Positions 1-64,000 of a DNA stretch of 64,000 nt are shown here, in pieces (positions within the stretch are counted from its first letter, which is position 1; each line of letters opens with the position of its first letter). Below the pieces are notes generated by a model. That model worked only from the letters and a program-made list of their open reading frames with translations, did no database searches and was not told where the DNA came from. Source of the DNA: Labilibacter marinus (lineage in GTDB: Bacteria > Bacteroidota > Bacteroidia > Bacteroidales > Marinilabiliaceae); NCBI RefSeq assembly GCF_001659685.2, contig NZ_LXYE02000014.1:1-64000 (forward strand), read 5' to 3'. Both the position numbers and the translations under genes were made by a program.

Positions 1-64
1 GACACTATACAAGACTTTCAGAACATTAAAATAAATCGTTTAGGACGAATTGATTATATAATAC

Positions 65-1438
65 TTACCTCTTTATAAACTTTTTAATAATTTGCTTTCC
101 TTCAGTTTCTATTCGAATAAAATAAATTCCGTCAGTCAAATCACTTATAGAAATAGTTAAGTCTTCATTATTTGAGTATTCTGTTTTTACCAATACACCA
201 GAGGTGTTGTAAATAGAAATTTGGTCTACAGGGATAACTTTGTCTGATAGAATGCTGATTTTATCTTTCGCGGGATTTGGAGCAATTGAAATAGATTCCA
301 TCAAATCGTAATCAATATCAGTAGTTGTTTCTTCCACCACTTTAATAGTCCATGTTTGTATTGTGTTTGGCGAAATAGTTTGATTAATAGTATAAGTAAC
401 ATCATTAGTGAAATCAAGGGCGGTACTTCCACTAGTTTGAGAATCTCCATCCACCAATACTTCGGTATATGCAGGTAATTCATAAGTTGGAATTAATGAT
501 GTTACATCTGTATTTATAGGTACAGTTAGTGTAACAATTCTATTCTCATAGTCTATATCTCCTTCAACCGATAAAGCTTCAAAGTTGAATAGTTTAAAAT
601 CATGCTGGCGATACAAGTTAACTTCTAATTCATAGCTAGCTGTATACTCAGTCCATTTATCAACAATTAAATAATAGGTTTGTGCGTAGTAACAATAACC
701 ATCCTCAAAACTACCGCTCCAATCACCATAACCCTCAGCAGCCTGAGTGTCTAAATGTGGACTATATTTGTCAAATGTGCTTGGTTTTTCTCTAATCAGA
801 ATAACCGCAGGTCTTGGGGCAAAAGAACCCGCCCAATCTGCTGTTACTTTTGCATCCACATACATTTGAGTTTCCGTTGTATTAAAAGCATATACAATAT
901 CTTCCTGTTGCATATAGTTGATGCTTTCGAATTTCTCTCCATAGTTATCTGTATACATTATATACTCTTTACTATCTAAATATGGAAAAGAAGTAATTAC
1001 AAAGGGTTCGTCATCGACGTCTCCAATAAGATAGTTGATCACCTGTTCTGTATGCTCGTTATTGCTTAAGTCTTCGTCTCCGGTAAGTGTAATTTTACCA
1101 ATGATTGGATAAGTAGCTCCATCAGTTCCCATAACAGCGGTGTGAGAGCTAAATGTATAAGTTAAATAACCATTTGAATTAATAGTTTGGGAAACTACCT
1201 CTTCTTTGTAGGTATTTCCTCCATCTTGAGAGAACCCAACAGTAAAATTAGAAACGGCTTCTGTTCCTATATTTTTAATGGTAAAACGTACTGTTTCATT
1301 ATCTGTTAAGGCGCCTTTGGAGCGAGGAGCCGACCAGGAAAATATTTCCAAATCTTTTGTAAACTGTGCACTTAATTCAGATTGACTACTGAATAGTATA
1401 ATGCCAGATAATAATGTTAAGAGTATAAGATGTTTCAT
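65..1438 (-). CDS. Secreted protein with type IX secretion sorting domain
   Basis: Predicted secreted protein of 457 residues. Residues 1-24 form a signal peptide ending near SELSA-Q. Residues 30-135 resemble a CARDB-like beta-sandwich (FTIKNIGTEAVSNFTVGFS). The middle (about 140-370) is not recognised; it is rich in Tyr and acidic residues, and about 270-370 looks like a second beta-sandwich of the kind found in Bacteroidota surface proteins. The last 75 residues are a Por secretion C-terminal domain (SIAPNPAKDKISI, then GIYFIRIETEGKQIIKKF), which directs export by the type IX system and anchoring on the cell surface. No catalytic motif is visible, so binding or adhesion is only a guess. An 8-bp inverted repeat (1443-1450/1466-1473) lies just upstream of the start. 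Confidence 0.8.
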   Translation of the reverse strand: MKHLILLTLLSGIILFSSQSELSAQFTKDLEIFSWSAPRSKGALTDNETVRFTIKNIGTEAVSNFTVGFSQDGGNTYKEEVVSQTINSNGYLTYTFSSHTAVMGTDGATYPIIGKITLTGDEDLSNNEHTEQVINYLIGDVDDEPFVITSFPYLDSKEYIMYTDNYGEKFESINYMQQEDIVYAFNTTETQMYVDAKVTADWAGSFAPRPAVILIREKPSTFDKYSPHLDTQAAEGYGDWSGSFEDGYCYYAQTYYLIVDKWTEYTASYELEVNLYRQHDFKLFNFEALSVEGDIDYENRIVTLTVPINTDVTSLIPTYELPAYTEVLVDGDSQTSGSTALDFTNDVTYTINQTISPNTIQTWTIKVVEETTTDIDYDLMESISIAPNPAKDKISILSDKVIPVDQISIYNTSGVLVKTEYSNNEDLTISISDLTDGIYFIRIETEGKQIIKKFIKR

Positions 1439-1560
1439 GTAACGTATTATGAGTTAATAATGAGAATAATACGATACTGTTATAAGAAAGTTATTACAGA
1501 TGTGCTTTTTAAATTATTATATTGATTTGTTCAATAATTAAAAAACGATGAATAAGATTT

Positions 1561-2610
1561 TCACACAAGATCCATATTTTCGGTATTGATAATATCAATG
1601 GGCTGATAATCTTTTTTATCAGGAACAGCATTGTGAGCCATAAAGTCAAATAGCTTTCTAAATGTTTTTTCGGCTTGCTCCATTGGTCGCTGACCTATTA
1701 AAAAGTTAATGACTCTTTGTTGTAAGAAATAGCTGTTTTTGCCAAATAACTCATAACCCACCAGAAACAAGTTAGAACGATTGTTTTTTTGAAGATAGTC
1801 GGCAATTACAAAAGTCCTGGAACTAGATACAAAAACACCACCAATGTTAGGGTTGTTTTTAAATACCTGATCTAATTTTTCTTTTACCACTTTAGGGTTG
1901 GTATCCGGAATTTCAATGCTAATTTTTAAACCATTGTTATCGCCCGCATCCATAAAGTAGCTCTGGAAACCTTGATTACGAAGGTTAAGGTGCTGCACAT
2001 TTTCCAGGTTTTTAGCAATGTTCACGATTAAAATATCCTTGACTTTAGAAATACCTGTATCAATTAAACTGGCAGCCACTCTACCTGCTTGGTAAGCATC
2101 CTCACCAACAAACGAAAGGCTATTAGTACCTTCAATATTGGTATCAATAAACACAAAAGGAATTTGTAAATCATCGAGTTTGCCACAAAGTTCCAGCGAT
2201 TCATTTTTTAAGATAGGAGCCAGAATAACGCCGTTAGCTTGCCACTCTAATAAGGCTGCAGCTTGTTTCAAAAAATCGGCGGGATTGTGCATTTCGTAAT
2301 AAAAGAACTCCAAAGTACAAGCAAACGGATAAATCGCTTCTTTCCCATTTTCAATACCAATGGGGTGTTTACTCCAGAAAATATTATCGTCCTGAGCAAG
2401 TGGGAGTAATACGGCAATTTTGTAATTGGTAGGCGATTTTAAAGCACGAGCAGCAATGTTGGGTTTGTAATTCAGTTTTTCGGCTATGGCCATTACCTTT
2501 TCCTTGGTGGCTTTTTTTACCTCACCTCGGTTATGTAATACGCGGTCAACCGTTCCAATAGAAACACCTGCCTTTTCTGCAATATCCTTTATTCTAATTG
2601 TTTTGCTCAT
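1561..2610 (-). CDS. LacI-family transcriptional regulator (first of two)
   Basis: DNA-binding sugar-responsive repressor, 349 residues. The start is set at the ATG at 2610 because the helix-turn-helix begins there (IRIKDIAEKAGVSIGTVDRVLHNRG); a longer reading from 2667 would add 19 residues without homology that come from a repeat-like leader. The HTH has GTVDRVLH in place of the common TVSRVLN, so its operator probably differs from that of the other LacI-type gene at 12125. The remaining 280 residues match a periplasmic-binding-protein fold (KIAVLLPLAQDD; IPFVFIDTNIEG; GVFVSSSRTFVIADYL). It lies downstream of the TRAP transporter on the same strand but behind a strong terminator, so it may have its own promoter. 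Its ligand is unknown; a uronate is plausible from context. Confidence 0.88.
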   Translation of the reverse strand: MSKTIRIKDIAEKAGVSIGTVDRVLHNRGEVKKATKEKVMAIAEKLNYKPNIAARALKSPTNYKIAVLLPLAQDDNIFWSKHPIGIENGKEAIYPFACTLEFFYYEMHNPADFLKQAAALLEWQANGVILAPILKNESLELCGKLDDLQIPFVFIDTNIEGTNSLSFVGEDAYQAGRVAASLIDTGISKVKDILIVNIAKNLENVQHLNLRNQGFQSYFMDAGDNNGLKISIEIPDTNPKVVKEKLDQVFKNNPNIGGVFVSSSRTFVIADYLQKNNRSNLFLVGYELFGKNSYFLQQRVINFLIGQRPMEQAEKTFRKLFDFMAHNAVPDKKDYQPIDIINTENMDLV

Positions 2611-2665
2611 GTAATGGCTAAAATTCTCTGTGGTTATCTCTGTGTTCTCTGAGTGTTGAGTAAAC
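2611..2665. repeat. Dispersed CTCTGTG-type intergenic repeat, copy 1
   Basis: The leader of the regulator gene contains a chain of CTCTGTG-like words. The 14-mer TTATCTCTGTGTTC (2634-2647) recurs exactly at 38520-38533, which lies in another intergenic region. This suggests a dispersed non-coding repeat. Similar CTCTGTG chains occur between genes of other Bacteroidota (from memory). Confidence 0.5.
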
Positions 2666-2684
2666 AAAAATTTTCACAGTATAA

Positions 2685-2717
2685 ATTTAGGGCTTCACTG
2701 AAAGCGAAGCCCTAAAT
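2685..2717 (-). terminator. Terminator of the TRAP transporter operon
   Basis: Perfect 12-bp stem (2685-2696 with 2706-2717, ATTTAGGGCTTC) with a 9-nt loop, 15 bp beyond the dctM stop codon. The flanks are A/T-rich. It separates dctM from the LacI-type gene. Confidence 0.8.
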
Positions 2718-2731
2718 ATTTATTCGTTTAA

Positions 2732-4192
2732 TTAAAATCCAAACAATTGAGGTAACAGTAAACTGATTTTTGGAATATAAGTCACCATCAACAATACTAC
2801 AACCATAGCTAAAAACATAGGGAGTAGTGGTTTAATCACCTTATCTATTTTTATATTGGCCACACTACAACCAATAAATAATACCGAACCTACTGGTGGT
2901 GTGCATAAACCAACACTTAAATTAAGTACCATGATGATACCAAAGTGAGTGGGGTCAACACCCATGTTAGTTACAATCGGTAAAAATATAGGTGTAAAGA
3001 TAAGTACAGCAGGGGTCATATCCATAAATACACCAACAATTAGTAATATTAGGTTGATGATTAATAGGATAACGATAGGATTATCACTGATGCCTAATAA
3101 ACCTGCACTTACGTTTTGTGGTATATTTTCGTAAGCCATAATCCATGAAAGACCAATACAAGTAGCTACTAATAATAATACGATAGCGGTTGTTTTAACC
3201 GATCTTAAAATGATATCAGGAATGTCTGCAATTTTGATTTCTTTATAGATTAAAGAAAGTACCAATGCATAAAGTACGGCCACAGCAGAAGCTTCGGTTG
3301 CAGTAAATAATCCACCCACAATACCTCCAATAACTACAATTAGTAAGAATAAACTAGGAACTGCGTCCCACAATACTTTTAATCCTCGTTTGATAGAGGC
3401 AGGACGCTTTACTGAGAAACGTACAATAAAGAATAAAAGGATAGCTCCAATGCCTGCCCAAACTAAGTTGTAAGCTAACACGGATTGTCCTTTAATCATG
3501 AATATACCGTAGATAGCAATGAACGTTGCTGCAGCACCAGCCGTTACTTTAAGTACAGCTAATAAAGAAGCTTTAAGTCCACTTTTGTATTTAATAACTA
3601 AAGCCATTGAAGTTAACATGATGGCTAATCCAGTTAGTATTCCAGGTAAATATCCTGCCAAGAAAAGTGCTGTAATAGAAACACCGCCACTGGCTAAAGA
3701 ATATACAATAAGAATATTACTCGGAGGGATAGATAAACCTGTTGTGGCCGAAGAAATATTTACAGCAGCACTAAAGTTTTCGTCGTATCCATCTTTTTTC
3801 ATTTCAGGCCCCATAATAGAACCAATAGCTGAAGCTGATGCAGCAGCAGAACCCGAGATAGCACCAAATAACATGTTGGCAAATACGTTTACATAAGCTA
3901 AGCCTGCAGGCCATCTGCCCACCATTATTTTGGCCAGGTTAATGAGTCGTATGGCTATACCGCCCCGATTCATAATATTACCTGCGAGTATAAAGAAGGG
4001 AATCGCCAATAGGGCAAAACTATCGAGGCCTGTGGCCATTCGTTGTGCGTAAGTTGTAAATGCTGGTAAAGAATCGATGCTCACCAACATGGTTAAAATA
4101 CCCGAAATACCAATACTAAAGGCGATGGGCACTCCACATACGAGTAAAAATATGAAGGAAAATATAAGAACAAATATACCTAAGTAGTCCAT
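2732..4192 (-). CDS. dctM: TRAP transporter large permease DctM, extended form
   Basis: Inner-membrane large subunit of a tripartite ATP-independent periplasmic transporter; it carries the substrate using the sodium gradient. At 486 residues it is longer than the usual 425-430. Conserved parts are GVPIAFSIGISG near residue 20, FGAISGSAAASASAIG near 110-125, GLSIPPSN near 152-159 and GLFTATEASAVAVLYAL near 294-310. The extra length is at about 206-262, where two added hydrophobic segments (about 215-233 and 239-258) are visible. The start overlaps the dctQ stop in TAATG, so the two are translationally coupled. Context (uronate catabolic genes) suggests a hexuronate as substrate; this is inference. 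Confidence 0.93.
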   Translation of the reverse strand: MDYLGIFVLIFSFIFLLVCGVPIAFSIGISGILTMLVSIDSLPAFTTYAQRMATGLDSFALLAIPFFILAGNIMNRGGIAIRLINLAKIMVGRWPAGLAYVNVFANMLFGAISGSAAASASAIGSIMGPEMKKDGYDENFSAAVNISSATTGLSIPPSNILIVYSLASGGVSITALFLAGYLPGILTGLAIMLTSMALVIKYKSGLKASLLAVLKVTAGAAATFIAIYGIFMIKGQSVLAYNLVWAGIGAILLFFIVRFSVKRPASIKRGLKVLWDAVPSLFLLIVVIGGIVGGLFTATEASAVAVLYALVLSLIYKEIKIADIPDIILRSVKTTAIVLLLVATCIGLSWIMAYENIPQNVSAGLLGISDNPIVILLIINLILLIVGVFMDMTPAVLIFTPIFLPIVTNMGVDPTHFGIIMVLNLSVGLCTPPVGSVLFIGCSVANIKIDKVIKPLLPMFLAMVVVLLMVTYIPKISLLLPQLFGF

Positions 4193-4665
4193 TATGCCAA
4201 GTTTTCGTTAGGGTGAATAATAAAGTAAATTGAATAGTATACAATGAGTATTCCGCTGATGGGCATCACCAAGTACACATATCCTAAAGGAATTTGCAAG
4301 GCTGCTGAGGTTACCTCAAACTGAAAGCGAGTAATAGCTAACCAAGCTCCTCCAACAACCATAACTGTAATGGCAAATAAGGCAATGCAAATATTAATGA
4401 ATAAGTACAACCTCGACTGATTAGCCGCTGATGATTTTTGAATCAAAAGGTCAATGGCTAAATGCTGACGTTGCCCTGCTACATAAGCAGCTCCCAATAT
4501 TCCTACCCATATTAAAAGAAATCCTGCTAACTCATCGGTAAACGAGCTTGGCGAAGAAAGTATATAACGACTCAGTACCTGCCATAATACATCAAGCACT
4601 AATATGCTCATGATAAAAATGAGTACCTTTTCCAGATATCTATCTAATGTTTGTTTTATTTTCAT
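4192..4665 (-). CDS. dctQ: TRAP transporter small permease DctQ
   Basis: Small inner-membrane subunit of the TRAP transporter, 157 residues, with four predicted transmembrane helices (about 14-35, 47-65, 88-108, 128-150). The stretch SSFTDELAGFLLIWVGILGAAY (about residues 40-61) is the family signature, and its ELAGFLLIW part is highly typical. It pairs with DctM to form the translocation complex that receives substrate from DctP. It begins 2 nt after dctP ends and overlaps dctM by one base, so dctP-dctQ-dctM form one operon. Confidence 0.92.
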   Translation of the reverse strand: MKIKQTLDRYLEKVLIFIMSILVLDVLWQVLSRYILSSPSSFTDELAGFLLIWVGILGAAYVAGQRQHLAIDLLIQKSSAANQSRLYLFINICIALFAITVMVVGGAWLAITRFQFEVTSAALQIPLGYVYLVMPISGILIVYYSIYFIIHPNENLA

Positions 4666-4667
4666 GA

Positions 4668-5651
4668 CTATTGTACGTTTCTAATGCGTTGAATCAAATC
4701 GTATATCTTAGGCTGAGATTTGTACCCCTCAAAAATAGGTTCTGCTGTTTTCATGAAAGGAGCTTTGTCCGGGCGAATAATCTCTACACCAGCTTTCTGA
4801 ACTTCAGTTAAAGCTAGTTCTTCAGCCTCTGCCCAAAGTACTCTTTCCTTAGCAACAGAAGCATCAGCTGCAGCTTGTAACCACTTTTGCTCTTGCTCGG
4901 TAAGTTTATCCCAAATTACAGTGCTGATAATCATGATATCGGGCACGGCAGTATGTTCGTTTAGTGTGTATTTTTTACAAACTTCGTAATGACGAGAAGT
5001 ATATAAACTAGGAGGATTGTTTTCAGCTCCATCCACTACACCACTTTGAAGTGCCGTGTATAGTTCTCCCCACGAAATTGGCGTAGGAGAACCGCCCATA
5101 GCTTTTACCATATTCATGGCCGTTTGGCTTTTCATTACCCTGATTTTCATGCCTTTTAAATCTTCAGGAGAATTAATGGCTTTATCAATAGTGTAATAAC
5201 TTCTGAAACCAGCATCGTAAAAACAAAGTCCTTTGATGTTATATTTTTCAGTTGACTTCAGAAACTCTTGTCCAATTTCACCATCTAATACTTTAAAAGA
5301 ATGCTCTCTAGAACGCCATATATATGGTAATCCCAGCACTTGATAATTAGGTGTAAAACTTTCCATTACAGCGGCTGATACTTTTGTAATAGCCAAGCTG
5401 CCTATTTGTAATAGTTCAACACATTGCTGCTCTCCACCTAATTGTCCACTAGGATAAATCTCCAACTTCATTTTTCCGCCAGATTCTTCCTCTAATTTTT
5501 CGGCCATATATACCATGGCATTATGAACGGGGTGTGTTGGATCTAAACCATGCGCTAATTTCAGCGTGGTGGTTTTATTGGCGCTTTTACATCCTCCCAG
5601 AAGTAAAACCATACCAACAACCAATATGGGCACTATTGATTTTAATTGCAT
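4668..5651 (-). CDS. dctP: TRAP transporter substrate-binding lipoprotein DctP
   Basis: Extracytoplasmic solute receptor of the TRAP system, 327 residues. It has a lipoprotein signal (LLLGGC, lipidated Cys21) instead of the more common cleaved Sec signal, so it is probably tethered to the membrane. Mature protein starts with TLKLAHGLDPTHPVH. The family's substrate-carboxylate arginine is seen in MKIRVMKS (Arg171), with AGFRSYYT (Arg150) and DGAENNP (Asn211) as further pocket residues. It is the first gene of the operon, and a perfect 14-bp palindrome lies 40 bp upstream. Neighbouring uxuA, uxaC and kdu genes point to a hexuronate ligand (inference). Confidence 0.93.
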   Translation of the reverse strand: MQLKSIVPILVVGMVLLLGGCKSANKTTTLKLAHGLDPTHPVHNAMVYMAEKLEEESGGKMKLEIYPSGQLGGEQQCVELLQIGSLAITKVSAAVMESFTPNYQVLGLPYIWRSREHSFKVLDGEIGQEFLKSTEKYNIKGLCFYDAGFRSYYTIDKAINSPEDLKGMKIRVMKSQTAMNMVKAMGGSPTPISWGELYTALQSGVVDGAENNPPSLYTSRHYEVCKKYTLNEHTAVPDIMIISTVIWDKLTEQEQKWLQAAADASVAKERVLWAEAEELALTEVQKAGVEIIRPDKAPFMKTAEPIFEGYKSQPKIYDLIQRIRNVQ

Positions 5652-5690
5652 GTGTAAATTTTTCAGTGATTTATAGTTTCGTATATTTTG

Positions 5691-5704
5691 TACAAACGTT
5701 TGTA
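5691..5704. promoter_or_regulatory. LacI-type operator upstream of dctPQM
   Basis: Perfect 14-bp palindrome TACAAACGTTTGTA, 40 bp upstream of the dctP start. The same sequence with one change lies at 12087-12100 before the LacI-type gene at 12125. LacI-family operators are typically even palindromes with a central CG, as here. I infer that the 12125 regulator binds both. Confidence 0.75.
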
Positions 5705-5742
5705 TTATTGCGAATATAACAAAGTTGAGATAAAGAATAATT

Positions 5743-5781
5743 AGCTCGTGGCTTTTAGCTTTGTTGCTATAACCACGAGCT
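5743..5781 (-). terminator. Terminator after uxuA
   Basis: 9-bp perfect stem AGCTCGTGG (5743-5751) with CCACGAGCT (5773-5781), directly after the uxuA stop. It separates the uxuA unit from the dctP promoter region. Confidence 0.65.
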
Positions 5782-5786
5782 GATCA

Positions 5787-6974
5787 CTATATTTTTAGAC
5801 TTCTTCTGATTCCTAATTCTAAGCCTCTGATTTCTGCAAGCCCTTTCATTCTGCCGTAAAGAGAATATCCTGGGTTGTTATCTTGACCAATATCGCCTAA
5901 CATTTGGTTTCCATGATCAGGGCGTACTGGAATAGAAATGTCTTTACGACCATCTTCTTTTCTGCTTTCTTCTTCTTGAACGATGGTTTTAAGCACCGAA
6001 TAGATATCAACATCACCTTCAAAAAGATAATCTTCGTTGAAATTATAATCTGTATCTCGCTTTACATTACGCAAGTGCGCAAAGTTAATGCGGTGCGAAA
6101 GTTCTTCAGCCATTATGGATAAATCGTTGAAGTGACCAGCACCCCACGAACCAGTACAAAGAGTAACTCCGTTAGAAATAGAATCAACCGTTGAGATGAT
6201 TGATTTAGCATCTTCCAAAGTGCTTACTACACGTGGTAAACCTAAAAGTCCCCAAGGTGGATCATCGGGATGGATTGCCATTCTAACGCCTGAATCTTCA
6301 GCCACAGGAACAATTGCTCTTAAAAATTCCTCTAAGTGCTTTTTCAATTTAGCATTATCAATACCTGCGTATTCATTTAATACTGCTTGAAATTGTTCGA
6401 GTGTATAACTTTCTTCTGCTCCAGGAAGGCCTTTAATTACAGTGTTGGTTAATGCTTCTTTTCCAGCATCATCCAAACCATCGAAATACTCTTTGGCTTG
6501 TCCAAGTATTTTTTCTGAGTAATCGTTTTCTGCTCCTTTTCTTTTTAAGATAAATAAATCGAAAGCAGCGAAAACCTTTTGCTCATATATTAAAGCTAAT
6601 GATCCATCTTCGAAAGAACTATTTAGCTCGGTACGAGACCAGTCAAGCACAGGCATAAAGTTGTAGCAAATTGTTTCAATACCACATTTGCCCAAATTTT
6701 TAATAGACTCTTGATAGTTTTTGGTGTATAATTCCCAGTTTCCAGTTTGTTTTTTGATGTCCTCATGTACAGGAACACTTTCAACAACCGACCAGGATAA
6801 ACCCGCATTTTCAATCATGTTTTTGCGGGCAATAATTTCTTCTACAGTCCACACCTCTCCGTTAGGGATGTGATGCAGTGCTGTAACAATACCGGTAGCC
6901 CCAGTTTGTTTTATATCGGCCAGTGAAATACGGTCGTTTGGACCATACCATCGCCATGTTTGTTCTATAGCCAT
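5787..6974 (-). CDS. uxuA: Mannonate dehydratase
   Basis: Converts D-mannonate to 2-keto-3-deoxy-D-gluconate (KDG) and water in the glucuronate pathway; cytoplasmic, metal dependent. 395 residues, almost the same length as E. coli UxuA. Family features are the N-terminal TWRWYGPNDRISL, GATGIVTALHHIPNG, YNFMPVLDWSRT, MAIHPDDPPWGLLGLPRVV, TLCTGSWGAG, HLRNVKR and PVRPDHGNQMLGD. It is the last gene of eda-SDR-uxuA on the minus strand and is followed by a terminator. Its product feeds KdgK. The 237-bp gap to the SDR gene contains repeat-like DNA, so it may also have its own promoter. Confidence 0.97.
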   Translation of the reverse strand: MAIEQTWRWYGPNDRISLADIKQTGATGIVTALHHIPNGEVWTVEEIIARKNMIENAGLSWSVVESVPVHEDIKKQTGNWELYTKNYQESIKNLGKCGIETICYNFMPVLDWSRTELNSSFEDGSLALIYEQKVFAAFDLFILKRKGAENDYSEKILGQAKEYFDGLDDAGKEALTNTVIKGLPGAEESYTLEQFQAVLNEYAGIDNAKLKKHLEEFLRAIVPVAEDSGVRMAIHPDDPPWGLLGLPRVVSTLEDAKSIISTVDSISNGVTLCTGSWGAGHFNDLSIMAEELSHRINFAHLRNVKRDTDYNFNEDYLFEGDVDIYSVLKTIVQEEESRKEDGRKDISIPVRPDHGNQMLGDIGQDNNPGYSLYGRMKGLAEIRGLELGIRRSLKI

Positions 6975-7211
6975 TTTTCAAGTTTTAGCTAATAGTTACT
7001 TAGTCACTAGTCATTTGTCAATGGTTATTATTGATTCCTGTGACGTTTAACTTTTTGACCTATACTACTAACTTGTTTTACAGTTTTTATTTTCACGTAA
7101 AGCAAAGAGCAAAGTGCTTTTTTTGCAGGGCAGCAAAGTTTAAGCGAGCTCTTTAAAATCACTCTTATTCCATTGACTATTGTCTAATGACCCATAATCA
7201 ATGAGCAGAAG
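6975..7211. repeat. Intergenic stuttering repeats between SDR gene and uxuA
   Basis: The 237-bp gap holds degenerate short-period repeats: variants of TAGTCACTAGTCATTTGTCAATGG (about 7000-7025) and of TTGACTATTGTCTAATGACC (about 7173-7194), which are similar to one another in inverted orientation. Between them (about 7090-7140) is a CAAAG-rich stretch (CACGTAAAGCAAAGAGCAAAG). No gene is seen. Similar stuttering lies upstream of other minus-strand genes in this window. Confidence 0.5.
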
Positions 7212-8057
7212 TTATACTCCCGAGTAAGCACTAAATCCACCATCTACAGGAACTACAACTCCGGTAATAAAGTTGGCCCAGTCAGAAAGTAAATAAAGCA
7301 TGGTTCCTGCTAATTCTTCAGGTTCGCCGTAGCGTTCCATAGGTGTATTTCTGATGATTTTTTCACCACGAGGAGTTGCTTCGCCAGTTTTTTCATCAAT
7401 CAATAAAAAGCGATTTTGATTGGTTAATAAGAATCCTGGAGCAATAGCGTTAACCCGAATACCTGTTTTTGCAAAATGTACTGCCAACCACTGCGTAAAG
7501 TTATTGATAGCTGCTTTGGATGCTGAGTATGCCGGAATTTTGGTTAGTGGCGTGTAGGAATTCATTGAAGAAATATTGATGATTGAACCATCTTTTTTGT
7601 TCAGCATATCCTTGGCAAAAACCATAGAAGGAAGTAATGTTCCTTGAAAGTTTAAGGCAAAAACTTTGTCAAAGCCATCCATTTCTAATCCAAAGAATGT
7701 GTCTTCAAGATTATCTGAATCATCGCTAGCCATAATTTCAGTTTGGGTAGTTGCTGACGCAGCATTGCCACCAGCACCATTTACTAAATAGTCTATACTA
7801 CCTAACTTTTCGTTGATAACAGCTTTTGCTTCTTCCAACGATTTTTTATCCAACACATTGGAAGAAATACCTACGGAAATAGTTCCGTATTGTTCTGTAA
7901 TTTCTTTAGCTACATTTTCTGCAGCCTCTAAGTTAAGATCAAGAATAGCTGTTTTTACTCCGTGAGAAGCCAGGGCTTTGGCCATTGTGGAGCATAATAC
8001 ACCACCACCTCCGGTAATAACAGCTACTTTGTCTTTTAAATTTAAGGGCACCATCAT
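7212..8057 (-). CDS. SDR-family D-mannonate oxidoreductase (fructuronate reductase)
   Basis: Short-chain dehydrogenase, 281 residues, probably reducing D-fructuronate to D-mannonate with NAD(P)H. The Rossmann motif is TGGGGVLCS near residues 15-23, the NNAG equivalent is VNGAGGN, and the active site is Ser-Tyr-Lys in ISSMN...YSASK. The insertion after NGAGG (NAASATTQTEIM...DDSDNLEDTFF) is characteristic of the SDR-type mannonate oxidoreductases such as B. subtilis YjmF/UxuB, as I remember them. It replaces the classical long-chain UxuB. It lies between eda and uxuA, as expected for the step before UxuA. Two adjacent Met codons (8057 and 8054) can serve as start. Confidence 0.87.
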   Translation of the reverse strand: MMVPLNLKDKVAVITGGGGVLCSTMAKALASHGVKTAILDLNLEAAENVAKEITEQYGTISVGISSNVLDKKSLEEAKAVINEKLGSIDYLVNGAGGNAASATTQTEIMASDDSDNLEDTFFGLEMDGFDKVFALNFQGTLLPSMVFAKDMLNKKDGSIINISSMNSYTPLTKIPAYSASKAAINNFTQWLAVHFAKTGIRVNAIAPGFLLTNQNRFLLIDEKTGEATPRGEKIIRNTPMERYGEPEELAGTMLYLLSDWANFITGVVVPVDGGFSAYSGV

Positions 8058-8165
8058 TTTAAATAAGTATAAAGTATAAAGAATTAAGTATAAAGATCTT
8101 TATCATTATAGAGTAAGGTTTAAGGGCATAAACCTTACATCTTTTGTCTGTATACTTAATACTGA
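8058..8165. repeat. Short-period repeat upstream of the SDR gene
   Basis: The gap between eda and the SDR gene begins with variants of AAGTATAAAGTATAAAG ATTAAGTATAAAG, and ends with TGTATACTTAATACTG in inverted sense. Low-complexity, dyad-containing DNA; no coding capacity. It resembles the repeats at 41859-41944 in style, not in sequence. Confidence 0.45.
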
Positions 8166-8169
8166 AATA

Positions 8170-8841
8170 TTATTTTCTTACTGCTTCAATATCAGTCATC
8201 AACTGTTTTACCATGTCAGTTAAAGCATTCCAATCTTTATTAGCCATAATATCTTTAGGAAATAAAGCAGAACCCATACCAACACAAGTAACTCCTGCAG
8301 CAAACCATCCTTTTAAGTTTTCTTTAGAGGTGTTTACTCCACCAGTAGGCATAATATCGGTCCATGGCATTGGTGCTTTTACTGCTTTAACAAAAGAAGG
8401 TCCACCAACTTCTGAGGCAGGGAAACATTTTACTAAATCAGAACCTAGTTCTTGCGCTTTATTAATTTCAGAGATAGTTCCACATCCAGGAGACCACATC
8501 ACTTTTCTGCGGTTACAGATTTTAGCCATGTTTTCGTTTAATAAAGGAGAAACAATAAAGTTAGCACCTAACTGAATGTAAAGAGCCGTTGTTGCTTCTT
8601 CTACTAAAGAACCTGCACCTAAAATCATGCCTGGAAGGTTTTCTAAAGCATACTTGTTTAACTCTCCGAATACTTCGTGTGCAAAATCACCACGGTTTAC
8701 AAATTCGAAAACACGAATTCCACCATCGTAACATGATTTAACTACTGCTTTACACACTTCAATATCTGAATGGAAAAATACAGGAACTACACCTGTTTCT
8801 TTCATTGCATTAAAAACCTCTAATTTTGAATACTTAGCCAT
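8170..8841 (-). CDS. eda: KDPG/KHG aldolase
   Basis: Cleaves 2-keto-3-deoxy-6-phosphogluconate into pyruvate and glyceraldehyde-3-phosphate, the last step of uronate catabolism. 223 residues (E. coli Eda 213). The Schiff-base lysine is Lys138 in LVKCFPASEVGG, and the general base is Glu46 in FEFVNRG. GAGSLV (75-80), SPGCGT (117-122) and MPTGGVN are the expected phosphate- and substrate-binding loops. First gene of eda-SDR-uxuA. A long gene-free leader with an inverted repeat lies upstream. Confidence 0.96.
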   Translation of the reverse strand: MAKYSKLEVFNAMKETGVVPVFFHSDIEVCKAVVKSCYDGGIRVFEFVNRGDFAHEVFGELNKYALENLPGMILGAGSLVEEATTALYIQLGANFIVSPLLNENMAKICNRRKVMWSPGCGTISEINKAQELGSDLVKCFPASEVGGPSFVKAVKAPMPWTDIMPTGGVNTSKENLKGWFAAGVTCVGMGSALFPKDIMANKDWNALTDMVKQLMTDIEAVRK

Positions 8842-9268
8842 TATATGTTTTGTTATAGTTATTTAAAAATAAAAGTGATGATAGATTGCTTCGAAATTTT
8901 TACCCCCAGAGGTATTGATGAAAAAATCTTTTTGCCCGAAAGACTTTGTTGATGAATTCTAACAATCTATCATCGTAATAAAGTTGTAAACCAAAGCTGC
9001 ATCCTTTAAAATATGCCACCTATTGTCTATAAAATAAAGGTCTGATTAGGTATAAACATGTTTCTTAGTTGATGTGGAAGTTTAACTGATTCGTTAACCT
9101 AGTAACTTCCGGGTCTCTAAATTTTCTTCAAAAACTATATTCTATGACCAGCAATTGGAATAAGAATAATACATGTTTACACGTTAATCAACGCAAGCTT
9201 TTTTCTTTTGAAGCTAAACTTTAATAGGTAAAGTTAGGCAAGCTTCTATTTTGTTATATAGTTATAAA
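8842..9268. other. 427-bp gene-free region upstream of eda
   Basis: No gene is supported here. It must hold the eda promoter and probably the end of the uxaC-kdgK transcript. A perfect 12-bp inverted repeat (8877-8888/8963-8974) is the main structure. A GTTAACGAA word (9090-9098, minus strand) is shared with the region upstream of uxaC (11760-11768). The rest is AT-rich without visible order. Confidence 0.5.
8877..8974 (-). promoter_or_regulatory. 12-bp inverted repeat in the eda leader; possible structured RNA
   Basis: GATGATAGATTG (8877-8888) and its exact complement CAATCTATCATC (8963-8974) enclose 74 bp, ending 35 bp before the eda start. In the minus-strand transcript they would close a stem over an inner region with a possible TACC(TCTGGG)GGTA hairpin and two CATCAA words. 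It could be a leader RNA, a small mobile element remnant or a two-site operator. Confidence 0.4.
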
Positions 9269-10306
9269 CTACCTTGAAACTCTTCCAGAAGCGTCTCCAC
9301 CCATTAACTTCTCCACTTCTTCTATAGTAGCTAAGTTATAATCGCCATGGATAGTGTGCTTAATACACGATGCAGCTGTGGCAAAGTTTAATGCTTTCTG
9401 ATCGTCTCCTTCGTAAGTCAATAATCCGTAAATTAATCCACCCATAAATGAGTCGCCACCACCTACACGATCTACAATGTGCGTAATTTGGTAGGTAGGC
9501 GCTTCAAATAAAGTTTTTCCATCATAAAGAACACCCGACCATGAGTTATGATTGGCGTTAATGGAACCTCTTAAAGTGGTAATTACTTTTTTAACTCGAG
9601 GAAACTTAGCCATAATCTGTTGAGATACACTTCTGTAAGCTTCTGCTTCAACATGTCCGCCGGTTACATCAACACCTTCTGGATGAATATCTAACATCAT
9701 AGCTGCATCTTCCTCGTTACCTAAAACGATATCGCAACCAGCTACTAGTGCAGGCATTACCTCACCACCTGTTTTACCATATTTCCATAGGTTTTTACGG
9801 TAGTTTAAGTCCGTTGAAACCGTTACGCCTAGTCGGTTAGCTACTTGAATAGCCTCTAAACATGCATCCGCTGCTCCCTGAGAAACTGCTGGGGTAATAC
9901 CTGTCCAGTGAAAGAAATCGGCATCTTTTAATACCTCTTCCCAGTTGACCATACCAGGTTTAATTTCAGAAAAAGCAGAGTAAGCTCTATCGTAAACCAC
10001 TTTACTAGCACGAGCAACCGAGCCTGTTTCTAAATAATAAGTTCCTAATCTATCTCCTCCGTATACAATTGAGTCGGTGTTTACAGAGTGTTTTTTCATC
10101 TCCATTTCACACGCTTTTGCTATATCGTTTTTGGGTAAACGCGTAACAAAAGAAACATCAACTCCATAGTTGGCCAATGAAACTGCTACATTTGCTTCAC
10201 CACCGCCGTACGACGCATTAAACGAAGTTGCCTGCGAAAAACGTTGGTATTGAGGTGTAACAAAACGGAGCATAATTTCTCCAAAGGTTACTACTTTCTT
10301 TGCCAT
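9269..10306 (-). CDS. kdgK: 2-keto-3-deoxygluconate kinase (PfkB family)
   Basis: Phosphorylates KDG to KDPG with ATP. 345 residues, PfkB fold: N-terminal VVTFGEIMLRF, sugar-binding YGGGEANVAVSLA (33-45), and the C-terminal anion-hole/catalytic motif DRVGGGDSFMGGLIYGLL with the catalytic Asp in GGGDSF. The GEIMLRF plus GGGEANVA combination is typical of KDG kinases in Bacteroidota. It begins 11 bp after uxaC on the same strand, so the two are an operon. Its substrate comes from UxuA and from KduD; its product goes to Eda. A different sugar specificity cannot be excluded but context is strong. Confidence 0.93.
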   Translation of the reverse strand: MAKKVVTFGEIMLRFVTPQYQRFSQATSFNASYGGGEANVAVSLANYGVDVSFVTRLPKNDIAKACEMEMKKHSVNTDSIVYGGDRLGTYYLETGSVARASKVVYDRAYSAFSEIKPGMVNWEEVLKDADFFHWTGITPAVSQGAADACLEAIQVANRLGVTVSTDLNYRKNLWKYGKTGGEVMPALVAGCDIVLGNEEDAAMMLDIHPEGVDVTGGHVEAEAYRSVSQQIMAKFPRVKKVITTLRGSINANHNSWSGVLYDGKTLFEAPTYQITHIVDRVGGGDSFMGGLIYGLLTYEGDDQKALNFATAASCIKHTIHGDYNLATIEEVEKLMGGDASGRVSR

Positions 10307-10317
10307 GGTATTATTAT

Positions 10318-11724
10318 TTAAAAATTAAAATATTCTTTAGCATTGTTGTATGAAACACCTTCAATTAGTGTTTTCAACAAATCTTCGTCATCAGGAATTA
10401 GGCCTTTTTCCACCTCTTTGCCCACGTAGTTACAAACTATTCTGCGGAAGTATTCGTGACGTGGGTAGGATAGGAAACTTCTTGAATCCGTTACCATTCC
10501 TACGAATCTGCTTAATAAACTTAAAGCCGATAAATCTTCTAAATGGCGTTCCATGCCTGTCTTTTGATCCAAGAACCACCACGCTGCACCGTAAGTTACT
10601 TTAGAGGCGGTTGTTCCATCCACAAAGTTTCCGCACATGGTTAGTAACATCTGATTGTCAGCAGGATTTAAGTTATATAATATCGTTTTAGCCAATTGAT
10701 CAGAGCTATCCAAGAAGTTTAGGAATTGCGACATTTTTAAGCTTGGCTGAGAATCGTGAATAGAATCGAAACCCGTATCTGCACCCAGTTTATTGTACAT
10801 ACGGATGTTGTTGTTTCTTAATGCACCCACGTGATATTGCTGTACCCAAGCTCTTTTGTGATTCATGTAAGCCAATTCTGCCATTACAGCAGTGCAGTAC
10901 TTTTCTTTTTCATCTAATGAGATGGACTTACCATCCATTAATTTAATGAAGATGGCCGAAACCTCTTCTTTGGTAAATGGTGCAAAAAAGAAACGGTCCG
11001 GACCGCTATCTGAAATGCGAGCTCCCATACTATGGAAAAACGCATGTCTGCTATCTAAAGCGTTAATTAATTCTGTATATGATGAGATAGAGATATCTGC
11101 AGCTTTGCCCAACTTTTCTATGTAAGCCACAAAGCTTGCCGAGTCATCTACTTTTAGTACGTTATCTGCTCTAAACGATGGTAAAACCTTAACCTCAAAG
11201 CCATCGTCGATTAGTTTTTGATGATATTCTAACGAATCCGCAGGGTCATCTGTAGTTCCAATCATTTCAACATTCATTCGTTTGATGAAATTTTTGGTGC
11301 TGAATTCAGATGACTTCAACATTTCTTCGGTATCATGATAAATCTTTTCTGCTGTTTTAGGCGATAATAGTTCGTTGATATTAAAACAACGAGCAAGCTC
11401 TAAATGAGTCCAGTGATAAAGAGGGTTAGCAACAGTATACGGCACTGTCTCCGCCCATTTCATAAATTTTTCTTTGTCTGTGCTTTTGCCAGTAATAAAT
11501 TTTTCGTCCACACCATTAATGCGCATAGCACGCCATTTATAATGATCGCCACCCAACCACATATTACCTAGGTTATTGTATTGGTAATCTTCTGCAATAG
11601 CCTTAGGGTCTAAATGACAATGAAAGTCAATAATAGGTTTATTGACAGAGTATTTATGATACAATTGGTGAGCAGTGTCGTTTTCTAGGACAAAGTCATC
11701 GTTTATAAATGTTTTGTTATTCAT
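10318..11724 (-). CDS. uxaC: Glucuronate/galacturonate isomerase
   Basis: Interconverts D-glucuronate and D-fructuronate, or D-galacturonate and D-tagaturonate; cytoplasmic. 468 residues (E. coli 470). It belongs to the amidohydrolase superfamily, with the metal-binding HxH at His35/His37 in IIDFHCHLDP and further signatures WLGGDHYKWRAMRINGV, RMNVEMIGTTDDPAD, QYHVGALRNNN and MVTDSRSFLSYPRHEYFRR. First gene of uxaC-kdgK. No uxaA or uxaB is visible, so only the glucuronate branch is complete inside the window. Confidence 0.97.
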   Translation of the reverse strand: MNNKTFINDDFVLENDTAHQLYHKYSVNKPIIDFHCHLDPKAIAEDYQYNNLGNMWLGGDHYKWRAMRINGVDEKFITGKSTDKEKFMKWAETVPYTVANPLYHWTHLELARCFNINELLSPKTAEKIYHDTEEMLKSSEFSTKNFIKRMNVEMIGTTDDPADSLEYHQKLIDDGFEVKVLPSFRADNVLKVDDSASFVAYIEKLGKAADISISSYTELINALDSRHAFFHSMGARISDSGPDRFFFAPFTKEEVSAIFIKLMDGKSISLDEKEKYCTAVMAELAYMNHKRAWVQQYHVGALRNNNIRMYNKLGADTGFDSIHDSQPSLKMSQFLNFLDSSDQLAKTILYNLNPADNQMLLTMCGNFVDGTTASKVTYGAAWWFLDQKTGMERHLEDLSALSLLSRFVGMVTDSRSFLSYPRHEYFRRIVCNYVGKEVEKGLIPDDEDLLKTLIEGVSYNNAKEYFNF

Positions 11725-12124
11725 GATGTGATATAGCGAAATGTGTTCTTTTTAATACCGTTAACGAACACGAAATTACACACAATTTTATTACTACCAA
11801 ATATTTTAACATTTAATTTTTTGATCTACATGTACTTTGTAAGTTGTAAGGTGCAGTAATGTAGGTGTTTAAGTTTGTTTGGGTTGTAGGTCGATGATGA
11901 ATGTTTATTTATTAGAATGATGATTGTAGATAAAGAGTTTATTTTTAAAGTTGGTTTTGTATATAGATTATGTGTAATGTGCACATAATTAATGTGTAGT
12001 GCATTTTATTAGCTGCTTTAGTATTCTGTTTATGGGCGTATTTTATCAGATAGTAAAAGAAAAATGAGGCAAGGTGTTGGAATTTGTGCAAACGTTTGTA
12101 TTTTTGTTGTGAAATTTATCAGAA
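11725..12124. other. 400-bp divergent control region between uxaC and the LacI-type gene
   Basis: No gene. Toward uxaC it holds an inverted repeat GTGTTC/GAACAC (11743-11748/11766-11771) that encloses CGTTAACG (11759-11766), 19 bp before the start; this may be an operator. Toward the regulator it holds a promoter with an embedded palindrome (listed separately). The 230 bp between are AT-rich and GT-rich without clear structure. Confidence 0.5.
12077..12106 (+). promoter_or_regulatory. Promoter of the LacI-kduI unit with embedded operator
   Basis: Bacteroidota-type promoter: TTG (12077-12079), 19-nt spacer, TATTTTTG (12099-12106, matching TAnnTTTG), 18 bp before the ATG. The palindrome TGCAAACGTTTGTA (12087-12100) fills the spacer and touches the -7 element, so a bound repressor would block polymerase. 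This supports autoregulation. Confidence 0.75.
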
Positions 12125-13129
12125 ATGAAAAGGATTACCATAAATGATATTGCTAAGGAATTGAATGTTACACCTTCAACGGTGTCGAGAGCTTTAGCAG
12201 GAAATACGCGTGTTAGTGTAAAAACGCGCGAGCTGGTAACGCAGAAAGCGAAGGAGTTAGGGTATCAGCAAAACGTTATTGCAGCTTCCTTACGAAAAGG
12301 AAAAAGCGATACTATTGGTATGATTGTACCTCGTATTAATCGTCATTTTTTCAGCAATGTAATAAGTGGGGTTGAGGAGATCTTAAATCCTGCAGGATAT
12401 ACTTTGGTGATTGTTCAAAGCGGTGAGAATCTTATTAAGGAAAAAAAAGCTATTGATATGCTCTTGGCTAATCATGTGGGCGGAATAATTCTTTCATTAT
12501 CGGTTCAAACCAATACTTACCAACATATAGAAACGGTTATTAATCGAGGAATTCCTTTGGTTCAGTTTGATAGAGTCAATTTGGATATAAAGAGCTCCAA
12601 AGTGTTGAATGACAATTTTACAGGAGCATATCTGGCTACAAAGCATTTAATTAAAAGTGGTTATCAACGCATTGCTCACTTGGGTGGTGCACGTTCCTTA
12701 AAGGCTTACGATGAAAGATTTAAAGGTTATAGTAAGGCTATAGAAGAGTCCGGAAGGTTGATTGAAGATGCTTTGGTTTATGAAAATGCTATTACACGTG
12801 AGGCTGGATACAAGGCTATTAACCAAGTGATGGAAAGGGCTAATCCTGATGCTGTTTTTTGCGCAGGCGATTACTCTGCTTTGGGTGTGCTGGATGCGCT
12901 GAAGGAAAAGAATTTAAAAATTCCTGAAGAGTTTGGTGTGGTTGGCTTTGCCAATGAACCTTTTTCTGAATTAATTCATCCAACATTATCAACGGTGGAG
13001 CAAAATGCCTTTGAAATGGGAACACGTGTAGCAACAGCTATGATTAAGAATTTAGAAGGTAAACATTACGAAGAAGAAGAGGTGATTCCTACTCGACTAA
13101 TTGTTAGAGATTCATCCTGGAAAAAGTAA
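12125..13129 (+). CDS. LacI-family regulator of the uronate locus
   Basis: Repressor-type regulator of 334 residues. The HTH is ITINDIAKELNVTPSTVSRALAGN (about residues 4-27), the hinge helix LGYQQNVIAASLRKGKS, and the effector domain starts at TIGMIVPRINRHFFSNVISGVEE. Ligand-contact style residues appear in FDRVN, HLGGARSLKAYDERFKGY and CAGDYSALGVLDAL. Its own promoter contains a palindrome that recurs, with one change, before dctP. kduI follows after 40 bp, so both are probably cotranscribed. Likely effector is KDG or a related uronate intermediate, as for KdgR-type regulators (inference). Confidence 0.93.
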   Translation: MKRITINDIAKELNVTPSTVSRALAGNTRVSVKTRELVTQKAKELGYQQNVIAASLRKGKSDTIGMIVPRINRHFFSNVISGVEEILNPAGYTLVIVQSGENLIKEKKAIDMLLANHVGGIILSLSVQTNTYQHIETVINRGIPLVQFDRVNLDIKSSKVLNDNFTGAYLATKHLIKSGYQRIAHLGGARSLKAYDERFKGYSKAIEESGRLIEDALVYENAITREAGYKAINQVMERANPDAVFCAGDYSALGVLDALKEKNLKIPEEFGVVGFANEPFSELIHPTLSTVEQNAFEMGTRVATAMIKNLEGKHYEEEEVIPTRLIVRDSSWKK

Positions 13130-13169
13130 TTTAAGTTATTATAATATAAATATTTAATACATATTAGTT

Positions 13170-14006
13170 ATGAATTTTGAAATAAGATATGCTGTCCATC
13201 CAGAGGACATGAAAAGCTACGATACAACACGTATTCGTAAGGAGTTTTTAATTGATAAAGTGATGATTCCTGGCGAAATTAGCATGGTGTATTCATTTTA
13301 TGATAGATACATTATTGGCGGTGCTGTACCTACAGATAAGCCAATTAAATTAGAGGCGCATGACGAATTAAAAGCCGATTACTTTTTGGAGCGTCGTGAG
13401 ATGGGTATTGTAAATGTTGGAGGAGATGCAAAAGTTACTGCTGACGGAACTGAGTACACTTTAAAATATAAAGAGGCTTTGTATTTAGGGCGCGGTGTAA
13501 AAGATGTAGTTTTTGAATCTTTAGACTCATCTAAACACGCTCATTTATATATTAATTCATCTCCTGCACACAAAGAGTGTCCTTCGCGTCATATTACTTT
13601 AGGCGATGCAAATGTTTTACAATTAGGTAGTTTAGAGACTTCTAATGAGCGTCAGATTAACCAGTTGTTAGTAAAAGAAGTAGTAGAGACTTGTCAGCTT
13701 CAGATGGGAATGACTGAGTTAAGGCCAGGTAGCGTTTGGAATACAATGCCAACTCATACACATAATCGTAGGATGGAAGCTTATTTCTATTTTGAGGTGC
13801 CAGAGCAACAAGCAGTTTGTCACTTTATGGGAGACCCTGATGAGACGCGTCATATTTGGATGAAGAACGAAGAGGCTGTTGTTTCACCTTCATGGAGTAT
13901 TCATAGTGCTGCAGGAACTTCTAATTATATTTTTGTTTGGGGTATGGCAGGTGAAAATCTAGATTATACAGATATGGATATGCGTCGTCCAGACCAACTA
14001 AAATAA
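13170..14006 (+). CDS. kduI: 5-keto-4-deoxyuronate isomerase
   Basis: Isomerises 4-deoxy-L-threo-5-hexosulose uronate (from unsaturated uronates released by polysaccharide lyases) to 3-deoxy-D-glycero-2,5-hexodiulosonate. 278 residues, the same length as E. coli KduI. Cupin fold; zinc-binding residues are in MPTHTHNRRMEAYFYFE (His196, His198, Glu203 by family alignment). Other family motifs are YAVHPEDMKSYDT, EFLIDKVM, SRHITLGDANV and SPSWSIHSAAGTSNYIFVWGMAGEN. Cotranscription with the upstream regulator is likely; kduD follows. Confidence 0.97.
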   Translation: MNFEIRYAVHPEDMKSYDTTRIRKEFLIDKVMIPGEISMVYSFYDRYIIGGAVPTDKPIKLEAHDELKADYFLERREMGIVNVGGDAKVTADGTEYTLKYKEALYLGRGVKDVVFESLDSSKHAHLYINSSPAHKECPSRHITLGDANVLQLGSLETSNERQINQLLVKEVVETCQLQMGMTELRPGSVWNTMPTHTHNRRMEAYFYFEVPEQQAVCHFMGDPDETRHIWMKNEEAVVSPSWSIHSAAGTSNYIFVWGMAGENLDYTDMDMRRPDQLK

Positions 14007-14087
14007 TATTTAATAGTTTAAGGTCTAATTAACTTTACGCCTTAGTTTTCTGATAATAATAAATAAGCGTTTTTTTTGTGGATATGA

Positions 14088-14099
14088 GCAATCGATTGC
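14088..14099. promoter_or_regulatory. 12-bp palindrome before kduD
   Basis: Perfect palindrome GCAATCGATTGC, 43 bp upstream of the kduD start in a 136-bp gap. It differs from the CAAACGTTTG operators, so it may be a site for the other LacI-type regulator (1561-2610). Only one copy was found here. Confidence 0.4.
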
Positions 14100-14142
14100 A
14101 CAATAATTATTTCACAAGAAAAAATGCGTAAAAAAATATAAC

Positions 14143-14940
14143 ATGATTAACGAATTATTCGATTTAAAAGGAAAAATAGCTCTAGTAACGGGTGGAACAC
14201 ATGGTATTGGTATGGCTTGTGGTAAAGCTTTAGCTGCCGCAGGAGCTAAATTATGTGTGAATGATATTAACGATGAAAAATTGGAAGAGTGTAAGGCAGA
14301 ATATGCAAAAGATGGCATTGATGTATATACAATCAATTTTAACGTTTGTAGTGAAGAAGGTGTTGATAAGGGAATTAGCCAAATAGAAAAAGAAGTTGGT
14401 CCAATCGATATTCTTGTAAATAACGCAGGTATCATTAAGCGTATTCCTATCTTAGATATGAAAATAGCTGAGTTTGAACAGGTGATTGATGTAGATTTAG
14501 TAGCTCCGTTAATTGTTGCTAAGCGTATTGCTCCAGGAATGATTGAGCGTCGTCAGGGAAAAATCATTAATATGTGTTCTATGATGAGCGTTTATGGTCG
14601 TCAGAATGTATCGGCTTATGCAGCTGCTAAAGGTGGTTTAAAACTACTAACAGAAAATATGACTTGCGAGTGGGCTAAATATGGTTTGCAAATCAACGGA
14701 ATCGGACCTGGTTATATCGCTACTGCGCAAACTGCTCCTATCCGTGTTGGTGGTCATCCATTTAACGATCTAGTTATGACTCGTACACCTGCAAACCGTT
14801 GGGGAGAGCCTGAAGATGTTGGTAATGCTGCCTTATTTTTAGCTTCTAAAGCGGCTGATTTTGTTAACGGTCACATTTTATATGTAGATGGTGGTATCTT
14901 GGCTAACTTTGGTTACGTTAAAGGAGAAAACGAAATTTAA
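14143..14940 (+). CDS. kduD: 2-keto-3-deoxygluconate 5-dehydrogenase (SDR)
   Basis: Reduces 3-deoxy-D-glycero-2,5-hexodiulosonate to KDG with NAD(P)H, after KduI. 265 residues (E. coli 253). Short-chain dehydrogenase: TGGTHGIGMACGKAL (cofactor loop, residues 16-30), NNAGI, catalytic Ser in NMCSMMS, and YAAAKGG with Tyr and Lys. The C-terminal IATAQTAPIR...RTPANRWGEPEDVGNAALFLAS is characteristic of KduD. It follows kduI and precedes a DUF4861 lipoprotein by 10 bp, so the last two are an operon. Confidence 0.95.
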   Translation: MINELFDLKGKIALVTGGTHGIGMACGKALAAAGAKLCVNDINDEKLEECKAEYAKDGIDVYTINFNVCSEEGVDKGISQIEKEVGPIDILVNNAGIIKRIPILDMKIAEFEQVIDVDLVAPLIVAKRIAPGMIERRQGKIINMCSMMSVYGRQNVSAYAAAKGGLKLLTENMTCEWAKYGLQINGIGPGYIATAQTAPIRVGGHPFNDLVMTRTPANRWGEPEDVGNAALFLASKAADFVNGHILYVDGGILANFGYVKGENEI

Positions 14941-14950
14941 GCTACTTATT

Positions 14951-16120
14951 ATGGGTAATCTTATAAAGATATTTTCAATATTAATTGCAGCTATTGTATT
15001 CAGTAGTTGCAATCATAATCAGAACGCATTAGTTGTTTCTGTTACTAATCCGCTAAATGCGGAAAGATACAGCGAAACGATTAATGTTGCACTTGGAACT
15101 TTGGCTTCTTCGTCTAAGGATATAGTTGTGATTGATCAAGCCAGTAAAAAGGAAATTCGCAGTCAGTTGTTAGATGTGGATGCGGATGGAATTTTTGAAG
15201 CAATTATTTTTCAATCATCATTTAAGGCAAATGAGAAAAAAGAATTTGCCATTAAGCAAGGAAAAACTGAGATAGAATCTTCAGAAGTTAAAACCTTCGC
15301 TCGTTTTGTTCCTGAGCGTACGGATGATTTTACCTGGGAAAATGATAAAGTGGCTTTCCGTGTATACGGTCCTGTTGCGCAACAGTTGGTTGAAGCAGGT
15401 AAAAAGGGCGGAACGCTTTCTGGTGGAGTAGATTGTTGGTTGAAGAAGGTAGATTACTCTATTATTGATAAATGGTATGCTGGAAATATGGAAAAACCGG
15501 GGTATTACCATAACGACCATGGCGAAGGTTTAGATAATTACCATGTGGGCCCAAGTTGCGGTTGTGGTGGTACTGGTGTGATGGTGAATGGAGAATTATA
15601 TCCACATGTTAATTATACTGGTTATAATGTGCTTTCTAACGGACCAATCAAGTCAGAATTTGCATTGGATTATGCTCCTTATCAAGCTGGAGAGTCTACT
15701 ATTCAAGAGAAGAAAACATTGTCGATTGATTTAGGAAGTAACTTTACCAAGTTTGTAATTGAGGTTGAAGGAACAGACACCTTGACGGCAGGGATTACTT
15801 TGCATGATAACATAGGTGTAATCACTGCCAATGAAGATTTAGGATGGGCTAGCTATTGGACACCGCATGCTGGAGAAGAGTTAGGAACGGCCATTGTTGC
15901 TTCATCAAAATATTTTGCAGGTTATACAAAAATCATATCGGATGTTAAAGATAAGAGCCACTTGCTAGTGAACCTTAAAGTTATTGATGGTAAAGTGGAG
16001 TATTACGCTGGATTTGCTTGGAGTGGAAGTAAGCAATTTTCTAATCAGGAAGAATGGAAAAGTCATCTTTCTGAATTTGCTCAGAAAATTGACACGCCTT
16101 TAAAAGTAGAGGTGAAATAA
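14951..16120 (+). CDS. DUF4861-like lipoprotein of the uronate locus
   Basis: Predicted lipoprotein, 389 residues: signal MGNLIKIFSILIAAIVFSSC with lipidated Cys20. The start is set at 14951 because the signal peptide begins there; an upstream reading from 14888 overlaps kduD. The protein resembles the DUF4861 family, which is often found near pectin or uronate genes in Bacteroidota (from memory). Conserved-looking parts are FARFVPERTDDFTWENDKVAFRVYG, HNDHGEGLDNYHVGPSCGCGGTG and GPIKSEFALDYAPY. The His/Asp/Cys-rich middle could bind metal or sugar. Function unknown; a surface or periplasmic role in handling unsaturated uronides is a guess. Its gene ends before a terminator. Confidence 0.8.
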   Translation: MGNLIKIFSILIAAIVFSSCNHNQNALVVSVTNPLNAERYSETINVALGTLASSSKDIVVIDQASKKEIRSQLLDVDADGIFEAIIFQSSFKANEKKEFAIKQGKTEIESSEVKTFARFVPERTDDFTWENDKVAFRVYGPVAQQLVEAGKKGGTLSGGVDCWLKKVDYSIIDKWYAGNMEKPGYYHNDHGEGLDNYHVGPSCGCGGTGVMVNGELYPHVNYTGYNVLSNGPIKSEFALDYAPYQAGESTIQEKKTLSIDLGSNFTKFVIEVEGTDTLTAGITLHDNIGVITANEDLGWASYWTPHAGEELGTAIVASSKYFAGYTKIISDVKDKSHLLVNLKVIDGKVEYYAGFAWSGSKQFSNQEEWKSHLSEFAQKIDTPLKVEVK

Positions 16121-16152
16121 AAGTACCATTATAGTTTTTGTAAATAAGGATT

Positions 16153-16187
16153 AAGCTCTGGAAGTATCATGCTTTCAGGGCTTTTTT
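16153..16187 (+). terminator. Terminator of the kduD unit
   Basis: 12-bp stem with two G-U pairs (16153-16164 with 16172-16183, AAGCTCTGGAAG/CTTTCAGGGCTT), 7-nt loop, then a T-run. Confidence 0.75.
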
Positions 16188-16337
16188 ACTTGTTGTCATT
16201 AGGATTGATATTACATCGGTTTATCCTTAAGATGCAGCAGAATATCAATTCGCTGGAGTATTTGCATAAGATTGTTTGGTTTTAAGGATAAAACATTATA
16301 CATTAGTTGCGAAGTTAGTACATAGGAGGTTAGTTAA

Positions 16338-16631
16338 ATGTGCAGCTTCGTCATTTGGATTTTGGAGCAACTTTTTTTAATGAAAAACAAACAAGGTTTA
16401 TTGGACTATTCAGGCTTATTGTTTGAGTGTCCACTAACAGAGGAGCTGGATACTTGTATTTTTAAAAATATTCGAAAGATGAATTTAAAAGACAGGGTAG
16501 AGATGTGGCGGAATCTATCTGATCAGGATAGAAACCAATATATCAATGCACACCATGTTTGTATTTATCAACGTGAACATCACTCTTTCGATCCCGTTAA
16601 CCTACTTCAAAAAGAGAATAAACTACAGTAA
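16338..16631 (+). CDS. Small protein of unknown function
   Basis: Small cytoplasmic protein of 97 residues, not recognised. Two starts are possible. The ATG at 16338 has a rare, strong Shine-Dalgarno (AGGAGG, 16324-16329, 8 nt spacing). The ATG at 16380 gives 83 residues and removes a hydrophobic prefix (MCSFVIWILEQLFL). The body has four Cys-free helical-looking segments apart from Cys near FECPLTEELDTCIFKNIRKM, and ends with HHVCIYQREHHSFDPVNL, a His/Cys-rich patch that might bind metal. No operon partner. Coding status is supported by the SD and by sensible composition, not by a known family. Confidence 0.6.
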   Translation: MCSFVIWILEQLFLMKNKQGLLDYSGLLFECPLTEELDTCIFKNIRKMNLKDRVEMWRNLSDQDRNQYINAHHVCIYQREHHSFDPVNLLQKENKLQ

Positions 16632-16785
16632 TATTTACCAATTGAATACTTCTTCTAAATATTAGAATATCGCCTTTTAACCTTTATTAAGATAACATTG
16701 CCACAATAATTGCGTAAGATTGCAAGAGTTTTGGAGACCAGGATTATAGACAACAGAAATGAATGTGGGGTAATTTAATGTTGAT

Positions 16786-18072
16786 ATGAAGATAACTATA
16801 TCGGGTTTTATTTTTATAGCTGTATTTATAGCTATTATAGATTTATTAGGTTTATGGGTTTGGAAAAGAGAACTTAAAGACCTAAAAAGTAAGAAGTACA
16901 ATTGGATTGCTTTTGTATTATTAGGTGTTATTCCGCTTATTGAGATACTTTCTTACTTATACTTTTCGTTACAAATTCGTTCGGCAACATCTCCTAATTT
17001 TTATATTTGGTTTATGTCTGCCAACATCACGTTTGCAATTATTTATTTTCCTAAAATACTATTCTTATTTTACTACTTTGTTTTTTTAGCGGTTTCGCGA
17101 ATTACAGAAACGGTTAAAAACAAAAAGTACTCGAAGGAGCAAACGACTATTCGCTATCCTAAAATAAGCAGGAATAAATTTTTAAGTCAGGTTGGTATTA
17201 TATTAGCTACGGCACCTATTATTTCCTTAGTGTTTGGAATGCATAAAGGGCGGTTTAACTTTTTTACGCGTCATCAAAGATTAAATTTTCCGAATTTACC
17301 CTCCGCATTTGATGGGTTTAAAATCATTCATATTTCAGATATTCATTTGGGTTCGTTTGCCAGTAATTTTCATAAGTTGGAGGGAATTGTTGATTTGATT
17401 AATGCAGAGAATGCTGATGCTATATTTTTTACGGGCGATTTAGTGAATAATTTTGCTGAAGAAACCTTGGGATGGGAAAAAGTATTTACCCAGTTAAAAG
17501 CCAAATATGGTAAGTTTTCTATTTTAGGAAACCATGATTATGGCGATTATACCGATTGGGATAGCCCTGAAGAAAAGGCGAAGAATTTTAAGGGAATTGT
17601 AGATGCGCACCAAAAATTTGGTTTTAGATTATTAAGAGATCAATCGGTTGCTATAGATATTGATGGGCAAGAAATTGCATTAACTGGAGTGGAGAATTGG
17701 GGGCACGATCCTTTTCCTAGATACGGAGATTTGCAAAAAGCCATGAAAGGAACAGATAAGTTTCCGTTTAAAGTATTACTATCGCATGATCCTGACCATT
17801 GGGATGCAGAGGTGACTGATAAAACTGATTTTGATATAATGTTGGCGGGGCATACGCACGGAATGCAATTTGGTATTGATTGGAAAGGTTTTAAATGGAG
17901 TCCAGCTAAATATAAATTTAAACGTTGGGATGGTTTGTATCAGCATAAAAATCAATTTATGTATGTGAACCGTGGACTGGGCTTTTTAGGAATGCCGGCT
18001 CGTATTGGTATGCCTCCTGAAATTACTATTTTACAATTGGGTAAAGGTCCTGTGAGTACCGAGCCTATGTAA
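16786..18072 (+). CDS. Membrane-anchored metallophosphoesterase
   Basis: 428-residue calcineurin-like phosphoesterase. About residues 1-155 contain four predicted membrane helices (5-25, 40-65, 75-105, 140-160), and the rest is the catalytic domain. The dimetal motifs are all present: HISDIHLGS (Asp185, His187), FTGDLVNN, LGNHDYGDY, LSHDPDHWD and LAGHTHGMQFG. This arrangement is like the YkuE/YaeI and UDP-diacylglucosamine hydrolase-like phosphoesterases, so a lipid-headgroup or lipid A precursor substrate is possible, but no substrate can be read from sequence. Single gene; a hairpin terminator follows directly. Confidence 0.88.
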   Translation: MKITISGFIFIAVFIAIIDLLGLWVWKRELKDLKSKKYNWIAFVLLGVIPLIEILSYLYFSLQIRSATSPNFYIWFMSANITFAIIYFPKILFLFYYFVFLAVSRITETVKNKKYSKEQTTIRYPKISRNKFLSQVGIILATAPIISLVFGMHKGRFNFFTRHQRLNFPNLPSAFDGFKIIHISDIHLGSFASNFHKLEGIVDLINAENADAIFFTGDLVNNFAEETLGWEKVFTQLKAKYGKFSILGNHDYGDYTDWDSPEEKAKNFKGIVDAHQKFGFRLLRDQSVAIDIDGQEIALTGVENWGHDPFPRYGDLQKAMKGTDKFPFKVLLSHDPDHWDAEVTDKTDFDIMLAGHTHGMQFGIDWKGFKWSPAKYKFKRWDGLYQHKNQFMYVNRGLGFLGMPARIGMPPEITILQLGKGPVSTEPM

Positions 18073-18078
18073 TAAAAA

Positions 18079-18107
18079 ATAGCAGCTATTGGGTATTTAG
18101 CTGCTAT
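18079..18107. terminator. Terminator after the metallophosphoesterase gene
   Basis: 10-bp perfect stem ATAGCAGCTA (18079-18088)/TAGCTGCTAT (18098-18107) with 9-nt loop, preceded by A-run and followed by A/T. Could serve both converging genes. Confidence 0.7.
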
Positions 18108-18123
18108 CTGAAAAATAGTATGG

Positions 18124-18450
18124 TTATGCTACGCAACAATTGTGCACATACCACGAAACGGGATGTTCTTCACCGTTAATCAATTCTTCAATTATTTTTT
18201 CATCGTTCCATCTATTGCTGTAACTGCAAGTTTGATCAAGTGCTCTGGAAAGTAGTTGCCATTCTTTAATGACTTTTAATGTTAATCTCCCCTCAAATTG
18301 TTTAAGAATATTTAAACACTTGTTGCCAATAAAGTGTATGGTAGGCTCTTCTCGGGTTAACGATTCATAGGTTGTATAAATGTGCTCTCCCACTTGAACA
18401 AATTCAGAATCGTCCAAGGTAATTTTTAAAGTTATATCAACTTGCGACAT
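18124..18450 (-). CDS. Hypothetical protein, 108 residues
   Basis: Small soluble protein, no recognised family, no signal peptide. Its composition is normal for a real gene: acidic N-terminus (VDITLKITLDDSEFVQVGEHIYTTY), charged middle, and a Cys-containing tail ending WYVHNCCVA. The vicinal Cys pair near the end could bind metal or take part in redox chemistry (guess). It is monocistronic, convergent with the metallophosphoesterase gene, with a hairpin between. Confidence 0.6.
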   Translation of the reverse strand: MSQVDITLKITLDDSEFVQVGEHIYTTYESLTREEPTIHFIGNKCLNILKQFEGRLTLKVIKEWQLLSRALDQTCSYSNRWNDEKIIEELINGEEHPVSWYVHNCCVA

Positions 18451-18582
18451 ATATTATTCCTCCAGATAATGATTAATAAATATGCTATTTAAGATAGCGT
18501 ATTTGTTGTTCAAATAAAAGGAGTACAGTGAGTTATGTTTTAATTTAAAATGTATATAAATAGAAAATGACTATTAATGCAA

Positions 18583-20271
18583 TTATTCCAGTTCGTAAAT
18601 TCTACCTGAATAAGGCTGTATTTTAAAGCCTGCACCATTGCTTATGGCAACCTCCTGAGGAAAGCTAATTTTACTTTTCCCACCTAAAATATCTATTCCT
18701 TTAAAATACTTTTTACTTTCTAAACCCATGGTGAAGAATGCGTGCGCAGGAATTTTAATTCTTCCTTTTATTTTTTCGTCTGAGAAGTTTACAATGACTA
18801 ATACAGCTTTGTTATTATGGTATCTTAAAAAGGCATAAAGTTTAGATGAATCAAAACCTTCATTATCCTCGTTACTCCACATAATATCATATAGCTTTCC
18901 TACTTTTAAAACCTCGTTATTTTGTAGGATGCATAAAAATTTCTGATGCCAAGCTCTAAGGTTTTTAGCTTCGTCAGAAAGTAAGGCTCCGTCAAATTTA
19001 TGCTCATTTACCCAATCTTGAAAAAGAGAAACTCCCCAGTAATCAAAAATGGTCGTTCTTCCGTCTTCTCCACTAAAACCTTCGCTGTCCATTCCTTTTT
19101 CCCCTAATTCCTGGCCAAAGTAGAGCATCAACGGATTTGAATAAATAGCACCCGATACAACCATGGCAGGTATGGCTTTTTGTGCTTCGTTAGCAAAAAA
19201 TGGAGAAGCTATTCTTTGCTCATCATGATTCTCTAAAAAGAAAAGCATATGCTGATGAATTCCATTTAATATATCCCATGCACGGGTTATAGCTGAAGGC
19301 TGTTTGTGGCCTTGGATAATATCTTTAAGCGTATCGTAGAGACCTACTTTATCATATAAAAAGTCAAAGCCTCCAAAGGTAATGTACTGACGGTATAAAT
19401 CAGGATTATAAACCTCAGCTATAAATATTATTTTAGGGTATTGCTCTTTTACTTTTTGAATGGCCCAATTCCAAAACTCCACAGGAACCATTTCGGCCAT
19501 GTCACACCTAAATCCATCAACCCCTTTTGCCGACCAATACAATAAAATATCCAGCATTTTTTGCCAGGTATTTGGTACAGGATTAAAATGTTTTTCATTT
19601 TGGTTAAAAATATCTAAACCATAATTGAGCTTAACCGTTTCATACCAGTCGTTAATGCTAGGTTTGGCATTAAGGCAATCGTTTCCTGTTACTTTAGCTG
19701 GGTTTTCAATAAGGTGTTCAGAGCCTTTAGCAGTTACAGGGCCATCGAATTGTTCGCCAGGTATGTAATAAAAGTTATTGTTCTTATCAAAGTTAACATT
19801 TGTGTTATCCTCTTCTCCAAAGTCCTTAATCCCATCTGGTTTAGCATCCGAAATATAATTTCGAGCTAAGTGGTTAGGAACAAAGTCAATAATTACTTTC
19901 AGGTCTTCTTGGTGACTTCTTTCTAGTAGTTGCTCAAACTCAGCCATTCGTTTATTAACATCTACTGCTAAATCAGGATTTACATCGTAATAATCCTTAA
20001 TGGCATATGGCGACCCTGCTTTACCCTTGATCACTTCGGGGTAGTCTTTGGCAATATTAAAAGCAGTATAGTCAGTAGTAAGTGCGTGTTCAATAATTCC
20101 AGTGTACCAAATATGCGAACAACCCAGGTTTTTAATTTCTTTTAAAGCCTGGTTGCTGAAATCATTCATTTTGCCACACCCATTATCAGTTATGGTTCCG
20201 TTTTTTGTATTGTTGCGATTCAGGTTTCCGAATAACCGGGTTAGTACCTGATATATAATTATTTTTTGCAT
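18583..20271 (-). CDS. Cytoplasmic alpha-amylase family glycosidase (GH13)
   Basis: GH13 enzyme acting on alpha-glucans, 562 residues without a signal peptide, hence probably intracellular, processing imported or storage maltodextrin. The (beta/alpha)8 signatures are VIIDFVPNHLAR (region I), GVDGFRCDMAEMVP with nucleophile Asp257 (region II), IIFIAEVYNP with acid/base Glu286 (region III) and FFLENHDEQR with Asp350 (region IV). A C-terminal beta domain covers about 480-562. No GH65, GH97 or susCD genes are nearby, so it is not part of a starch locus here. Exact specificity is unknown. Confidence 0.92.
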   Translation of the reverse strand: MQKIIIYQVLTRLFGNLNRNNTKNGTITDNGCGKMNDFSNQALKEIKNLGCSHIWYTGIIEHALTTDYTAFNIAKDYPEVIKGKAGSPYAIKDYYDVNPDLAVDVNKRMAEFEQLLERSHQEDLKVIIDFVPNHLARNYISDAKPDGIKDFGEEDNTNVNFDKNNNFYYIPGEQFDGPVTAKGSEHLIENPAKVTGNDCLNAKPSINDWYETVKLNYGLDIFNQNEKHFNPVPNTWQKMLDILLYWSAKGVDGFRCDMAEMVPVEFWNWAIQKVKEQYPKIIFIAEVYNPDLYRQYITFGGFDFLYDKVGLYDTLKDIIQGHKQPSAITRAWDILNGIHQHMLFFLENHDEQRIASPFFANEAQKAIPAMVVSGAIYSNPLMLYFGQELGEKGMDSEGFSGEDGRTTIFDYWGVSLFQDWVNEHKFDGALLSDEAKNLRAWHQKFLCILQNNEVLKVGKLYDIMWSNEDNEGFDSSKLYAFLRYHNNKAVLVIVNFSDEKIKGRIKIPAHAFFTMGLESKKYFKGIDILGGKSKISFPQEVAISNGAGFKIQPYSGRIYELE

Positions 20272-20551
20272 AACGATTCGTCATTTAAAATTGTAATACT
20301 CACATTTCGGAGTTTCTTATTACAGCACTAAAAATACATTTTTAATTAAAATGTAAGGTTAAATATTTGATTTAGATATCATATTTAAATCATTTTTTCA
20401 TTCGATAATTAAAATGGAATATCTACTTTTCGTGCTGTAGTGTGCCTTAGGGGTAAATAACTCGGAATTATTGTATTTTTGCAGTTTGCAGGGCAACTAT
20501 CGCCATTTTAATTAATCTAAGCTAAAAGAAGCGTTTTAATTTGATTCGTTA
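20272..20551. promoter_or_regulatory. Divergent promoter region, GH13 and outer-membrane protein
   Basis: 280-bp gap between divergently read genes. A TATTTTTG (-7-like, 20473-20480) followed by CAGTTTGCAGG is typical of Bacteroidota promoters reading toward 20552, though no clear -33 element lies at the right distance. No other structure stands out. Confidence 0.4.
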
Positions 20552-23521
20552 ATGATAAATTTAAGAAAAATAATAATTGTCGTTTGTATATCTCTTTTTT
20601 GTGTATTGATACAGGCTCAGTATTATAGCTCAGGAGTTGATCCTGCTAGTGTTAAATGGAATAAAATAGAAACAGAGAATTTTAAAATTGTTTTCGCAGA
20701 TACTTTTCAGGTTAAGGCGCAATATGTTGCCAAGGTACTTGAGGAAGTTTATAAATATGGAGGTAATTCTTTAACGCATAAGCCTAAAAAGATCAGTGTG
20801 CTAATTCATAGCGAAACAGCGTATTCAAATGGTTTTGTAACGTGGGCTCCTAAACGCATTGAGTTATATAATAATCCGAACCAGGATATGTATGCTCAAG
20901 AGTGGTTGCAGCAATTGGCCATTCATGAATTTAGACATGTTGTACAAATAGATAAACTCAATGATGGTTTAACTAAGATGTTATCGTACATACTTGGAGA
21001 ACAGGCCGTAGGTGGTGTACTTGGCTTGTTTGTTCCTATGTGGTTTTTAGAAGGTGATGCAGTGGTGGCAGAAACGGCATTAACAGAGTCCGGTCGGGGT
21101 AGATCACCATGGTTTCAGCAAGGCATGCGGGCACAAGTTATGGATAAGGACATCTATTCGTACGAAAAAGCCATGTTTGGCTCTTATAAAAACTATGTGC
21201 CCAATCATTACGAAATGGGATATCTACTGGTGGCAGGAGCAAGAGCTAAATATGGTCAGGACATTTGGGAGGAAGCTCTATATAAAACAGGTAGGGTGCC
21301 TTTGGCCATAACTCCATTTAATCAGGGTCAGAAAGAACATAGTGGTTTAAATAAAGTGAAGTTGTATAAAAACACGTTTAACGAGCTAAAGCAACAATGG
21401 GTAAAGCAGGATGAAACACCTAAGAACGAATTTAAAGAAATCAGTAAGATTTCATCAGAATATTTAGATTACAAATACGTTGTTGCTTTGGGCGATTCGG
21501 GTTATTTGGCAGAACGGTCGGGAATGGGAGTTATAAAGCAGTTTGTTTTTGTTGATAACAATGGAGGTGAGGAAGTTGTTTTTACGCCAGGGTCGAGAAA
21601 TCGAGAACCATTTACGTTTGCCAATAATACTATTTGTTGGTCGGAGTTAGAGCCTGACCCTCGCTGGGATAACAGAATGTATTCTGTAATTAAAACTTAT
21701 GATCTCTCAACAAAGATTAAGAAGAAGGTGACATCAAAATCAAGATATTTTTCTCCCGCTATTAGTCCTGATGCTTCTAAAATAGCAGTAGTTGAGGTGG
21801 ATAATAAAAATAACTATCGCTTACTTATTTTAGATAGTTCAAGTGGGGAAGTTACCAAGGAATTCAAACATGGGGCGAATGACTATTTATATACACCTTC
21901 GTGGAATAAGGAAGGTGATAAAATTGTAATTGTTGCTTTATCAGGAAAAGGGAAGAGTATTAGTGTTTTGGATGTAGATAAAGAGGAGTGGAGTCAAATT
22001 ACGCCTCCGTCTTTTGCCGATATATCAATACCCAAATGGGGTGAAGGTGATGAAATATTATTTACGGCTGGTTACAGTGGTACTGAGGAAATTTATAGTT
22101 TGATTAATGGTGAAATCAAACAGTTAACGCAATCCAATTTTGGTGTTACGGGAGTTCATCTTAATAAAAACGAAATTGTGTATAGTAGATATACTTCGGA
22201 TGGTTTTCAGTTGGTAAAATCGAACATTGCTGACTTGCTAAATAAAGAGTTAAACCTTGTCGAAAATAGGTCGGTTAAACTATACGAGGAAATTTCGAAA
22301 CAAGAAATAGGCAAACCTGATTTTAACGCCATTGATTCAGTAGCCGATTATGAGGTGAAAAAATATAGTAAATGGAACTTGTTTAACGTGCATAGTTGGG
22401 CACCTGTGGCCATGAATTTAAACGATGCTGAAATAGGAACTGGAGTTTCTGCCCTTTCGCAGAATTTGTTAGGTACAGCAACTACATCTGTTGGTTATAA
22501 TGCAGATTCTCAGAAAAGTTTGGAGAAATTCTATTTCAACTTAAAATATGAAGGATTTTACCCTGTGATAGAATTTGACGTAAAGCATGGTAATGATAGG
22601 GTACAATATAGTGACGATGATTTATACCATAACGAGGTAGATACTTTTAGCTTTTATTCCAATAGCAAAAGAAACCAAACACAAATGAACTTAAGCGTAC
22701 ATGTTCCTATTAATTTAACAAGGAGCAAGTATTATACGAAAATTCAACCTGGAGCAAAATACGGTTTTGTAAATAGAGATGGTTATAGCGTGCGAAGAAC
22801 TAATTATACATTAGTTGATGAGAAATTAATAGCTACTGGAGACACCATGCTTACATCACCAGATTTTAATTACCAAACCATGGAGTATTCATTGTATTTT
22901 CATCATTTGTTAAGGCGTTCGCAGCGCGATGTCACCTATCGTTGGGGATTATCAGGAGAAGTGATGTATCAGCATACACCTATGGGGAATTATAATGCTG
23001 GTGGTATTTTTGGTGTGCATTCAAGGCTTTATGTACCCGGTTTCTTAAAGCATCATGCATTTACAATAGAGAATAATTATCAATATAAAACAATGGGTGA
23101 TGCTGTTGAATCAAGAGATATGATAGTTTACCGCAAACAGGGAGATTATTTTTCCTTCCCAAGGGGTTATAGTTCATATACCAACGATCAATTATATTCT
23201 TTTAAAGGGGATTATATCTTTCCTTTAATGAATCCTGATTTAACTTTACCAGGCGTTTTGTATTTAAAACGAATTACGAGCAACTTGTTTTATGACTTCT
23301 CAAGAGCTTCTGAAACGTTTCATTACCAAACGGGAGATCAAGTAATGGTAAACAGAAATTATAGTTCTACTGGATTTGAAATGCGAGGCGAATTACATGC
23401 CTTTAGATTTCTGTTTCCGATCAGTCTGGGGTATAGATATGCTAGGTTGTTGGAGTTGAATACAAACAAACATGAATTGCTACTAGGTCTTAATATTTCT
23501 GGGTTCTCATTGGGTAAATAA
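20552..23521 (+). CDS. Predicted outer-membrane protein: gluzincin, TolB-like propeller, beta-barrel
   Basis: 989 residues. Signal peptide about 1-22 (CVLIQA-Q). Residues about 30-280 form a peptidase MA-like domain with HEFRH (His125, Glu126, His129) and a third ligand in WFLEGDAVVAE (Glu167), the HExxH...E arrangement of zinc peptidases. Residues about 290-600 contain WD40-like TolB/PD40 strands (SPAISPDASKIAVVEV, TPSWNKEGDKIVIVAL). The last 370 residues are rich in alternating aromatic strands and end in GLNISGFSLGK, consistent with an outer-membrane barrel. Possible function is envelope protein processing. I do not know a characterised homologue. It is monocistronic. Confidence 0.75.
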   Translation: MINLRKIIIVVCISLFCVLIQAQYYSSGVDPASVKWNKIETENFKIVFADTFQVKAQYVAKVLEEVYKYGGNSLTHKPKKISVLIHSETAYSNGFVTWAPKRIELYNNPNQDMYAQEWLQQLAIHEFRHVVQIDKLNDGLTKMLSYILGEQAVGGVLGLFVPMWFLEGDAVVAETALTESGRGRSPWFQQGMRAQVMDKDIYSYEKAMFGSYKNYVPNHYEMGYLLVAGARAKYGQDIWEEALYKTGRVPLAITPFNQGQKEHSGLNKVKLYKNTFNELKQQWVKQDETPKNEFKEISKISSEYLDYKYVVALGDSGYLAERSGMGVIKQFVFVDNNGGEEVVFTPGSRNREPFTFANNTICWSELEPDPRWDNRMYSVIKTYDLSTKIKKKVTSKSRYFSPAISPDASKIAVVEVDNKNNYRLLILDSSSGEVTKEFKHGANDYLYTPSWNKEGDKIVIVALSGKGKSISVLDVDKEEWSQITPPSFADISIPKWGEGDEILFTAGYSGTEEIYSLINGEIKQLTQSNFGVTGVHLNKNEIVYSRYTSDGFQLVKSNIADLLNKELNLVENRSVKLYEEISKQEIGKPDFNAIDSVADYEVKKYSKWNLFNVHSWAPVAMNLNDAEIGTGVSALSQNLLGTATTSVGYNADSQKSLEKFYFNLKYEGFYPVIEFDVKHGNDRVQYSDDDLYHNEVDTFSFYSNSKRNQTQMNLSVHVPINLTRSKYYTKIQPGAKYGFVNRDGYSVRRTNYTLVDEKLIATGDTMLTSPDFNYQTMEYSLYFHHLLRRSQRDVTYRWGLSGEVMYQHTPMGNYNAGGIFGVHSRLYVPGFLKHHAFTIENNYQYKTMGDAVESRDMIVYRKQGDYFSFPRGYSSYTNDQLYSFKGDYIFPLMNPDLTLPGVLYLKRITSNLFYDFSRASETFHYQTGDQVMVNRNYSSTGFEMRGELHAFRFLFPISLGYRYARLLELNTNKHELLLGLNISGFSLGK

Positions 23522-23620
23522 CCATAAATTCAGCTTTATTCTCATAAACTTTGAGCTAAGTATTCTTAACTTGCTACTATATATTATATTTGTAGGCTGT
23601 TTAATTCTATACAATAAACA

Positions 23621-24670
23621 ATGATTGATTTTTCGCAAGCCACCATCGATAAAATGGTAGTACATCAGGTAGGATGTAGAGCAGAGGCTGAGCCAATGCG
23701 CTTTTCTAAAGATACTATGCACCTGCAAGATGATGAAATGGTAGCCGACGTTTTGTTGAGTTATTTTTTCAAACCCTTTAAAGATGATGCCTATTATAAC
23801 TTTTTTCATCCTGAGGATATCAACAATAACCCAGTTTACAACACCACTAATATGTTGTTCGAGAGTCCATCAAACTTTTATGATGCCTCTATTAATGTAG
23901 CCGAGTTGTTATATGAAAATTCTAATCATCCAAAAATTAGAGGTGGCGAGTTTTATATGGCTATGTTTAGCAATGTGGTGGTAGATGGCGAGTTGGTTAA
24001 TGCCATCGGCATTTTTAAGTCGGAGAATAAAGAAACCTTTTTAAAAGTTTATTTGAAAGAGCAAAACTTTGAATTAGGTACCCAGGAAGGAATTAACATT
24101 AAAAAGCTAGATAAAGGCTGTTTAATTTTTAATACAGAAAGGGAGCAAGGTTATAAAATTTGCTCTTTAGATAACATCAATAAAGGAAACGAAGCACGTT
24201 TTTGGGTGGACGACTTTTTAGGTTTACAGCCACGTGAAGATAACTATTATTTTACGCGTAACTATATGGATATGTGTAAAGGTTTTGTGGATGATGTTTA
24301 TAATAAGGATAACGATGTAGCTCGTTCCGACCAAATCGATATGCTGAATAAGTCAATGGATTTCTTTACTAGTAAGGATAACTTTAATGAGGCTAACTTT
24401 GAGCACGAAGTGATTGGGCAGCCAGAAGTTATTGAAGCATTTAAAGATTATAAAGAAAGTTATCAAAACGAATCGAGCATTCCTTTAAAGGAAGAGTTTG
24501 ATATTTCTAAAAGTGCAGTAAAAGGACAGAAAAGTACTTTCAAGTCAATCTTGAAATTAGATAAGAATTTTCATGTTTATATTCACGGTCGTCAGGATTA
24601 TGTGGAGCGCGGATACGATCAAACGAAAGGATTGAATTATTACACACTGTATTACGAAATAGAAAGTTAG
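23621..24670 (+). CDS. Nucleoid-associated protein (NdpA/YejK family)
   Basis: 349-residue cytoplasmic protein of the 37-kDa nucleoid-associated family, whose members bind DNA and localise to the nucleoid. Seen here: DKMVVHQVGCRAEAEP at the start, a helical region with PSNFYDASINVAELLYENSNHPKIRGGEFYMAMFSNVVVDGELVNAIGIFKSENKETFLK (typical family core split over about residues 85-145) and a C-terminal DNA-binding-like part. Its stop codon overlaps the GTG start of menF in TAGTG, so it shares a transcript with menF-menD-menB. A -7-like TATATTTG (23585-23592) precedes it. Confidence 0.85.
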   Translation: MIDFSQATIDKMVVHQVGCRAEAEPMRFSKDTMHLQDDEMVADVLLSYFFKPFKDDAYYNFFHPEDINNNPVYNTTNMLFESPSNFYDASINVAELLYENSNHPKIRGGEFYMAMFSNVVVDGELVNAIGIFKSENKETFLKVYLKEQNFELGTQEGINIKKLDKGCLIFNTEREQGYKICSLDNINKGNEARFWVDDFLGLQPREDNYYFTRNYMDMCKGFVDDVYNKDNDVARSDQIDMLNKSMDFFTSKDNFNEANFEHEVIGQPEVIEAFKDYKESYQNESSIPLKEEFDISKSAVKGQKSTFKSILKLDKNFHVYIHGRQDYVERGYDQTKGLNYYTLYYEIES

Positions 24671-25785
24671 TGCCTGAGCAGAGAGGAAAAACAGTGGAAA
24701 AAGTTAGTCAGTCCGAAGTTCTTGAATATTGCATTCAGAAGAAAATACCATTCGCAATTTATAAACTTCCTCAACAGGAAGAAAATACATTGATCGTTTC
24801 TCGTGCTGTTCAAGAAACTAGCATAAACGAAATGTTTCATTTGCATTCGGATGCCTATGTGTTTGCGCCTTTCTCACTTAAAAATCAGAACCCTGTTAGT
24901 TTTAAGGCAGACTATATTATCAATGCCGAAATAGCTGATGATGTTTTTGAAGAAATTAAATCAATTTCGGGTATAGAAGAAGAAAAGTTAGAGGCAACTT
25001 TTTATGCCGATTATACTGCTTATAAAGAGCAGTTTGGTAGCATGTTTTCAGCCATAGAGTCAAGAGATATTTCTAAAGCCATATTATCCCGAATAAAACA
25101 TGTTGCTGATGTTAGCAGAACTGATGCAGGTGAGTTTTATGGTAAACTGAGTAAAGCATATCCTCGAGCATATACCTTCATGATTTACACACCGCAATCT
25201 GGTTTGTGGACAGGAGCTAGCCCTGAGCTATTGTTTAGGGCGGAAGATAAGCACGGAACAACGGTGTCGTTGGCAGGTACGCGAAAAAATAATGGTTTAG
25301 ATAATTGGAATGCCAAGGAGCAAGAAGAGCAGCAGATAGTTACTGATTTTGTAAATGAGATAATGCTGAAGTATGGCGTAGAGGATGTAAGTGTTCAGGG
25401 ACCCGAAACCATTCAGGCAGGTAAGATGTCCCATTTAAAAACACAATATAATTTTCCACTTCAATATGTAAGTGATAAAATGGGTGAGTTTGTGAACGAT
25501 CTTCATCCAACCCCAGCAGTTTGCGGTTTACCCAAACAAGCTTCTATGGATCTTATTGAAAAAATAGAACAGCATCAACGTACTTTTTATGCCGGCTTTT
25601 TGGGCAGAATGCAAAAGCAGGACATGAGTTTATTTGTCAACATTAGAAGCATGAAGTTTGTGGATGGAGGTGTTGATTTATACTTGGGCGGTGGAATTAC
25701 TGAAGGCTCGGATGTGGAGAAGGAATGGCAAGAGACGGAGCTTAAATCGCAAACCATGCTAAGCGTGCTTAAAGAATTAAAATAA
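24670..25785 (+). CDS. menF: Isochorismate synthase
   Basis: Converts chorismate to isochorismate, the entry step of menaquinone synthesis. 371 residues with a GTG start overlapping the previous stop. The C-terminal chorismate-binding domain has SRIKHV, GASPELLF, SLAGTRKN, AGKMSHLKTQYNF, HPTPAVCGLPKQASM, YAGFLG and NIRSMK. The N-terminal 120 residues are divergent, as is normal in the family. Its stop is followed directly by the menD ATG. It is distinguished from anthranilate or salicylate synthases mainly by operon context. Confidence 0.95.
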   Translation: MPEQRGKTVEKVSQSEVLEYCIQKKIPFAIYKLPQQEENTLIVSRAVQETSINEMFHLHSDAYVFAPFSLKNQNPVSFKADYIINAEIADDVFEEIKSISGIEEEKLEATFYADYTAYKEQFGSMFSAIESRDISKAILSRIKHVADVSRTDAGEFYGKLSKAYPRAYTFMIYTPQSGLWTGASPELLFRAEDKHGTTVSLAGTRKNNGLDNWNAKEQEEQQIVTDFVNEIMLKYGVEDVSVQGPETIQAGKMSHLKTQYNFPLQYVSDKMGEFVNDLHPTPAVCGLPKQASMDLIEKIEQHQRTFYAGFLGRMQKQDMSLFVNIRSMKFVDGGVDLYLGGGITEGSDVEKEWQETELKSQTMLSVLKELK

Positions 25786-27483
25786 ATGAGTAAAAATTTA
25801 TCAGATAAATCGATAGTACAGGTATTAGTGCAACAATGCGTTAAGCTGGGATTAAAAGAGGTGGTTGTCTCTCCTGGGTCGCGTAATGCTCCGCTAATTA
25901 TATCGTTTAATGCAGTTCCCGAAATTAAATGTTACACTATTGTGGATGAGCGTAGTGCTGGTTTTTTTGCTTTAGGGATGGCACAACAGCTAAAGCGCCC
26001 TGTGGCTGTGTTATGCACCAGTGGAACGGCAGCTTTGAATTATGCACCGGCTGTAGCAGAGGCCTATTATCAGGAAGTGCCCTTGATGGTTTTAACGGCG
26101 GACAGACCGCAAGAATGGGTAGGTCAAGCAGATGGACAAACGATAAACCAATCTTCGGCATTTGCCAATTATATAAGGATGGGTATTGATTTACCGGTAA
26201 AAATAAATCATCCAGACGACCAGTGGTATGCGGAAAGAAGTATTACCGAAGCCTTTCAAAAAACAAATTATCCGATAGCAGGGCCTGTACATATTAATAT
26301 CCCGCTAAGGGAACCTTTATATGGTCGTACTTCGGCTATGGCTATGCAAAAAGAACCCTTTAAGCAGTTGATTCCAGATGCTGTTTTATCAGAAAATCAG
26401 CTGACGGATTTGGCAAAGGTATGGAACAAGTCGGAATCGGTTATGATATTAACAGGGGTGTTGTCTCCTGACGCAGCTTTAAATAAACTGATTAATCAAC
26501 TGGCTGAAAACACCAATACCATTGTATTGACCGAAACGACCTCTAACTTAAAAGGAGAGCGATTAATTGATTGTATCGACCGACAAGTGTTTAGTATAAA
26601 TGAGTATGAAACGGCTTTATTTAAACCATCTTTGTTGATTACTTTTGGAGGGCAGATTGTCAGTAAACAAATAAAAAAGGTGCTGCGGGATAATCCTCCA
26701 AAGCATCATTGGCATATTTCCTTAAATGATAATGTGATAGATACTTTCCAGAATTTGTCTTTATCGATAAAAATGAAACCACTTGATTTTATGCAGCAGA
26801 TGGTGGATAAAATAGAGAATAAAAAAGGTAGGTTTCAGGAGAAGTGGAAGCAAAGATGTAATAAAAACCGAAAAGCACACGAGGCCTATTTAGAAGAAAT
26901 AAAATGGAGTGATTTAAAGGCGTTGGCACATATTTTTAGTCATATACCTAACGGAACGGATGTACATTTGGCCAATAGTACACCTGTAAGATATGCCCAA
27001 TTATTTCAGGATGATATTCAGGTAAATACTTATGCCAATAGAGGAACCAGTGGCATAGACGGTAGTTTAAGTACGGCAGTTGGAGCATCACAAACTTCAG
27101 ATAATTCTACCTTATTAATCACTGGTGATTTGTCTTTTTTTTACGACTCCAATGGTTTGTGGAATAAATATTTGAAGCCTAATTTTAAGGTGGTAGTGAT
27201 GAATAATGGTGGTGGCGGAATTTTTCGTTTTATACCAGGCCCAGCAGAAACACCTGAGTTAGAAGAGTTTTTTGAAGCTAAACACACACAATCAGCGGAG
27301 CATTTGGCAAAGGCATTTGGATTAAATTATTTATCTTGTTCCAATGTTGAGGAGTTAGCATCATCCTATCAAAAGATGATGGATAATAATGAACAACCCG
27401 TTTTGTTGGAGGTATTTACACCTGGCGATAAGAACGGTAAGATATTGAGAAATTATTTTAAAAATTTTCAGTCAGGATCCTGA
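25786..27483 (+). CDS. menD: 2-succinyl-5-enolpyruvyl-6-hydroxy-3-cyclohexene-1-carboxylate synthase
   Basis: Thiamine-diphosphate enzyme joining isochorismate and 2-oxoglutarate to SEPHCHC with loss of CO2; cytoplasmic. 565 residues (E. coli 556). Visible are VVVSPGSRNAPL with the following VDERSAGFFALGMAQ (catalytic Glu in DERSAGF), CTSGTAALNYAPAVAEAYY, LTADRPQEW, NRGTSGIDGSLSTAVG, and the ThDP motif ITGDLSFFYDSNGLWN...NFKVVVMNNGGGGIF. Adjacent to menF with no gap and 36 bp before menB. Confidence 0.97.
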   Translation: MSKNLSDKSIVQVLVQQCVKLGLKEVVVSPGSRNAPLIISFNAVPEIKCYTIVDERSAGFFALGMAQQLKRPVAVLCTSGTAALNYAPAVAEAYYQEVPLMVLTADRPQEWVGQADGQTINQSSAFANYIRMGIDLPVKINHPDDQWYAERSITEAFQKTNYPIAGPVHINIPLREPLYGRTSAMAMQKEPFKQLIPDAVLSENQLTDLAKVWNKSESVMILTGVLSPDAALNKLINQLAENTNTIVLTETTSNLKGERLIDCIDRQVFSINEYETALFKPSLLITFGGQIVSKQIKKVLRDNPPKHHWHISLNDNVIDTFQNLSLSIKMKPLDFMQQMVDKIENKKGRFQEKWKQRCNKNRKAHEAYLEEIKWSDLKALAHIFSHIPNGTDVHLANSTPVRYAQLFQDDIQVNTYANRGTSGIDGSLSTAVGASQTSDNSTLLITGDLSFFYDSNGLWNKYLKPNFKVVVMNNGGGGIFRFIPGPAETPELEEFFEAKHTQSAEHLAKAFGLNYLSCSNVEELASSYQKMMDNNEQPVLLEVFTPGDKNGKILRNYFKNFQSGS

Positions 27484-27519
27484 TTGAATGAAGAAGTTTA
27501 ATAATTAACAGTCTATATT

Positions 27520-28341
27520 ATGAGCAAATTTGCTTGGGAAACCATAAAAGAATATACCGACATTAAATTTGAGTTTTTTGAAGGTATTGCAAAAGTTACA
27601 ATCAACCGTCCTGAAGTATATAATGCATTCCGACCAGAGACTAACATTGAAATGTTGGATGCTTTTGATATTTGTCGTGAGCGCACCGATATTAATGTGG
27701 TGGTATTAACGGGTATTGGTGATAAAGCTTTCTGTTCGGGTGGAGATCAAAATGTAAAAGGTACTGGTGGTTACATTGGTGAGGATGGCGTGCCGCGTTT
27801 AAATGTATTGGATTTGCATAAAAAAATCCGCTCGCTGCCTAAGCCAGTAATTGCTATGGTAAACGGATATGCCATTGGTGGAGGTCATGTTTTACATGTA
27901 GTTTGTGATTTAACGATTGCTTCGGATAATGCCCGCTTTGGACAAACAGGTCCTAAGGTAGGTAGTTTTGATGCAGGTTTTGGATCATCATATTTGGCTC
28001 GCCACGTAGGCCAAAAGAAAGCCCGCGAAATTTGGTTTTTATGTGAGCAATATACTGCTGAAGAAGCCGAAAAAATGGGTATGGTAAATAAAGTGGTTTC
28101 ATTAGATGAGCTGGAGACAACAACGGTAGAGTGGTGTAGAACTATTATGAAACGTAGCCCATTAGCTTTACGAATGATTAAGCGCGGATTAAATGCTGAG
28201 TTAGATGGTCAGCATGGGTTAATGGAAATGGCCGGGGATGCTACTTTAATGTATTACCTGATGGAAGAAGCACAGGAAGGTAAAAATGCATTCTTGGAAA
28301 AAAGAGATCCTGACTTTAAGCAGTTTCCTAAGTTTCCTTAA
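27520..28341 (+). CDS. menB: 1,4-dihydroxy-2-naphthoyl-CoA synthase
   Basis: Crotonase-family enzyme that closes the second ring of the menaquinone head group from o-succinylbenzoyl-CoA. 273 residues. Signatures are the oxyanion-hole segments [11 protein letters not shown] and [25 protein letters not shown], then [36 protein letters not shown], whose Asp in SFDAGFG is the conserved catalytic-site residue, and [15 protein letters not shown]. Third of menF-menD-menB. A bidirectional terminator follows. Confidence 0.97.
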
Positions 28342-28367
28342 TAAAGAAACTCATAAGAATATATACA

Positions 28368-28399
28368 ACAGGGGCTTGGATTTATTTTCAAGCCCCTGT
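28368..28399. terminator. Bidirectional terminator, menB / DUF5362-like gene
   Basis: 11-bp perfect stem ACAGGGGCTTG (28368-28378)/CAAGCCCCTGT (28389-28399), 10-nt loop, T-rich beyond. Lies between converging genes. Confidence 0.85.
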
Positions 28400-28419
28400 T
28401 TGTTTTAGGTTGAATATTA

Positions 28420-28926
28420 TTACTGAATAATAGATTGCTGTTGCCATTCCATAATTCCATCTTGAAAAAAGGCAAAGCTCAGAATCATACCTATAATAGC
28501 CACTATGTATAGGCTTATCATCACAATTACAAATATGCCTACAAACTTAAAATATGATTTTATGTTTTTAACGGCTTCCTCCATATGACCTGTACTAAAT
28601 AAAGTAATAGCCTGCTGTGTTTTAGAGGAGAAATTATACATGTAAAAGGCTGGTAAAAAGTAAACTCCAGCTAGTACAAGATATAAAAGACCCAATATAA
28701 CAGGAGGAAAAGGCATCATGTCCATTTCGTTGCCAACAAATGAAAATACAATTGTAGCTAATAAACCTCCAGAAGCCATTAGACCGCAAGCCACAAAACC
28801 CAGTATAGCTAAAAATTTAGTCCATCCAGCAGCGCTTTTTAAATATTCTAATGTTTTTTCGGTCAGGGTAATTGAAGGGGCAAGAGGTTTCTCCTCAGCA
28901 ATTTGATCATCCATAGTTGAATTCAT
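28420..28926 (-). CDS. DUF5362-like membrane protein
   Basis: 168-residue inner-membrane protein with four predicted helices (about 35-60, 72-95, 128-152 plus a weaker one near 95-105) and a short charged N-terminus. It resembles DUF5362 proteins of Bacteroidota (LEYLKSAAGWTKFLAILGF; FYMYNFSSKTQQAI), of unknown function. It interrupts the men genes on the opposite strand, convergent with menB. A second Met four codons in (28914) is an alternative start. Confidence 0.7.
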   Translation of the reverse strand: MNSTMDDQIAEEKPLAPSITLTEKTLEYLKSAAGWTKFLAILGFVACGLMASGGLLATIVFSFVGNEMDMMPFPPVILGLLYLVLAGVYFLPAFYMYNFSSKTQQAITLFSTGHMEEAVKNIKSYFKFVGIFVIVMISLYIVAIIGMILSFAFFQDGIMEWQQQSIIQ

Positions 28927-29673
28927 TTAGTTAATTATTAATTCTAGTAGCCTGCAAATATAAGCACATTGTTTATTTGCACAAGTAATGAGTGTATGGG
29001 TGGTCAGGATAATGGCATTGAAGCAAATATCTAATAACCCACTCCGCCTAACACCCAGAGAGGAAAGTGCAGTGAAGTTCGTATGCTGATGTTGATAGGG
29101 ATAATACAATTTCTTGATATAAGTAGATTATTTTTGATATAAATTGCTTTAGATAATTAAAAAGGAATTGGATAAGGTGTGCTTATATGATAATATTGTA
29201 GGCAGAAAAATGGCTAAATGATATTTATCTGTTTTGATGATAAAAGGGTTTGTTTCTGGTATTTACGGAGAAGTATCCACTTGAATCACTCTTTCAGCTA
29301 AGTGTGTCAAACAAGCATCTATGTTTGTCTTTTCTCATCTAAGTATGTCAGATTCCTATCTATGTGTGTCATATTTCCATCTAAGTCTGTCGGATAATCA
29401 TCTAAGTGTGTCAAATGTCCATCTATCTTTGTCTAAGTTCATCTAAGTGTGTCATATTTGTTTCTAAGTGTGTCCTTAAGCCAGCTATCTTTTGTCAGAT
29501 GAGCTTCGATCAATGTCAAACGTTTATCGAAGTGTGTAGGGTGTATTGCGATACTAATTTGAGATATGTCTACAGTTTAATATCTTTACCGCCTGTTAAA
29601 AAAAAGAAAGCTTGTTTTGTATCCTAAAAACAAGGCTATCATTAAGCTCTAAGAACGACTGAATTGTTACTGA
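28927..29673. other. 747-bp gene-free region holding a 21-bp tandem array
   Basis: No convincing gene on either strand. The first 370 bp are AT-rich without order. Positions 29298-29538 carry the 12-unit array described separately. After it, GCTTGTTTT...AAAAACAAGGC (about 29610-29634) forms an imperfect hairpin 40 bp before menA. The menA promoter must lie here. Confidence 0.7.
29298..29538. repeat. Degenerate 21-bp tandem array, 12 units
   Basis: The 11-nt core CTAAGTGTGTC or a close variant starts at 29298, 29319, 29339, 29360, 29381, 29402, 29423, 29443, 29464, 29485, 29507 and 29528, a spacing of 20-22 bp. The best units read CATCTAAGTGTGTCA; others have CTATGTTTGTC or CTATCTTTGTC. The 6-10 nt between cores vary, often rich in A/T. 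Spacing is two helical turns, so all cores would face one side of the DNA. It is too short in period for CRISPR and is not coding, since single-base length changes break any frame. Confidence 0.85.
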
Positions 29674-30576
29674 ATGTCTAAAATAAAATCATATATAAGC
29701 GCCTTTCGATTACGCACCCTTCCTTTGGCTCTTTCATCTATACTCATGGGTAATTTTATAGCCGCTTATCATCTTTCGTACAAGTGGCAGGTAGGTATTT
29801 TGGCCATCATAACTACCGTGCTTTTACAAGTATTGAGTAATGTGGCTAATGATTATGGAGATGCGGTTTCTGGAGCGGATAACGAAGAGCGCGTTGGGCC
29901 AGAAAGGATGGTTTCGTCGGGTAAAATATCCACGGCTGCTATGAAACGTACTGTCATCGTTTTTTCTATTTTATCATTCATATCAGGAATTACTTTAATC
30001 TCTTTCGGAAATTTTGAGGCCATGAGCTTTAAAGCATGGGCTTTGTTTTTGTTGGGTTTAGGTGCTATTGCTGCTGCCATTAAATATACCGTGGGTAAAA
30101 ATCCATACGGCTATAAAGGCATGGGCGATATTTTTGTGTTCCTGTTTTTTGGCTTGACTGGTGGATTGGGAACTTATTTTTTACATACAGGAACTGTGGA
30201 TATTTGGTTATTGTTGCCTGCTTCTGCCGTTGGACTTTTAAGTGCTGGTGTTTTAAATCTTAATAATTTAAGAGATGTAGAAAATGATGCCAAAACAGGA
30301 AAAAATACCCTAGTGGTTAAATATGGTAGTGAATGGGGTAAAAAGTATCATCATTTTTTGCTGATTACCGCGCTGCTTTTTATGGTGTTATATGGTGCTT
30401 TTCAGTTTCATACCTACTGGCAATGGTTGTTTTTACCTACTTATATTTTGGTGGTTAAAAATTTACGTACTGTACGTAAAAATGAAGAACCACAACTACT
30501 TGATCCTGAATTGAAGAAATTAGCCTTAGCTACTTTTTTTATGGTGCTGTTATCTGGTGTAGCGCTTTTATTTTAG
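29674..30576 (+). CDS. menA: 1,4-dihydroxy-2-naphthoate polyprenyltransferase
   Basis: Integral membrane prenyltransferase attaching the isoprenoid tail to DHNA, giving demethylmenaquinone. 300 residues, UbiA superfamily, about eight or nine helices. The prenyl-diphosphate Asp motif is NVANDYGDAVSGADNEERVG, and the second Asp-rich loop is NLRDVENDAKTGKNTLVVKYG. N-terminal AFRLRTLPLALSSILMGNF is typical of MenA. 15 bp before menC, so menA-menC-menE are one operon downstream of the tandem array. Confidence 0.96.
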   Translation: MSKIKSYISAFRLRTLPLALSSILMGNFIAAYHLSYKWQVGILAIITTVLLQVLSNVANDYGDAVSGADNEERVGPERMVSSGKISTAAMKRTVIVFSILSFISGITLISFGNFEAMSFKAWALFLLGLGAIAAAIKYTVGKNPYGYKGMGDIFVFLFFGLTGGLGTYFLHTGTVDIWLLLPASAVGLLSAGVLNLNNLRDVENDAKTGKNTLVVKYGSEWGKKYHHFLLITALLFMVLYGAFQFHTYWQWLFLPTYILVVKNLRTVRKNEEPQLLDPELKKLALATFFMVLLSGVALLF

Positions 30577-30591
30577 CAAAAAACGGATGAT

Positions 30592-31635
30592 ATGTTAAAA
30601 GCAAAATACAGAAAACATACTTTAGAATTTATCACTCCAGGTGGAACTTCGCGAGGGGTATTAAATACCAAAGAGAGTTGGTATATAGAGGTTTTTGAGG
30701 AAGCTTTGCCTGATGTAGTAGGGGTGGGTGAGTGCTCTATTCTACCTAAACTCAGTATAGATGATCGTCCAGATTTTGACGATAAACTAGAGGAGGTTTG
30801 CAATGAAATAAATCAATTTGCAGATAGCTATCATCATACATTACAAGATTGGCCAGCCATACGTTTTGGTTTGGAGATGGCTCTTCTTGATTTGAAAAAT
30901 GGTGGAGTTAAAACCATTTTTCCTTCAGCATTTGTATCGGGCAAAAAAGCCATTCCTATCAATGGATTAATTTGGATGGGTGATGTTTCTTATATGAAGG
31001 AGCAGCTTCAGCAAAAGCTGGAAGATGGTTTTGATTGCATAAAAATAAAAGTGGGCGCCATTGATTTTAATACAGAAATAGAGCTCATTAAAGAAATCAG
31101 AAAACAGTTTAGTGTAGATGAAATAGAGATTAGAGTAGATGCAAATGGCGCATTTCATCCAGACGAGGCTAGGGCTAAACTTACCGAGCTAAGTCAATTG
31201 GGAATCCACTCTATAGAGCAACCTATTAAACAAGGTCAATGGCGTAAGATGGCTGAGCTTTGTGCCCAAACTCCTTTGTCAATTGCCTTGGATGAAGAAC
31301 TAATTGGTATTCACGAATTTTCTCGTAAAGAAGAGCTGATAAAGACTATTAAGCCACAATATATTATTTTAAAACCTTCGTTGTTAGGAGGTTTTAAGGC
31401 ATCGGAAGAATGGGTTGAAATTGCCGAGAAGCATGATGTTAAGTGGTGGGCTACTTCGGCTTTAGAAGCAAATATTGGTTTAAATGCCATTGCTCAGTGG
31501 ACCGCCATTCAGGATAATCAACTACCCCAAGGACTGGGAACAGGTAAGGTGTTTTCGAATAATATAACCTCGCCTTTGCAAGTGCAAAACGGACATCTTT
31601 TATACAATCAGGATTCATGGGGGAAGCTACCTTAA
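30592..31635 (+). CDS. menC: o-Succinylbenzoate synthase
   Basis: Enolase-superfamily dehydratase making o-succinylbenzoate from SHCHC. 347 residues. Visible are GVGECSILP, catalytic Lys in CIKIKVG, metal-binding Asp in RVDANGAF, Glu in SIEQPIKQG and Asp in ALDEELIG, then LKPSLLGGF (Lys). The last codons overlap the menE start by 19 bp, indicating translational coupling. Confidence 0.94.
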   Translation: MLKAKYRKHTLEFITPGGTSRGVLNTKESWYIEVFEEALPDVVGVGECSILPKLSIDDRPDFDDKLEEVCNEINQFADSYHHTLQDWPAIRFGLEMALLDLKNGGVKTIFPSAFVSGKKAIPINGLIWMGDVSYMKEQLQQKLEDGFDCIKIKVGAIDFNTEIELIKEIRKQFSVDEIEIRVDANGAFHPDEARAKLTELSQLGIHSIEQPIKQGQWRKMAELCAQTPLSIALDEELIGIHEFSRKEELIKTIKPQYIILKPSLLGGFKASEEWVEIAEKHDVKWWATSALEANIGLNAIAQWTAIQDNQLPQGLGTGKVFSNNITSPLQVQNGHLLYNQDSWGKLP

Positions 31636-32681
31636 ATAAATATTCATCCATAAGACTCAATGGTGTTTTGCGAAAAGGCGAGGACTTAATCTCGTTTTGC
31701 GAAAAGGGACTCAAACAAAGCGATATCCCAGAATGGCTAAAGGATGTGTACCAGTTTATTTTGGAATGGGTATCTTCAGATGAATACATTATAGCCCATA
31801 CTTCAGGCTCTACAGGCCAGCCCAAAAAAGTTAAGTTAGAGAAGAAGCATATGATTGCTTCGGCAAAAAAAACGATAGACTATTTTGCCCTTACTCCGGA
31901 AAAAACGGCCTTGCTTTGTCTTTCGGCCAATTATATTGCTGGTAAAATGATGTTGGTTAGAGCTTTTGTCGGGGGCTTTAATCTATGGGTGGTTGAGCCC
32001 AGTGGTACGCCTTTAAAAGGTATTTCAGAATCGCTTGATTTTTTGGCCATGGTACCCCTGCAAGTATTTAATTCTTTAGCAGATTTCTCAGTACAAATTA
32101 AAAATGTAATTATTGGTGGAGGGGCTGTTTCTAATGAATTAAAGGGTGAATTACTTCGTCTTCCCACCATGTTTTACGAAACCTACGGGATGACAGAAAC
32201 GGTTTCGCATGTCGCTATCAAAAAAATAAGTGCGCATAGTACCACTTTTAAAGCTATGCCTAATGTTAAGTTTGATACAGATGAGCGAGGCTGTTTAAAA
32301 ATAATGGCTCCAGATATTTCAGAACAGACTATTGTAACCAACGATATTGTTCGCTTAACGAATGATCAAGAGTTTCAGTTTTTAGGAAGGTATGATAACA
32401 TCATTAACACGGGAGGTGTTAAGGTTATTCCTGAGGAAGTGGAGGCAAAGTTAGCTCCGCAAATAATGGTACCCTTTCTTGTTTCTGCTGTGCCTGATAA
32501 TCGATTAGGAGAAAAGTTGGTATTGGTTATAGAAGAAAGCAGTGAATTAAATGATTTAGATTATAGCGAATTAAGTAAATTTGAAACTCCCCGCGACATC
32601 ATCGCAATACAAGCGTTTCCTTTAACAGATACAGGAAAGATAAAACGAGCAGTACTGAAAAATAGCTTGGTATTAAAGTAA
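31617..32681 (+). CDS. menE: o-Succinylbenzoate-CoA ligase, short form
   Basis: AMP-forming ligase activating o-succinylbenzoate with CoA. 354 residues, about 100 shorter than E. coli MenE, mainly through a reduced N-terminal region, as is common in Bacteroidota (family knowledge). Motifs are the P-loop AHTSGSTGQPKKVKL, FYETYGMTETVSHVA, and the C-terminal GRYDNIINTGGVKVIPEEVE with the catalytic Lys in TGKIKRAVLK. The start is ATG at 31617 inside menC. menH and the DHNA-CoA thioesterase are not in the window. Confidence 0.92.
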   Translation: MGEATLNKYSSIRLNGVLRKGEDLISFCEKGLKQSDIPEWLKDVYQFILEWVSSDEYIIAHTSGSTGQPKKVKLEKKHMIASAKKTIDYFALTPEKTALLCLSANYIAGKMMLVRAFVGGFNLWVVEPSGTPLKGISESLDFLAMVPLQVFNSLADFSVQIKNVIIGGGAVSNELKGELLRLPTMFYETYGMTETVSHVAIKKISAHSTTFKAMPNVKFDTDERGCLKIMAPDISEQTIVTNDIVRLTNDQEFQFLGRYDNIINTGGVKVIPEEVEAKLAPQIMVPFLVSAVPDNRLGEKLVLVIEESSELNDLDYSELSKFETPRDIIAIQAFPLTDTGKIKRAVLKNSLVLK

Positions 32682-32929
32682 ATTAAATACTCATTCCTGA
32701 CTGTTAGACTTAAACATGAAAAAAGTCATAAATAAGTAATTCAATATTTATTTCCTTTGGCAATTCGGTTTCTATTGAATCCAATAGGCACTTTTATAGG
32801 ACACTCCGATAGTTTAAAATGAATAATTTAGTATGAAACGGACATGTAAATTTGATTATCCAATTTCAAAAAAGGATTGTCAAATTTAAATGAGCGTTCC
32901 ATCTGACAAATGAAAACGAGTTAATACAG

Positions 32930-34129
32930 ATGAATAATTTTAAAAGTATGTGCGTGGTAATGCTGGCCTTTGTTGGTTTAAGCTCAATCAATGCACAAGA
33001 GGAAAAGAAAGAAGGATACGAATTCAAAAAGATTTATGATTTAGATGCCACTTCGGTTAAAAATCAATACCGCTCAGGAACATGCTGGAGTTTTTCAGGG
33101 CTCTCATTTTTAGAGTCGGAAGCCCAAAAATTGGGAAAAGGAGATTTAGATTTTTCAGAAATGTTTGTGGTAAGAAACTGTTATTCTGATAAAGCAAAAA
33201 AATATGTGCGTTTACATGGCGCTTTAAATTTTGGTGCTGGCGGTTCTTTCGAAGATGTTTTATATACGTTACGCAACTACGGTTTAACTCCTGAGGTAGC
33301 TTGCACCGGTTTACAATATGGCGAAGCAAAACATGTACACGGAGAAATGGATCATGTTTTAAAGTCGTATGTAGATGCGGTTATCGATAACAAAAACAGG
33401 AAATTATCTTCTGCGTGGCACGATGGATTTAATGGTGTCTTAGATGCTTACTTAGGCGAGTATCCTGAAACTTTTACGTATGATGGAAAAGAGCATACGC
33501 CTCAATCATTTGCCAGTGAGGTAGCGGGTTTAAATGCTGACGACTATATCATCTTAACTTCATTTACACATCATCCTTATTACTCAAAATTTATTTTTGA
33601 GGTGCCTGATAACTGGGTTTGGGGTGAGGTTTATAATGTTTCTTTAGACGATTTACAAGAGATTATGCACAACACATTAAAAGAAGGACATACTATAGGA
33701 TGGGCTTCGGATGTGAGCGAAAAGGGATTCTCGTTTAAAAATGGTTTAGCCATTGTGCCAGAAAGTGACATTGAAGAAATGGATGGTTCTGAGCGCGAAA
33801 AGTGGGAAGCTATGTCTAAAGCAGATCGAGAAAAAATGATGTATAGCTTTGATGCTCCGGTAAAAGAAAAAGAAATTACGGCTGAAATGCGTCAGGAGCA
33901 ATTCGATAATTACCTTTCTACCGATGATCATGGTATGCACATTACAGGATTGGTGGAAGATCAAAATGGAGCCACTTATTACAAAGTGAAAAACTCATGG
34001 GATGTAAATAACAAGTACGATGGATATTTTTATGCATCGGAGGCGTTTGTTATGCTAAAAACCATGAACATCATGATTAATAAAAATACACTACCCAAAC
34101 ACTTAAAAAAGAAGTTAGGTATAAAATAA
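32930..34129 (+). CDS. Exported C1-family cysteine peptidase (bleomycin hydrolase-like)
   Basis: 399 residues. Signal peptide about 1-22 (SSINA-Q), so it is exported, unlike cytoplasmic bleomycin hydrolase or PepC. The catalytic triad is complete: Cys52 in RSGTCWSFS, His337 in DDHGMHITG and Asn355 in KVKNSWD. The blocks LDFSEMFVVRNCYSDKA, GGSFEDVLYTLRNYGLTPE and DYIILTSFTHHPYYSKFIFEVPDNW match the C1 aminopeptidase group in Bacteroidota. Possible substrate is short peptides in the periplasm. Single gene with a terminator downstream. Confidence 0.92.
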   Translation: MNNFKSMCVVMLAFVGLSSINAQEEKKEGYEFKKIYDLDATSVKNQYRSGTCWSFSGLSFLESEAQKLGKGDLDFSEMFVVRNCYSDKAKKYVRLHGALNFGAGGSFEDVLYTLRNYGLTPEVACTGLQYGEAKHVHGEMDHVLKSYVDAVIDNKNRKLSSAWHDGFNGVLDAYLGEYPETFTYDGKEHTPQSFASEVAGLNADDYIILTSFTHHPYYSKFIFEVPDNWVWGEVYNVSLDDLQEIMHNTLKEGHTIGWASDVSEKGFSFKNGLAIVPESDIEEMDGSEREKWEAMSKADREKMMYSFDAPVKEKEITAEMRQEQFDNYLSTDDHGMHITGLVEDQNGATYYKVKNSWDVNNKYDGYFYASEAFVMLKTMNIMINKNTLPKHLKKKLGIK

Positions 34130-34183
34130 ACGTTATCATCACCATTGATTTACCCAATCGACTTATATATGATAACGGGGAAA

Positions 34184-34215
34184 GCCGCTTTCGTTTTTAC
34201 GAAGGCGGTTTTTGT
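34184..34215 (+). terminator. Terminator of the C1 peptidase gene
   Basis: 10-bp stem with wobble GCCGCTTTCG (34184-34193)/CGAAGGCGGT (34200-34209), loop TTTTTA, followed by TTTTTGTTTTT. Confidence 0.8.
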
Positions 34216-34325
34216 TTTTATACTGTTGATATACTTTAGGTTTTAATATGTGTTTATAAGATATGATGTTATATTTGCCAACGACAAAGTAGCTAAGCTT
34301 TTTCGGTATATGAAAACATCATAAA

Positions 34326-34715
34326 ATGAACTATAAAGACTATAAAACTCGCTTAAAGCTAAAGGCGGAAATAGAAGATATATATGCGGCTTTAACTAAT
34401 CCATTTACCATAGAATTGTGGTCGGGTTATAAGGCGGTGATGAGCACAGAACCAGGCTCTGAGTTTTCGTTATGGGATGGAGATATTGTGGGTAAGAACC
34501 TGGAGTTTGAAGAAAATAAAAAAATGGTTCAGCAATGGTATTTTGGTGAGCAACCAGAGCCTTCAATTGTAACTATTAAAATATTTCAGCAAAAAAATCA
34601 CTGTCAGGTGGAGTTGGTGCATACCAATATTCCCGAGGAAGATTTTGAGGATATATGTGAAGGCTGGAATGATTATTACTTGGGAGCGATTAAAGAGTTT
34701 TTTGAGCAAGAGTAA
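34326..34715 (+). CDS. SRPBCC (START-like) domain protein
   Basis: 129-residue soluble protein of the SRPBCC/AHSA1-like ligand-binding fold. The pattern is visible in LKLKAEIEDIYAALTNPFTIELWSG (helix-grip start), FSLWDGDIVGKNLEFEENKKMVQQWYFG, and the C-terminal helix GWNDYYLGAIKEFFEQE. AHSA1-like proteins often bind hydrophobic ligands or chaperone clients; the function here is unknown. Single gene, followed after 100 bp by the ComEC-like gene. Confidence 0.82.
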   Translation: MNYKDYKTRLKLKAEIEDIYAALTNPFTIELWSGYKAVMSTEPGSEFSLWDGDIVGKNLEFEENKKMVQQWYFGEQPEPSIVTIKIFQQKNHCQVELVHTNIPEEDFEDICEGWNDYYLGAIKEFFEQE

Positions 34716-34815
34716 TATAAAGTTTTATAATTCAGTAGAATAAAACCTTTGTTCTATTGTTTTTGGTCAATGATTTTGTTAATATTGGTTAAGCTGTTTA
34801 ATCAAACCAGTATTA

Positions 34816-36855
34816 ATGAAATCATTTAATTTTAGTGCTATCCCATTTGTTCGGCTGTTGATTCCGCTACTAGTAGGCCGATTTGTTTCCGTTTTTATTC
34901 CACTACCATTTCCCGTTAGTTACCTCCTTATACTATTTATTCCCCTTGCTATTGGCTTGATAGTAAAAACACCCAAACGTAAGTACTCCAACCGTAACTT
35001 AGTTGGTTATGTAATTTACTGTGCAGTATTCTTATTGGGACTGTCTAACTCAAAATATTCGGCCTTCAATTCTTCTTTATATGAGCAACAAAAGCTTTAT
35101 CACGCACAGGTACAAGAACTCATCAGAGAAGATAGTTTAAAGCAAAGTCTATTGGTTAGGTGTATGCCTTTTGAGGATAAGCAGACTACATTTTTTGAGG
35201 CTATATTGTATGTGAAGGCAGATAGTGTAAAGCCATTCTTCTTGCCTGGCGATGAGCTGGTATTTGAAACAAAAATTAATGCTTTCACCGAAACGGGAAA
35301 TCCTTATGCCTTTGAATATGCGAGGTACATGGCTATTCGTCAGGTAAAAGGACAGTGTTTTGTGGATGCACGGGATGTGATGCTCTATTCGTCTTCGTGG
35401 AGTTTTAAAAAAGTTTTCTACTCCATCCGTAAAGGAGCAGAAGAGAAATTACGTCAGCTAAACTTAAATAAACGTGAGTTTGGGATAGTATATGCTTTAT
35501 TACTGGGTGATAAAACCATGTTGGAATACGATACAAAAGCTAATTTTTCCAGCGCAGGAGCCATTCATGTATTATCGGTTTCTGGACTTCATGTGGGTAT
35601 TATCTACCTGTTATTAATGGCCTTTGTTGGTCAGATTGGCAAAGGATATAGAGGCACTTTAAAGGTGTTAGTTGTAATATTCGTTTTGTGGATGTATGCT
35701 GCCATTGCAGGTATGTCACCTTCCGTATTTAGGGCTACGATAATGTTTTCGGTATTTGTCATCTCCAAAAGAATCAATCAGCAATACAATATTTATCACT
35801 CTTTGGCTATTGCTGCTTTCATTATTCTAATTATAAACCCGCTCGCCATCATTCATGCAGGATTTTGGTTGAGTTTTTTGGCAGTAGCTTCCATCGTTTA
35901 TTTTTATCCACAAATCAATCACTTATTTTATTTTACAACACCTTGGTTCAAATATATTTGGGCTTTAGTATCTGTTTCATTAGCAGTTCAAATTGGTACG
36001 GTTCCATTTGGTATTTATCTATTTGGATATTTTCCTACTTGGTTTATTGTGGCCAATGTTATGATTGTGCCTATTTTACCCTTTGTGTTGGTGGGTGCTA
36101 TCGTAGTTGTTTTAGTTCCAATGGATTCATTGGTTGTAGAGATGATTGGAGGTGCAGTGGCGAGCTTATTATATTATTTAAGTGAGATAACTGCCTGGAT
36201 AAGTCATCTAAAGTTTGCTAAGTTCACAGCTATTCAACTTCAGTTTTATCAAGTAATTATCTTATATGTTTCAATTGTTTTGTTTATTGTTTGGCAACAT
36301 TTAAAATCAGGTAAATATCTGTTTCGTGCTTTAGTATTCTTCTTTGTGGGTGTTTTTTGTATATCTGCTGTAAGCTTTAAGCGATATCAGGAAGAGATAT
36401 TTACAGTCCATCAAATTAAAGGAAAAACGGCGGTTTCAATAATCAATAAAAGTGCCTGTACCTATTGGGTAAAAGATTCTTTATCTAAGCAAGAGTTTGA
36501 ATACGCTATACTCCCTGTTGCTTTGATGCAAGAATCTTCTGCTTTAAATAGGGTTGAAGTGATGAATGATGTAATAACGCCTATTGTATTTGCTGGCTAT
36601 CGAATACTAATAGTAAGTGATGTGGTGGATTACGAAATAATTCAGGAAGCTGATTATATTGTACTGAGCGCTGGAATTAAAAAATATCAGCTTGAAAATA
36701 TACTGAAGCAGTTATCAGACCAGTATATTATTTTTGATTCTTCGTTTCCGAGATATGCTAGTTTAAAATGGCAAGAGCAACTGGCGGATTATGAATCAGA
36801 AGTTCATTTTGTATCTCTGCATGGTGCTTTTTCATTAAAGTTTGAAGGGAGATGA
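34816..36855 (+). CDS. ComEC/Rec2-family membrane protein without MBL domain
   Basis: 679-residue competence-type membrane channel. N-terminal hydrophobic helices and a DUF4131-like OB-fold region (about 60-200) are followed by the polytopic Competence domain with LLLGDKTMLEYDTKANFSSAGAIHVLSVSGLHVGI (about 228-262, split here by positions). The residues after about 520 are a 150-residue soluble tail that lacks the HxHxDH motif of the metallo-beta-lactamase-like nuclease found in long ComEC. The short form is common in Bacteroidota (from memory). It would move single-stranded DNA across the inner membrane if competence genes are present elsewhere. Confidence 0.88.
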   Translation: MKSFNFSAIPFVRLLIPLLVGRFVSVFIPLPFPVSYLLILFIPLAIGLIVKTPKRKYSNRNLVGYVIYCAVFLLGLSNSKYSAFNSSLYEQQKLYHAQVQELIREDSLKQSLLVRCMPFEDKQTTFFEAILYVKADSVKPFFLPGDELVFETKINAFTETGNPYAFEYARYMAIRQVKGQCFVDARDVMLYSSSWSFKKVFYSIRKGAEEKLRQLNLNKREFGIVYALLLGDKTMLEYDTKANFSSAGAIHVLSVSGLHVGIIYLLLMAFVGQIGKGYRGTLKVLVVIFVLWMYAAIAGMSPSVFRATIMFSVFVISKRINQQYNIYHSLAIAAFIILIINPLAIIHAGFWLSFLAVASIVYFYPQINHLFYFTTPWFKYIWALVSVSLAVQIGTVPFGIYLFGYFPTWFIVANVMIVPILPFVLVGAIVVVLVPMDSLVVEMIGGAVASLLYYLSEITAWISHLKFAKFTAIQLQFYQVIILYVSIVLFIVWQHLKSGKYLFRALVFFFVGVFCISAVSFKRYQEEIFTVHQIKGKTAVSIINKSACTYWVKDSLSKQEFEYAILPVALMQESSALNRVEVMNDVITPIVFAGYRILIVSDVVDYEIIQEADYIVLSAGIKKYQLENILKQLSDQYIIFDSSFPRYASLKWQEQLADYESEVHFVSLHGAFSLKFEGR

Positions 36856-37017
36856 ATTAAAATCTAATAAAACTTATCTATCTGTCACTTGTTAAATGAT
36901 TGTAACCATAGGCTTTAGGCTGTTGATAAGAATTATGGGTGGGGATAGATATTTTTAATTATTATCTTTTAAATTTGCCACGGTTTTCGTATTTCGATTT
37001 AAAGAAAAGAATTAGCG

Positions 37018-38358
37018 ATGAGGATTATTATTGCAGGAGCAGGAGAGGTTGGAACACACGTAGCAAAAATGATGTGTCATGCCAATCACGATGTTATCTT
37101 GATTGATGATGACGAAGAACGTCTACGACAAATAGACGCTCATTTTGATTTAATGACTATTGTAGGGTCGGTTTCTTCTATTGAGGATTTAAAACAAGCT
37201 AATGTTTCGGCATGCGACTTGTTTATTGCCGTTCCGCCATATGAGGAGTTAAGTATCATGTCGGCAATTTTGGCCAAGAAATTGGGTGCCAAAGTTACTA
37301 TTGCCCGCATCAATAATTACGAATATTTATTGCCCGAAAATAAAGAGTTCTTTAAGCAGTTGGGTGTAGATGAGTTAATTTATCCAGAGCAACTGGCTGC
37401 CAAAGAAATTGCTACTTCCTTAAAGCGAGTGGGTATTCGTCAGCAAATAGATTTTTCGGATGGTAAGCTGATACTTTACGCTATAAAAATTAGAGATAAT
37501 GCGCCAATCGTTAATAAAACATTGGCAGAGGTGGCAGAGATGCACCATACTAAATTGTACAATACTGTTGCCATAAGTAGAAATGCCGAAACCATAATTC
37601 CGCGAGGTAACGAATCTTTTCGCCATAACGATTTAGCGTATATATTAACTACGCCAGAGGGCACTAAGCAGGTGATGCAGGATGCAGGCAAAGAGCATTT
37701 TGATGTAAAAAATGTGATGATTCTGGGAGGTAGCCGTATTGGTAAAAAGGTATCGCAACGTTTGGAGGATGGATACAATATTAAGCTGATTGAAATTGAC
37801 CGCGAAAAAAGTACCAAGTTAGCAGATACTTTAGAACATACCTTGGTGATTAATGGTGATGGTAGAAACCTGGAGCTATTAAAGGATGAAGGTATTAAAA
37901 AGATGGATGCCTTTGTGGCTGTAACGGCTAACTCTGAGGTTAATATATTGGCTTGTCAGTTGGCCAAAAAAATGGGTGTTCGAAAAACCGTTGCCGAGGT
38001 TGAAAATATGGATTACATTGACTTGGCAGAAAATATTGGTATTGGAACCCTGATTAATAAAAAGCTGATAGCTGCAAGTTATATCTATCGTTATACAGTA
38101 AAAGCCCGCGTTTCGCATGTGAAATGTTTAATTGCATCCGATGCTGAGGTGTTAGAATTGGTAGCTGGCGAAGGTTCTAAAATTACTAAGGGACGTTTAG
38201 GAGATTTAAAACTACCTAAGGATGTTAATGTAGGCGGTATCATCAGAAACGGTACTACCATTATTGCCACAGGTAATACACAAATTATACCCAATGATAA
38301 AGTGGTGGTGTTTGCCATGCCATCTGGAATCAGAAAAATAGAGAAGATGTTTTTGTAA
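37018..38358 (+). CDS. trkA: Trk potassium uptake regulatory subunit TrkA
   Basis: Cytosolic NAD-binding regulator gating the TrkH potassium channel. 446 residues with two RCK units: GAGEVGTHVAKMM with the acidic IDDDEER (residues about 5-35), a first RCK_C near 140-220, a second Rossmann site ILGGSRIGKKVSQRL...IEIDREKS near 235-265 and a second RCK_C at the end. Length and double-unit structure match E. coli TrkA (458). trkH follows on the same strand after 273 bp containing repeat-like DNA. A -7-like TAAATTTG lies upstream. Confidence 0.96.
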   Translation: MRIIIAGAGEVGTHVAKMMCHANHDVILIDDDEERLRQIDAHFDLMTIVGSVSSIEDLKQANVSACDLFIAVPPYEELSIMSAILAKKLGAKVTIARINNYEYLLPENKEFFKQLGVDELIYPEQLAAKEIATSLKRVGIRQQIDFSDGKLILYAIKIRDNAPIVNKTLAEVAEMHHTKLYNTVAISRNAETIIPRGNESFRHNDLAYILTTPEGTKQVMQDAGKEHFDVKNVMILGGSRIGKKVSQRLEDGYNIKLIEIDREKSTKLADTLEHTLVINGDGRNLELLKDEGIKKMDAFVAVTANSEVNILACQLAKKMGVRKTVAEVENMDYIDLAENIGIGTLINKKLIAASYIYRYTVKARVSHVKCLIASDAEVLELVAGEGSKITKGRLGDLKLPKDVNVGGIIRNGTTIIATGNTQIIPNDKVVVFAMPSGIRKIEKMFL

Positions 38359-38450
38359 GAAAATTTTACGCAGAGTATTGTTTTGATATTCTATGTCTTG
38401 AAGTGAAATTTTGTTAAGTTGTAATCAAACCAAAGTGCTTTTAAGAATAC

Positions 38451-38553
38451 GCTAAACTCGCAAAGGTGTTTTTGCGGCGCCAAAACTGTGTAAATAAAAC
38501 TCTGTGCGCATTTCGGTGATTATCTCTGTGTTCCTCTGTGGTTTAAAAAAATG
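38451..38553. repeat. Dispersed CTCTGTG-type intergenic repeat, copy 2
   Basis: Between trkA and trkH: ACTCGCAAAGGTG...CTCTGTGCGCATTTCGGTGATTATCTCTG (in parts) and TTCCTCTGTGGTTTAAAAAAATGAA. It shares the exact 14-mer TTATCTCTGTGTTC (38520-38533) with 2634-2647 and its CGCAAAG part resembles 7090-7140. Looks like a dispersed non-coding repeat. Confidence 0.6.
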
Positions 38554-38631
38554 AATTCTGGTTTAAGCAGCAATTATTTTGCAAAAGTAAAATAGCGGAG
38601 TAAATTTGCAGCTTTAAAACTATCCTTTTGT

Positions 38632-40083
38632 ATGATAAATGGTCGTATGGTCCTGCTAATAATGGGACTACTTCTGGTTGTTGAAGGTGCATTTATGTTA
38701 CTTTCGTCTGTGGTGGCTGCCATCTATGGTGAATATGATTTGCCATACTTTTTATGGTCAGCATTAATTTGTATTTCTATTGGAGGAGTGCTAAGTGCCA
38801 CAAATTATAAAGCCGAAAAAAATCTAGGTAAACGAGAAGGATACATCATTGTATCAATGGTTTGGGTAGTTTTTTCATTTTTTGGATTGTTACCGTTTTA
38901 TTTAAGTGGAGCAATACCTTCGTTTACCGATGCCTTTTTTGAAACCATGTCTGGTTTTACTACAACAGGTTCTTCTATTTTAAATGATATTGAGGCGCTA
39001 CCACATGGAATACTGTTTTGGAGAAGCCTTATTCAATGGCTTGGAGGAATGGGTATTATCGTATTCTCGCTAGCCATTTTACCTTTGTTGGGAGTGGGAG
39101 GAATGCAGCTGTTTGTTGCCGAAGTTCCTGGTCCTGTGGCTGAAAAACTGAGCCCAAGAATTGCAGATACGGCTAAACGTCTTTGGGTAATTTATGTGTT
39201 ATATACGGTAGTAGAAACCTTATTGCTTTGGGTAGGAGAGATGAATTTATTTGACGCTATCTGCCATTCATTCACCACTATGGCCACGGGAGGATACTCA
39301 ACCAAACAAGCTAGTGTAGCTGCTTATACTTCGCCGTACACGCAATACATTATTATCATCTTTATGTTTATTGCGGGTGCTAACTTTACCCTTTCCTACA
39401 ATGCACTTCATGGTAGAGTGCGCAAGGTTTTTAAGGATGAGGAATTCAGGTATTATTTTGGTTTTGTGATTTTGGTTTCTGTGTTGGTGGCTGGCGTATT
39501 ATATTTCTCTGGTGATGTAAATAACGTTGAGCAAGCTGTTAGAGATGCCTTATTTCAAGTGGTTTCCTTAATTACAACTACGGGATATGCAACGGCAGAT
39601 TATCTGGTCTGGTTTCCTACCTTAAGTATCATCATGTTTATGTTAATGTTTATAGGTGGTAGTGCGGGTTCTACAGGTGGTGGAATTAAAGTGGTACGTA
39701 TAGTACTATTATTAAAAAATGCCTATTTCGAGCTGAAACGTTTAATTCATCCCAATGCAGTTATTCCAGTTCGCTTTAACTCAAAGGCAGTTTCTCCTAC
39801 CATCATTACTAATGTATTGGCATTTATTGTTATATACATGCTAATAGTAGGTGTGAGTATGATTATCATGTCGTTTATGGGGTACGACTTAAATACTTCC
39901 TTGGGTGCCGTTGCTACATGTATTGGTAATATTGGTCCTGGTTTAGGAGAGGTTGGCCCAGCTGCAAACTTTGCTCATATTCCTGATTTTGGTAAGTGGT
40001 TTTTAAGTTTCTTAATGCTTATTGGCCGTTTAGAGATTTTTACCGTTGTATTATTATTCTCACCTCATTTCTGGAAAAATTAA
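38632..40083 (+). CDS. trkH: Trk potassium uptake channel subunit TrkH
   Basis: Polytopic inner-membrane potassium channel subunit, 483 residues. The four selectivity-filter-like repeats are seen: MSGFTTTGSSIL (near 105), FTTMATGGYSTKQ (near 215), TTTGYATADY (near 320) and CIGNIGPGLGEVGP (near 430). GGSAGSTGGGIKVVRI is the family's central signature. It works with TrkA. Length equals E. coli TrkH (483). Confidence 0.97.
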   Translation: MINGRMVLLIMGLLLVVEGAFMLLSSVVAAIYGEYDLPYFLWSALICISIGGVLSATNYKAEKNLGKREGYIIVSMVWVVFSFFGLLPFYLSGAIPSFTDAFFETMSGFTTTGSSILNDIEALPHGILFWRSLIQWLGGMGIIVFSLAILPLLGVGGMQLFVAEVPGPVAEKLSPRIADTAKRLWVIYVLYTVVETLLLWVGEMNLFDAICHSFTTMATGGYSTKQASVAAYTSPYTQYIIIIFMFIAGANFTLSYNALHGRVRKVFKDEEFRYYFGFVILVSVLVAGVLYFSGDVNNVEQAVRDALFQVVSLITTTGYATADYLVWFPTLSIIMFMLMFIGGSAGSTGGGIKVVRIVLLLKNAYFELKRLIHPNAVIPVRFNSKAVSPTIITNVLAFIVIYMLIVGVSMIIMSFMGYDLNTSLGAVATCIGNIGPGLGEVGPAANFAHIPDFGKWFLSFLMLIGRLEIFTVVLLFSPHFWKN

Positions 40084-40284
40084 ATAAATTTCTTAGGTAG
40101 GTTCTATTAAGTTCTTTAATAGAGATGTAAGCCCGTGCTTTAAAGTATAGAATATATGGAGCAAGCAATATTCTTATTTTATGGCGCGTTTATTGATGTA
40201 TACGCTCATGAACTAAACTCTCTAGGCAACGAATTCACCTAATTTATATCTTTTATTAAAAAGGTGTAATTTAATAATAGCTCT

Positions 40285-41046
40285 ATGAAGAACTTAAGTA
40301 AATTTTTAAAGCAGCTTGGAGTTATGCTGTTGATGATAACTCTAGCACTAGGCTCTTTTGCTCAGACAAAATTACCAGCTAATTATAGCATTAAAATAGA
40401 TGTATTGCTTCAGAATAGTCTAGAGGATTATACGGTTTCATTTAATGAGGAAGAGTTTTATATTGAAGCTGGGCAAAATTTTGAAGTAAATAATTTACCT
40501 ACAGGTCGATATCAATTTATTGTTACTGCACAAGGCTACGAAAGTCAGAAGTTAACGATTAGGTTAAAAGATAAGGATATCGTAAAAAACGTTCAACTAC
40601 ATAAGGAAGAATTTACTGTAACATTTTTTGATGATGATGGCTTTTCTGTATTAAAAGAAGATAGGGTTAATTTTGGTCATAGTCCTGTAGCTCCTAAAGT
40701 TCCCAGTAAACACGGTTATACTTTTATTGGTTGGAGTAAAGAGGTTAAGCCGGTGGAGTCAGACGTTTCCTATCTAGCAAGATATAAGAGGAATTCAGAA
40801 AAATCTATGTTAGAATTAAGTTCTATACAAGTATACCCTAATCCTACACGTAATTATATAAATGTAGATTTAAATATGACTAGTTTGGAGACTTTGGTGG
40901 ATATCACAATCGTTGATATTTCGGGGAGTGTAGTTTATCTGGATAAAACGTGTAATGTCAAAAATGTAATTGATGTTAGCGGCTTTTCGTCAGGTATCTA
41001 TTATGTGAAAGTGGCTGATAGGAGTTTTAAAATATTAAAGTTGTAA
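40285..41046 (+). CDS. Small sorted protein with InlB B-repeat-like module
   Basis: 253 residues. Signal peptide about 1-27 (ALGSFA-Q). Residues about 30-110 look like a carboxypeptidase-regulatory beta domain (NLPTGRYQFIVTAQGYESQKLTI). Residues about 112-165 are a single Listeria-Bacteroides repeat (VTFFDDDGFSVL...HGYTFIGWSKE...YLARYK). The last 75 residues are a type IX sorting domain (IQVYPNPTRNYINVDL, SGIYYVKVADRSFKILKL). It would be exported and surface attached. No enzyme motif; adhesion is a guess. Confidence 0.85.
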   Translation: MKNLSKFLKQLGVMLLMITLALGSFAQTKLPANYSIKIDVLLQNSLEDYTVSFNEEEFYIEAGQNFEVNNLPTGRYQFIVTAQGYESQKLTIRLKDKDIVKNVQLHKEEFTVTFFDDDGFSVLKEDRVNFGHSPVAPKVPSKHGYTFIGWSKEVKPVESDVSYLARYKRNSEKSMLELSSIQVYPNPTRNYINVDLNMTSLETLVDITIVDISGSVVYLDKTCNVKNVIDVSGFSSGIYYVKVADRSFKILKL

Positions 41047-41078
41047 TAAGCCCCTGTGTATTACAAGGGCATATGATC

Positions 41079-41855
41079 TTACTCCTTTATATTTTCTCTT
41101 ACTTCAGCTAAAAAGGCTTTCATTCTGTTGGTGTCCTTATCTTCAATAATCGATAAGAGTTCTTTAAGTTTTAGCCTAATACTTTCAACCTGACCACCCG
41201 AAAATGGGTTGAATAGAATTTCAGATAGTAGATAATCATCTTCACTTAACAAACCTTTAGCAATATCAAGATGTTTGCTGAATGTGGTTCCTGGCGCATC
41301 TTGTTTCTTCATGCAAGAGGCAAAAACCAATGATGATGAAAACGGGATGGATAAAGAGTATGCAATAGTTTCATCGTGCTCAATAAAACTATACTCATGA
41401 ATATTTAATCCCAGAGATAAAAAGAAATCCTTAAAAAAAGCTTTGCCTAAGTGGTCGCCTTGTGAGATGATGATGGCATGGTGCTCACGCAATGATTTTA
41501 GGTTACCAAAGGTAGGTCCAAACATAGGGTGGGTAGAAACATAGCGCATGCCTGTTCCTTCATAATACGTTTGAAAATCTGTTTTTACCGAAGAAATATC
41601 TGAAATAATACAGCTTTTAGGAAGGTAAGGAATTACTTCATCGAAAGCAGCTATGGTATACTTTAAAGTAACCGCATTAATTAATAGTTCAGGAGCAAAC
41701 TCAGTAATTTCTTCCAATTTTGTTAAGCGTTGTGTATTAAAAATATACTTCAGCTTTTCAAGGTTTGGGTCGTAAATAGCCACTTCATGGTCTAAGCAAA
41801 GTGCGTCAGTAAGCCATGTGCCCATTTTACCAGCACCCAATATACAGATCTTCAT
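41079..41855 (-). CDS. tyrA: Prephenate dehydrogenase
   Basis: Oxidative decarboxylation of prephenate to 4-hydroxyphenylpyruvate for tyrosine. 258 residues, single domain. Rossmann motif ILGAGKMGTWL at the start, AIYDPN, DISSVKTDF, and HPMFGPTFG with the active-site His in STHPMFGPT. C-terminal helical dimerisation region. Last gene of pheA-aminotransferase-DAHPS/CM-tyrA. A perfect heptanucleotide repeat ends 3 nt before its start codon, which may affect expression. Confidence 0.94.
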   Translation of the reverse strand: MKICILGAGKMGTWLTDALCLDHEVAIYDPNLEKLKYIFNTQRLTKLEEITEFAPELLINAVTLKYTIAAFDEVIPYLPKSCIISDISSVKTDFQTYYEGTGMRYVSTHPMFGPTFGNLKSLREHHAIIISQGDHLGKAFFKDFFLSLGLNIHEYSFIEHDETIAYSLSIPFSSSLVFASCMKKQDAPGTTFSKHLDIAKGLLSEDDYLLSEILFNPFSGGQVESIRLKLKELLSIIEDKDTNRMKAFLAEVRENIKE

Positions 41856-41858
41856 TTC

Positions 41859-41900
41859 GTATCAAGTATCAAGTATCAAGTATCAAGTATCAAGTATCAA
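41859..41900. repeat. Six exact copies of GTATCAA before tyrA
   Basis: 42 bp made of six perfect GTATCAA units (TTGATAC in the sense of tyrA), ending 3 nt before the tyrA ATG. Inverted copies of TTGATAC lie at 41917-41923 and 41938-41944, so the transcript can fold into alternative hairpins. Perfect copies suggest recent slippage. Confidence 0.9.
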
Positions 41901-41951
41901 AACTATCGTAGTAGTCTTGATACTTGTGTCTTATGTCTTGATACTAATTTA

Positions 41952-43031
41952 TTATTGATTCATTATTTTATTCTGACGAGTAACAGATTCTTCGTGAATG
42001 CTTTCGAATAATTTCACTAAGAACTCATCTGATAATCCCAGTTTAGCACCACGTTCTTTACGATTATTCATGATTTCATCGTAACGACGTGTTTGTAAAA
42101 TGGTAATGTTATTCTCTTTTTTGTAAGTACCAATGGCCTCAGAAATTTCCATTCTTCTCTGAAGTGTTTCTAATACATCCGTATCTAACTTGTCAATCTC
42201 CTGACGAAGCTCATCTAAAGTAACCCTTGGTTTCTCTCCAATTTGAGGCTCGCGAAGAACAATTTTATCTGTAATTTCTTTAAGCTCAGTTGGTGTTACT
42301 TGTTGGCTAGCATCACTCCATGCTTTTTCTGGACAACGGTGCGATTCAACCAATAAACCATCAAAACCTAAATCCATCGCTTCTTGAGAAATTTCGTAAA
42401 TCAACTCCGCTTTACCGCTGATGTGAGATGGGTCACAAATGATTGGTAACTCAGGACAACGACGCTTTAATTCAATTGGAATTTGCCACTGTGGGTGATT
42501 ACGATATTTAGTTTTGTCGTAAGTAGAAAATCCTCTATGGATAGCCGCTAATTTTTTAATACCCGCTTGATTAATTCTTTCTAAAGCACCAATCCAAAGC
42601 TCTAAATCTGGGTTAACAGGGTTCTTTACTAATACAGGAATATCTGTGCCTTTAAGCGCATCAGCAATTTCTTGCACTGCAAAAGGGTTAGCAGTTGTAC
42701 GAGCACCTACCCATAAAATATCGATACCATGTTTGATAGCTTCAAAAACGTGATGAGCATTGGCTACTTCAGTTCCAACAAACATGCCTGTTTTTTCCTT
42801 TACTTTTTTAAGCCAAGGTAAGCCAATGGTTCCTACACCTTCAAAAGCTCCTGGACGAGTTCTTGGTTTCCAGATACCAGCTCTAAAAATTTTAAATCCA
42901 GCTTCTGATAATTGAGTCGCAGTATCTAATACTTGCTCTTCTGTTTCGGCGCTACATGGGCCTGCAATCATCCAAGGACGAACTACTTCAAGTCCAGGAA
43001 GGCTAATTTTTTCAAGGTCTAATTTTACCAT
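41952..43031 (-). CDS. DAHP synthase / chorismate mutase fusion
   Basis: Bifunctional shikimate-pathway entry enzyme, 359 residues. Residues about 1-260 form a KDO8P/DAHP synthase barrel (WMIAGPCSAET, AGIWKPRTRPGAFEGVG, DILWVGARTTANPFAVQEIADAL, LVKNPVNPDLELWIGALERI, ICDPSHISG, LVESHRCPEKAWSDASQQV). Residues about 270-359 form an AroQ-type chorismate mutase (LDELRQEIDKLDTDVLETLQRRMEISEAIGTYK in parts). The chorismate mutase part also gives feedback control by prephenate in such fusions (family knowledge). It sits between the aminotransferase and tyrA genes. Confidence 0.95.
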   Translation of the reverse strand: MVKLDLEKISLPGLEVVRPWMIAGPCSAETEEQVLDTATQLSEAGFKIFRAGIWKPRTRPGAFEGVGTIGLPWLKKVKEKTGMFVGTEVANAHHVFEAIKHGIDILWVGARTTANPFAVQEIADALKGTDIPVLVKNPVNPDLELWIGALERINQAGIKKLAAIHRGFSTYDKTKYRNHPQWQIPIELKRRCPELPIICDPSHISGKAELIYEISQEAMDLGFDGLLVESHRCPEKAWSDASQQVTPTELKEITDKIVLREPQIGEKPRVTLDELRQEIDKLDTDVLETLQRRMEISEAIGTYKKENNITILQTRRYDEIMNNRKERGAKLGLSDEFLVKLFESIHEESVTRQNKIMNQ

Positions 43032-43103
43032 CTTATTGCGTTTTTTTGTTCTCTCTAAAGGATGATGACTTATCGTGAAAGTGCTCCATCACTTAAAGTC
43101 ACG

Positions 43104-44273
43104 TTATTTTAATACTAAGCTATTTTTTATTTTCTCTATCGATTCTTTTAAAACGGCTTGCGTGGAACACAACGATATTCTAATGTATCGTTCTCCTTGC
43201 TTACCAAAAATGCTGCCAGGTGTAATAAATACATGCGCATCATTTAAAATAATATCCGATAGTTTTTCGGCAGATTCGGTTTGCTCAGGAATTTTAGCCC
43301 ATATAAACATGCCCGATTGAGTTTTATCGTACTTGCAGTCTAGCATATCCATAATTTCCCAAACCAATTCTCTTCGCTCATAATATTCTTTGTTTACTTC
43401 AGCATACCAGCTTTTATCTAAACTTAAAGCTTTTACCGCTGCTAATTGCAAAGGTTTAAACATGCCGCTATCCATATTACTTTTTACACGTAATATATAC
43501 TGTACAAAGTCCGGGTTAGCAGCAATCATTCCCACGCGCCATCCAGCCATGTTATGCGATTTGCTCAAAGAGTTTAACTCGATGCAAATATCTTTTGCTC
43601 CTTCAATTCTGAAAATACTTAAAGGATTATCATTTAAGATGAAGCTATAAGGATTATCATTACAAATAAGAATGTCGTGCTTTTTACCAAAAGCGACTAG
43701 TTTTTCAAAAAGCTCTAAAGTTGCATTGGCGCCAGTAGGCATGTTAGGGTAATTCACCCACATTAGCTTTACCTTTGATAAGTCCATTTTTTCCAACTTA
43801 TCAAAATCAGGCTGCCAATTTAATTCTTCTTCTAAATCGTAGGTTACCATCTCAGCTTCTACTAAATTAGAAACAGAAGCGTAAGTAGGATAGCCAGGAT
43901 TGGGAACTAATACTTGATCGCCCTTATTTAAAAAGGCCATAGAAATATGCATGATGCCTTCCTTTGATCCCATTAATGGCAATATTTCTTTGGCAGGATC
44001 TAAATCTATTTGAAAGTATGTTTTATACCACTCAGAAAAAGCATTTCTTAACTCAGGAATACCAATGTAACTTTGGTAGCCATGATTACCTTTTGCTGAA
44101 GATGCTTTGTTAAGCTCCTCTAATACTTCTGGATGTGGTGGTCTATCAGGATTTCCGATGCCCAAATTGATAATTTGCATACCTTGTTGACGCATCTCAT
44201 CTATTTCTCTCAATTTTTTTGAGAAGTAGTATTCCTTTACTTCGCTGATGCGATTTGCTGGCTGTATGGACAT
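43104..44273 (-). CDS. Class I/II PLP aminotransferase
   Basis: 389 residues, fold type I. PLP Lys238 in NSLSKSHNMAGWRVG, NYPNMPTGA (Asn near 178-180), DNPY, and the C-terminal RISLCS arginine. N-terminal INLGIGNPDRPPHPEV is typical of LL-diaminopimelate/aspartate-type aminotransferases. Context between pheA and DAHPS/CM suggests transamination of phenylpyruvate and 4-hydroxyphenylpyruvate to Phe and Tyr, or of prephenate. Starts 2 nt after pheA, so translation is probably coupled. Confidence 0.9.
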   Translation of the reverse strand: MSIQPANRISEVKEYYFSKKLREIDEMRQQGMQIINLGIGNPDRPPHPEVLEELNKASSAKGNHGYQSYIGIPELRNAFSEWYKTYFQIDLDPAKEILPLMGSKEGIMHISMAFLNKGDQVLVPNPGYPTYASVSNLVEAEMVTYDLEEELNWQPDFDKLEKMDLSKVKLMWVNYPNMPTGANATLELFEKLVAFGKKHDILICNDNPYSFILNDNPLSIFRIEGAKDICIELNSLSKSHNMAGWRVGMIAANPDFVQYILRVKSNMDSGMFKPLQLAAVKALSLDKSWYAEVNKEYYERRELVWEIMDMLDCKYDKTQSGMFIWAKIPEQTESAEKLSDIILNDAHVFITPGSIFGKQGERYIRISLCSTQAVLKESIEKIKNSLVLK

Positions 44274-44275
44274 GC

Positions 44276-45172
44276 TTAAAATGTTTTTTGTTCTGAAAGA
44301 GGTTTGTTATCGTTGCTTACCGTGTCAAATGACCGTTTGCCTACGTGATATTCACCTAAGCTTTTTAGGTTTTTAGTCAAAGGACGAATAGCATCCAATG
44401 ACTGTAGATAACGATTGTAATCTTCAAACACCAAGTCTATATAAAATAAGTATTCCCACTCGCGACCAACAACAGGAAGCGATTGTATTTTAGATAGGTT
44501 GATATTATAAAATGCCAATATTGAAAGTACTTTCGAAAGACTTCCTTCGGCATGTGGTAAGGCAAAAACTACAGATGATTTATTAACCTTATTTTGAATC
44601 AATAAATCCTCCACTTCTGTTTTTCCTTTGTCTGAGATAATTAAGAAACGGGTAAAGTTTCTTTTATTGGTCTCAATATCTTTAGCAATAATTTCTAAAT
44701 CGTATTTTTCAGCAGCTAATTCTGGTGCAATGGCAGCCATTCCTTTTAGCTGATTATCCTGAATCCACTTTCCGCTTAGGGCAGTGTCATCTCGCGAAAT
44801 CATTTTAATATGCGGATATTCCTTAAAAAACTCTCTACACTGAGCCAAAGCCATAGGGTGCGAATGTACTTCGGTAATATCTTCTATGGTTTGTCCTGGT
44901 AAAGCCAATAGTTGGTGCTTAATACGTAGTTTGTATTCGCCAATAACTACCAATCCAGAGTCCTTAAGTAAAGTGTAATTTTGAAGAATGCTTCCTACCA
45001 AAGTGTTTTCGATGGCAATAATACCATAAATAGAATTATCCTGCCTTAGCGTTTCAAACAGCACTTCAAATGAATCGCACTGAACGGTTTCAATGTCATT
45101 TGTTTCGAAATATGCTTTGGCCGCAATTTCGTGGTTTGAACCACCTCCTCCTTGAATCGCTACTTTCTTCAT
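44276..45172 (-). CDS. pheA: Prephenate dehydratase with ACT domain
   Basis: Converts prephenate to phenylpyruvate. 298 residues. The start is set at ATG 45172: MKKVAIQGGGGSNHEIAAKAY is the family N-terminus, while an upstream in-frame start at 45232 lies inside the leader terminator. The catalytic TRF is seen in NKRNFTRFLIIS; the C-terminal 90 residues form an ACT domain (KSSVVFALPHAEGSLSKVLSIL) for phenylalanine feedback, with SLPVVGREWEYLFYIDLVF. First structural gene of the operon; expression is probably set by the upstream attenuator. Confidence 0.95.
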   Translation of the reverse strand: MKKVAIQGGGGSNHEIAAKAYFETNDIETVQCDSFEVLFETLRQDNSIYGIIAIENTLVGSILQNYTLLKDSGLVVIGEYKLRIKHQLLALPGQTIEDITEVHSHPMALAQCREFFKEYPHIKMISRDDTALSGKWIQDNQLKGMAAIAPELAAEKYDLEIIAKDIETNKRNFTRFLIISDKGKTEVEDLLIQNKVNKSSVVFALPHAEGSLSKVLSILAFYNINLSKIQSLPVVGREWEYLFYIDLVFEDYNRYLQSLDAIRPLTKNLKSLGEYHVGKRSFDTVSNDNKPLSEQKTF

Positions 45173-45212
45173 GTTTACTCTTGTTAACTGCTTCCGAATG
45201 AACGGAATTGCT

Positions 45213-45251
45213 ATAAAATAAAAAAGTCCCACCTGTACTAGGTGGGACTTT
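45213..45251 (-). terminator. Attenuator terminator hairpin before pheA
   Basis: On the minus strand: perfect 12-bp stem AAAGTCCCACCT (45251-45240)/AGGTGGGACTTT (45234-45223), 5-nt loop AGTAC, then TTTTTT A TTTT. It lies between the leader peptide and pheA. The same AGGTGGG as in the second arm occurs upstream (45281-45287) and can pair with the first arm instead, forming the antiterminator. Confidence 0.92.
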
Positions 45252-45273
45252 AAATTTTTTCAAATTTTATATA

Positions 45274-45351
45274 CTATAAACCCACCTCTTTTTGATTACA
45301 GAATCCAAAAAAGTAAAAATAAAAGCTATAAAAAAATGTAAAATGGGTCAT
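45274..45351 (-). CDS. Phe/Tyr-rich leader peptide of the pheA operon
   Basis: 25-codon reading frame, ATG at 45351-45349, TAG at 45276-45274. Residues 4-17 read FTFFYSFYFYFFGF: 8 Phe and 3 Tyr in 14 residues, followed by CNQKEVGL. Segment 2 of the attenuator (AGGTGGG, 45281-45287) lies in codons 22-24, just before the stop. If Phe- or Tyr-tRNA is scarce, the ribosome stalls in the aromatic run and leaves segment 2 free to pair with the first terminator arm, so transcription continues; if not, the ribosome covers segment 2 and the terminator forms. This is the classical peptide-attenuation layout. The peptide itself probably has no other function. Too short for normal gene finding. Confidence 0.92.
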   Translation of the reverse strand: MTHFTFFYSFYFYFFGFCNQKEVGL

Positions 45352-45373
45352 TTGTTTCTTTTTAAACTGATGG

Positions 45374-45403
45374 CAAATGTAGTATAAAAATGTACGCAAC
45401 AAA
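45374..45403 (-). promoter_or_regulatory. Promoter of the pheA operon
   Basis: Minus-strand TTTG (45403-45400), 18-nt spacer, TACATTTG (45381-45374), matching the Bacteroidota TTTG...TAnnTTTG consensus. Transcription would start near 45367, only about 16 nt before the leader ATG. Confidence 0.78.
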
Positions 45404-45569
45404 AATATTTGTACTAAAATTAATTATTTTTTAAGATGCGGTGCTGATAGATTGCAAGTAATACCTTGTTTTTAATGATAATTTATTGCTTAAGGCATTA
45501 TTGTATATTTATTCATTTATGCACTGATGTTTATCATGCGTCAATTATGAGCTCATCCTTTACAGTAAT

Positions 45570-47438
45570 TTACCCTCCAATCTCACTTAGCTCAAGCCAA
45601 CGCATTTCCTTTTCATCTAATAAATCGATTACCTCGCTTATGCGTTTCGATTTTTCAGTTAATGCATCCGCATCCAAGGCGCCAGAATTTAAGGCTTCTT
45701 CTATTTCAGATTTTTCAGAATTTAAATCTTCCATAGCTTGCTCCAGCTCTTCCATTTCCTTTTTTTCTTTAAAAGATAACTTTCGAGGTTTATCTTTAGC
45801 AGGCACAGCTTTTATAGTAGGTTCCTTTTTTACCTTGACAACCTTCTTTAGTTCTTTCTCTTCTTCTAATTTAAAATCGTGGTAAATGGTGTAGTTACCA
45901 GGGAAATCTTGGATGACCCCTTGTCCTTCGAATACAAACAGATGGTCTACTATTTTATCCATAAAGTATCTATCGTGCGAAACAATGACAACACAACCTT
46001 TGAAGTTTTGTAGGTATTCTTCGAGTAGGTTGAGAGTGAAGATATCCAGGTCGTTGGTAGGCTCATCCAGTATCAAGAAGTTAGGGTTCTTCATTAATAC
46101 AGTCATTAAGTATAAACGTTTCTTTTCTCCACCACTTAACTTATCCACCTGTACATGGTGCATTTCGTTGGTAAATAAAAAATGACGCAGAAATTGAGCA
46201 GGGCTCATGGAGCTACCAGAGCCAACAGTGATATTCTCCGAAATGTCAGCAATCACATCGAGTACTCGCTTGCTAGGGTCAATATTCATTCCTGACTGAC
46301 GATAATAGCCAACAACTACAGTTTCTCCTGTTTCAAGGTATCCCGTATCAGGTTTTAAGGCTCCAGTAATGGTATTTAAAAAAGTAGATTTACCTGTCCC
46401 ATTTTTACCGATGATTCCTACTTTTTCGCCTTGTGCAAATTTGTAATTAAAATCATCCAGTATTTTAAGTTCTCCAAAGGCCTTACATACATTGTGGCAT
46501 TCTATAATTTTCTTTCCTAAGCGAGCAGATTTGATATCCAAGTTCATGGTTTGTTCTTGAAGACCGCTGTTTGCTTTCTTTTTTAAATCATGAAAAGCAT
46601 CAATTCTATATTTAGCTTTTGTAGCCCTTGCCTGAGGCATTCTGTTCATCCAATCTTGCTCAGTTTTGAGTAGGTTTTTTGCCTTCTCCACCTGGGCGTT
46701 ATGGTTCTGAATACGTTCTTCTCTTTTTTCAAGGAAAAACTGATAGTTCCCTTTGTAGGGATAAAGGGTTTGGTCAGCTAGCTCAATGATTTCGTTACAC
46801 ACACGATCCAGAAAATATCTATCGTGAGTAACCATTATTAAGGTGCACTTCGATCTTTCTAGATAAGCCTCTAGCCACTCAATCATCTCTAAATCGAGGT
46901 GGTTGGTAGGCTCGTCTAAAATAAGAAATTGTGGCTCGTTAATTAATATGTTGGCCAGTGCAACTCTCTTTTTTTGTCCACCCGAAAGTTGACTTATTTG
47001 CTGGTCGAAATTCGTGATTTTTAACTCAGTAAGGATTTGCTTAATCCTCGATTCAAAATCCCAAGCATTAAGTTTATCCAGCTCTTCAATTAAATGTCCC
47101 AGTTCCTCATGGTTTTCATCAGCTAAAGCTTTTTCGTAGGCTTTAATAGCAATTACCTGAGGATTATCCGAAGCAAAAATTTCTTCTATTACTGAATGAT
47201 TATCGTCTAATTGAGGAATTTGAGGTAAATAGCCTACAGATATCCCTTTGCGATATGTAATTAGACCGCTTTCGTTAGGAAGTACGTGTGCAAGTATATT
47301 TAATAGCGTAGTTTTTCCTGTTCCGTTACGAGCAATTAAACCAATTTTTTGTCCTTCAGAAACGCCAAAATTGAGGTCGTCAAACAATCTTATATCGCCC
47401 CAATGATGGGTCAGGTTTTCTACAGATAAGTAATTCAT
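45570..47438 (-). CDS. ABC-F family ATPase (Uup-like)
   Basis: Soluble twin-ATPase protein of the ABC-F type, acting on ribosomes or in DNA maintenance rather than transport. 622 residues. ATPase 1: Walker A ARNGTGKTTLL, signature LSGGQKKRVALA, Walker B LILDEPTNHLDL. Linker about 235-310 with MNRMPQARATKAKYR. ATPase 2: IGKNGTGKSTFLN, LSGGEKKRLYLM, LILDEPTNDLDI. The C-terminal 90 residues are a charged coiled coil (KEKKEMEELEQAMEDLNSEKSE), as in Uup. The region upstream holds repeat-like DNA. It ends before the pheA promoter. Confidence 0.95.
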   Translation of the reverse strand: MNYLSVENLTHHWGDIRLFDDLNFGVSEGQKIGLIARNGTGKTTLLNILAHVLPNESGLITYRKGISVGYLPQIPQLDDNHSVIEEIFASDNPQVIAIKAYEKALADENHEELGHLIEELDKLNAWDFESRIKQILTELKITNFDQQISQLSGGQKKRVALANILINEPQFLILDEPTNHLDLEMIEWLEAYLERSKCTLIMVTHDRYFLDRVCNEIIELADQTLYPYKGNYQFFLEKREERIQNHNAQVEKAKNLLKTEQDWMNRMPQARATKAKYRIDAFHDLKKKANSGLQEQTMNLDIKSARLGKKIIECHNVCKAFGELKILDDFNYKFAQGEKVGIIGKNGTGKSTFLNTITGALKPDTGYLETGETVVVGYYRQSGMNIDPSKRVLDVIADISENITVGSGSSMSPAQFLRHFLFTNEMHHVQVDKLSGGEKKRLYLMTVLMKNPNFLILDEPTNDLDIFTLNLLEEYLQNFKGCVVIVSHDRYFMDKIVDHLFVFEGQGVIQDFPGNYTIYHDFKLEEEKELKKVVKVKKEPTIKAVPAKDKPRKLSFKEKKEMEELEQAMEDLNSEKSEIEEALNSGALDADALTEKSKRISEVIDLLDEKEMRWLELSEIGG

Positions 47439-47530
47439 GTTTTCAGTTTTCAGTAATCAGTTTTCAGCAAACAATTGTTAGCTAAAAACAAGATTTAAAT
47501 GATAATTGATAACCGTTAATTGATAACAGT
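47439..47530. repeat. Stuttering repeat upstream of the ABC-F gene
   Basis: 92-bp gap with CAGTTTTCAGTAATCAGTTTTCAG (variants of TTTTCAG and AATCAG; 47446-47467) and GATAATTGATAACCGTTAATTGATAA (variants of AATTGATAA; 47500-47526). No gene. Same style as at 6975-7211, 8058-8165 and 41859-41944. Confidence 0.5.
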
Positions 47531-47713
47531 TTAAATGCAGCCACACACAAAGCCATCGGCTAAAGAGTCTAATACTTCTTGCTCTTTTACTTTTTCCTTA
47601 TCTGTACCTTTGCATTGTTTACAAACCGGTAGATTAGTTACTTTGTTTTTGCTTTCAATCTTCTCCAACTCTTTTTCGCAAACAAAGCACTTTTTAGAAA
47701 AATTACTATTCAT
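47531..47713 (-). CDS. Small zinc-ribbon-like protein
   Basis: 60 residues from the ATG at 47713 (an upstream ATG at 47737 would give 68). CFVCEKEL and CKQC form a two-knuckle CxxC...CxxC zinc ribbon; the tail DGFVCGCI adds two more Cys. Probably a small metal-binding protein. Same strand as the ABC-F gene, 92 bp upstream of it, so they may share a transcript. Function unknown. Confidence 0.7.
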   Translation of the reverse strand: MNSNFSKKCFVCEKELEKIESKNKVTNLPVCKQCKGTDKEKVKEQEVLDSLADGFVCGCI

Positions 47714-47882
47714 GGTGACTACTTCAAATTTAGGCAAAAGTAACTAAAGGTTTTGATTTATTGTATGGAGGTCATATCTAAATTAATCACTTAAGTATTA
47801 TCATCATTATTGCAATATTTTTGAGGTGTAAACGTAATGATGTTAGCCTTGGAACTCTTATTGAAATTCAAAAAATATATTG

Positions 47883-48989
47883 ATGTATTTACCTTGTCGT
47901 ATTTTGTTTTTTTTATTCTGCTTAAGTTTTCTTTTGTCAAGTTGTTCTGAGGAAGAAGGAGCAGGTGATGAAATTTTTAATCCGTTGAAAAATCCTGAAA
48001 ATGGTCCTGCTGCTGGTTATCCCGATGGAAATTACTTTATACCACAGGAGGCTGGTTTGGAAGATGTATCGGAACCTGATTTTATCATTGGAGATGGAAC
48101 GCCAGAGAGTTGTACTTGTGAGAAGTTAGTAAATGCTATAGCACTTGGTGGTCGAATCGTTTTTAATGGTGGGGCAAAGCCATTTACTATTGAAATGACA
48201 GAAACTGCCAAGGTATTTAATGGAGCTAAACCGGATGTAGTAATTGATGGAGGAGGATTGGTTACCTTAAGTGGCATGGGGAAAAGACGAATTTTGTACA
48301 TGAACACTTGCGATAAAAATCAAACATGGACTACTGCTCATTGTCAGGATCAAGATCATCCACGTTTAACTATTCAAAACATAACGCTTGCTGATGGTAA
48401 TTCAGTTTCTGAGAGTGAATATGATGGAGGAGGAGCAGTTTGGGTAAGAGGTGGCCGATTTAAAATAGTTAATTGTCGCTTTTTCAATAATAGGTGTATT
48501 GATAAGGGTCCCGATGTGGGAGGAGGAGCTGTTCGTGTTTTTAGTCAGTATCAGAACAAACCAGTTTACGTTGTAAACTCAACTTTTGGTGGAGCTGATG
48601 GATATGGAAATATAGGAGCTAATGGAGGAGCTGTAAGTAGTATTGGTGTGTCCTGGACGTTTGTTAATTGTTTTTTCTCGCATAATAAAGCCATTGGTAT
48701 AGGTGGCAATCCGAAACAACCAGGTACTCTTGGAGGGGGAAGTGGCGGAGCTATTTATAATGATGGGAATATGATGACATTAAGAGTGTTGGGATGTAAA
48801 CTGGAGCACAATGAAGTAAATACACATGGTTCTGCAATTTTCTTTGTGACCAACAATCATTCGGGAAACATTATTATTGAGAATTCAATTGTAAGTAATA
48901 ATATAGGAGGCTCTTGGTATCCTACGTATCCTCAAATTTCGATGCATAGTGATACTAAAATTGAAGTTGAAAATTCTGTATTTGAATAA
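47883..48989 (+). CDS. Lipoprotein with right-handed beta-helix
   Basis: 368-residue predicted lipoprotein; signal MYLPCRILFFLFCLSFLLSSC with the lipidated Cys in LLSSCSEEEG (Cys21), followed by an acidic linker SEEEGAGDE typical of surface-exported lipoproteins. Residues about 100-365 contain turns of a parallel beta-helix (PDVVIDGGGLVTLSG, LTIQNITLADGN, FKIVNCRFFNNR, WTFVNCFFSHNKA, LRVLGCKLEHNE, IIIENSIVSNN). Such folds include polysaccharide lyases and pectinase-like proteins, but no catalytic residues can be assigned. Gly-rich turns (GGGGAVWV, LGGGSGGAIY) are notable. Monocistronic. Start at 47883 rather than TTG at 47880. Confidence 0.85.
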   Translation: MYLPCRILFFLFCLSFLLSSCSEEEGAGDEIFNPLKNPENGPAAGYPDGNYFIPQEAGLEDVSEPDFIIGDGTPESCTCEKLVNAIALGGRIVFNGGAKPFTIEMTETAKVFNGAKPDVVIDGGGLVTLSGMGKRRILYMNTCDKNQTWTTAHCQDQDHPRLTIQNITLADGNSVSESEYDGGGAVWVRGGRFKIVNCRFFNNRCIDKGPDVGGGAVRVFSQYQNKPVYVVNSTFGGADGYGNIGANGGAVSSIGVSWTFVNCFFSHNKAIGIGGNPKQPGTLGGGSGGAIYNDGNMMTLRVLGCKLEHNEVNTHGSAIFFVTNNHSGNIIIENSIVSNNIGGSWYPTYPQISMHSDTKIEVENSVFE

Positions 48990-49095
48990 TAGATAGGTTG
49001 TTATTTTAAGTTTTATAGGTAATAGATTTAAGCCCTGTAATATTTATGGCATGAGATTTGAATTAATTTTAATCGAACCTCTAAAATTAATAGAT

Positions 49096-49629
49096 ATGGT
49101 TAAGTTAATAAAGTTTTCTTTTGTGATAATGCTGTTTGCTTGTGGTACCGTAATTGCTGGGCAAAAGTCAGATAGTAAGAAGGCCGATAGAAAGCTTAAA
49201 AAAGTAGAGGCCTTTGAAGAGATGGTAGAGTTGGTTAAAAATAAACCTATAGAGTTTGTTGCCGAAAGGGCGTATCCTTCAGGATATCGAAATGTGGATT
49301 TATTTTCTAATCCAAATCATTTAAGAATTGATAATGATAATGCAGATATTGCTATGCCTTATTTTGGTAGAGCATATCAAGTAACTCCTGGTGAACGAGG
49401 TGGTTTTTATACCGAAAGTGAAATAGAGGATATGAAACTGGAGGTGAATGAAAAGAAACGTAAGGTTAAAATGGATTTTGTTTTACGTAATAAAAACGAC
49501 CTATACACGTGTAGCTTAGAAGTCTTTGGCTCGGGTAGCGCTACATTATCGATTATTAGTAATAATAGAAATAGTATTTCATATAATGGCTCGGTGAGCG
49601 AGTGGATTGAGGACGGTAAGGAAGAGTAA
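49096..49629 (+). CDS. DUF4251-like exported protein
   Basis: 177 residues from ATG 49096; the signal peptide (MVKLIKFSFVIMLFACGTVIAG) sets this start, since an upstream ATG at 49051 would place 15 extra residues before it. The body matches DUF4251 of Bacteroidota: IEFVAERAYPSGYRNVDLFSNPNHLRI (start of domain), DIAMPYFGRAYQ, GGFYTESEIEDMKLEVNEKKRKVKMDF. Periplasmic or envelope location; function unknown. Single gene followed by a terminator. Confidence 0.82.
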   Translation: MVKLIKFSFVIMLFACGTVIAGQKSDSKKADRKLKKVEAFEEMVELVKNKPIEFVAERAYPSGYRNVDLFSNPNHLRIDNDNADIAMPYFGRAYQVTPGERGGFYTESEIEDMKLEVNEKKRKVKMDFVLRNKNDLYTCSLEVFGSGSATLSIISNNRNSISYNGSVSEWIEDGKEE

Positions 49630-49647
49630 CTTATTGAAATGTAAAGT

Positions 49648-49678
49648 AGAGGGTTTTCATAATGAATGGAAACCCTCT
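49648..49678. terminator. Bidirectional terminator between DUF4251 and DJ-1 genes
   Basis: 11-bp stem with one G-U pair AGAGGGTTTTC (49648-49658)/GGAAACCCTCT (49668-49678), T-rich on the right, A/T on the left. Converging genes. Confidence 0.85.
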
Positions 49679-49686
49679 TTTATTTG

Positions 49687-50238
49687 TTATTCAATAACCA
49701 TTTTATCTGCCAATTTAATAGCTAGTTCTTCGTCTTTAAGCATGCTGACCAGTTGTAAGGCAAATTTCATGGCAGCACCAACACCTTTTGCGGTTATTAT
49801 ATTATTGGCCACTTCAATAGGAGCATCAGTAGTTTTTGCACCAATTAACTTATCCTCAAAACCAGGATAGCAGGTTACATTTTTATCTTTAAGAATACCT
49901 TGACCGCCTAAAACAAGCGGTGCAGCGCAAATAGCACCAATAAGTTTGTTTTGATTGGAAAAGTTTAGCAACAGTTCTTTTAAATCATCGTGTTTATCCA
50001 GATTTAATGTTCCTGGCATACCACCAGGTAAAATAAGTAGGTCGGCATCTGAAAAGTCACAATTATTGTAAATCGCATCAGCTAATACTTTAATATTATG
50101 CGCTCCTTTAACCTCCAAACTATCTGTAATAGAAACGGTCGTTACATTGATTTCTGCTCTTCGAAGCACATCAATTGGAGTAATAGCTTCAATTTCTTCA
50201 AAGCCATTTGCTAGAAATATATATACGTTTTGCATCAT
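49687..50238 (-). CDS. DJ-1/PfpI family protein
   Basis: 183-residue glyoxalase III/deglycase-like or chaperone-like protein of the DJ-1 superfamily; cytoplasmic. The nucleophile-elbow cysteine is Cys104 in GAICAAP; the partner Glu is in NGFEEIEA (near residue 15), as in DJ-1/YajL. Also VYIFLANGFEEIEAITPIDVLRRA, LLILPGGMPGT, VTCYPGFED. Two adjacent ATG codons (50238, 50235). Monocistronic. Confidence 0.93.
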   Translation of the reverse strand: MMQNVYIFLANGFEEIEAITPIDVLRRAEINVTTVSITDSLEVKGAHNIKVLADAIYNNCDFSDADLLILPGGMPGTLNLDKHDDLKELLLNFSNQNKLIGAICAAPLVLGGQGILKDKNVTCYPGFEDKLIGAKTTDAPIEVANNIITAKGVGAAMKFALQLVSMLKDEELAIKLADKMVIE

Positions 50239-50371
50239 TATTTATTTAAGAGTAAGACGTGTATAAAAGTATGAATTGAAGTAGTTATAATCAAACATAC
50301 TTTGCTCGTTAAAACAAATACGAGTTGAGTTTGTAATAATATTTAAACATTTTGATGTTAAATTTTATCGC

Positions 50372-50417
50372 TTACATGCTAAAAAGCATATTAACATATG
50401 TAAATTGTATATCTTTG
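50372..50417 (+). promoter_or_regulatory. Possible operator and -7 element of the acyl-ACP synthetase gene
   Basis: Inverted repeat TTACAT (50372-50377)/ATGTAA (50398-50403) with inner ATGCT/AGCAT hairpin (50376-50389), followed by TATCTTTG (50410-50417, TAnnTTTG-type), 26 bp before the start. No clear -33 TTG is seen. A regulator-binding site is plausible. Confidence 0.35.
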
Positions 50418-50442
50418 ACATCTTATTAACGCATTTGATAGT

Positions 50443-52920
50443 ATGTTTTTACTACAGGGAGAGAATACTGCTTTAGTGCAGTCAGGAAAGGAAATATCGT
50501 ATTACCAGTTAGGTCAGAAAGTTCAGTTATATTCTTCATTATATAATACTGAAGAAACTAAAAAGGTAAGTATATTTTCAGAGAACAGGTTGGGTTGGGT
50601 GTATAGTTTTTATTCTGCCTGGAATAACCATTCCGTTGTTGTTCCCATTGACTTTATGAGTACAGTAGAGGATGTTTCTTACATTTTAAATGACTGTAAG
50701 CCAGAAGTTATTTTTGTTTCTAAAGAAAAAGATAGTGATTTACAGGAAGCATTATGTCAAGTTGGATACTCACCACAAGTAATTGTTATTGATGAGTATG
50801 AGGATAATGCGGCTAGTGAATATGCTGAGTTTCCAGTTATTGAAGCTAAGGGAGATGATACTGCAGTTATAATTTATACATCAGGAACAACAGGAAGTCC
50901 TAAAGGGGTAATGTTAAATTATACCAATCTAATAGCAAATATAGAGGCTGTTTCTAAAGATGTAGATATTTATAATCCTGATGATCGGGTTTTGATGTTG
51001 TTGCCTTTGCATCATATTTTTGGTTTAGTAGGTAATATGTTAGCACCTTTATCTCTAGGAGGTCTGGCTGCTATTCCTCCTTCAATGGCTTCAGAAGATA
51101 TTATCAATACTTTGCAAGAGAATAAAGTTACGCTATTGTTAGGTGTACCTCGATTATTCTCTGCTATTCATAAGGGAATAAAAGATAAAATTAATAAAAG
51201 TAAGGTCGCAGGAGCTTTGTTTTCTTTTGCTGAAAAACTGAATTCAAAAGCCTTTTCAAGATTTGTATTTAAGGCAGCGCATAAAAAGTTTGGAGGGAGC
51301 ATCCGATTTATGGTTTGTGGCGGTGCAGCCTTAGATCAAGTGGTTGGTCAAGATTATAAAACTTTAGGTTTTGACGTGTTAGAAGGGTATGGGATGACAG
51401 AAGCTGCTCCTATGATAACCTTTACTCGTCCTGGGCATATTAAAGTTGGTTCGCCAGGTTTTGTTTTACCAAAATGTACGGTTGAGATTCGTGAAGGTGA
51501 GATTGTGGCAAAGGGAGAAAATATAATGCAAGGGTATTATAACCGACCAGAAGAAACCGCTGAAGTTTTGAAGGATGGATGGTTGTATACAGGTGATTTG
51601 GGGCATTTTGATAAGGAAGGATTCTTAATTATTACAGGGCGTAAAAAGGAAATTCTGATTTTATCGAATGGTAAAAATATTAACCCCGTTGAAATAGAAT
51701 TAAAGCTAGAGCGTTATGCTGCCTTTGTAAATGAAGTAGGTGTATATCAATCGGGTGACCAGTTTAGAGCAATTGTTGTGGTTTCAGACGAATTAAAGCA
51801 GCAATATGCCGATAAAATTGAATTGCATAAGCAGATTAAATGGCAAGTGTTTGACGATTATAATCAGCATTGTACTTCGTATAAAAAGGTGGTTGACTTT
51901 ACGATTTTTGATGGAGAACTACCTCGAACTCGATTGGGGAAATTACGTAGGTTTAAGCTAGCAGAGTTGGAAGGTATTAATGGCGAGGAAGAAGTAGCTG
52001 AGGTGCAGGTAGACAGCAAAGAGTTTAATATACTGGCAGATTATTTAGGGCAGGAAAAAGGGAAAAAGATATTACCTCAGCATCATCTTGAGATGGATTT
52101 GGGTCTTGACTCTTTGGATAAGGTGAGTTTACAAGTCTTCATTAAATCTACTTTTGGATTAGAGCTCGACCCAAGTGAGTTGGTTCGTTTTAAAAGTGTG
52201 TTGGAGTTGAGCGAATATATTCAGGAGCATCGCAATAAAATGGAAGTGGAAAAGATTGACTGGACCCATATTTTAAAAGAAAAAGTAAATCTTTCTTTGC
52301 CAAAGACTTGGTTTACAGGCCGTGCTCTTGTAAAAATGTCGAAGGCATTTTTTAGTTTGTATTTTGGCTTAAAAGGAAAAGGAGTAAAAAACATCCCTGA
52401 TGAACCCTGTATTATAGCTCCTAATCATCAAAGTTATTTTGATGGTTTATTCGTAGCATCATTTTTAAAAGGGGCAACTATTAAAAATACATACTTCTAC
52501 GCCAAAGAAAAGCACATAAGAAGAGCTTGGCTTAAGTTTCTGGCAAATCGTAATAATATCATTATTATGGATTTGAACAAAGATTTAAAAGAATCTATTC
52601 AGAAAATGGGTGAAGCTTTAAAAAAGAAAAAGAACCTGATTATTTTTCCAGAAGGAACTAGAACTCAAAATGGTAAAATGGGAGATTTTAAAAAGACCTT
52701 TGCTATTTTAAGTCGTGAATTAAATGTACCTATTGTGCCTGTATCTATAAAAGGAGCTTATGATGCTTTACCTAAAGGAAGTTGGTTTCCAAAACCATTT
52801 AAAAAGGTGATGGTGGAGTTTTTAGAGCCAGTGCAACCAGGTACTGAAACGTATGAAAATATTTCAAATGCAGTACACGATAAAATAAGCCATCAATTGG
52901 CGATTCGTAAAGTAAGCTAA
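50443..52920 (+). CDS. Acyl-ACP synthetase / ACP / acyltransferase fusion
   Basis: 825-residue lipid enzyme. Residues about 1-510 form an AMP-forming acyl-activating domain (IIYTSGTTGSPKGVMLNYTNL, YGMTEAAPM, YTGDLGHF, GRKKEILILSNGKNINP, and Lys in LPRTRLGKLRRF). Residues about 520-595 are an acyl-carrier domain with the phosphopantetheine Ser557 in DLGLDSLDKVS. Residues about 620-825 are a PlsC-like acyltransferase with NHQSYFD (His662, HX4D) and FPEGTRTQ (Pro736). It could activate an acyl group, load it on its own carrier domain, and pass it to a lysolipid, similar to the Aas lysophospholipid repair enzyme with an ACP inserted. Substrates are not known. Terminator follows. Confidence 0.9.
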   Translation: MFLLQGENTALVQSGKEISYYQLGQKVQLYSSLYNTEETKKVSIFSENRLGWVYSFYSAWNNHSVVVPIDFMSTVEDVSYILNDCKPEVIFVSKEKDSDLQEALCQVGYSPQVIVIDEYEDNAASEYAEFPVIEAKGDDTAVIIYTSGTTGSPKGVMLNYTNLIANIEAVSKDVDIYNPDDRVLMLLPLHHIFGLVGNMLAPLSLGGLAAIPPSMASEDIINTLQENKVTLLLGVPRLFSAIHKGIKDKINKSKVAGALFSFAEKLNSKAFSRFVFKAAHKKFGGSIRFMVCGGAALDQVVGQDYKTLGFDVLEGYGMTEAAPMITFTRPGHIKVGSPGFVLPKCTVEIREGEIVAKGENIMQGYYNRPEETAEVLKDGWLYTGDLGHFDKEGFLIITGRKKEILILSNGKNINPVEIELKLERYAAFVNEVGVYQSGDQFRAIVVVSDELKQQYADKIELHKQIKWQVFDDYNQHCTSYKKVVDFTIFDGELPRTRLGKLRRFKLAELEGINGEEEVAEVQVDSKEFNILADYLGQEKGKKILPQHHLEMDLGLDSLDKVSLQVFIKSTFGLELDPSELVRFKSVLELSEYIQEHRNKMEVEKIDWTHILKEKVNLSLPKTWFTGRALVKMSKAFFSLYFGLKGKGVKNIPDEPCIIAPNHQSYFDGLFVASFLKGATIKNTYFYAKEKHIRRAWLKFLANRNNIIIMDLNKDLKESIQKMGEALKKKKNLIIFPEGTRTQNGKMGDFKKTFAILSRELNVPIVPVSIKGAYDALPKGSWFPKPFKKVMVEFLEPVQPGTETYENISNAVHDKISHQLAIRKVS

Positions 52921-52940
52921 TTATATAGTTTTTGAGATTT

Positions 52941-52970
52941 AGCCTGTTGATGTTTTCAATAGGCTTTTTT
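52941..52970. terminator. Terminator of the acyl-ACP synthetase fusion
   Basis: 10-bp stem with one G-U pair AGCCTGTTGA (52941-52950)/TCAATAGGCT (52956-52965), 5-nt loop, T-run TTTTTT. Confidence 0.85.
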
Positions 52971-53295
52971 ATGGGTAAATGTAGAGCATATACTTCCACA
53001 ATGGAATTAACAAAGTTACAACAGAAAGAAGGCATGAAATAAGGGCAAACCAGCTATTACTTAGACTATCTCTGTTTTTTATACCAACCAAAGTTAAAAC
53101 GATAGCAATTATTTGAGGTGGTAATAAATAGTATTTATACGAATAGTTCAGCGCTTCTTTTAGTCCAAACAAGGCTTGAGTTTTACCTGTAGCGTTTGCG
53201 TAATCATGTGCAATTGATATATTAATACTTAGCAAGATTAAAATACAAAGTACGTTAGTGAAAACGGCTGATTTGGAATAAGTATCTGGTTTCAT
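52969..53295 (-). CDS. Small membrane protein, hypothetical
   Basis: 108 residues with three predicted helices (about 12-32, 57-72, 80-103). No recognised family. Short loops and a central soluble segment (HDYANATGKTQALFGLKEALNYSYKYY). Converges with the acyl-ACP synthetase gene. Composition and helix pattern support a real gene, but homology is unknown to me. Confidence 0.6.
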   Translation of the reverse strand: MKPDTYSKSAVFTNVLCILILLSINISIAHDYANATGKTQALFGLKEALNYSYKYYLLPPQIIAIVLTLVGIKNRDSLSNSWFALISCLLSVVTLLIPLWKYMLYIYP

Positions 53296-53357
53296 GTTAA
53301 AAAAAATACCCCGATGTAATTAAATCCGAAAGGGGTAAATTGTTTTTTTTACGTTTT

Positions 53358-53819
53358 TTAGATATCAAGATTCTTCATGGCTTTTTTCAGGCCTTTGCTA
53401 GGTTTTAGTTTGTTTTCTTTGTTTTTACAATACTCAGCCAATTGCTTAGTTGAAAGCTTATATATTTTGTCACTACTTAGTTTTTCGTGAGGGTGATTAA
53501 GTACTACATTGGTCATGGAAGCCAAGTAAAGACTAAATAATTCGGAATTATCATCTGTTATTTCAAGTACTCTTGCATCCAGTTCAAAAGTGTAGTCGGG
53601 TGTGCCTTCCATCCATTTCATAACTAGTTTAGTTGCTTGTGATCTAATAATGACATCTTGATTTATAGGAGTGTCAATTAAATACTTAGAAGCTGATTTA
53701 ACTTGTTCTTCTACTTTTTTATAATCAGATTTCTCTTTTAAAGGAGAAAAGTCGAAGTTCTGTGCAGATACCGTGGAAAATGTAATGATAAGACTCAGTA
53801 GTATGAAGATTTGTTTCAT
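53358..53819 (-). CDS. Exported protein of unknown function
   Basis: 153 residues from ATG 53819, set by a clear signal peptide (MKQIFILLSLIITFSTVSA-Q); an upstream in-frame ATG at 53888 would precede it with 23 unrelated residues. The mature part is helical and charged (DYKKVEEQVKSASKYLIDTPINQDV, then WMEGTPDYTFELDARVLEI), ending KGLKKAMKNLDI. It is probably periplasmic. It resembles small exported helical proteins in Bacteroidota, but I cannot name a family. 62 bp from the membrane-protein gene, possibly cotranscribed. Confidence 0.75.
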   Translation of the reverse strand: MKQIFILLSLIITFSTVSAQNFDFSPLKEKSDYKKVEEQVKSASKYLIDTPINQDVIIRSQATKLVMKWMEGTPDYTFELDARVLEITDDNSELFSLYLASMTNVVLNHPHEKLSSDKIYKLSTKQLAEYCKNKENKLKPSKGLKKAMKNLDI

Positions 53820-54019
53820 AGGTGTTTTTGTTATGGTTTTGACAATGTAAAGATAAAAAAATCGAATATTCAAACAAAATAGTCGCAAGGCAAATACCTT
53901 GATTTAAATCATCTATATGAGTAGATGACTGACCTAATTTTAAAGGGTTGCGTTACTATGGCAAAATATTTAACAAATAAGATGCCATGGATGATTTAGA
54001 AAGTGGATATAAGTAGTCG

Positions 54020-54427
54020 CTATATCATGCCGTTGTCCTTAAAAAGCTTTAGGTATCTTCTGTCCGTGCCTTGTATGTGGTGTATAAGCCAGCTTTTTAA
54101 GAATTTTGTAATCTCGAGTGTTAAAACAATTTGGCTGTGTTTATGCTGATGCTCCAAATCGGTAATTTTATGGATAAACTTTTTATGCTCTAATTGGTGT
54201 TCTTCTAAATGTTCAAAGTTATACTTTAGTAAAAAGTCTTCTTCATTTGAAAAATGGTTAATGGTGTATTGTTTCATCTCTATCAGCAATTGGGTTATCT
54301 CTTCGTGCGATGAGCCTTGCTGAATGAGTACATGAAACCTGTTGATAATGTCAACTAATGTTTTGTGCTGCTTATCAATGGAAACAATACCTAATTCAAA
54401 TTTATCTGACCACTCTATTAATGCCAT
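54020..54427 (-). CDS. Bacteriohemerythrin
   Basis: 135-residue oxygen-binding di-iron protein. All seven ligands are present: His21, His58, Glu62, His77, His81, His117 and Asp122 (the HxxxE, HxxxH and HxxxxD pattern). N-terminal IEWSDKFELGIVSIDKQHK and the last helix HHIQGTDRRYLKLF are typical of single-domain cytoplasmic bacteriohemerythrins, which bind O2, and some help sensing or storage. Monocistronic. Confidence 0.95.
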   Translation of the reverse strand: MALIEWSDKFELGIVSIDKQHKTLVDIINRFHVLIQQGSSHEEITQLLIEMKQYTINHFSNEEDFLLKYNFEHLEEHQLEHKKFIHKITDLEHQHKHSQIVLTLEITKFLKSWLIHHIQGTDRRYLKLFKDNGMI

Positions 54428-54516
54428 AATCTATTATTCCGTGGTGATTAGGATTTCTGTAAATTCAGAAGTTCTATCATTCGGAAGATAATTATAATAT
54501 TGTAGAATATAGATAT

Positions 54517-55251
54517 TTATTTACCCAATTCTTTTTTTATCATTGCTTCAATCTCAGCAGTTACTTCCTTTAAATCCCTGCCTGTTGGGTCAATCGCCTC
54601 TAAAGCTTTGAAGGTTATCTTGGTTCCAAATTTTAAAGGGTAATTACCGTATTTTATCAGTTCGCTGTTACCGTCAATTACTAAAGGAACAATTTTAGCC
54701 GAAGGTGCAGTTTTAACTAAAGCAGCTATACCAGGATGTTGGAACTTCCTTACGCTTCCATCCTTTGTTCTTGTTCCTTCAGGAAATATGCTGGCGCTAT
54801 ATTTTTCTTTTTCAATATGTCTTCCTAATTTGGCAATCTCTAACATTGATTGTCTACCGTTTTTACGATCGATTAAAGCAGAGCCTCCATGACGTAGATT
54901 ATAAGAAATGCTTGGAATCCCTTTGCCTAATTCTTTTTTAGATACAAACTTAGGGTGGTGCTTTCTAAAGGCCCAAACAATTGGCGGAATATCGAAAGTA
55001 CTTTGATGATTAGATGCTATGATTAGAGGGCAATCTTTAGGAAGATTATCAAAACCGACAAAACGAATTCGAGCACCATTTATTCCTAAACCATATATTA
55101 ACAAAAAGTTAAGTACATCAACCGATTTTTTGCGAAGTTTATAGCCTCCAATGAGGTTGCAAACCACTTGGATTACATGAAAGATAAGCAGTAGTAATCC
55201 AAAGTATACCCAGTATATAGCTGAAAAGATGTAAGATAAAACAATCATCAT
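54517..55251 (-). CDS. plsC: 1-Acyl-sn-glycerol-3-phosphate acyltransferase
   Basis: Membrane-bound acyltransferase making phosphatidic acid. 244 residues, N-terminal hydrophobic helix (VLSYIFSAIYWVYFGLLLLIF), catalytic NHQSTFDIPP (His-x4-Asp) and FPEGTRTKDG, with PLVIDGNSELI. Family length is standard. It is distinct from the acyltransferase domain of the 50443 fusion; both are in this window. Confidence 0.93.
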   Translation of the reverse strand: MMIVLSYIFSAIYWVYFGLLLLIFHVIQVVCNLIGGYKLRKKSVDVLNFLLIYGLGINGARIRFVGFDNLPKDCPLIIASNHQSTFDIPPIVWAFRKHHPKFVSKKELGKGIPSISYNLRHGGSALIDRKNGRQSMLEIAKLGRHIEKEKYSASIFPEGTRTKDGSVRKFQHPGIAALVKTAPSAKIVPLVIDGNSELIKYGNYPLKFGTKITFKALEAIDPTGRDLKEVTAEIEAMIKKELGK

Positions 55252-55400
55252 TATTAATTATTGGTTTAGTATTTTTGCTAAGTAATATCTCTTGAAATTT
55301 GTTTTCGTGGCAAAAGTAAGATATTTTACAGAAACATTGATTTATTTGCATATAATGTATGCTAATCTAGAATCCGTTTATTCATTAAAAAGCAGGCAGC

Positions 55401-57290
55401 GTGTTTAATTTTGGAAACATTAGAACTAGACTTCAGATTACTTTAGGAATACTTGTAATTGTAATAATTACAGTTTCAGGTGTGCTTAATTTTTTCTCGG
55501 CAAAAGATTCTTTATTTGATCGATACAGAGATAGGCAATTTTCTTTAATAGTATTAAGGTCAGCACAAAGTAATCTGCAGGCCAAACTTGAAAGAGCTAT
55601 GGAAACGTCAGAACTTTTAGCGAAAGATCCTACCCTTATTTCATGGTTTGTAACAGATGAAAATAGTTTATATAAAGAGTTGTCGTTACATAGATTAGAT
55701 CATATTCATAAAAGCTATTCTTACGAAACAGTTTTTGCAGTTGATGCTAGTACATTGAATTATTGGTCGGAAGATTTTAAGAAACTGGAAGTGCTCGATT
55801 GGGAAGATGATGATGATAGTTGGTATTTTAATACAATACAAAACAAAGTTACTACTTCTTTAAATTTTGATCATAACAATAAATTAGGTAGAACAATGTT
55901 GTTCGTGAATGTTTTGATGTATCACGAAGATAGTATTGTTGGTATTGCTGGAGTGGGAGTGGATCCATCTGACTTACTTAGAGAGATTGAATTTCATAAG
56001 CCTACAAAAAATAGTAATATTTGGTTGGTGCGTGAGGATGGTAGGGTTGTAGTGGCGTCTAACTTAAATGATGTACATAGTAATATTGAAAAGTTTTTAA
56101 CTCCTCAAACGGTTGAATATATATTATCGGACCAGGATAAAGGAATTGTTCCAAGGGATGTTGTTGAGGGTGATTCGGAGGTGTCATTTTTACGCTTAAG
56201 TGGCACTGAGTATAAGTTGGTGATGCACTCACCTAAGCACGATTTATTTCCTGTGTTGGATGTGATTAAAGTGCAGACTTTCTGGTTTAGTTTATTGTTT
56301 TTTGCAATAACACTTTTTGTAGTAGCAGTTTTATCAAAAAGGATAACCAAACCTTTATTGCGTTTGCAAAATATTACCGAAAAGTTCTCAGAAGGAGATT
56401 TGCATTTAGTGGTGGATAAAAGCTTATTGCATCGACAGGATGAAATTGGTTTGTTAGCCAAGGCTTTTGATAAAATGAAATCTCAATTATCATCTTATAT
56501 TGATAAGGTAAATCATGCAAATGAGGAGCTAAGTAATGAAAAAGAGCAGCTGAAAAAAGCCAATATGCAATTAAATGTTGCATTGAACAAAGCTTCGGAA
56601 AGTGAACGTTTAACGCAGTCTTTTTTGGCTAATATAAGTCACGAAATTAGAACTCCTATGAATAGCATTTTAGGGTTTTCTCAGTTGTTGGAGTTTGTTG
56701 AAGCGGATTCAGCCGATCATAAAATATATGCAGGGCATGTGGTTAGAGGAGGACAGCAGTTGTTAACGATATTGGATAGTATTATCAATCTGTCAAAAAT
56801 AGAGTCAGGAGTCATAAAACCAATCATTGAACCTATTTTGGTAAATGCAATGTTGGAGGAAACGTTTGAGTTATATAAAGTTTTAGGTGACCAAAAAGGA
56901 CTAAGAATGCATTTAGATATTGATACAAATAATGATGAATTAAAAGTAGATTCTGATATTGCGTTATTTCAACTGGTGCTAAATAATTTAATTTCTAATG
57001 CGATTAAATATACAAAAGAAGGGTTCATTAATATAGGGTATAAAAAAACAAAGGGTAGTGTCGATTTTTATATTTCTGATACAGGCATCGGTATAAGTAA
57101 AGATAATCTGGATTCTGTATTTAAACCTTTCCGTCAGGTGCAATTAAATCAATCGGAAACAACTGGAGGAGCTGGGTTGGGACTAGCTATTGTAAGCAAG
57201 GTGCTTAATATATTAGGCGGCAGTATTAGTGTTTATTCTGAGTTAGGAAAAGGGTCTACATTTACAGTATCCATGCCCTTGAAAGGATAG
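55401..57290 (+). CDS. Sensor histidine kinase (Cache-like sensor, HAMP)
   Basis: 629-residue transmembrane sensor kinase with GTG start. TM1 about 10-32, a periplasmic region (35-290) with Cache-like features (ASTLNYWSEDFKKLEV; DSIVGIAGVGVDPSDLLREIE; NIWLVREDGRVVVASN), TM2 about 295-315, HAMP about 316-370 (RITKPLLRLQNITEKFSEGDL), a coiled coil, then HisKA with His414 in ISHEIRTPMNSILGF and HATPase_c (LNNLISNAIKYT; DTGIGIS; GGAGLGLAIVSKVLNILGG). No response regulator is adjacent, so it is an orphan. Terminator follows. Confidence 0.95.
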   Translation: MFNFGNIRTRLQITLGILVIVIITVSGVLNFFSAKDSLFDRYRDRQFSLIVLRSAQSNLQAKLERAMETSELLAKDPTLISWFVTDENSLYKELSLHRLDHIHKSYSYETVFAVDASTLNYWSEDFKKLEVLDWEDDDDSWYFNTIQNKVTTSLNFDHNNKLGRTMLFVNVLMYHEDSIVGIAGVGVDPSDLLREIEFHKPTKNSNIWLVREDGRVVVASNLNDVHSNIEKFLTPQTVEYILSDQDKGIVPRDVVEGDSEVSFLRLSGTEYKLVMHSPKHDLFPVLDVIKVQTFWFSLLFFAITLFVVAVLSKRITKPLLRLQNITEKFSEGDLHLVVDKSLLHRQDEIGLLAKAFDKMKSQLSSYIDKVNHANEELSNEKEQLKKANMQLNVALNKASESERLTQSFLANISHEIRTPMNSILGFSQLLEFVEADSADHKIYAGHVVRGGQQLLTILDSIINLSKIESGVIKPIIEPILVNAMLEETFELYKVLGDQKGLRMHLDIDTNNDELKVDSDIALFQLVLNNLISNAIKYTKEGFINIGYKKTKGSVDFYISDTGIGISKDNLDSVFKPFRQVQLNQSETTGGAGLGLAIVSKVLNILGGSISVYSELGKGSTFTVSMPLKG

Positions 57291-57316
57291 GTTAGATATA
57301 AATAATTTTTAAAAGT

Positions 57317-57351
57317 AAAGCGAGATTGGAGCGAATATCCAATCTCGCTTT
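57317..57351. terminator. Bidirectional terminator after the histidine kinase
   Basis: Perfect 14-bp stem AAAGCGAGATTGGA (57317-57330)/TCCAATCTCGCTTT (57338-57351) with 7-nt loop; T-run on the right and A/T on the left. Confidence 0.9.
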
Positions 57352-57359
57352 TTATATGA

Positions 57360-58283
57360 TTAGCTTTTTGCTTTGGCCAATTGAGCGTCCTCTGCTATTT
57401 GTCTAACTTCTTCCAGGTTAATTCCTGCAGCATAAAAAACGCCTTCCGTATTCATAAAAGTTGACTTACTTGAATTAAGAGGCAATAGTTCACCGGAAAA
57501 ATTACAAGCCTTTAATCCAAGTTCGTTAAAGATACAGCTGGTGGCTGCAAAATCCCATACACTTCCGCCGCCTTGCTCTTTTTTAGGAAGTTTAAAGTAA
57601 CAAGCAGGTTGATTTTCTAATACCCAAATCGCGTTCATAACAGCACCACCTTGTTTCTTCATTTTAAAGGCAGCATGTCCTTTTTTGGATAAAGCAAAGT
57701 ATAATGAAGTGGTGATAGATTTATAATTAGGGTGTTTGTAAAAACTTCTATCGTTGATAAAAGTAAATGCCGCATTCGGCATTGGTTCTGCCTGAACCCA
57801 TTTTCTATTGTTCTTAAATACGCCCACCCCTTTAATAGCGCTATAAATGTCTTGAGTAATAGGGTTGCAAACCACTCCGATGATTGGTGTACCATCTTGA
57901 GCCACTAAAGCAATAGATACAGAGTACCCCTCTTTTCCTTGTGTATATGGAAGGGTACCGTCCAACGGATCAATGCACCAAAAATAGTCTTTAGTAAATC
58001 GACTTTGGTCATCTTGAATTTCTTCAGTTAATAAGCCAAAATCATATTTTTTGGTTATAGCCTCAATTTCTTGAAGTATAATGTCCTGGCTTTTAATATC
58101 CACCTCTGTAACCACCTGCGAAGCTAAAGTACTACCTCCAATGGGCTGCTTGCAGCTATCGGTAGGTTTCATTTGTACATCCAGTTTTTCCATATCATAA
58201 ACTGAAATAAAATGACTTGCCTTTTTAGCTGCAATAATAGCTACTTCGCAAATTTCTTGTAGATTATCTGTATTAAGTTGCAT
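57360..58283 (-). CDS. Inositol monophosphatase-family phosphatase (CysQ-like)
   Basis: 307-residue magnesium-dependent, lithium-sensitive-type phosphatase. Metal motifs are EVDIKSQDIIL (near 75), LLTEEIQDD (Glu near 100), CIDPLDGTLPYTQ (Asp-Pro-Leu-Asp-Gly-Thr) and GSVWDFAATSCIFNELGL. These patterns fit 3'(2'),5'-bisphosphate nucleotidases or inositol monophosphatases; I favour a CysQ-like nucleotidase but the substrate is not certain. Cytoplasmic; converges with the histidine kinase gene. Confidence 0.85.
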   Translation of the reverse strand: MQLNTDNLQEICEVAIIAAKKASHFISVYDMEKLDVQMKPTDSCKQPIGGSTLASQVVTEVDIKSQDIILQEIEAITKKYDFGLLTEEIQDDQSRFTKDYFWCIDPLDGTLPYTQGKEGYSVSIALVAQDGTPIIGVVCNPITQDIYSAIKGVGVFKNNRKWVQAEPMPNAAFTFINDRSFYKHPNYKSITTSLYFALSKKGHAAFKMKKQGGAVMNAIWVLENQPACYFKLPKKEQGGGSVWDFAATSCIFNELGLKACNFSGELLPLNSSKSTFMNTEGVFYAAGINLEEVRQIAEDAQLAKAKS

Positions 58284-58479
58284 TTTTTGGTGTATTTAAA
58301 ACAATTACGATTTATACCTAAAGGGTATTACGACGTATTAGAATATCTTTCATTGGGATTGTGAACGATAAGTACTATTGTTTTGGAATTTCTATTATAT
58401 TGTGTTTATGTGTAAAAGGTTGCTGTTATTATATGAGTGTACTTTATATTTTGATAAATGAATAATAGAGTACATTATG

Positions 58480-59445
58480 CTACAGTGACTTTAACACCTT
58501 TTGCGTTAACTTTTCGCTGTAACTATTAATTTTCCAATGACTCGGACTCCAGCCTTTTAAAAAGCGATGAAAGTCTGTCCAAGCTACTGGGTATAAACTT
58601 CGCCACTCTTGCTCTAATTCATTAAAGTTTATGGAGGAGCCTTTAAGTGCTTTATTTAGTTCGTCGAAATAACAATCAAGAATCTTAGCCTCCAATTTTT
58701 CGCAGTCATCCTCGTATAAACAACTGCCTACAAAATAAGCAACATCTTTCATGCCAACTCCTCCTCCAACGTATTGAAAATCTACTGCTGCCACTTTTTT
58801 ACCATCTGGAGAGAAACAAAAATTAGCCAGCTTGGCATCGCCATGTACAAAAGTTAAGTATTTAGCTTCGTTTAGCTTTTTATCGATGAATGGAGCTGCA
58901 GCTTTTAAAGCTGTATCATCCATAATATTAAGCTCATCGGGCCGTGTATCTAAATGCCAATAAGTACCAATGCTCCACAAGTTATTAGGCTTTTGGTTTA
59001 GATACGTAGTATGAAAATTGGCCAGCCATTTTAAACAAACTTCAATTTCTTGCCACGAAACTGAGTTTAGGCGAGCATTAAAGCCACTATCGTCTAAATC
59101 TTCCATTACCATAAACACTTCATCGTTTTTGGCTTCAATAACGTATGATTTAGGAATTCGGCATTTATCAGTGCATTTATCTGCAAAGTTTTGATACCAT
59201 GCAGTTTCTACCTCATATGATTTTACCTTGCGAAGGTGAGAGTAATCTGTATTCCATCCGCGTGGGTGTTTGTTTTGCTTGGGCATGCGAACATGCTTTG
59301 CTACCACACTTTTTATCGGACTTCCTTGTAAAGATAAACGAACAATACTACCGTATCCACTCCACAAACTCTGAATCTCCTCTTCTACATTTAAATCATC
59401 CGCACCAGTTACCTGAAGGGTTATGTCTTTAAAATGTTTGTTCAT
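58480..59445 (-). CDS. Aminoglycoside phosphotransferase-like kinase (DUF1679/EcKinase-like)
   Basis: 321 residues from ATG 59445; an upstream in-frame ATG at 59523 adds 26 residues without homology. Kinase-like fold of the APH/choline-kinase group. Catalytic loop [13 protein letters not shown] (HGDxxxxN) and the metal motif in [21 protein letters not shown] (DFQ) are clear; the nucleotide Lys is in SVVAKHVRM. Similar proteins in Bacteroidota are annotated only as phosphotransferases. Its substrate is unknown; not necessarily antibiotic related. Confidence 0.8.
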
Positions 59446-59523
59446 GATCTTATTTTGAAGCCGCAAATATAATAGTTTTTTGCAGGTAAAATGTATTAAA
59501 TAATGGCGAATTAAACTAAACAA

Positions 59524-59577
59524 TTCGTTAGGTAACGAAAAAAATAGTTGAATGAACGAAAAAAATAGTTACATTTG
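59524..59577 (+). promoter_or_regulatory. blaI promoter with direct and inverted repeats
   Basis: TTCGTTA-GG-TAACGAA inverted repeat (59524-59539) and two identical 16-bp copies AACGAAAAAAATAGTT (59534-59549 and 59555-59570), 21 bp apart. They overlap a promoter TTG (59548-59550), 19-nt spacer, TACATTTG (59570-59577). This is the layout of an autoregulated repressor. Confidence 0.75.
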
Positions 59578-59606
59578 TTATGTCAACAATTATTCATGGT
59601 ACAAAA

Positions 59607-59984
59607 ATGATAAAAATGAGTTTACAAAAACTTACAAAACGCGAAGAAGATGTAATGAAAATTTTATGGAAGGCTGGTAAAGGTTTCGTAAAAGATTTAT
59701 TGAGCGAACACCCTTCTCCCAAACCTCATTATAATACATTTAGTACTATTATCAGAGGTTTAGAGGATAAAGGATATGTTGGCCATAAATCGTACGGTAA
59801 TACGCACGAATACTTTCCTGCTATTTCAAAAGAGGAATATCGTACTATGTTTGTAAAAAATGTGGTATCCGATTATTTTGAATCTTCTTATAAAAATGTG
59901 GTTTCTTTTTTTGTAAAAGAAGAGAAACTCAATGTTGATGATCTTAAAGAACTAATTGATTTAATTGAGAAGAAAAAGGATTAA
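59607..59984 (+). CDS. BlaI/MecI-family repressor
   Basis: Winged-helix transcriptional repressor of the BlaI/MecI/CopY family, about 125 residues. The start is set at ATG 59607 (59616 is equally possible); an ATG at 59580 lies only 2 nt after the -7 element and cannot be in the mRNA. The HTH is LTKREEDVMKILWKAGKGFVKDLLSEHP...YNTFSTIIRGLEDKGYVGH, followed by a dimerisation helix (FFVKEEKLNVDDLKELIDLIEKK). The M56 gene starts 2 nt downstream, so they form an operon. In this family, M56-type sensors cause cleavage of the repressor; the target genes are unknown, but the operon itself is one. Confidence 0.92.
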   Translation: MIKMSLQKLTKREEDVMKILWKAGKGFVKDLLSEHPSPKPHYNTFSTIIRGLEDKGYVGHKSYGNTHEYFPAISKEEYRTMFVKNVVSDYFESSYKNVVSFFVKEEKLNVDDLKELIDLIEKKKD

Positions 59985-59986
59985 AG

Positions 59987-62323
59987 ATGCATACGTTTTT
60001 TGAGTTTCAGCTAAAAGTGGGTGGAGTATTGGCCGTTGGAGTGCTTATATATCTGCTGTTTTTGTCTCGCGATAATTCTTTTAATCGCAATAGGTTATGG
60101 TTGCTAGGTTGCTTGATAGTACCATGGATAGTACCGTTGATGGCCATGCCTATGCAGTTAAAACAATGGTTGTTTAGAGAAGAAGTTCCGGTTAGAGATT
60201 TTGTGATTAACCATTATGTAACGGATTCTACAGCTACTATGGTGCAAGTGCCTCAAACTAATTTCCTGACATGGGAAAACGGTTTATGGTTGGCGTTTGC
60301 ATTGATTGGTGTAATTTTGTTACTTCGATTATTAATGGCTTGTTTCTCCGTTTTTCAATTGAGAAGAAAATCACAAAAAAGTAGCTATTCTGGACTTAGG
60401 CTGAGATTATTTAAAAACCTTAGTATTGTACCTTTTTCGTTTTTCAGAACTATTTATGCACCCAAAGAAATTGAAGAATCGAATGATTATCAACTGATAT
60501 TGGAGCATGAATCTACGCATTGTAAACAATTGCATTCAATTGATATAATGATGGCTGAAGTGGTATTACTGCTGCTCTGGTGGAATCCTTTTGCATGGTG
60601 GTTAAGAAAGCTTATTGCTCAAAACCATGAATATTGTGTTGACAACAGTATGCTTAAAAAAGTGGATGAGCCCAGCAGGTATCAATACTTATTAGTCAAT
60701 CTATTATCGAGCAATTCGAGTTTACAATTGGTAAATAGTTTTAACGGAAGTTTTACTAAAAAACGAATTGTAATGATGAATAAAAATAAATCTAATCATA
60801 TCATTAATAAATTAAAAATGGTGCCTATTGTTGGGGTACTAGTATGTGCTTTTTCAGCTTTTACTAACCCTGATCTTACAATTGTGCCAACTCCCCAACA
60901 AAACATATCGGTATCTGATTTAATAGAAAAAGCTAATGTTGATGTTGAAAATGTAGCAGATTCAACAAAAGGTAGTGATGAAGAAGTAATTGCTGTTATG
61001 GGCTTTTCTGCAAAGGACAGTGTAATTATAGATAAAGATGGTGGGCTTGAGTTACATGGCGATGTGGATATTAAAGTAGTAGAAGGCGAAAAGCAACCGT
61101 TGGTAATAATTGATGAGAAAGAAGAAACTATGCAGGTGTTAAACAACCTGGATCCTTCAGAAATTGGGAATGTAACTGTAATTAAAGATGCTTCTGCTAT
61201 TTCCTTGTATGGCGATAAGGCAAAAAATGGCGTTATCATAGTTCACAAAACAATAAGTAAGGATAAAGGTATTGTAGTTGTAGAAAAAAATAAAATAGAT
61301 GAAGCTCCAGTAGTTAAGATTAAAGATTCTAACGAAAGTTTTAGTGAAGCTTTGGTAATTGTTGACGGCGAAGAAATGCCTATGGATGAATTTAATACCC
61401 TAAAGCCTAACTCTATTAAAAGTATTGATGTGATGAAAGGTCAGGCTGCTATTGATAAGTATGGAGATAAGGGTAAGCATGGTATTATTCAGGTAGTAAT
61501 GTATCGAGAAGGTGAGAAAACTTTTGTTGAGAAGAATGGCCATATGCTCGTTCATAATAAACCTTTGAGTTTAAGAGAAAGTAAACAAGGCCTTGCTTTT
61601 TCGATTTATCCAAGTCAGCGAAATCCTATTTACATGGTAGATGGAAAGGAGATGTCTGCTTCGGATGTAAACAATATTGATGCACTAAAAATTGCATCTA
61701 TTAGCGTACTTAAAGATGCTTCTGCCATTAATAAATATGGAGAAAAAGCTAAGGATGGTGTTGTTGAGATAAGCTTAAAACAAGATGGTGATGCATCAAG
61801 TAGGTCAGAAATTAGCGATGATATTAAAACCATTAAAGCGACCAAGCGTTCGTTTAAATTCTCAACCAAAGGAATTGAAGGTATGCAAGGTAATCCTTTG
61901 GTATATATTGATGGAGAAAAGAGTAGTATAGCTGAATTGCAAAAGGAATCTGCCACCAGAATTAAAACAATTGATGTATTAAAGGGGGAGCAGGCTATAG
62001 ATAAATATGGAGATGAGGCCAAAGATGGTGTGTTGTTGGTTACATTGCATTCATCGGTAGTAAAAGCGCTAGAAAGCGATAATCAAATTATTTATGACGA
62101 TAGAATTCCTAATAGCACCAAGGGGAGAACGTTTAAAATGACTATCTCTAAATCCAAGGGTCGTAAGTTTTTGATTGATGGTAAAGAAGCTACTTACGAA
62201 GAAGTTAATCAGTTAGATCCACAAGCTATTGAAAGAATAGATATTACAAAAGATCCTGAAGTTTTAAAGGAAATTAAGCATGCTTCAAAAATAGGTGTAG
62301 TTAGGATAACTTTAAAGAAATAA
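59987..62323 (+). CDS. M56 (BlaR1-type) membrane metallopeptidase with five plug-like repeats
   Basis: 778 residues. Residues 1-300 hold membrane helices (about 5-25, 38-55, 95-115, 190-205, 278-295) and the cytosolic zinc site HESTH (His174, Glu175, His178) with the third-ligand region AQNHEYCVD. This is the BlaR1-like peptidase core that would act on BlaI. Residues about 380-778 are five tandem TonB-plug-like units, each with a xxVDG or xxIDG start, an I..I.VLKDASA-like middle and YG..AK.GV at the end (for example PIYMVDGKEMSA...VLKDASAINKYGEKAKDGVVEISL, split). The last copy has lost YG. These probably act as a periplasmic sensor or protein-protein module. Confidence 0.9.
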   Translation: MHTFFEFQLKVGGVLAVGVLIYLLFLSRDNSFNRNRLWLLGCLIVPWIVPLMAMPMQLKQWLFREEVPVRDFVINHYVTDSTATMVQVPQTNFLTWENGLWLAFALIGVILLLRLLMACFSVFQLRRKSQKSSYSGLRLRLFKNLSIVPFSFFRTIYAPKEIEESNDYQLILEHESTHCKQLHSIDIMMAEVVLLLLWWNPFAWWLRKLIAQNHEYCVDNSMLKKVDEPSRYQYLLVNLLSSNSSLQLVNSFNGSFTKKRIVMMNKNKSNHIINKLKMVPIVGVLVCAFSAFTNPDLTIVPTPQQNISVSDLIEKANVDVENVADSTKGSDEEVIAVMGFSAKDSVIIDKDGGLELHGDVDIKVVEGEKQPLVIIDEKEETMQVLNNLDPSEIGNVTVIKDASAISLYGDKAKNGVIIVHKTISKDKGIVVVEKNKIDEAPVVKIKDSNESFSEALVIVDGEEMPMDEFNTLKPNSIKSIDVMKGQAAIDKYGDKGKHGIIQVVMYREGEKTFVEKNGHMLVHNKPLSLRESKQGLAFSIYPSQRNPIYMVDGKEMSASDVNNIDALKIASISVLKDASAINKYGEKAKDGVVEISLKQDGDASSRSEISDDIKTIKATKRSFKFSTKGIEGMQGNPLVYIDGEKSSIAELQKESATRIKTIDVLKGEQAIDKYGDEAKDGVLLVTLHSSVVKALESDNQIIYDDRIPNSTKGRTFKMTISKSKGRKFLIDGKEATYEEVNQLDPQAIERIDITKDPEVLKEIKHASKIGVVRITLKK

Positions 62324-62346
62324 AGGAAAAACAACTTGATGTTTAC

Positions 62347-62380
62347 GCCCCTCCATTTTTGTTAATAGAGGGGCTTTTTT
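62347..62380 (+). terminator. Terminator of the blaI-M56 operon
   Basis: 7-bp stem GCCCCTC (62347-62353)/GAGGGGC (62368-62374) with 14-nt loop, followed by TTTTTT. Confidence 0.75.
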
Positions 62381-62445
62381 ATGTGTAGTATGAATTATAC
62401 ACATGGATAACTCCATCTTCCTAAATCTGAAAAATCAATAAAAAA

Positions 62446-63924
62446 ATGCAAAACAATCATATCAAATTAATCACCTGTGTTCTGTTTATTCTACTATCTC
62501 AGTTTGCAATTGGGCAACACACTACAGTAAAATCAATAATCTCAGGCCAATTAATAGGAATACCAGTTAATGATCAAGAATTGTATATTGAGTATAATGA
62601 TATATTTACAGGTAAGAGTTATAAATACAAGCCGAAAGTGCAAGCAGATGGTTCATTCCATCAGTTAGTAAGGTGTAGCAAAAAACAAGAAGTCAGCATA
62701 TATTACAATAAAACCTTTAAAGTGATTCTTCAGCCTAAGGATAGTATATATGTAAAAATAACACAAAAAGGCAAGGAGATTAATTGCCTATTTAAAGGAG
62801 ATGGAAAAGAACTTAATGAGGAGTTAAACTTATACCTTTCCAATTATTATGCAAAAGTTACTTCTAAAGAGAAGTTGGATGATGCTTATAGGGATAAATC
62901 TTATAGTGAGATAGCTCGTTTTGCAAAGAAATTAAATGCAAAAATATCAAAGCAGCAAATGCTATTTAAACAAGAGGTTCAGTGTTCGGAAGATATGAAA
63001 ATATGGCTTGATGCGCAGTTGAAGTATAACTATTGCAGTGTGTTATTCAACTATCCTTTTAATCATATGCGATTGAATAAGCTAAGGCGGGGCGAATGGT
63101 CTGTGCCTGCTGAATATTATTCATTTGTAAAAGAAATGCCTGATATATCTGAGCAATATTATTTGCATTCGGAGTTGATGACTGAGTTGATTAGGGGCTT
63201 TTCATCTTATTCAACTTATGCCTTCACGCAGAAGTATGGAAGCAATGGAGTTACTTTGGAAATGGGAAATCCAGAATATTTATATATGGATATAATGCTT
63301 GAATGCATGGCTGATCACCCTAATATCAGGCAATTGGTTTTGGGAGATCATATGCATCGTAAATTATCAAAGAATAATGTGGCGCTTTATGCAGAACTGA
63401 AAACGCAACTAAAGGAGAATATTTCGGACCCAATTATTTTAGAAGGATTAAATAGTCATTATCAATCCTTGACTAATGGAAAAGTACATTCTTCAGTACA
63501 ACTATCTAAGATGAAAGGAGCTACTTACCATCAAATTATCAAAGAGATTGTAGATAAACATCCTACTCAATTAATCTATGTCGATTTGTGGGCTACGTGG
63601 TGTGCGCCGTGTATTAAAGCCATGAAGAAAGCTCCGTCCATACACAAAAAGTATGCAGGAGAAGATATCAGTTTTGTTTACCTATGTTTAGGTTCTAAAG
63701 AGCCAGATTGGAATGTGGTGATATCAAAACATCATTTACATGGCAATCATTACTGGCTTAATTCAGAGCAATCTGGTGTTGTAGTAAACAAGCTTGAGAC
63801 AAGATTATTGCCTCGGTATTTAGTGATTAATAATGGAGAAGTTGTGGATGCAAAGGAGTTTTCGTTTTCACCATCTAATCCTAAAACATTTGAGTTGATA
63901 GATGAATTATTAAAGAAAGAATAA
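62446..63924 (+). CDS. Exported TlpA-like thioredoxin-domain protein
   Basis: 492 residues. Signal peptide about 1-22 (SQFAIG-Q). Residues about 25-130 resemble a DUF4369-type beta-sandwich (VQADGSFHQLVRCSKKQEVSIYYN). About 130-345 is a helical insertion region. The C-terminal 140 residues form a thioredoxin fold with the redox motif WCAPC (Cys386, Cys389) in LWATWCAPCIKAMKKAP and a cis-Pro in LLPRYLVIN. Periplasmic thiol-disulphide reductase or oxidase activity is likely. It follows the blaI-M56 terminator, so it is probably a separate transcript, though genes of this type commonly neighbour such pairs. Confidence 0.9.
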   Translation: MQNNHIKLITCVLFILLSQFAIGQHTTVKSIISGQLIGIPVNDQELYIEYNDIFTGKSYKYKPKVQADGSFHQLVRCSKKQEVSIYYNKTFKVILQPKDSIYVKITQKGKEINCLFKGDGKELNEELNLYLSNYYAKVTSKEKLDDAYRDKSYSEIARFAKKLNAKISKQQMLFKQEVQCSEDMKIWLDAQLKYNYCSVLFNYPFNHMRLNKLRRGEWSVPAEYYSFVKEMPDISEQYYLHSELMTELIRGFSSYSTYAFTQKYGSNGVTLEMGNPEYLYMDIMLECMADHPNIRQLVLGDHMHRKLSKNNVALYAELKTQLKENISDPIILEGLNSHYQSLTNGKVHSSVQLSKMKGATYHQIIKEIVDKHPTQLIYVDLWATWCAPCIKAMKKAPSIHKKYAGEDISFVYLCLGSKEPDWNVVISKHHLHGNHYWLNSEQSGVVVNKLETRLLPRYLVINNGEVVDAKEFSFSPSNPKTFELIDELLKKE

Positions 63925-64000
63925 TGTAATTCAAGATTTATTTTTTTATAAACTGGATAAGCTAGTTTTACTTTATGGCCCTTTTAGTCTGCGGATTAAA

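Follow-up and report, generated by a model that had tools for sequence, protein, structure and literature searches.

Among the closest described counterparts of the element reported here is the pheA attenuator of enterobacteria (Phe_leader, RF01859), whose leader in E. coli is rich in Phe codons only. Pertinent leaders may have been listed before: a 2010 work by Lopatovskaya (Mol Biol 44:128; cited in PMC4833913), by its title a survey of amino acid operon attenuation in bacteria, may already include pheA leaders of Bacteroidota. For bacteria at large, the authors who described a Firmicutes case in 2010 stated that, to their knowledge, leader-peptide systems had until then been shown in Proteobacteria and Actinobacteria only (PMC2965389). 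In the bacterial group studied here, the Bacteroid-trp leader (RF01692) is a curated leader-peptide RNA (Weinberg 2010, PMC2864571), and ORFs reminiscent of leader peptides have been noted in 5′ UTRs of Bacteroides thetaiotaomicron (PMC7366714). A transcriptome study of Flavobacterium psychrophilum published in 2021 reported 64 structured 5′ regions, strong clues for leader-peptide attenuation before amino acid operons, and a structured 5′ element upstream of pheA that is conserved in other Flavobacteriaceae genera and has no Rfam hit (PMC9723704). The latter shares its gene and its phylum with our element; the passages of that text on the pheA element give no leader sequence, segments or range past the family, and pheA is not named there as a leader-peptide case (PMC9723704).

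Here we describe an element upstream of pheA in Labilibacter marinus that we take, with a probability of about 0.93, to be a ribosome-mediated attenuator controlling the transcription of a pheA-aminotransferase-DAHP synthase/chorismate mutase-tyrA operon. A first reading of this DNA from its letters alone (the sequence-only reading) had named the parts of such an attenuator and had known of no described example. That statement stands for leader anatomy and range, as no paper with either for a Bacteroidota pheA leader was found in the open-licence literature of PubMed Central, but it needs amending in that a structured pheA 5′ element had already been reported (PMC9723704). New here are the anatomy of the leader, its mixed Phe and Tyr codons, the near-constant spacing and the breadth of the distribution.

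MATERIALS AND METHODS

The window, i.e., the whole stretch of DNA that was analysed, comprises 64,000 nt of L. marinus (NZ_LXYE02000014.1, positions 1 to 64,000), and the element is read on its minus strand. PheA was searched for in 61 relatives, 44 of which had a match, and in 247 genomes of the class, 73 of which had a match; two matches were common to both. The resulting class set holds 112 loci, 110 of them with enough upstream DNA, the distant matches G080, G272 and G082 having been left out. In this set, a leader was called at a threshold of at least 6 Phe or Tyr codons per 14 codons, with ATG, GTG or TTG as the start. From outside the class, 20 upstream regions of the same phylum were chosen across families from the PheA matches. 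Terminators were called with an ungapped finder, which overlooks bulged hairpins and those poor in G-C pairs. The class set and a set from a named collection were pooled, giving 161 loci with a leader and 136 with a leader and a terminator; because the two sets partly overlap, pooled comparisons were restricted to 132 distinct sequences. In the swap test, the pairing of segment 3 with its own leader was ranked against its pairing with the leaders of other loci among these 132 sequences.

RESULTS AND DISCUSSION

On direct reading, all elements named by the sequence-only reading are present base for base where it had placed them, including the TTTG-N18-box promoter, the 25-codon leader, the AGGTGGG, CCCACCT and AGGTGGG segments, and the 12-bp terminator hairpin (Table 1). 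The count of 8 Phe and 3 Tyr in 14 codons is likewise exact for the aromatic run, FTFFYSFYFYFFGF. The claim that every part of an attenuator had been listed fell one short, as segment 1 and its predicted pairing with segment 2, which would be the protector hairpin of the classical scheme, had been overlooked; with segment 1, the four classical attenuator segments are present. The terminator consists of 12 pairs (45251-45240/45234-45223) closed by a 5-nt loop, and 50 nt separate the end of its stem from the pheA ATG at 45172. In the window, the 2:3 pairing exceeds that of shuffled sequences (p 0.015).

Table 1. Coordinates of the leader elements and operon genes in the window.
Feature	Position	Strand	Sequence or basis
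Promoter (putative)	45374..45403	-	TTTG at 45403-45400, 18-nt spacer, TACATTTG -7 box at 45381-45374; direct reading
Leader ORF, 25 codons + TAG	45274..45351	-	MTHFTFFYSFYFYFFGFCNQKEVGL; ATG at 45351, TAG end at 45274
Segment 1, from the final start-codon base to codon 4	45340..45349	-	GACCCATTTT; partner of segment 2 in the minimum-energy fold
Segment 2, in the final leader codons GAG GTG GGT	45281..45287	-	AGGTGGG; pairs with segment 3
Segment 3, antiterminator partner and terminator 5′ arm	45240..45251	-	AAAGTCCCACCT; CCCACCT at 45246-45240
Segment 4, terminator 3′ arm	45223..45234	-	AGGTGGGACTTT; second AGGTGGG at 45234-45228
Terminator T run	45215..45225	-	TTTTTTATTTT; the stem includes its first three T
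pheA, first operon gene, encoding prephenate dehydratase (298 aa)	44276..45172	-	NF008865, E 4.5e-58, 196.6 bits, cut-off of 219 not reached
PLP aminotransferase	43104..44273	-	top-scoring families LL-diaminopimelate aminotransferase, cut-off not reached
DAHP synthase-chorismate mutase fusion	41952..43031	-	family matches below cut-off
tyrA-like prephenate dehydrogenase	41079..41855	-	NF006409, E 2.5e-16, below cut-off

With regard to the promoter, a TAnnTTTG box was found by eye 5′ of the leader in all nine same-genus loci, and the TTTG box was read in the window alone. TAnnTTTG has been reported as the sigma-A -7 consensus in a flavobacterium. A sigma-70 promoter scan of 44900-45700, with a model that does not cover Bacteroidota promoters, gave no match.

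The 141-nt leader folds with -36.4 kcal/mol (z -4.66), a stability equalled by none of 200 shuffles, and in the minimum-energy fold of the free RNA segment 1 is paired with segment 2. Two terminator-like sites, representing one hairpin scored on both strands, were found in 44900-45700 versus a shuffle mean of 0.3. Among the ATG ORFs of 8 to 70 codons on both strands of the window, the leader is the only one with at least 8 Phe or Tyr per 14 codons, and two others reach 7. Searching a plasmid collection for similar DNA gave no match.

The genes follow in the order pheA, aminotransferase, DAHP synthase/chorismate mutase and tyrA-like gene, with intergenic gaps of 2, 72 and 96 nt, and all four score under the curated cut-offs of their best models. 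From its context, the aminotransferase is probably an aromatic one. The first step of the pathway and both end branches are present in the operon, in keeping with the earlier view that mixed Phe and Tyr codons suit an operon making both amino acids, and the codon content suggests that Tyr may be sensed as well. As Phe and Tyr codons are interspersed, the ribosome would be expected to stall in the control region whenever one of the two amino acids runs short.

The sequence-only reading had suggested, as a check, looking upstream of pheA in related genomes for such short frames and a covarying terminator stem. This comparison bore it out, in that leader, terminator and antiterminator recur in most of the relatives sampled and the terminator stem covaries. 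A Phe/Tyr-rich leader was found in 88 of the 110 class loci, in 83 of them together with an automatically found ungapped terminator; the other five have a hairpin and a T run by eye, which the terminator finder overlooked. By a stricter count (at least 8 Phe or Tyr per 14 codons, ATG ORFs within 300 nt), 66 of the 110 loci have a leader; among the controls, this count is reached by 5 of 2200 dinucleotide-shuffled sequences and by none of the 110 antisense strands. In the named collection, 78 of the best 80 matches listed have enough upstream DNA, and 73 of these 78 have a leader (at least 6 F/Y/W per 14 codons); carriers among the matches listed include Bacteroides fragilis, B. xylanisolvens, Phocaeicola vulgatus and Prevotella. 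In 69 of the 80 named loci among the matches listed, the fetched stretch holds all four operon genes in unchanged order, the nearest named PheA among the matches being that of a Marinilabiliaceae MAG, with 73% identity. No terminator was called for 25 of the 161 leader loci of the pooled set; on folding, most of these show a hairpin followed by a T run by eye, including eight Bacteroides-type loci (L048, L049, L133, L136, L147, L148, L149 and L152). Among the folded loci, L166, L173 and L191 have a weak T run, and L106 has its hairpin at a long distance from the leader.

The leader frame is free of indels in all nine same-genus loci, the window included. Within codons 6 to 17, four of the six distinct codon variants seen in the genus are synonymous, versus 14 of 108 possible single changes; the two nonsynonymous ones are F>Y and S>N, and the core Tyr positions are retained across the genus, with TAT/TAC exchanges. 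In a covariation alignment of 20 sequences, which are related, so that shuffle counts for its helices are not probabilities, 94.5% of the cells of the terminator (3:4) are paired, and 4 of its 12 pairs are changed on both sides, a number that 6 of 500 shuffles reach; its covariation score is matched by 0 of 500, and additional pair types are not more numerous than in shuffles. For the 2:3 helix, with the same reading of the counts, 95.7% of the cells are paired, and both pairing and covariation score are matched by 0 of 500 shuffles; a single pair has changes on both sides, no more than in shuffles. The 1:2 helix is paired in 69.2% of cells across this alignment and does not clearly exceed shuffles, 89 of 500 being equally high. 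Invariant columns of the alignment fall within the aromatic codons, within segment 2 and within the terminator.

Taken locus by locus, the 2:3 pairing is above shuffles (p at most 0.05) in 64 of 83 loci and is not above them at this level in the other 19, and the pairing of segment 1 reaches p at most 0.05 in 17 of the 83, being weak outside the genus. The swap test shows that segment 3 prefers its own leader: the rank is at most 0.25 in 112 of 132 sequences (33 expected) and at most 0.05 in 44 of 132 (about 7 expected). In five of the 132 the rank is above 0.5, and most other leaders are preferred. Within segment 3, the part pairing with segment 2 has 82 distinct sequences in the 132 loci, and a contiguous helix of at least 6 pairs is found in 119 of them when the best helix per locus is taken, a count made without a control.

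The locus has a short ORF rich in cognate codons, a predicted and conserved terminator ahead of pheA, and a 2:3 pairing that is exclusive with 3:4, with segment 2 at the end of the leader. We propose the following course of events. The RNA would start approximately 15 to 20 nt 5′ of the leader ATG. While Phe-tRNA and Tyr-tRNA are ample, the ribosome would reach the stop codon and hide segment 2, so that 3:4 would form and the polymerase would halt before pheA. When either charged tRNA is scarce, the ribosome would stall on the Phe/Tyr run, whose last codon sits just 5′ of segment 2; segment 1 would then be covered or out of play, and the free segment 2 would take the emerging segment 3, allowing read-through. 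If the leader is left untranslated, 1:2 would form and the terminator would win; since the predicted fold of the free RNA has 1:2, termination is expected without leader translation.

The geometry of the leaders is consistent with this course. Segment 2 follows the last aromatic codon after a median gap of 9 nt (interquartile range 8 to 11, range -17 to 15; 132 sequences), a spacing that is partly expected because T-rich aromatic codons cannot pair with the C-rich segment 3. In E. coli, the ribosome footprint extends about 9 nt beyond the A-site codon, and given this footprint, the median gap would place segment 2 at the leading edge of the stalled ribosome. With the same assumed footprint, a stalled ribosome leaves at least 6 bases of segment 2 free in 127 of the 132 sequences, and a ribosome at the stop codon overlaps segment 2 in 107 and leaves it uncovered in 25. 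In a simulation of the window RNA ending after segment 3, 2:3 forms with codon 2, 6, 10, 14 or 17 in the A site and does not form with codon 20, 23 or 26 there. Together with the 2:3 pairing and the own-leader preference, this agrees with the predicted competition of segments 2 and 4 for segment 3, as the sequence-only reading had it. When segment 4 is included, the terminator is the equilibrium state in all eight simulated ribosome positions; the switch would thus have to be kinetic and be made during transcription, which is when the choice falls in the classical attenuation model (PMC1183508).

Which amino acids are sensed was considered from the composition of the leaders. Tallied over the 88 script-called leaders, which include one mis-anchored ORF (L007, with an in-frame upstream ATG), Phe is present in 87, Tyr in 85 and Trp in 28, and the totals are 493 Phe versus 320 Tyr. 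The surplus of Phe, together with the leader of E. coli being rich in Phe only, would suit an attenuator that senses Phe alone and carries Tyr codons as tolerated filler, but Tyr is found in nearly every leader, its core positions are kept in the genus with TAT/TAC exchanges, and the operon includes a tyrA-like gene, so we regard a Phe-only sensor as unlikely, though the most serious of the alternatives. No link between Tyr codons and tyrA in the operon could be made out, as leaders of operons without a tyrA hit in the fetched stretch contain Tyr too.

Other biosynthetic operons of this genome were also examined, and a leader and a terminator were seen upstream of all three, hisG, trpE and ilvD. 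Upstream of hisG (L194), an ORF at -160 encodes a His leader, MTNITHHHGHHFYLL, followed by a strong terminator; it has no Rfam match to E 1. Upstream of trpE (L195), an ORF at -159 encodes a Trp leader, MTNLMNNTWWWHWLFLK, with a terminator. This leader scores 43.6 bits against Bacteroid-trp RF01692 and does not reach the gathering score of 49, which means that leader-peptide models can miss members in the L. marinus genome. Upstream of ilvD (L196), an ORF at -252 encodes an Ile/Leu/Val-rich leader, MNNIFSLILINVILLVITKRT, with a terminator.

On the other side of the pheA leader, 5′ of it on the same strand, lies an ABC-F gene (45570-47438, minus strand), which passes the model NF000355 for ribosomal-protection-like ABC-F proteins (447.3 bits versus a cut-off of 380) and scores under the cut-offs of the Uup and EttA models. 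Drug-sensing leaders have been described, and with such a neighbour one could imagine a leader that reacts to a drug bound to the ribosome, or to translation slowing down in general, and not to Phe/Tyr supply. We consider this very improbable, as the ABC-F gene precedes the leader instead of following it, the leader is rich in the very amino acids that the operon makes, and hisG, trpE and ilvD of the same genome are headed by His, Trp and Ile/Leu/Val leaders, respectively.

Rfam was searched to E 10 with the pheA leader, and none of the 21 matches reached the gathering score of its family. Phe_leader RF01859 ranked first with 35.9 bits (E 0.00037; gathering score 55), so by that rule the window leader is not a member of this family. 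In 20 relatives, there were seven matches to E 0.1, none at the gathering score; three of the 20 match Phe_leader at E 0.1 or better, with 37.8, 39.6 and 42 bits. The window leader nevertheless appears to work like Phe_leader: both have a leader with aromatic codons, a terminator before pheA and a rival antiterminator, and the covariance model aligned end to end. They differ in that the window leader mixes Phe and Tyr codons and that its operon includes the DAHP synthase/chorismate mutase gene and a tyrA-like gene. Bacteroid-trp RF01692, which differs in having Trp codons and a trp operon, was not among the 21 matches.

Terminator attenuators can work without a leader peptide, and supply could in principle be sensed by a metabolite- or tRNA-binding RNA, such as a riboswitch or T-box, or by a protein-binding leader; with neither T-box nor riboswitch among the 21 Rfam matches, and with the invariant columns falling within aromatic codons, segment 2 and terminator, this seems to us even less probable than the response to a drug. 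Least credible of all is that the hairpin, which does score as a terminator on both strands, merely ends the transcript of the ABC-F gene (ending at 45570) and that the Phe/Tyr ORF is a product of chance in T-rich DNA, where such codons arise easily, as a TAnnTTTG box lies between that gene and the leader, the leader frame, aromatic run, segment 2 and terminator co-occur before pheA across the class, and the stricter count found next to nothing in shuffled and antisense controls.

Returning to the attenuator reading, we give even odds to a wider proposal, namely that these leaders form a class-wide attenuator family, above no Rfam threshold, in which one leader senses a shortage of either Phe or Tyr (in about a third of the leaders, Trp too) on behalf of the whole aromatic branch operon, with segment 2 about 9 nt past the last aromatic codon, at the edge of the stalled ribosome. 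If this is true, the ubiquity of the attenuator implies tight coupling of transcription and translation in Bacteroidota. Initiation in flavobacteria has been reported to be mostly free of Shine-Dalgarno sequences, and Bacteroidota at large mostly initiate without them. A widely conserved attenuator would be added to a phylum for which we found little documented leader-peptide control in the open-licence literature. Gut Bacteroides and Prevotella, for which transcriptome data and genetics exist, are included, and the leader offers a direct test both of transcription-translation coupling in Bacteroidota and of two-amino-acid control by one leader. In addition, genome annotation could name such leaders.

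Outside the class, an aromatic leader with a terminator was found in 5 of the 20 phylum regions (L199 to L203), and the other 15 have no ORF with at least 6 F/Y/W per 14 codons. The five carriers have the five top PheA scores of the 20, their PheA being closest to that of the window. The leader may move together with pheA operons of this type. Within the class, 22 of the 110 loci are without a leader at the threshold. These include all eight loci of one family (f39: L059, L062, L065 to L068, L070 and L072), with a weak terminator-like site in L067 alone, so that the attenuator has apparently been lost before pheA in this family. The 22 also include three loci of another single family (L056, L057 and L061), in which the aromatic run, TYFWFYP, is much shorter, combines Tyr, Phe and Trp, and is followed by a terminator.
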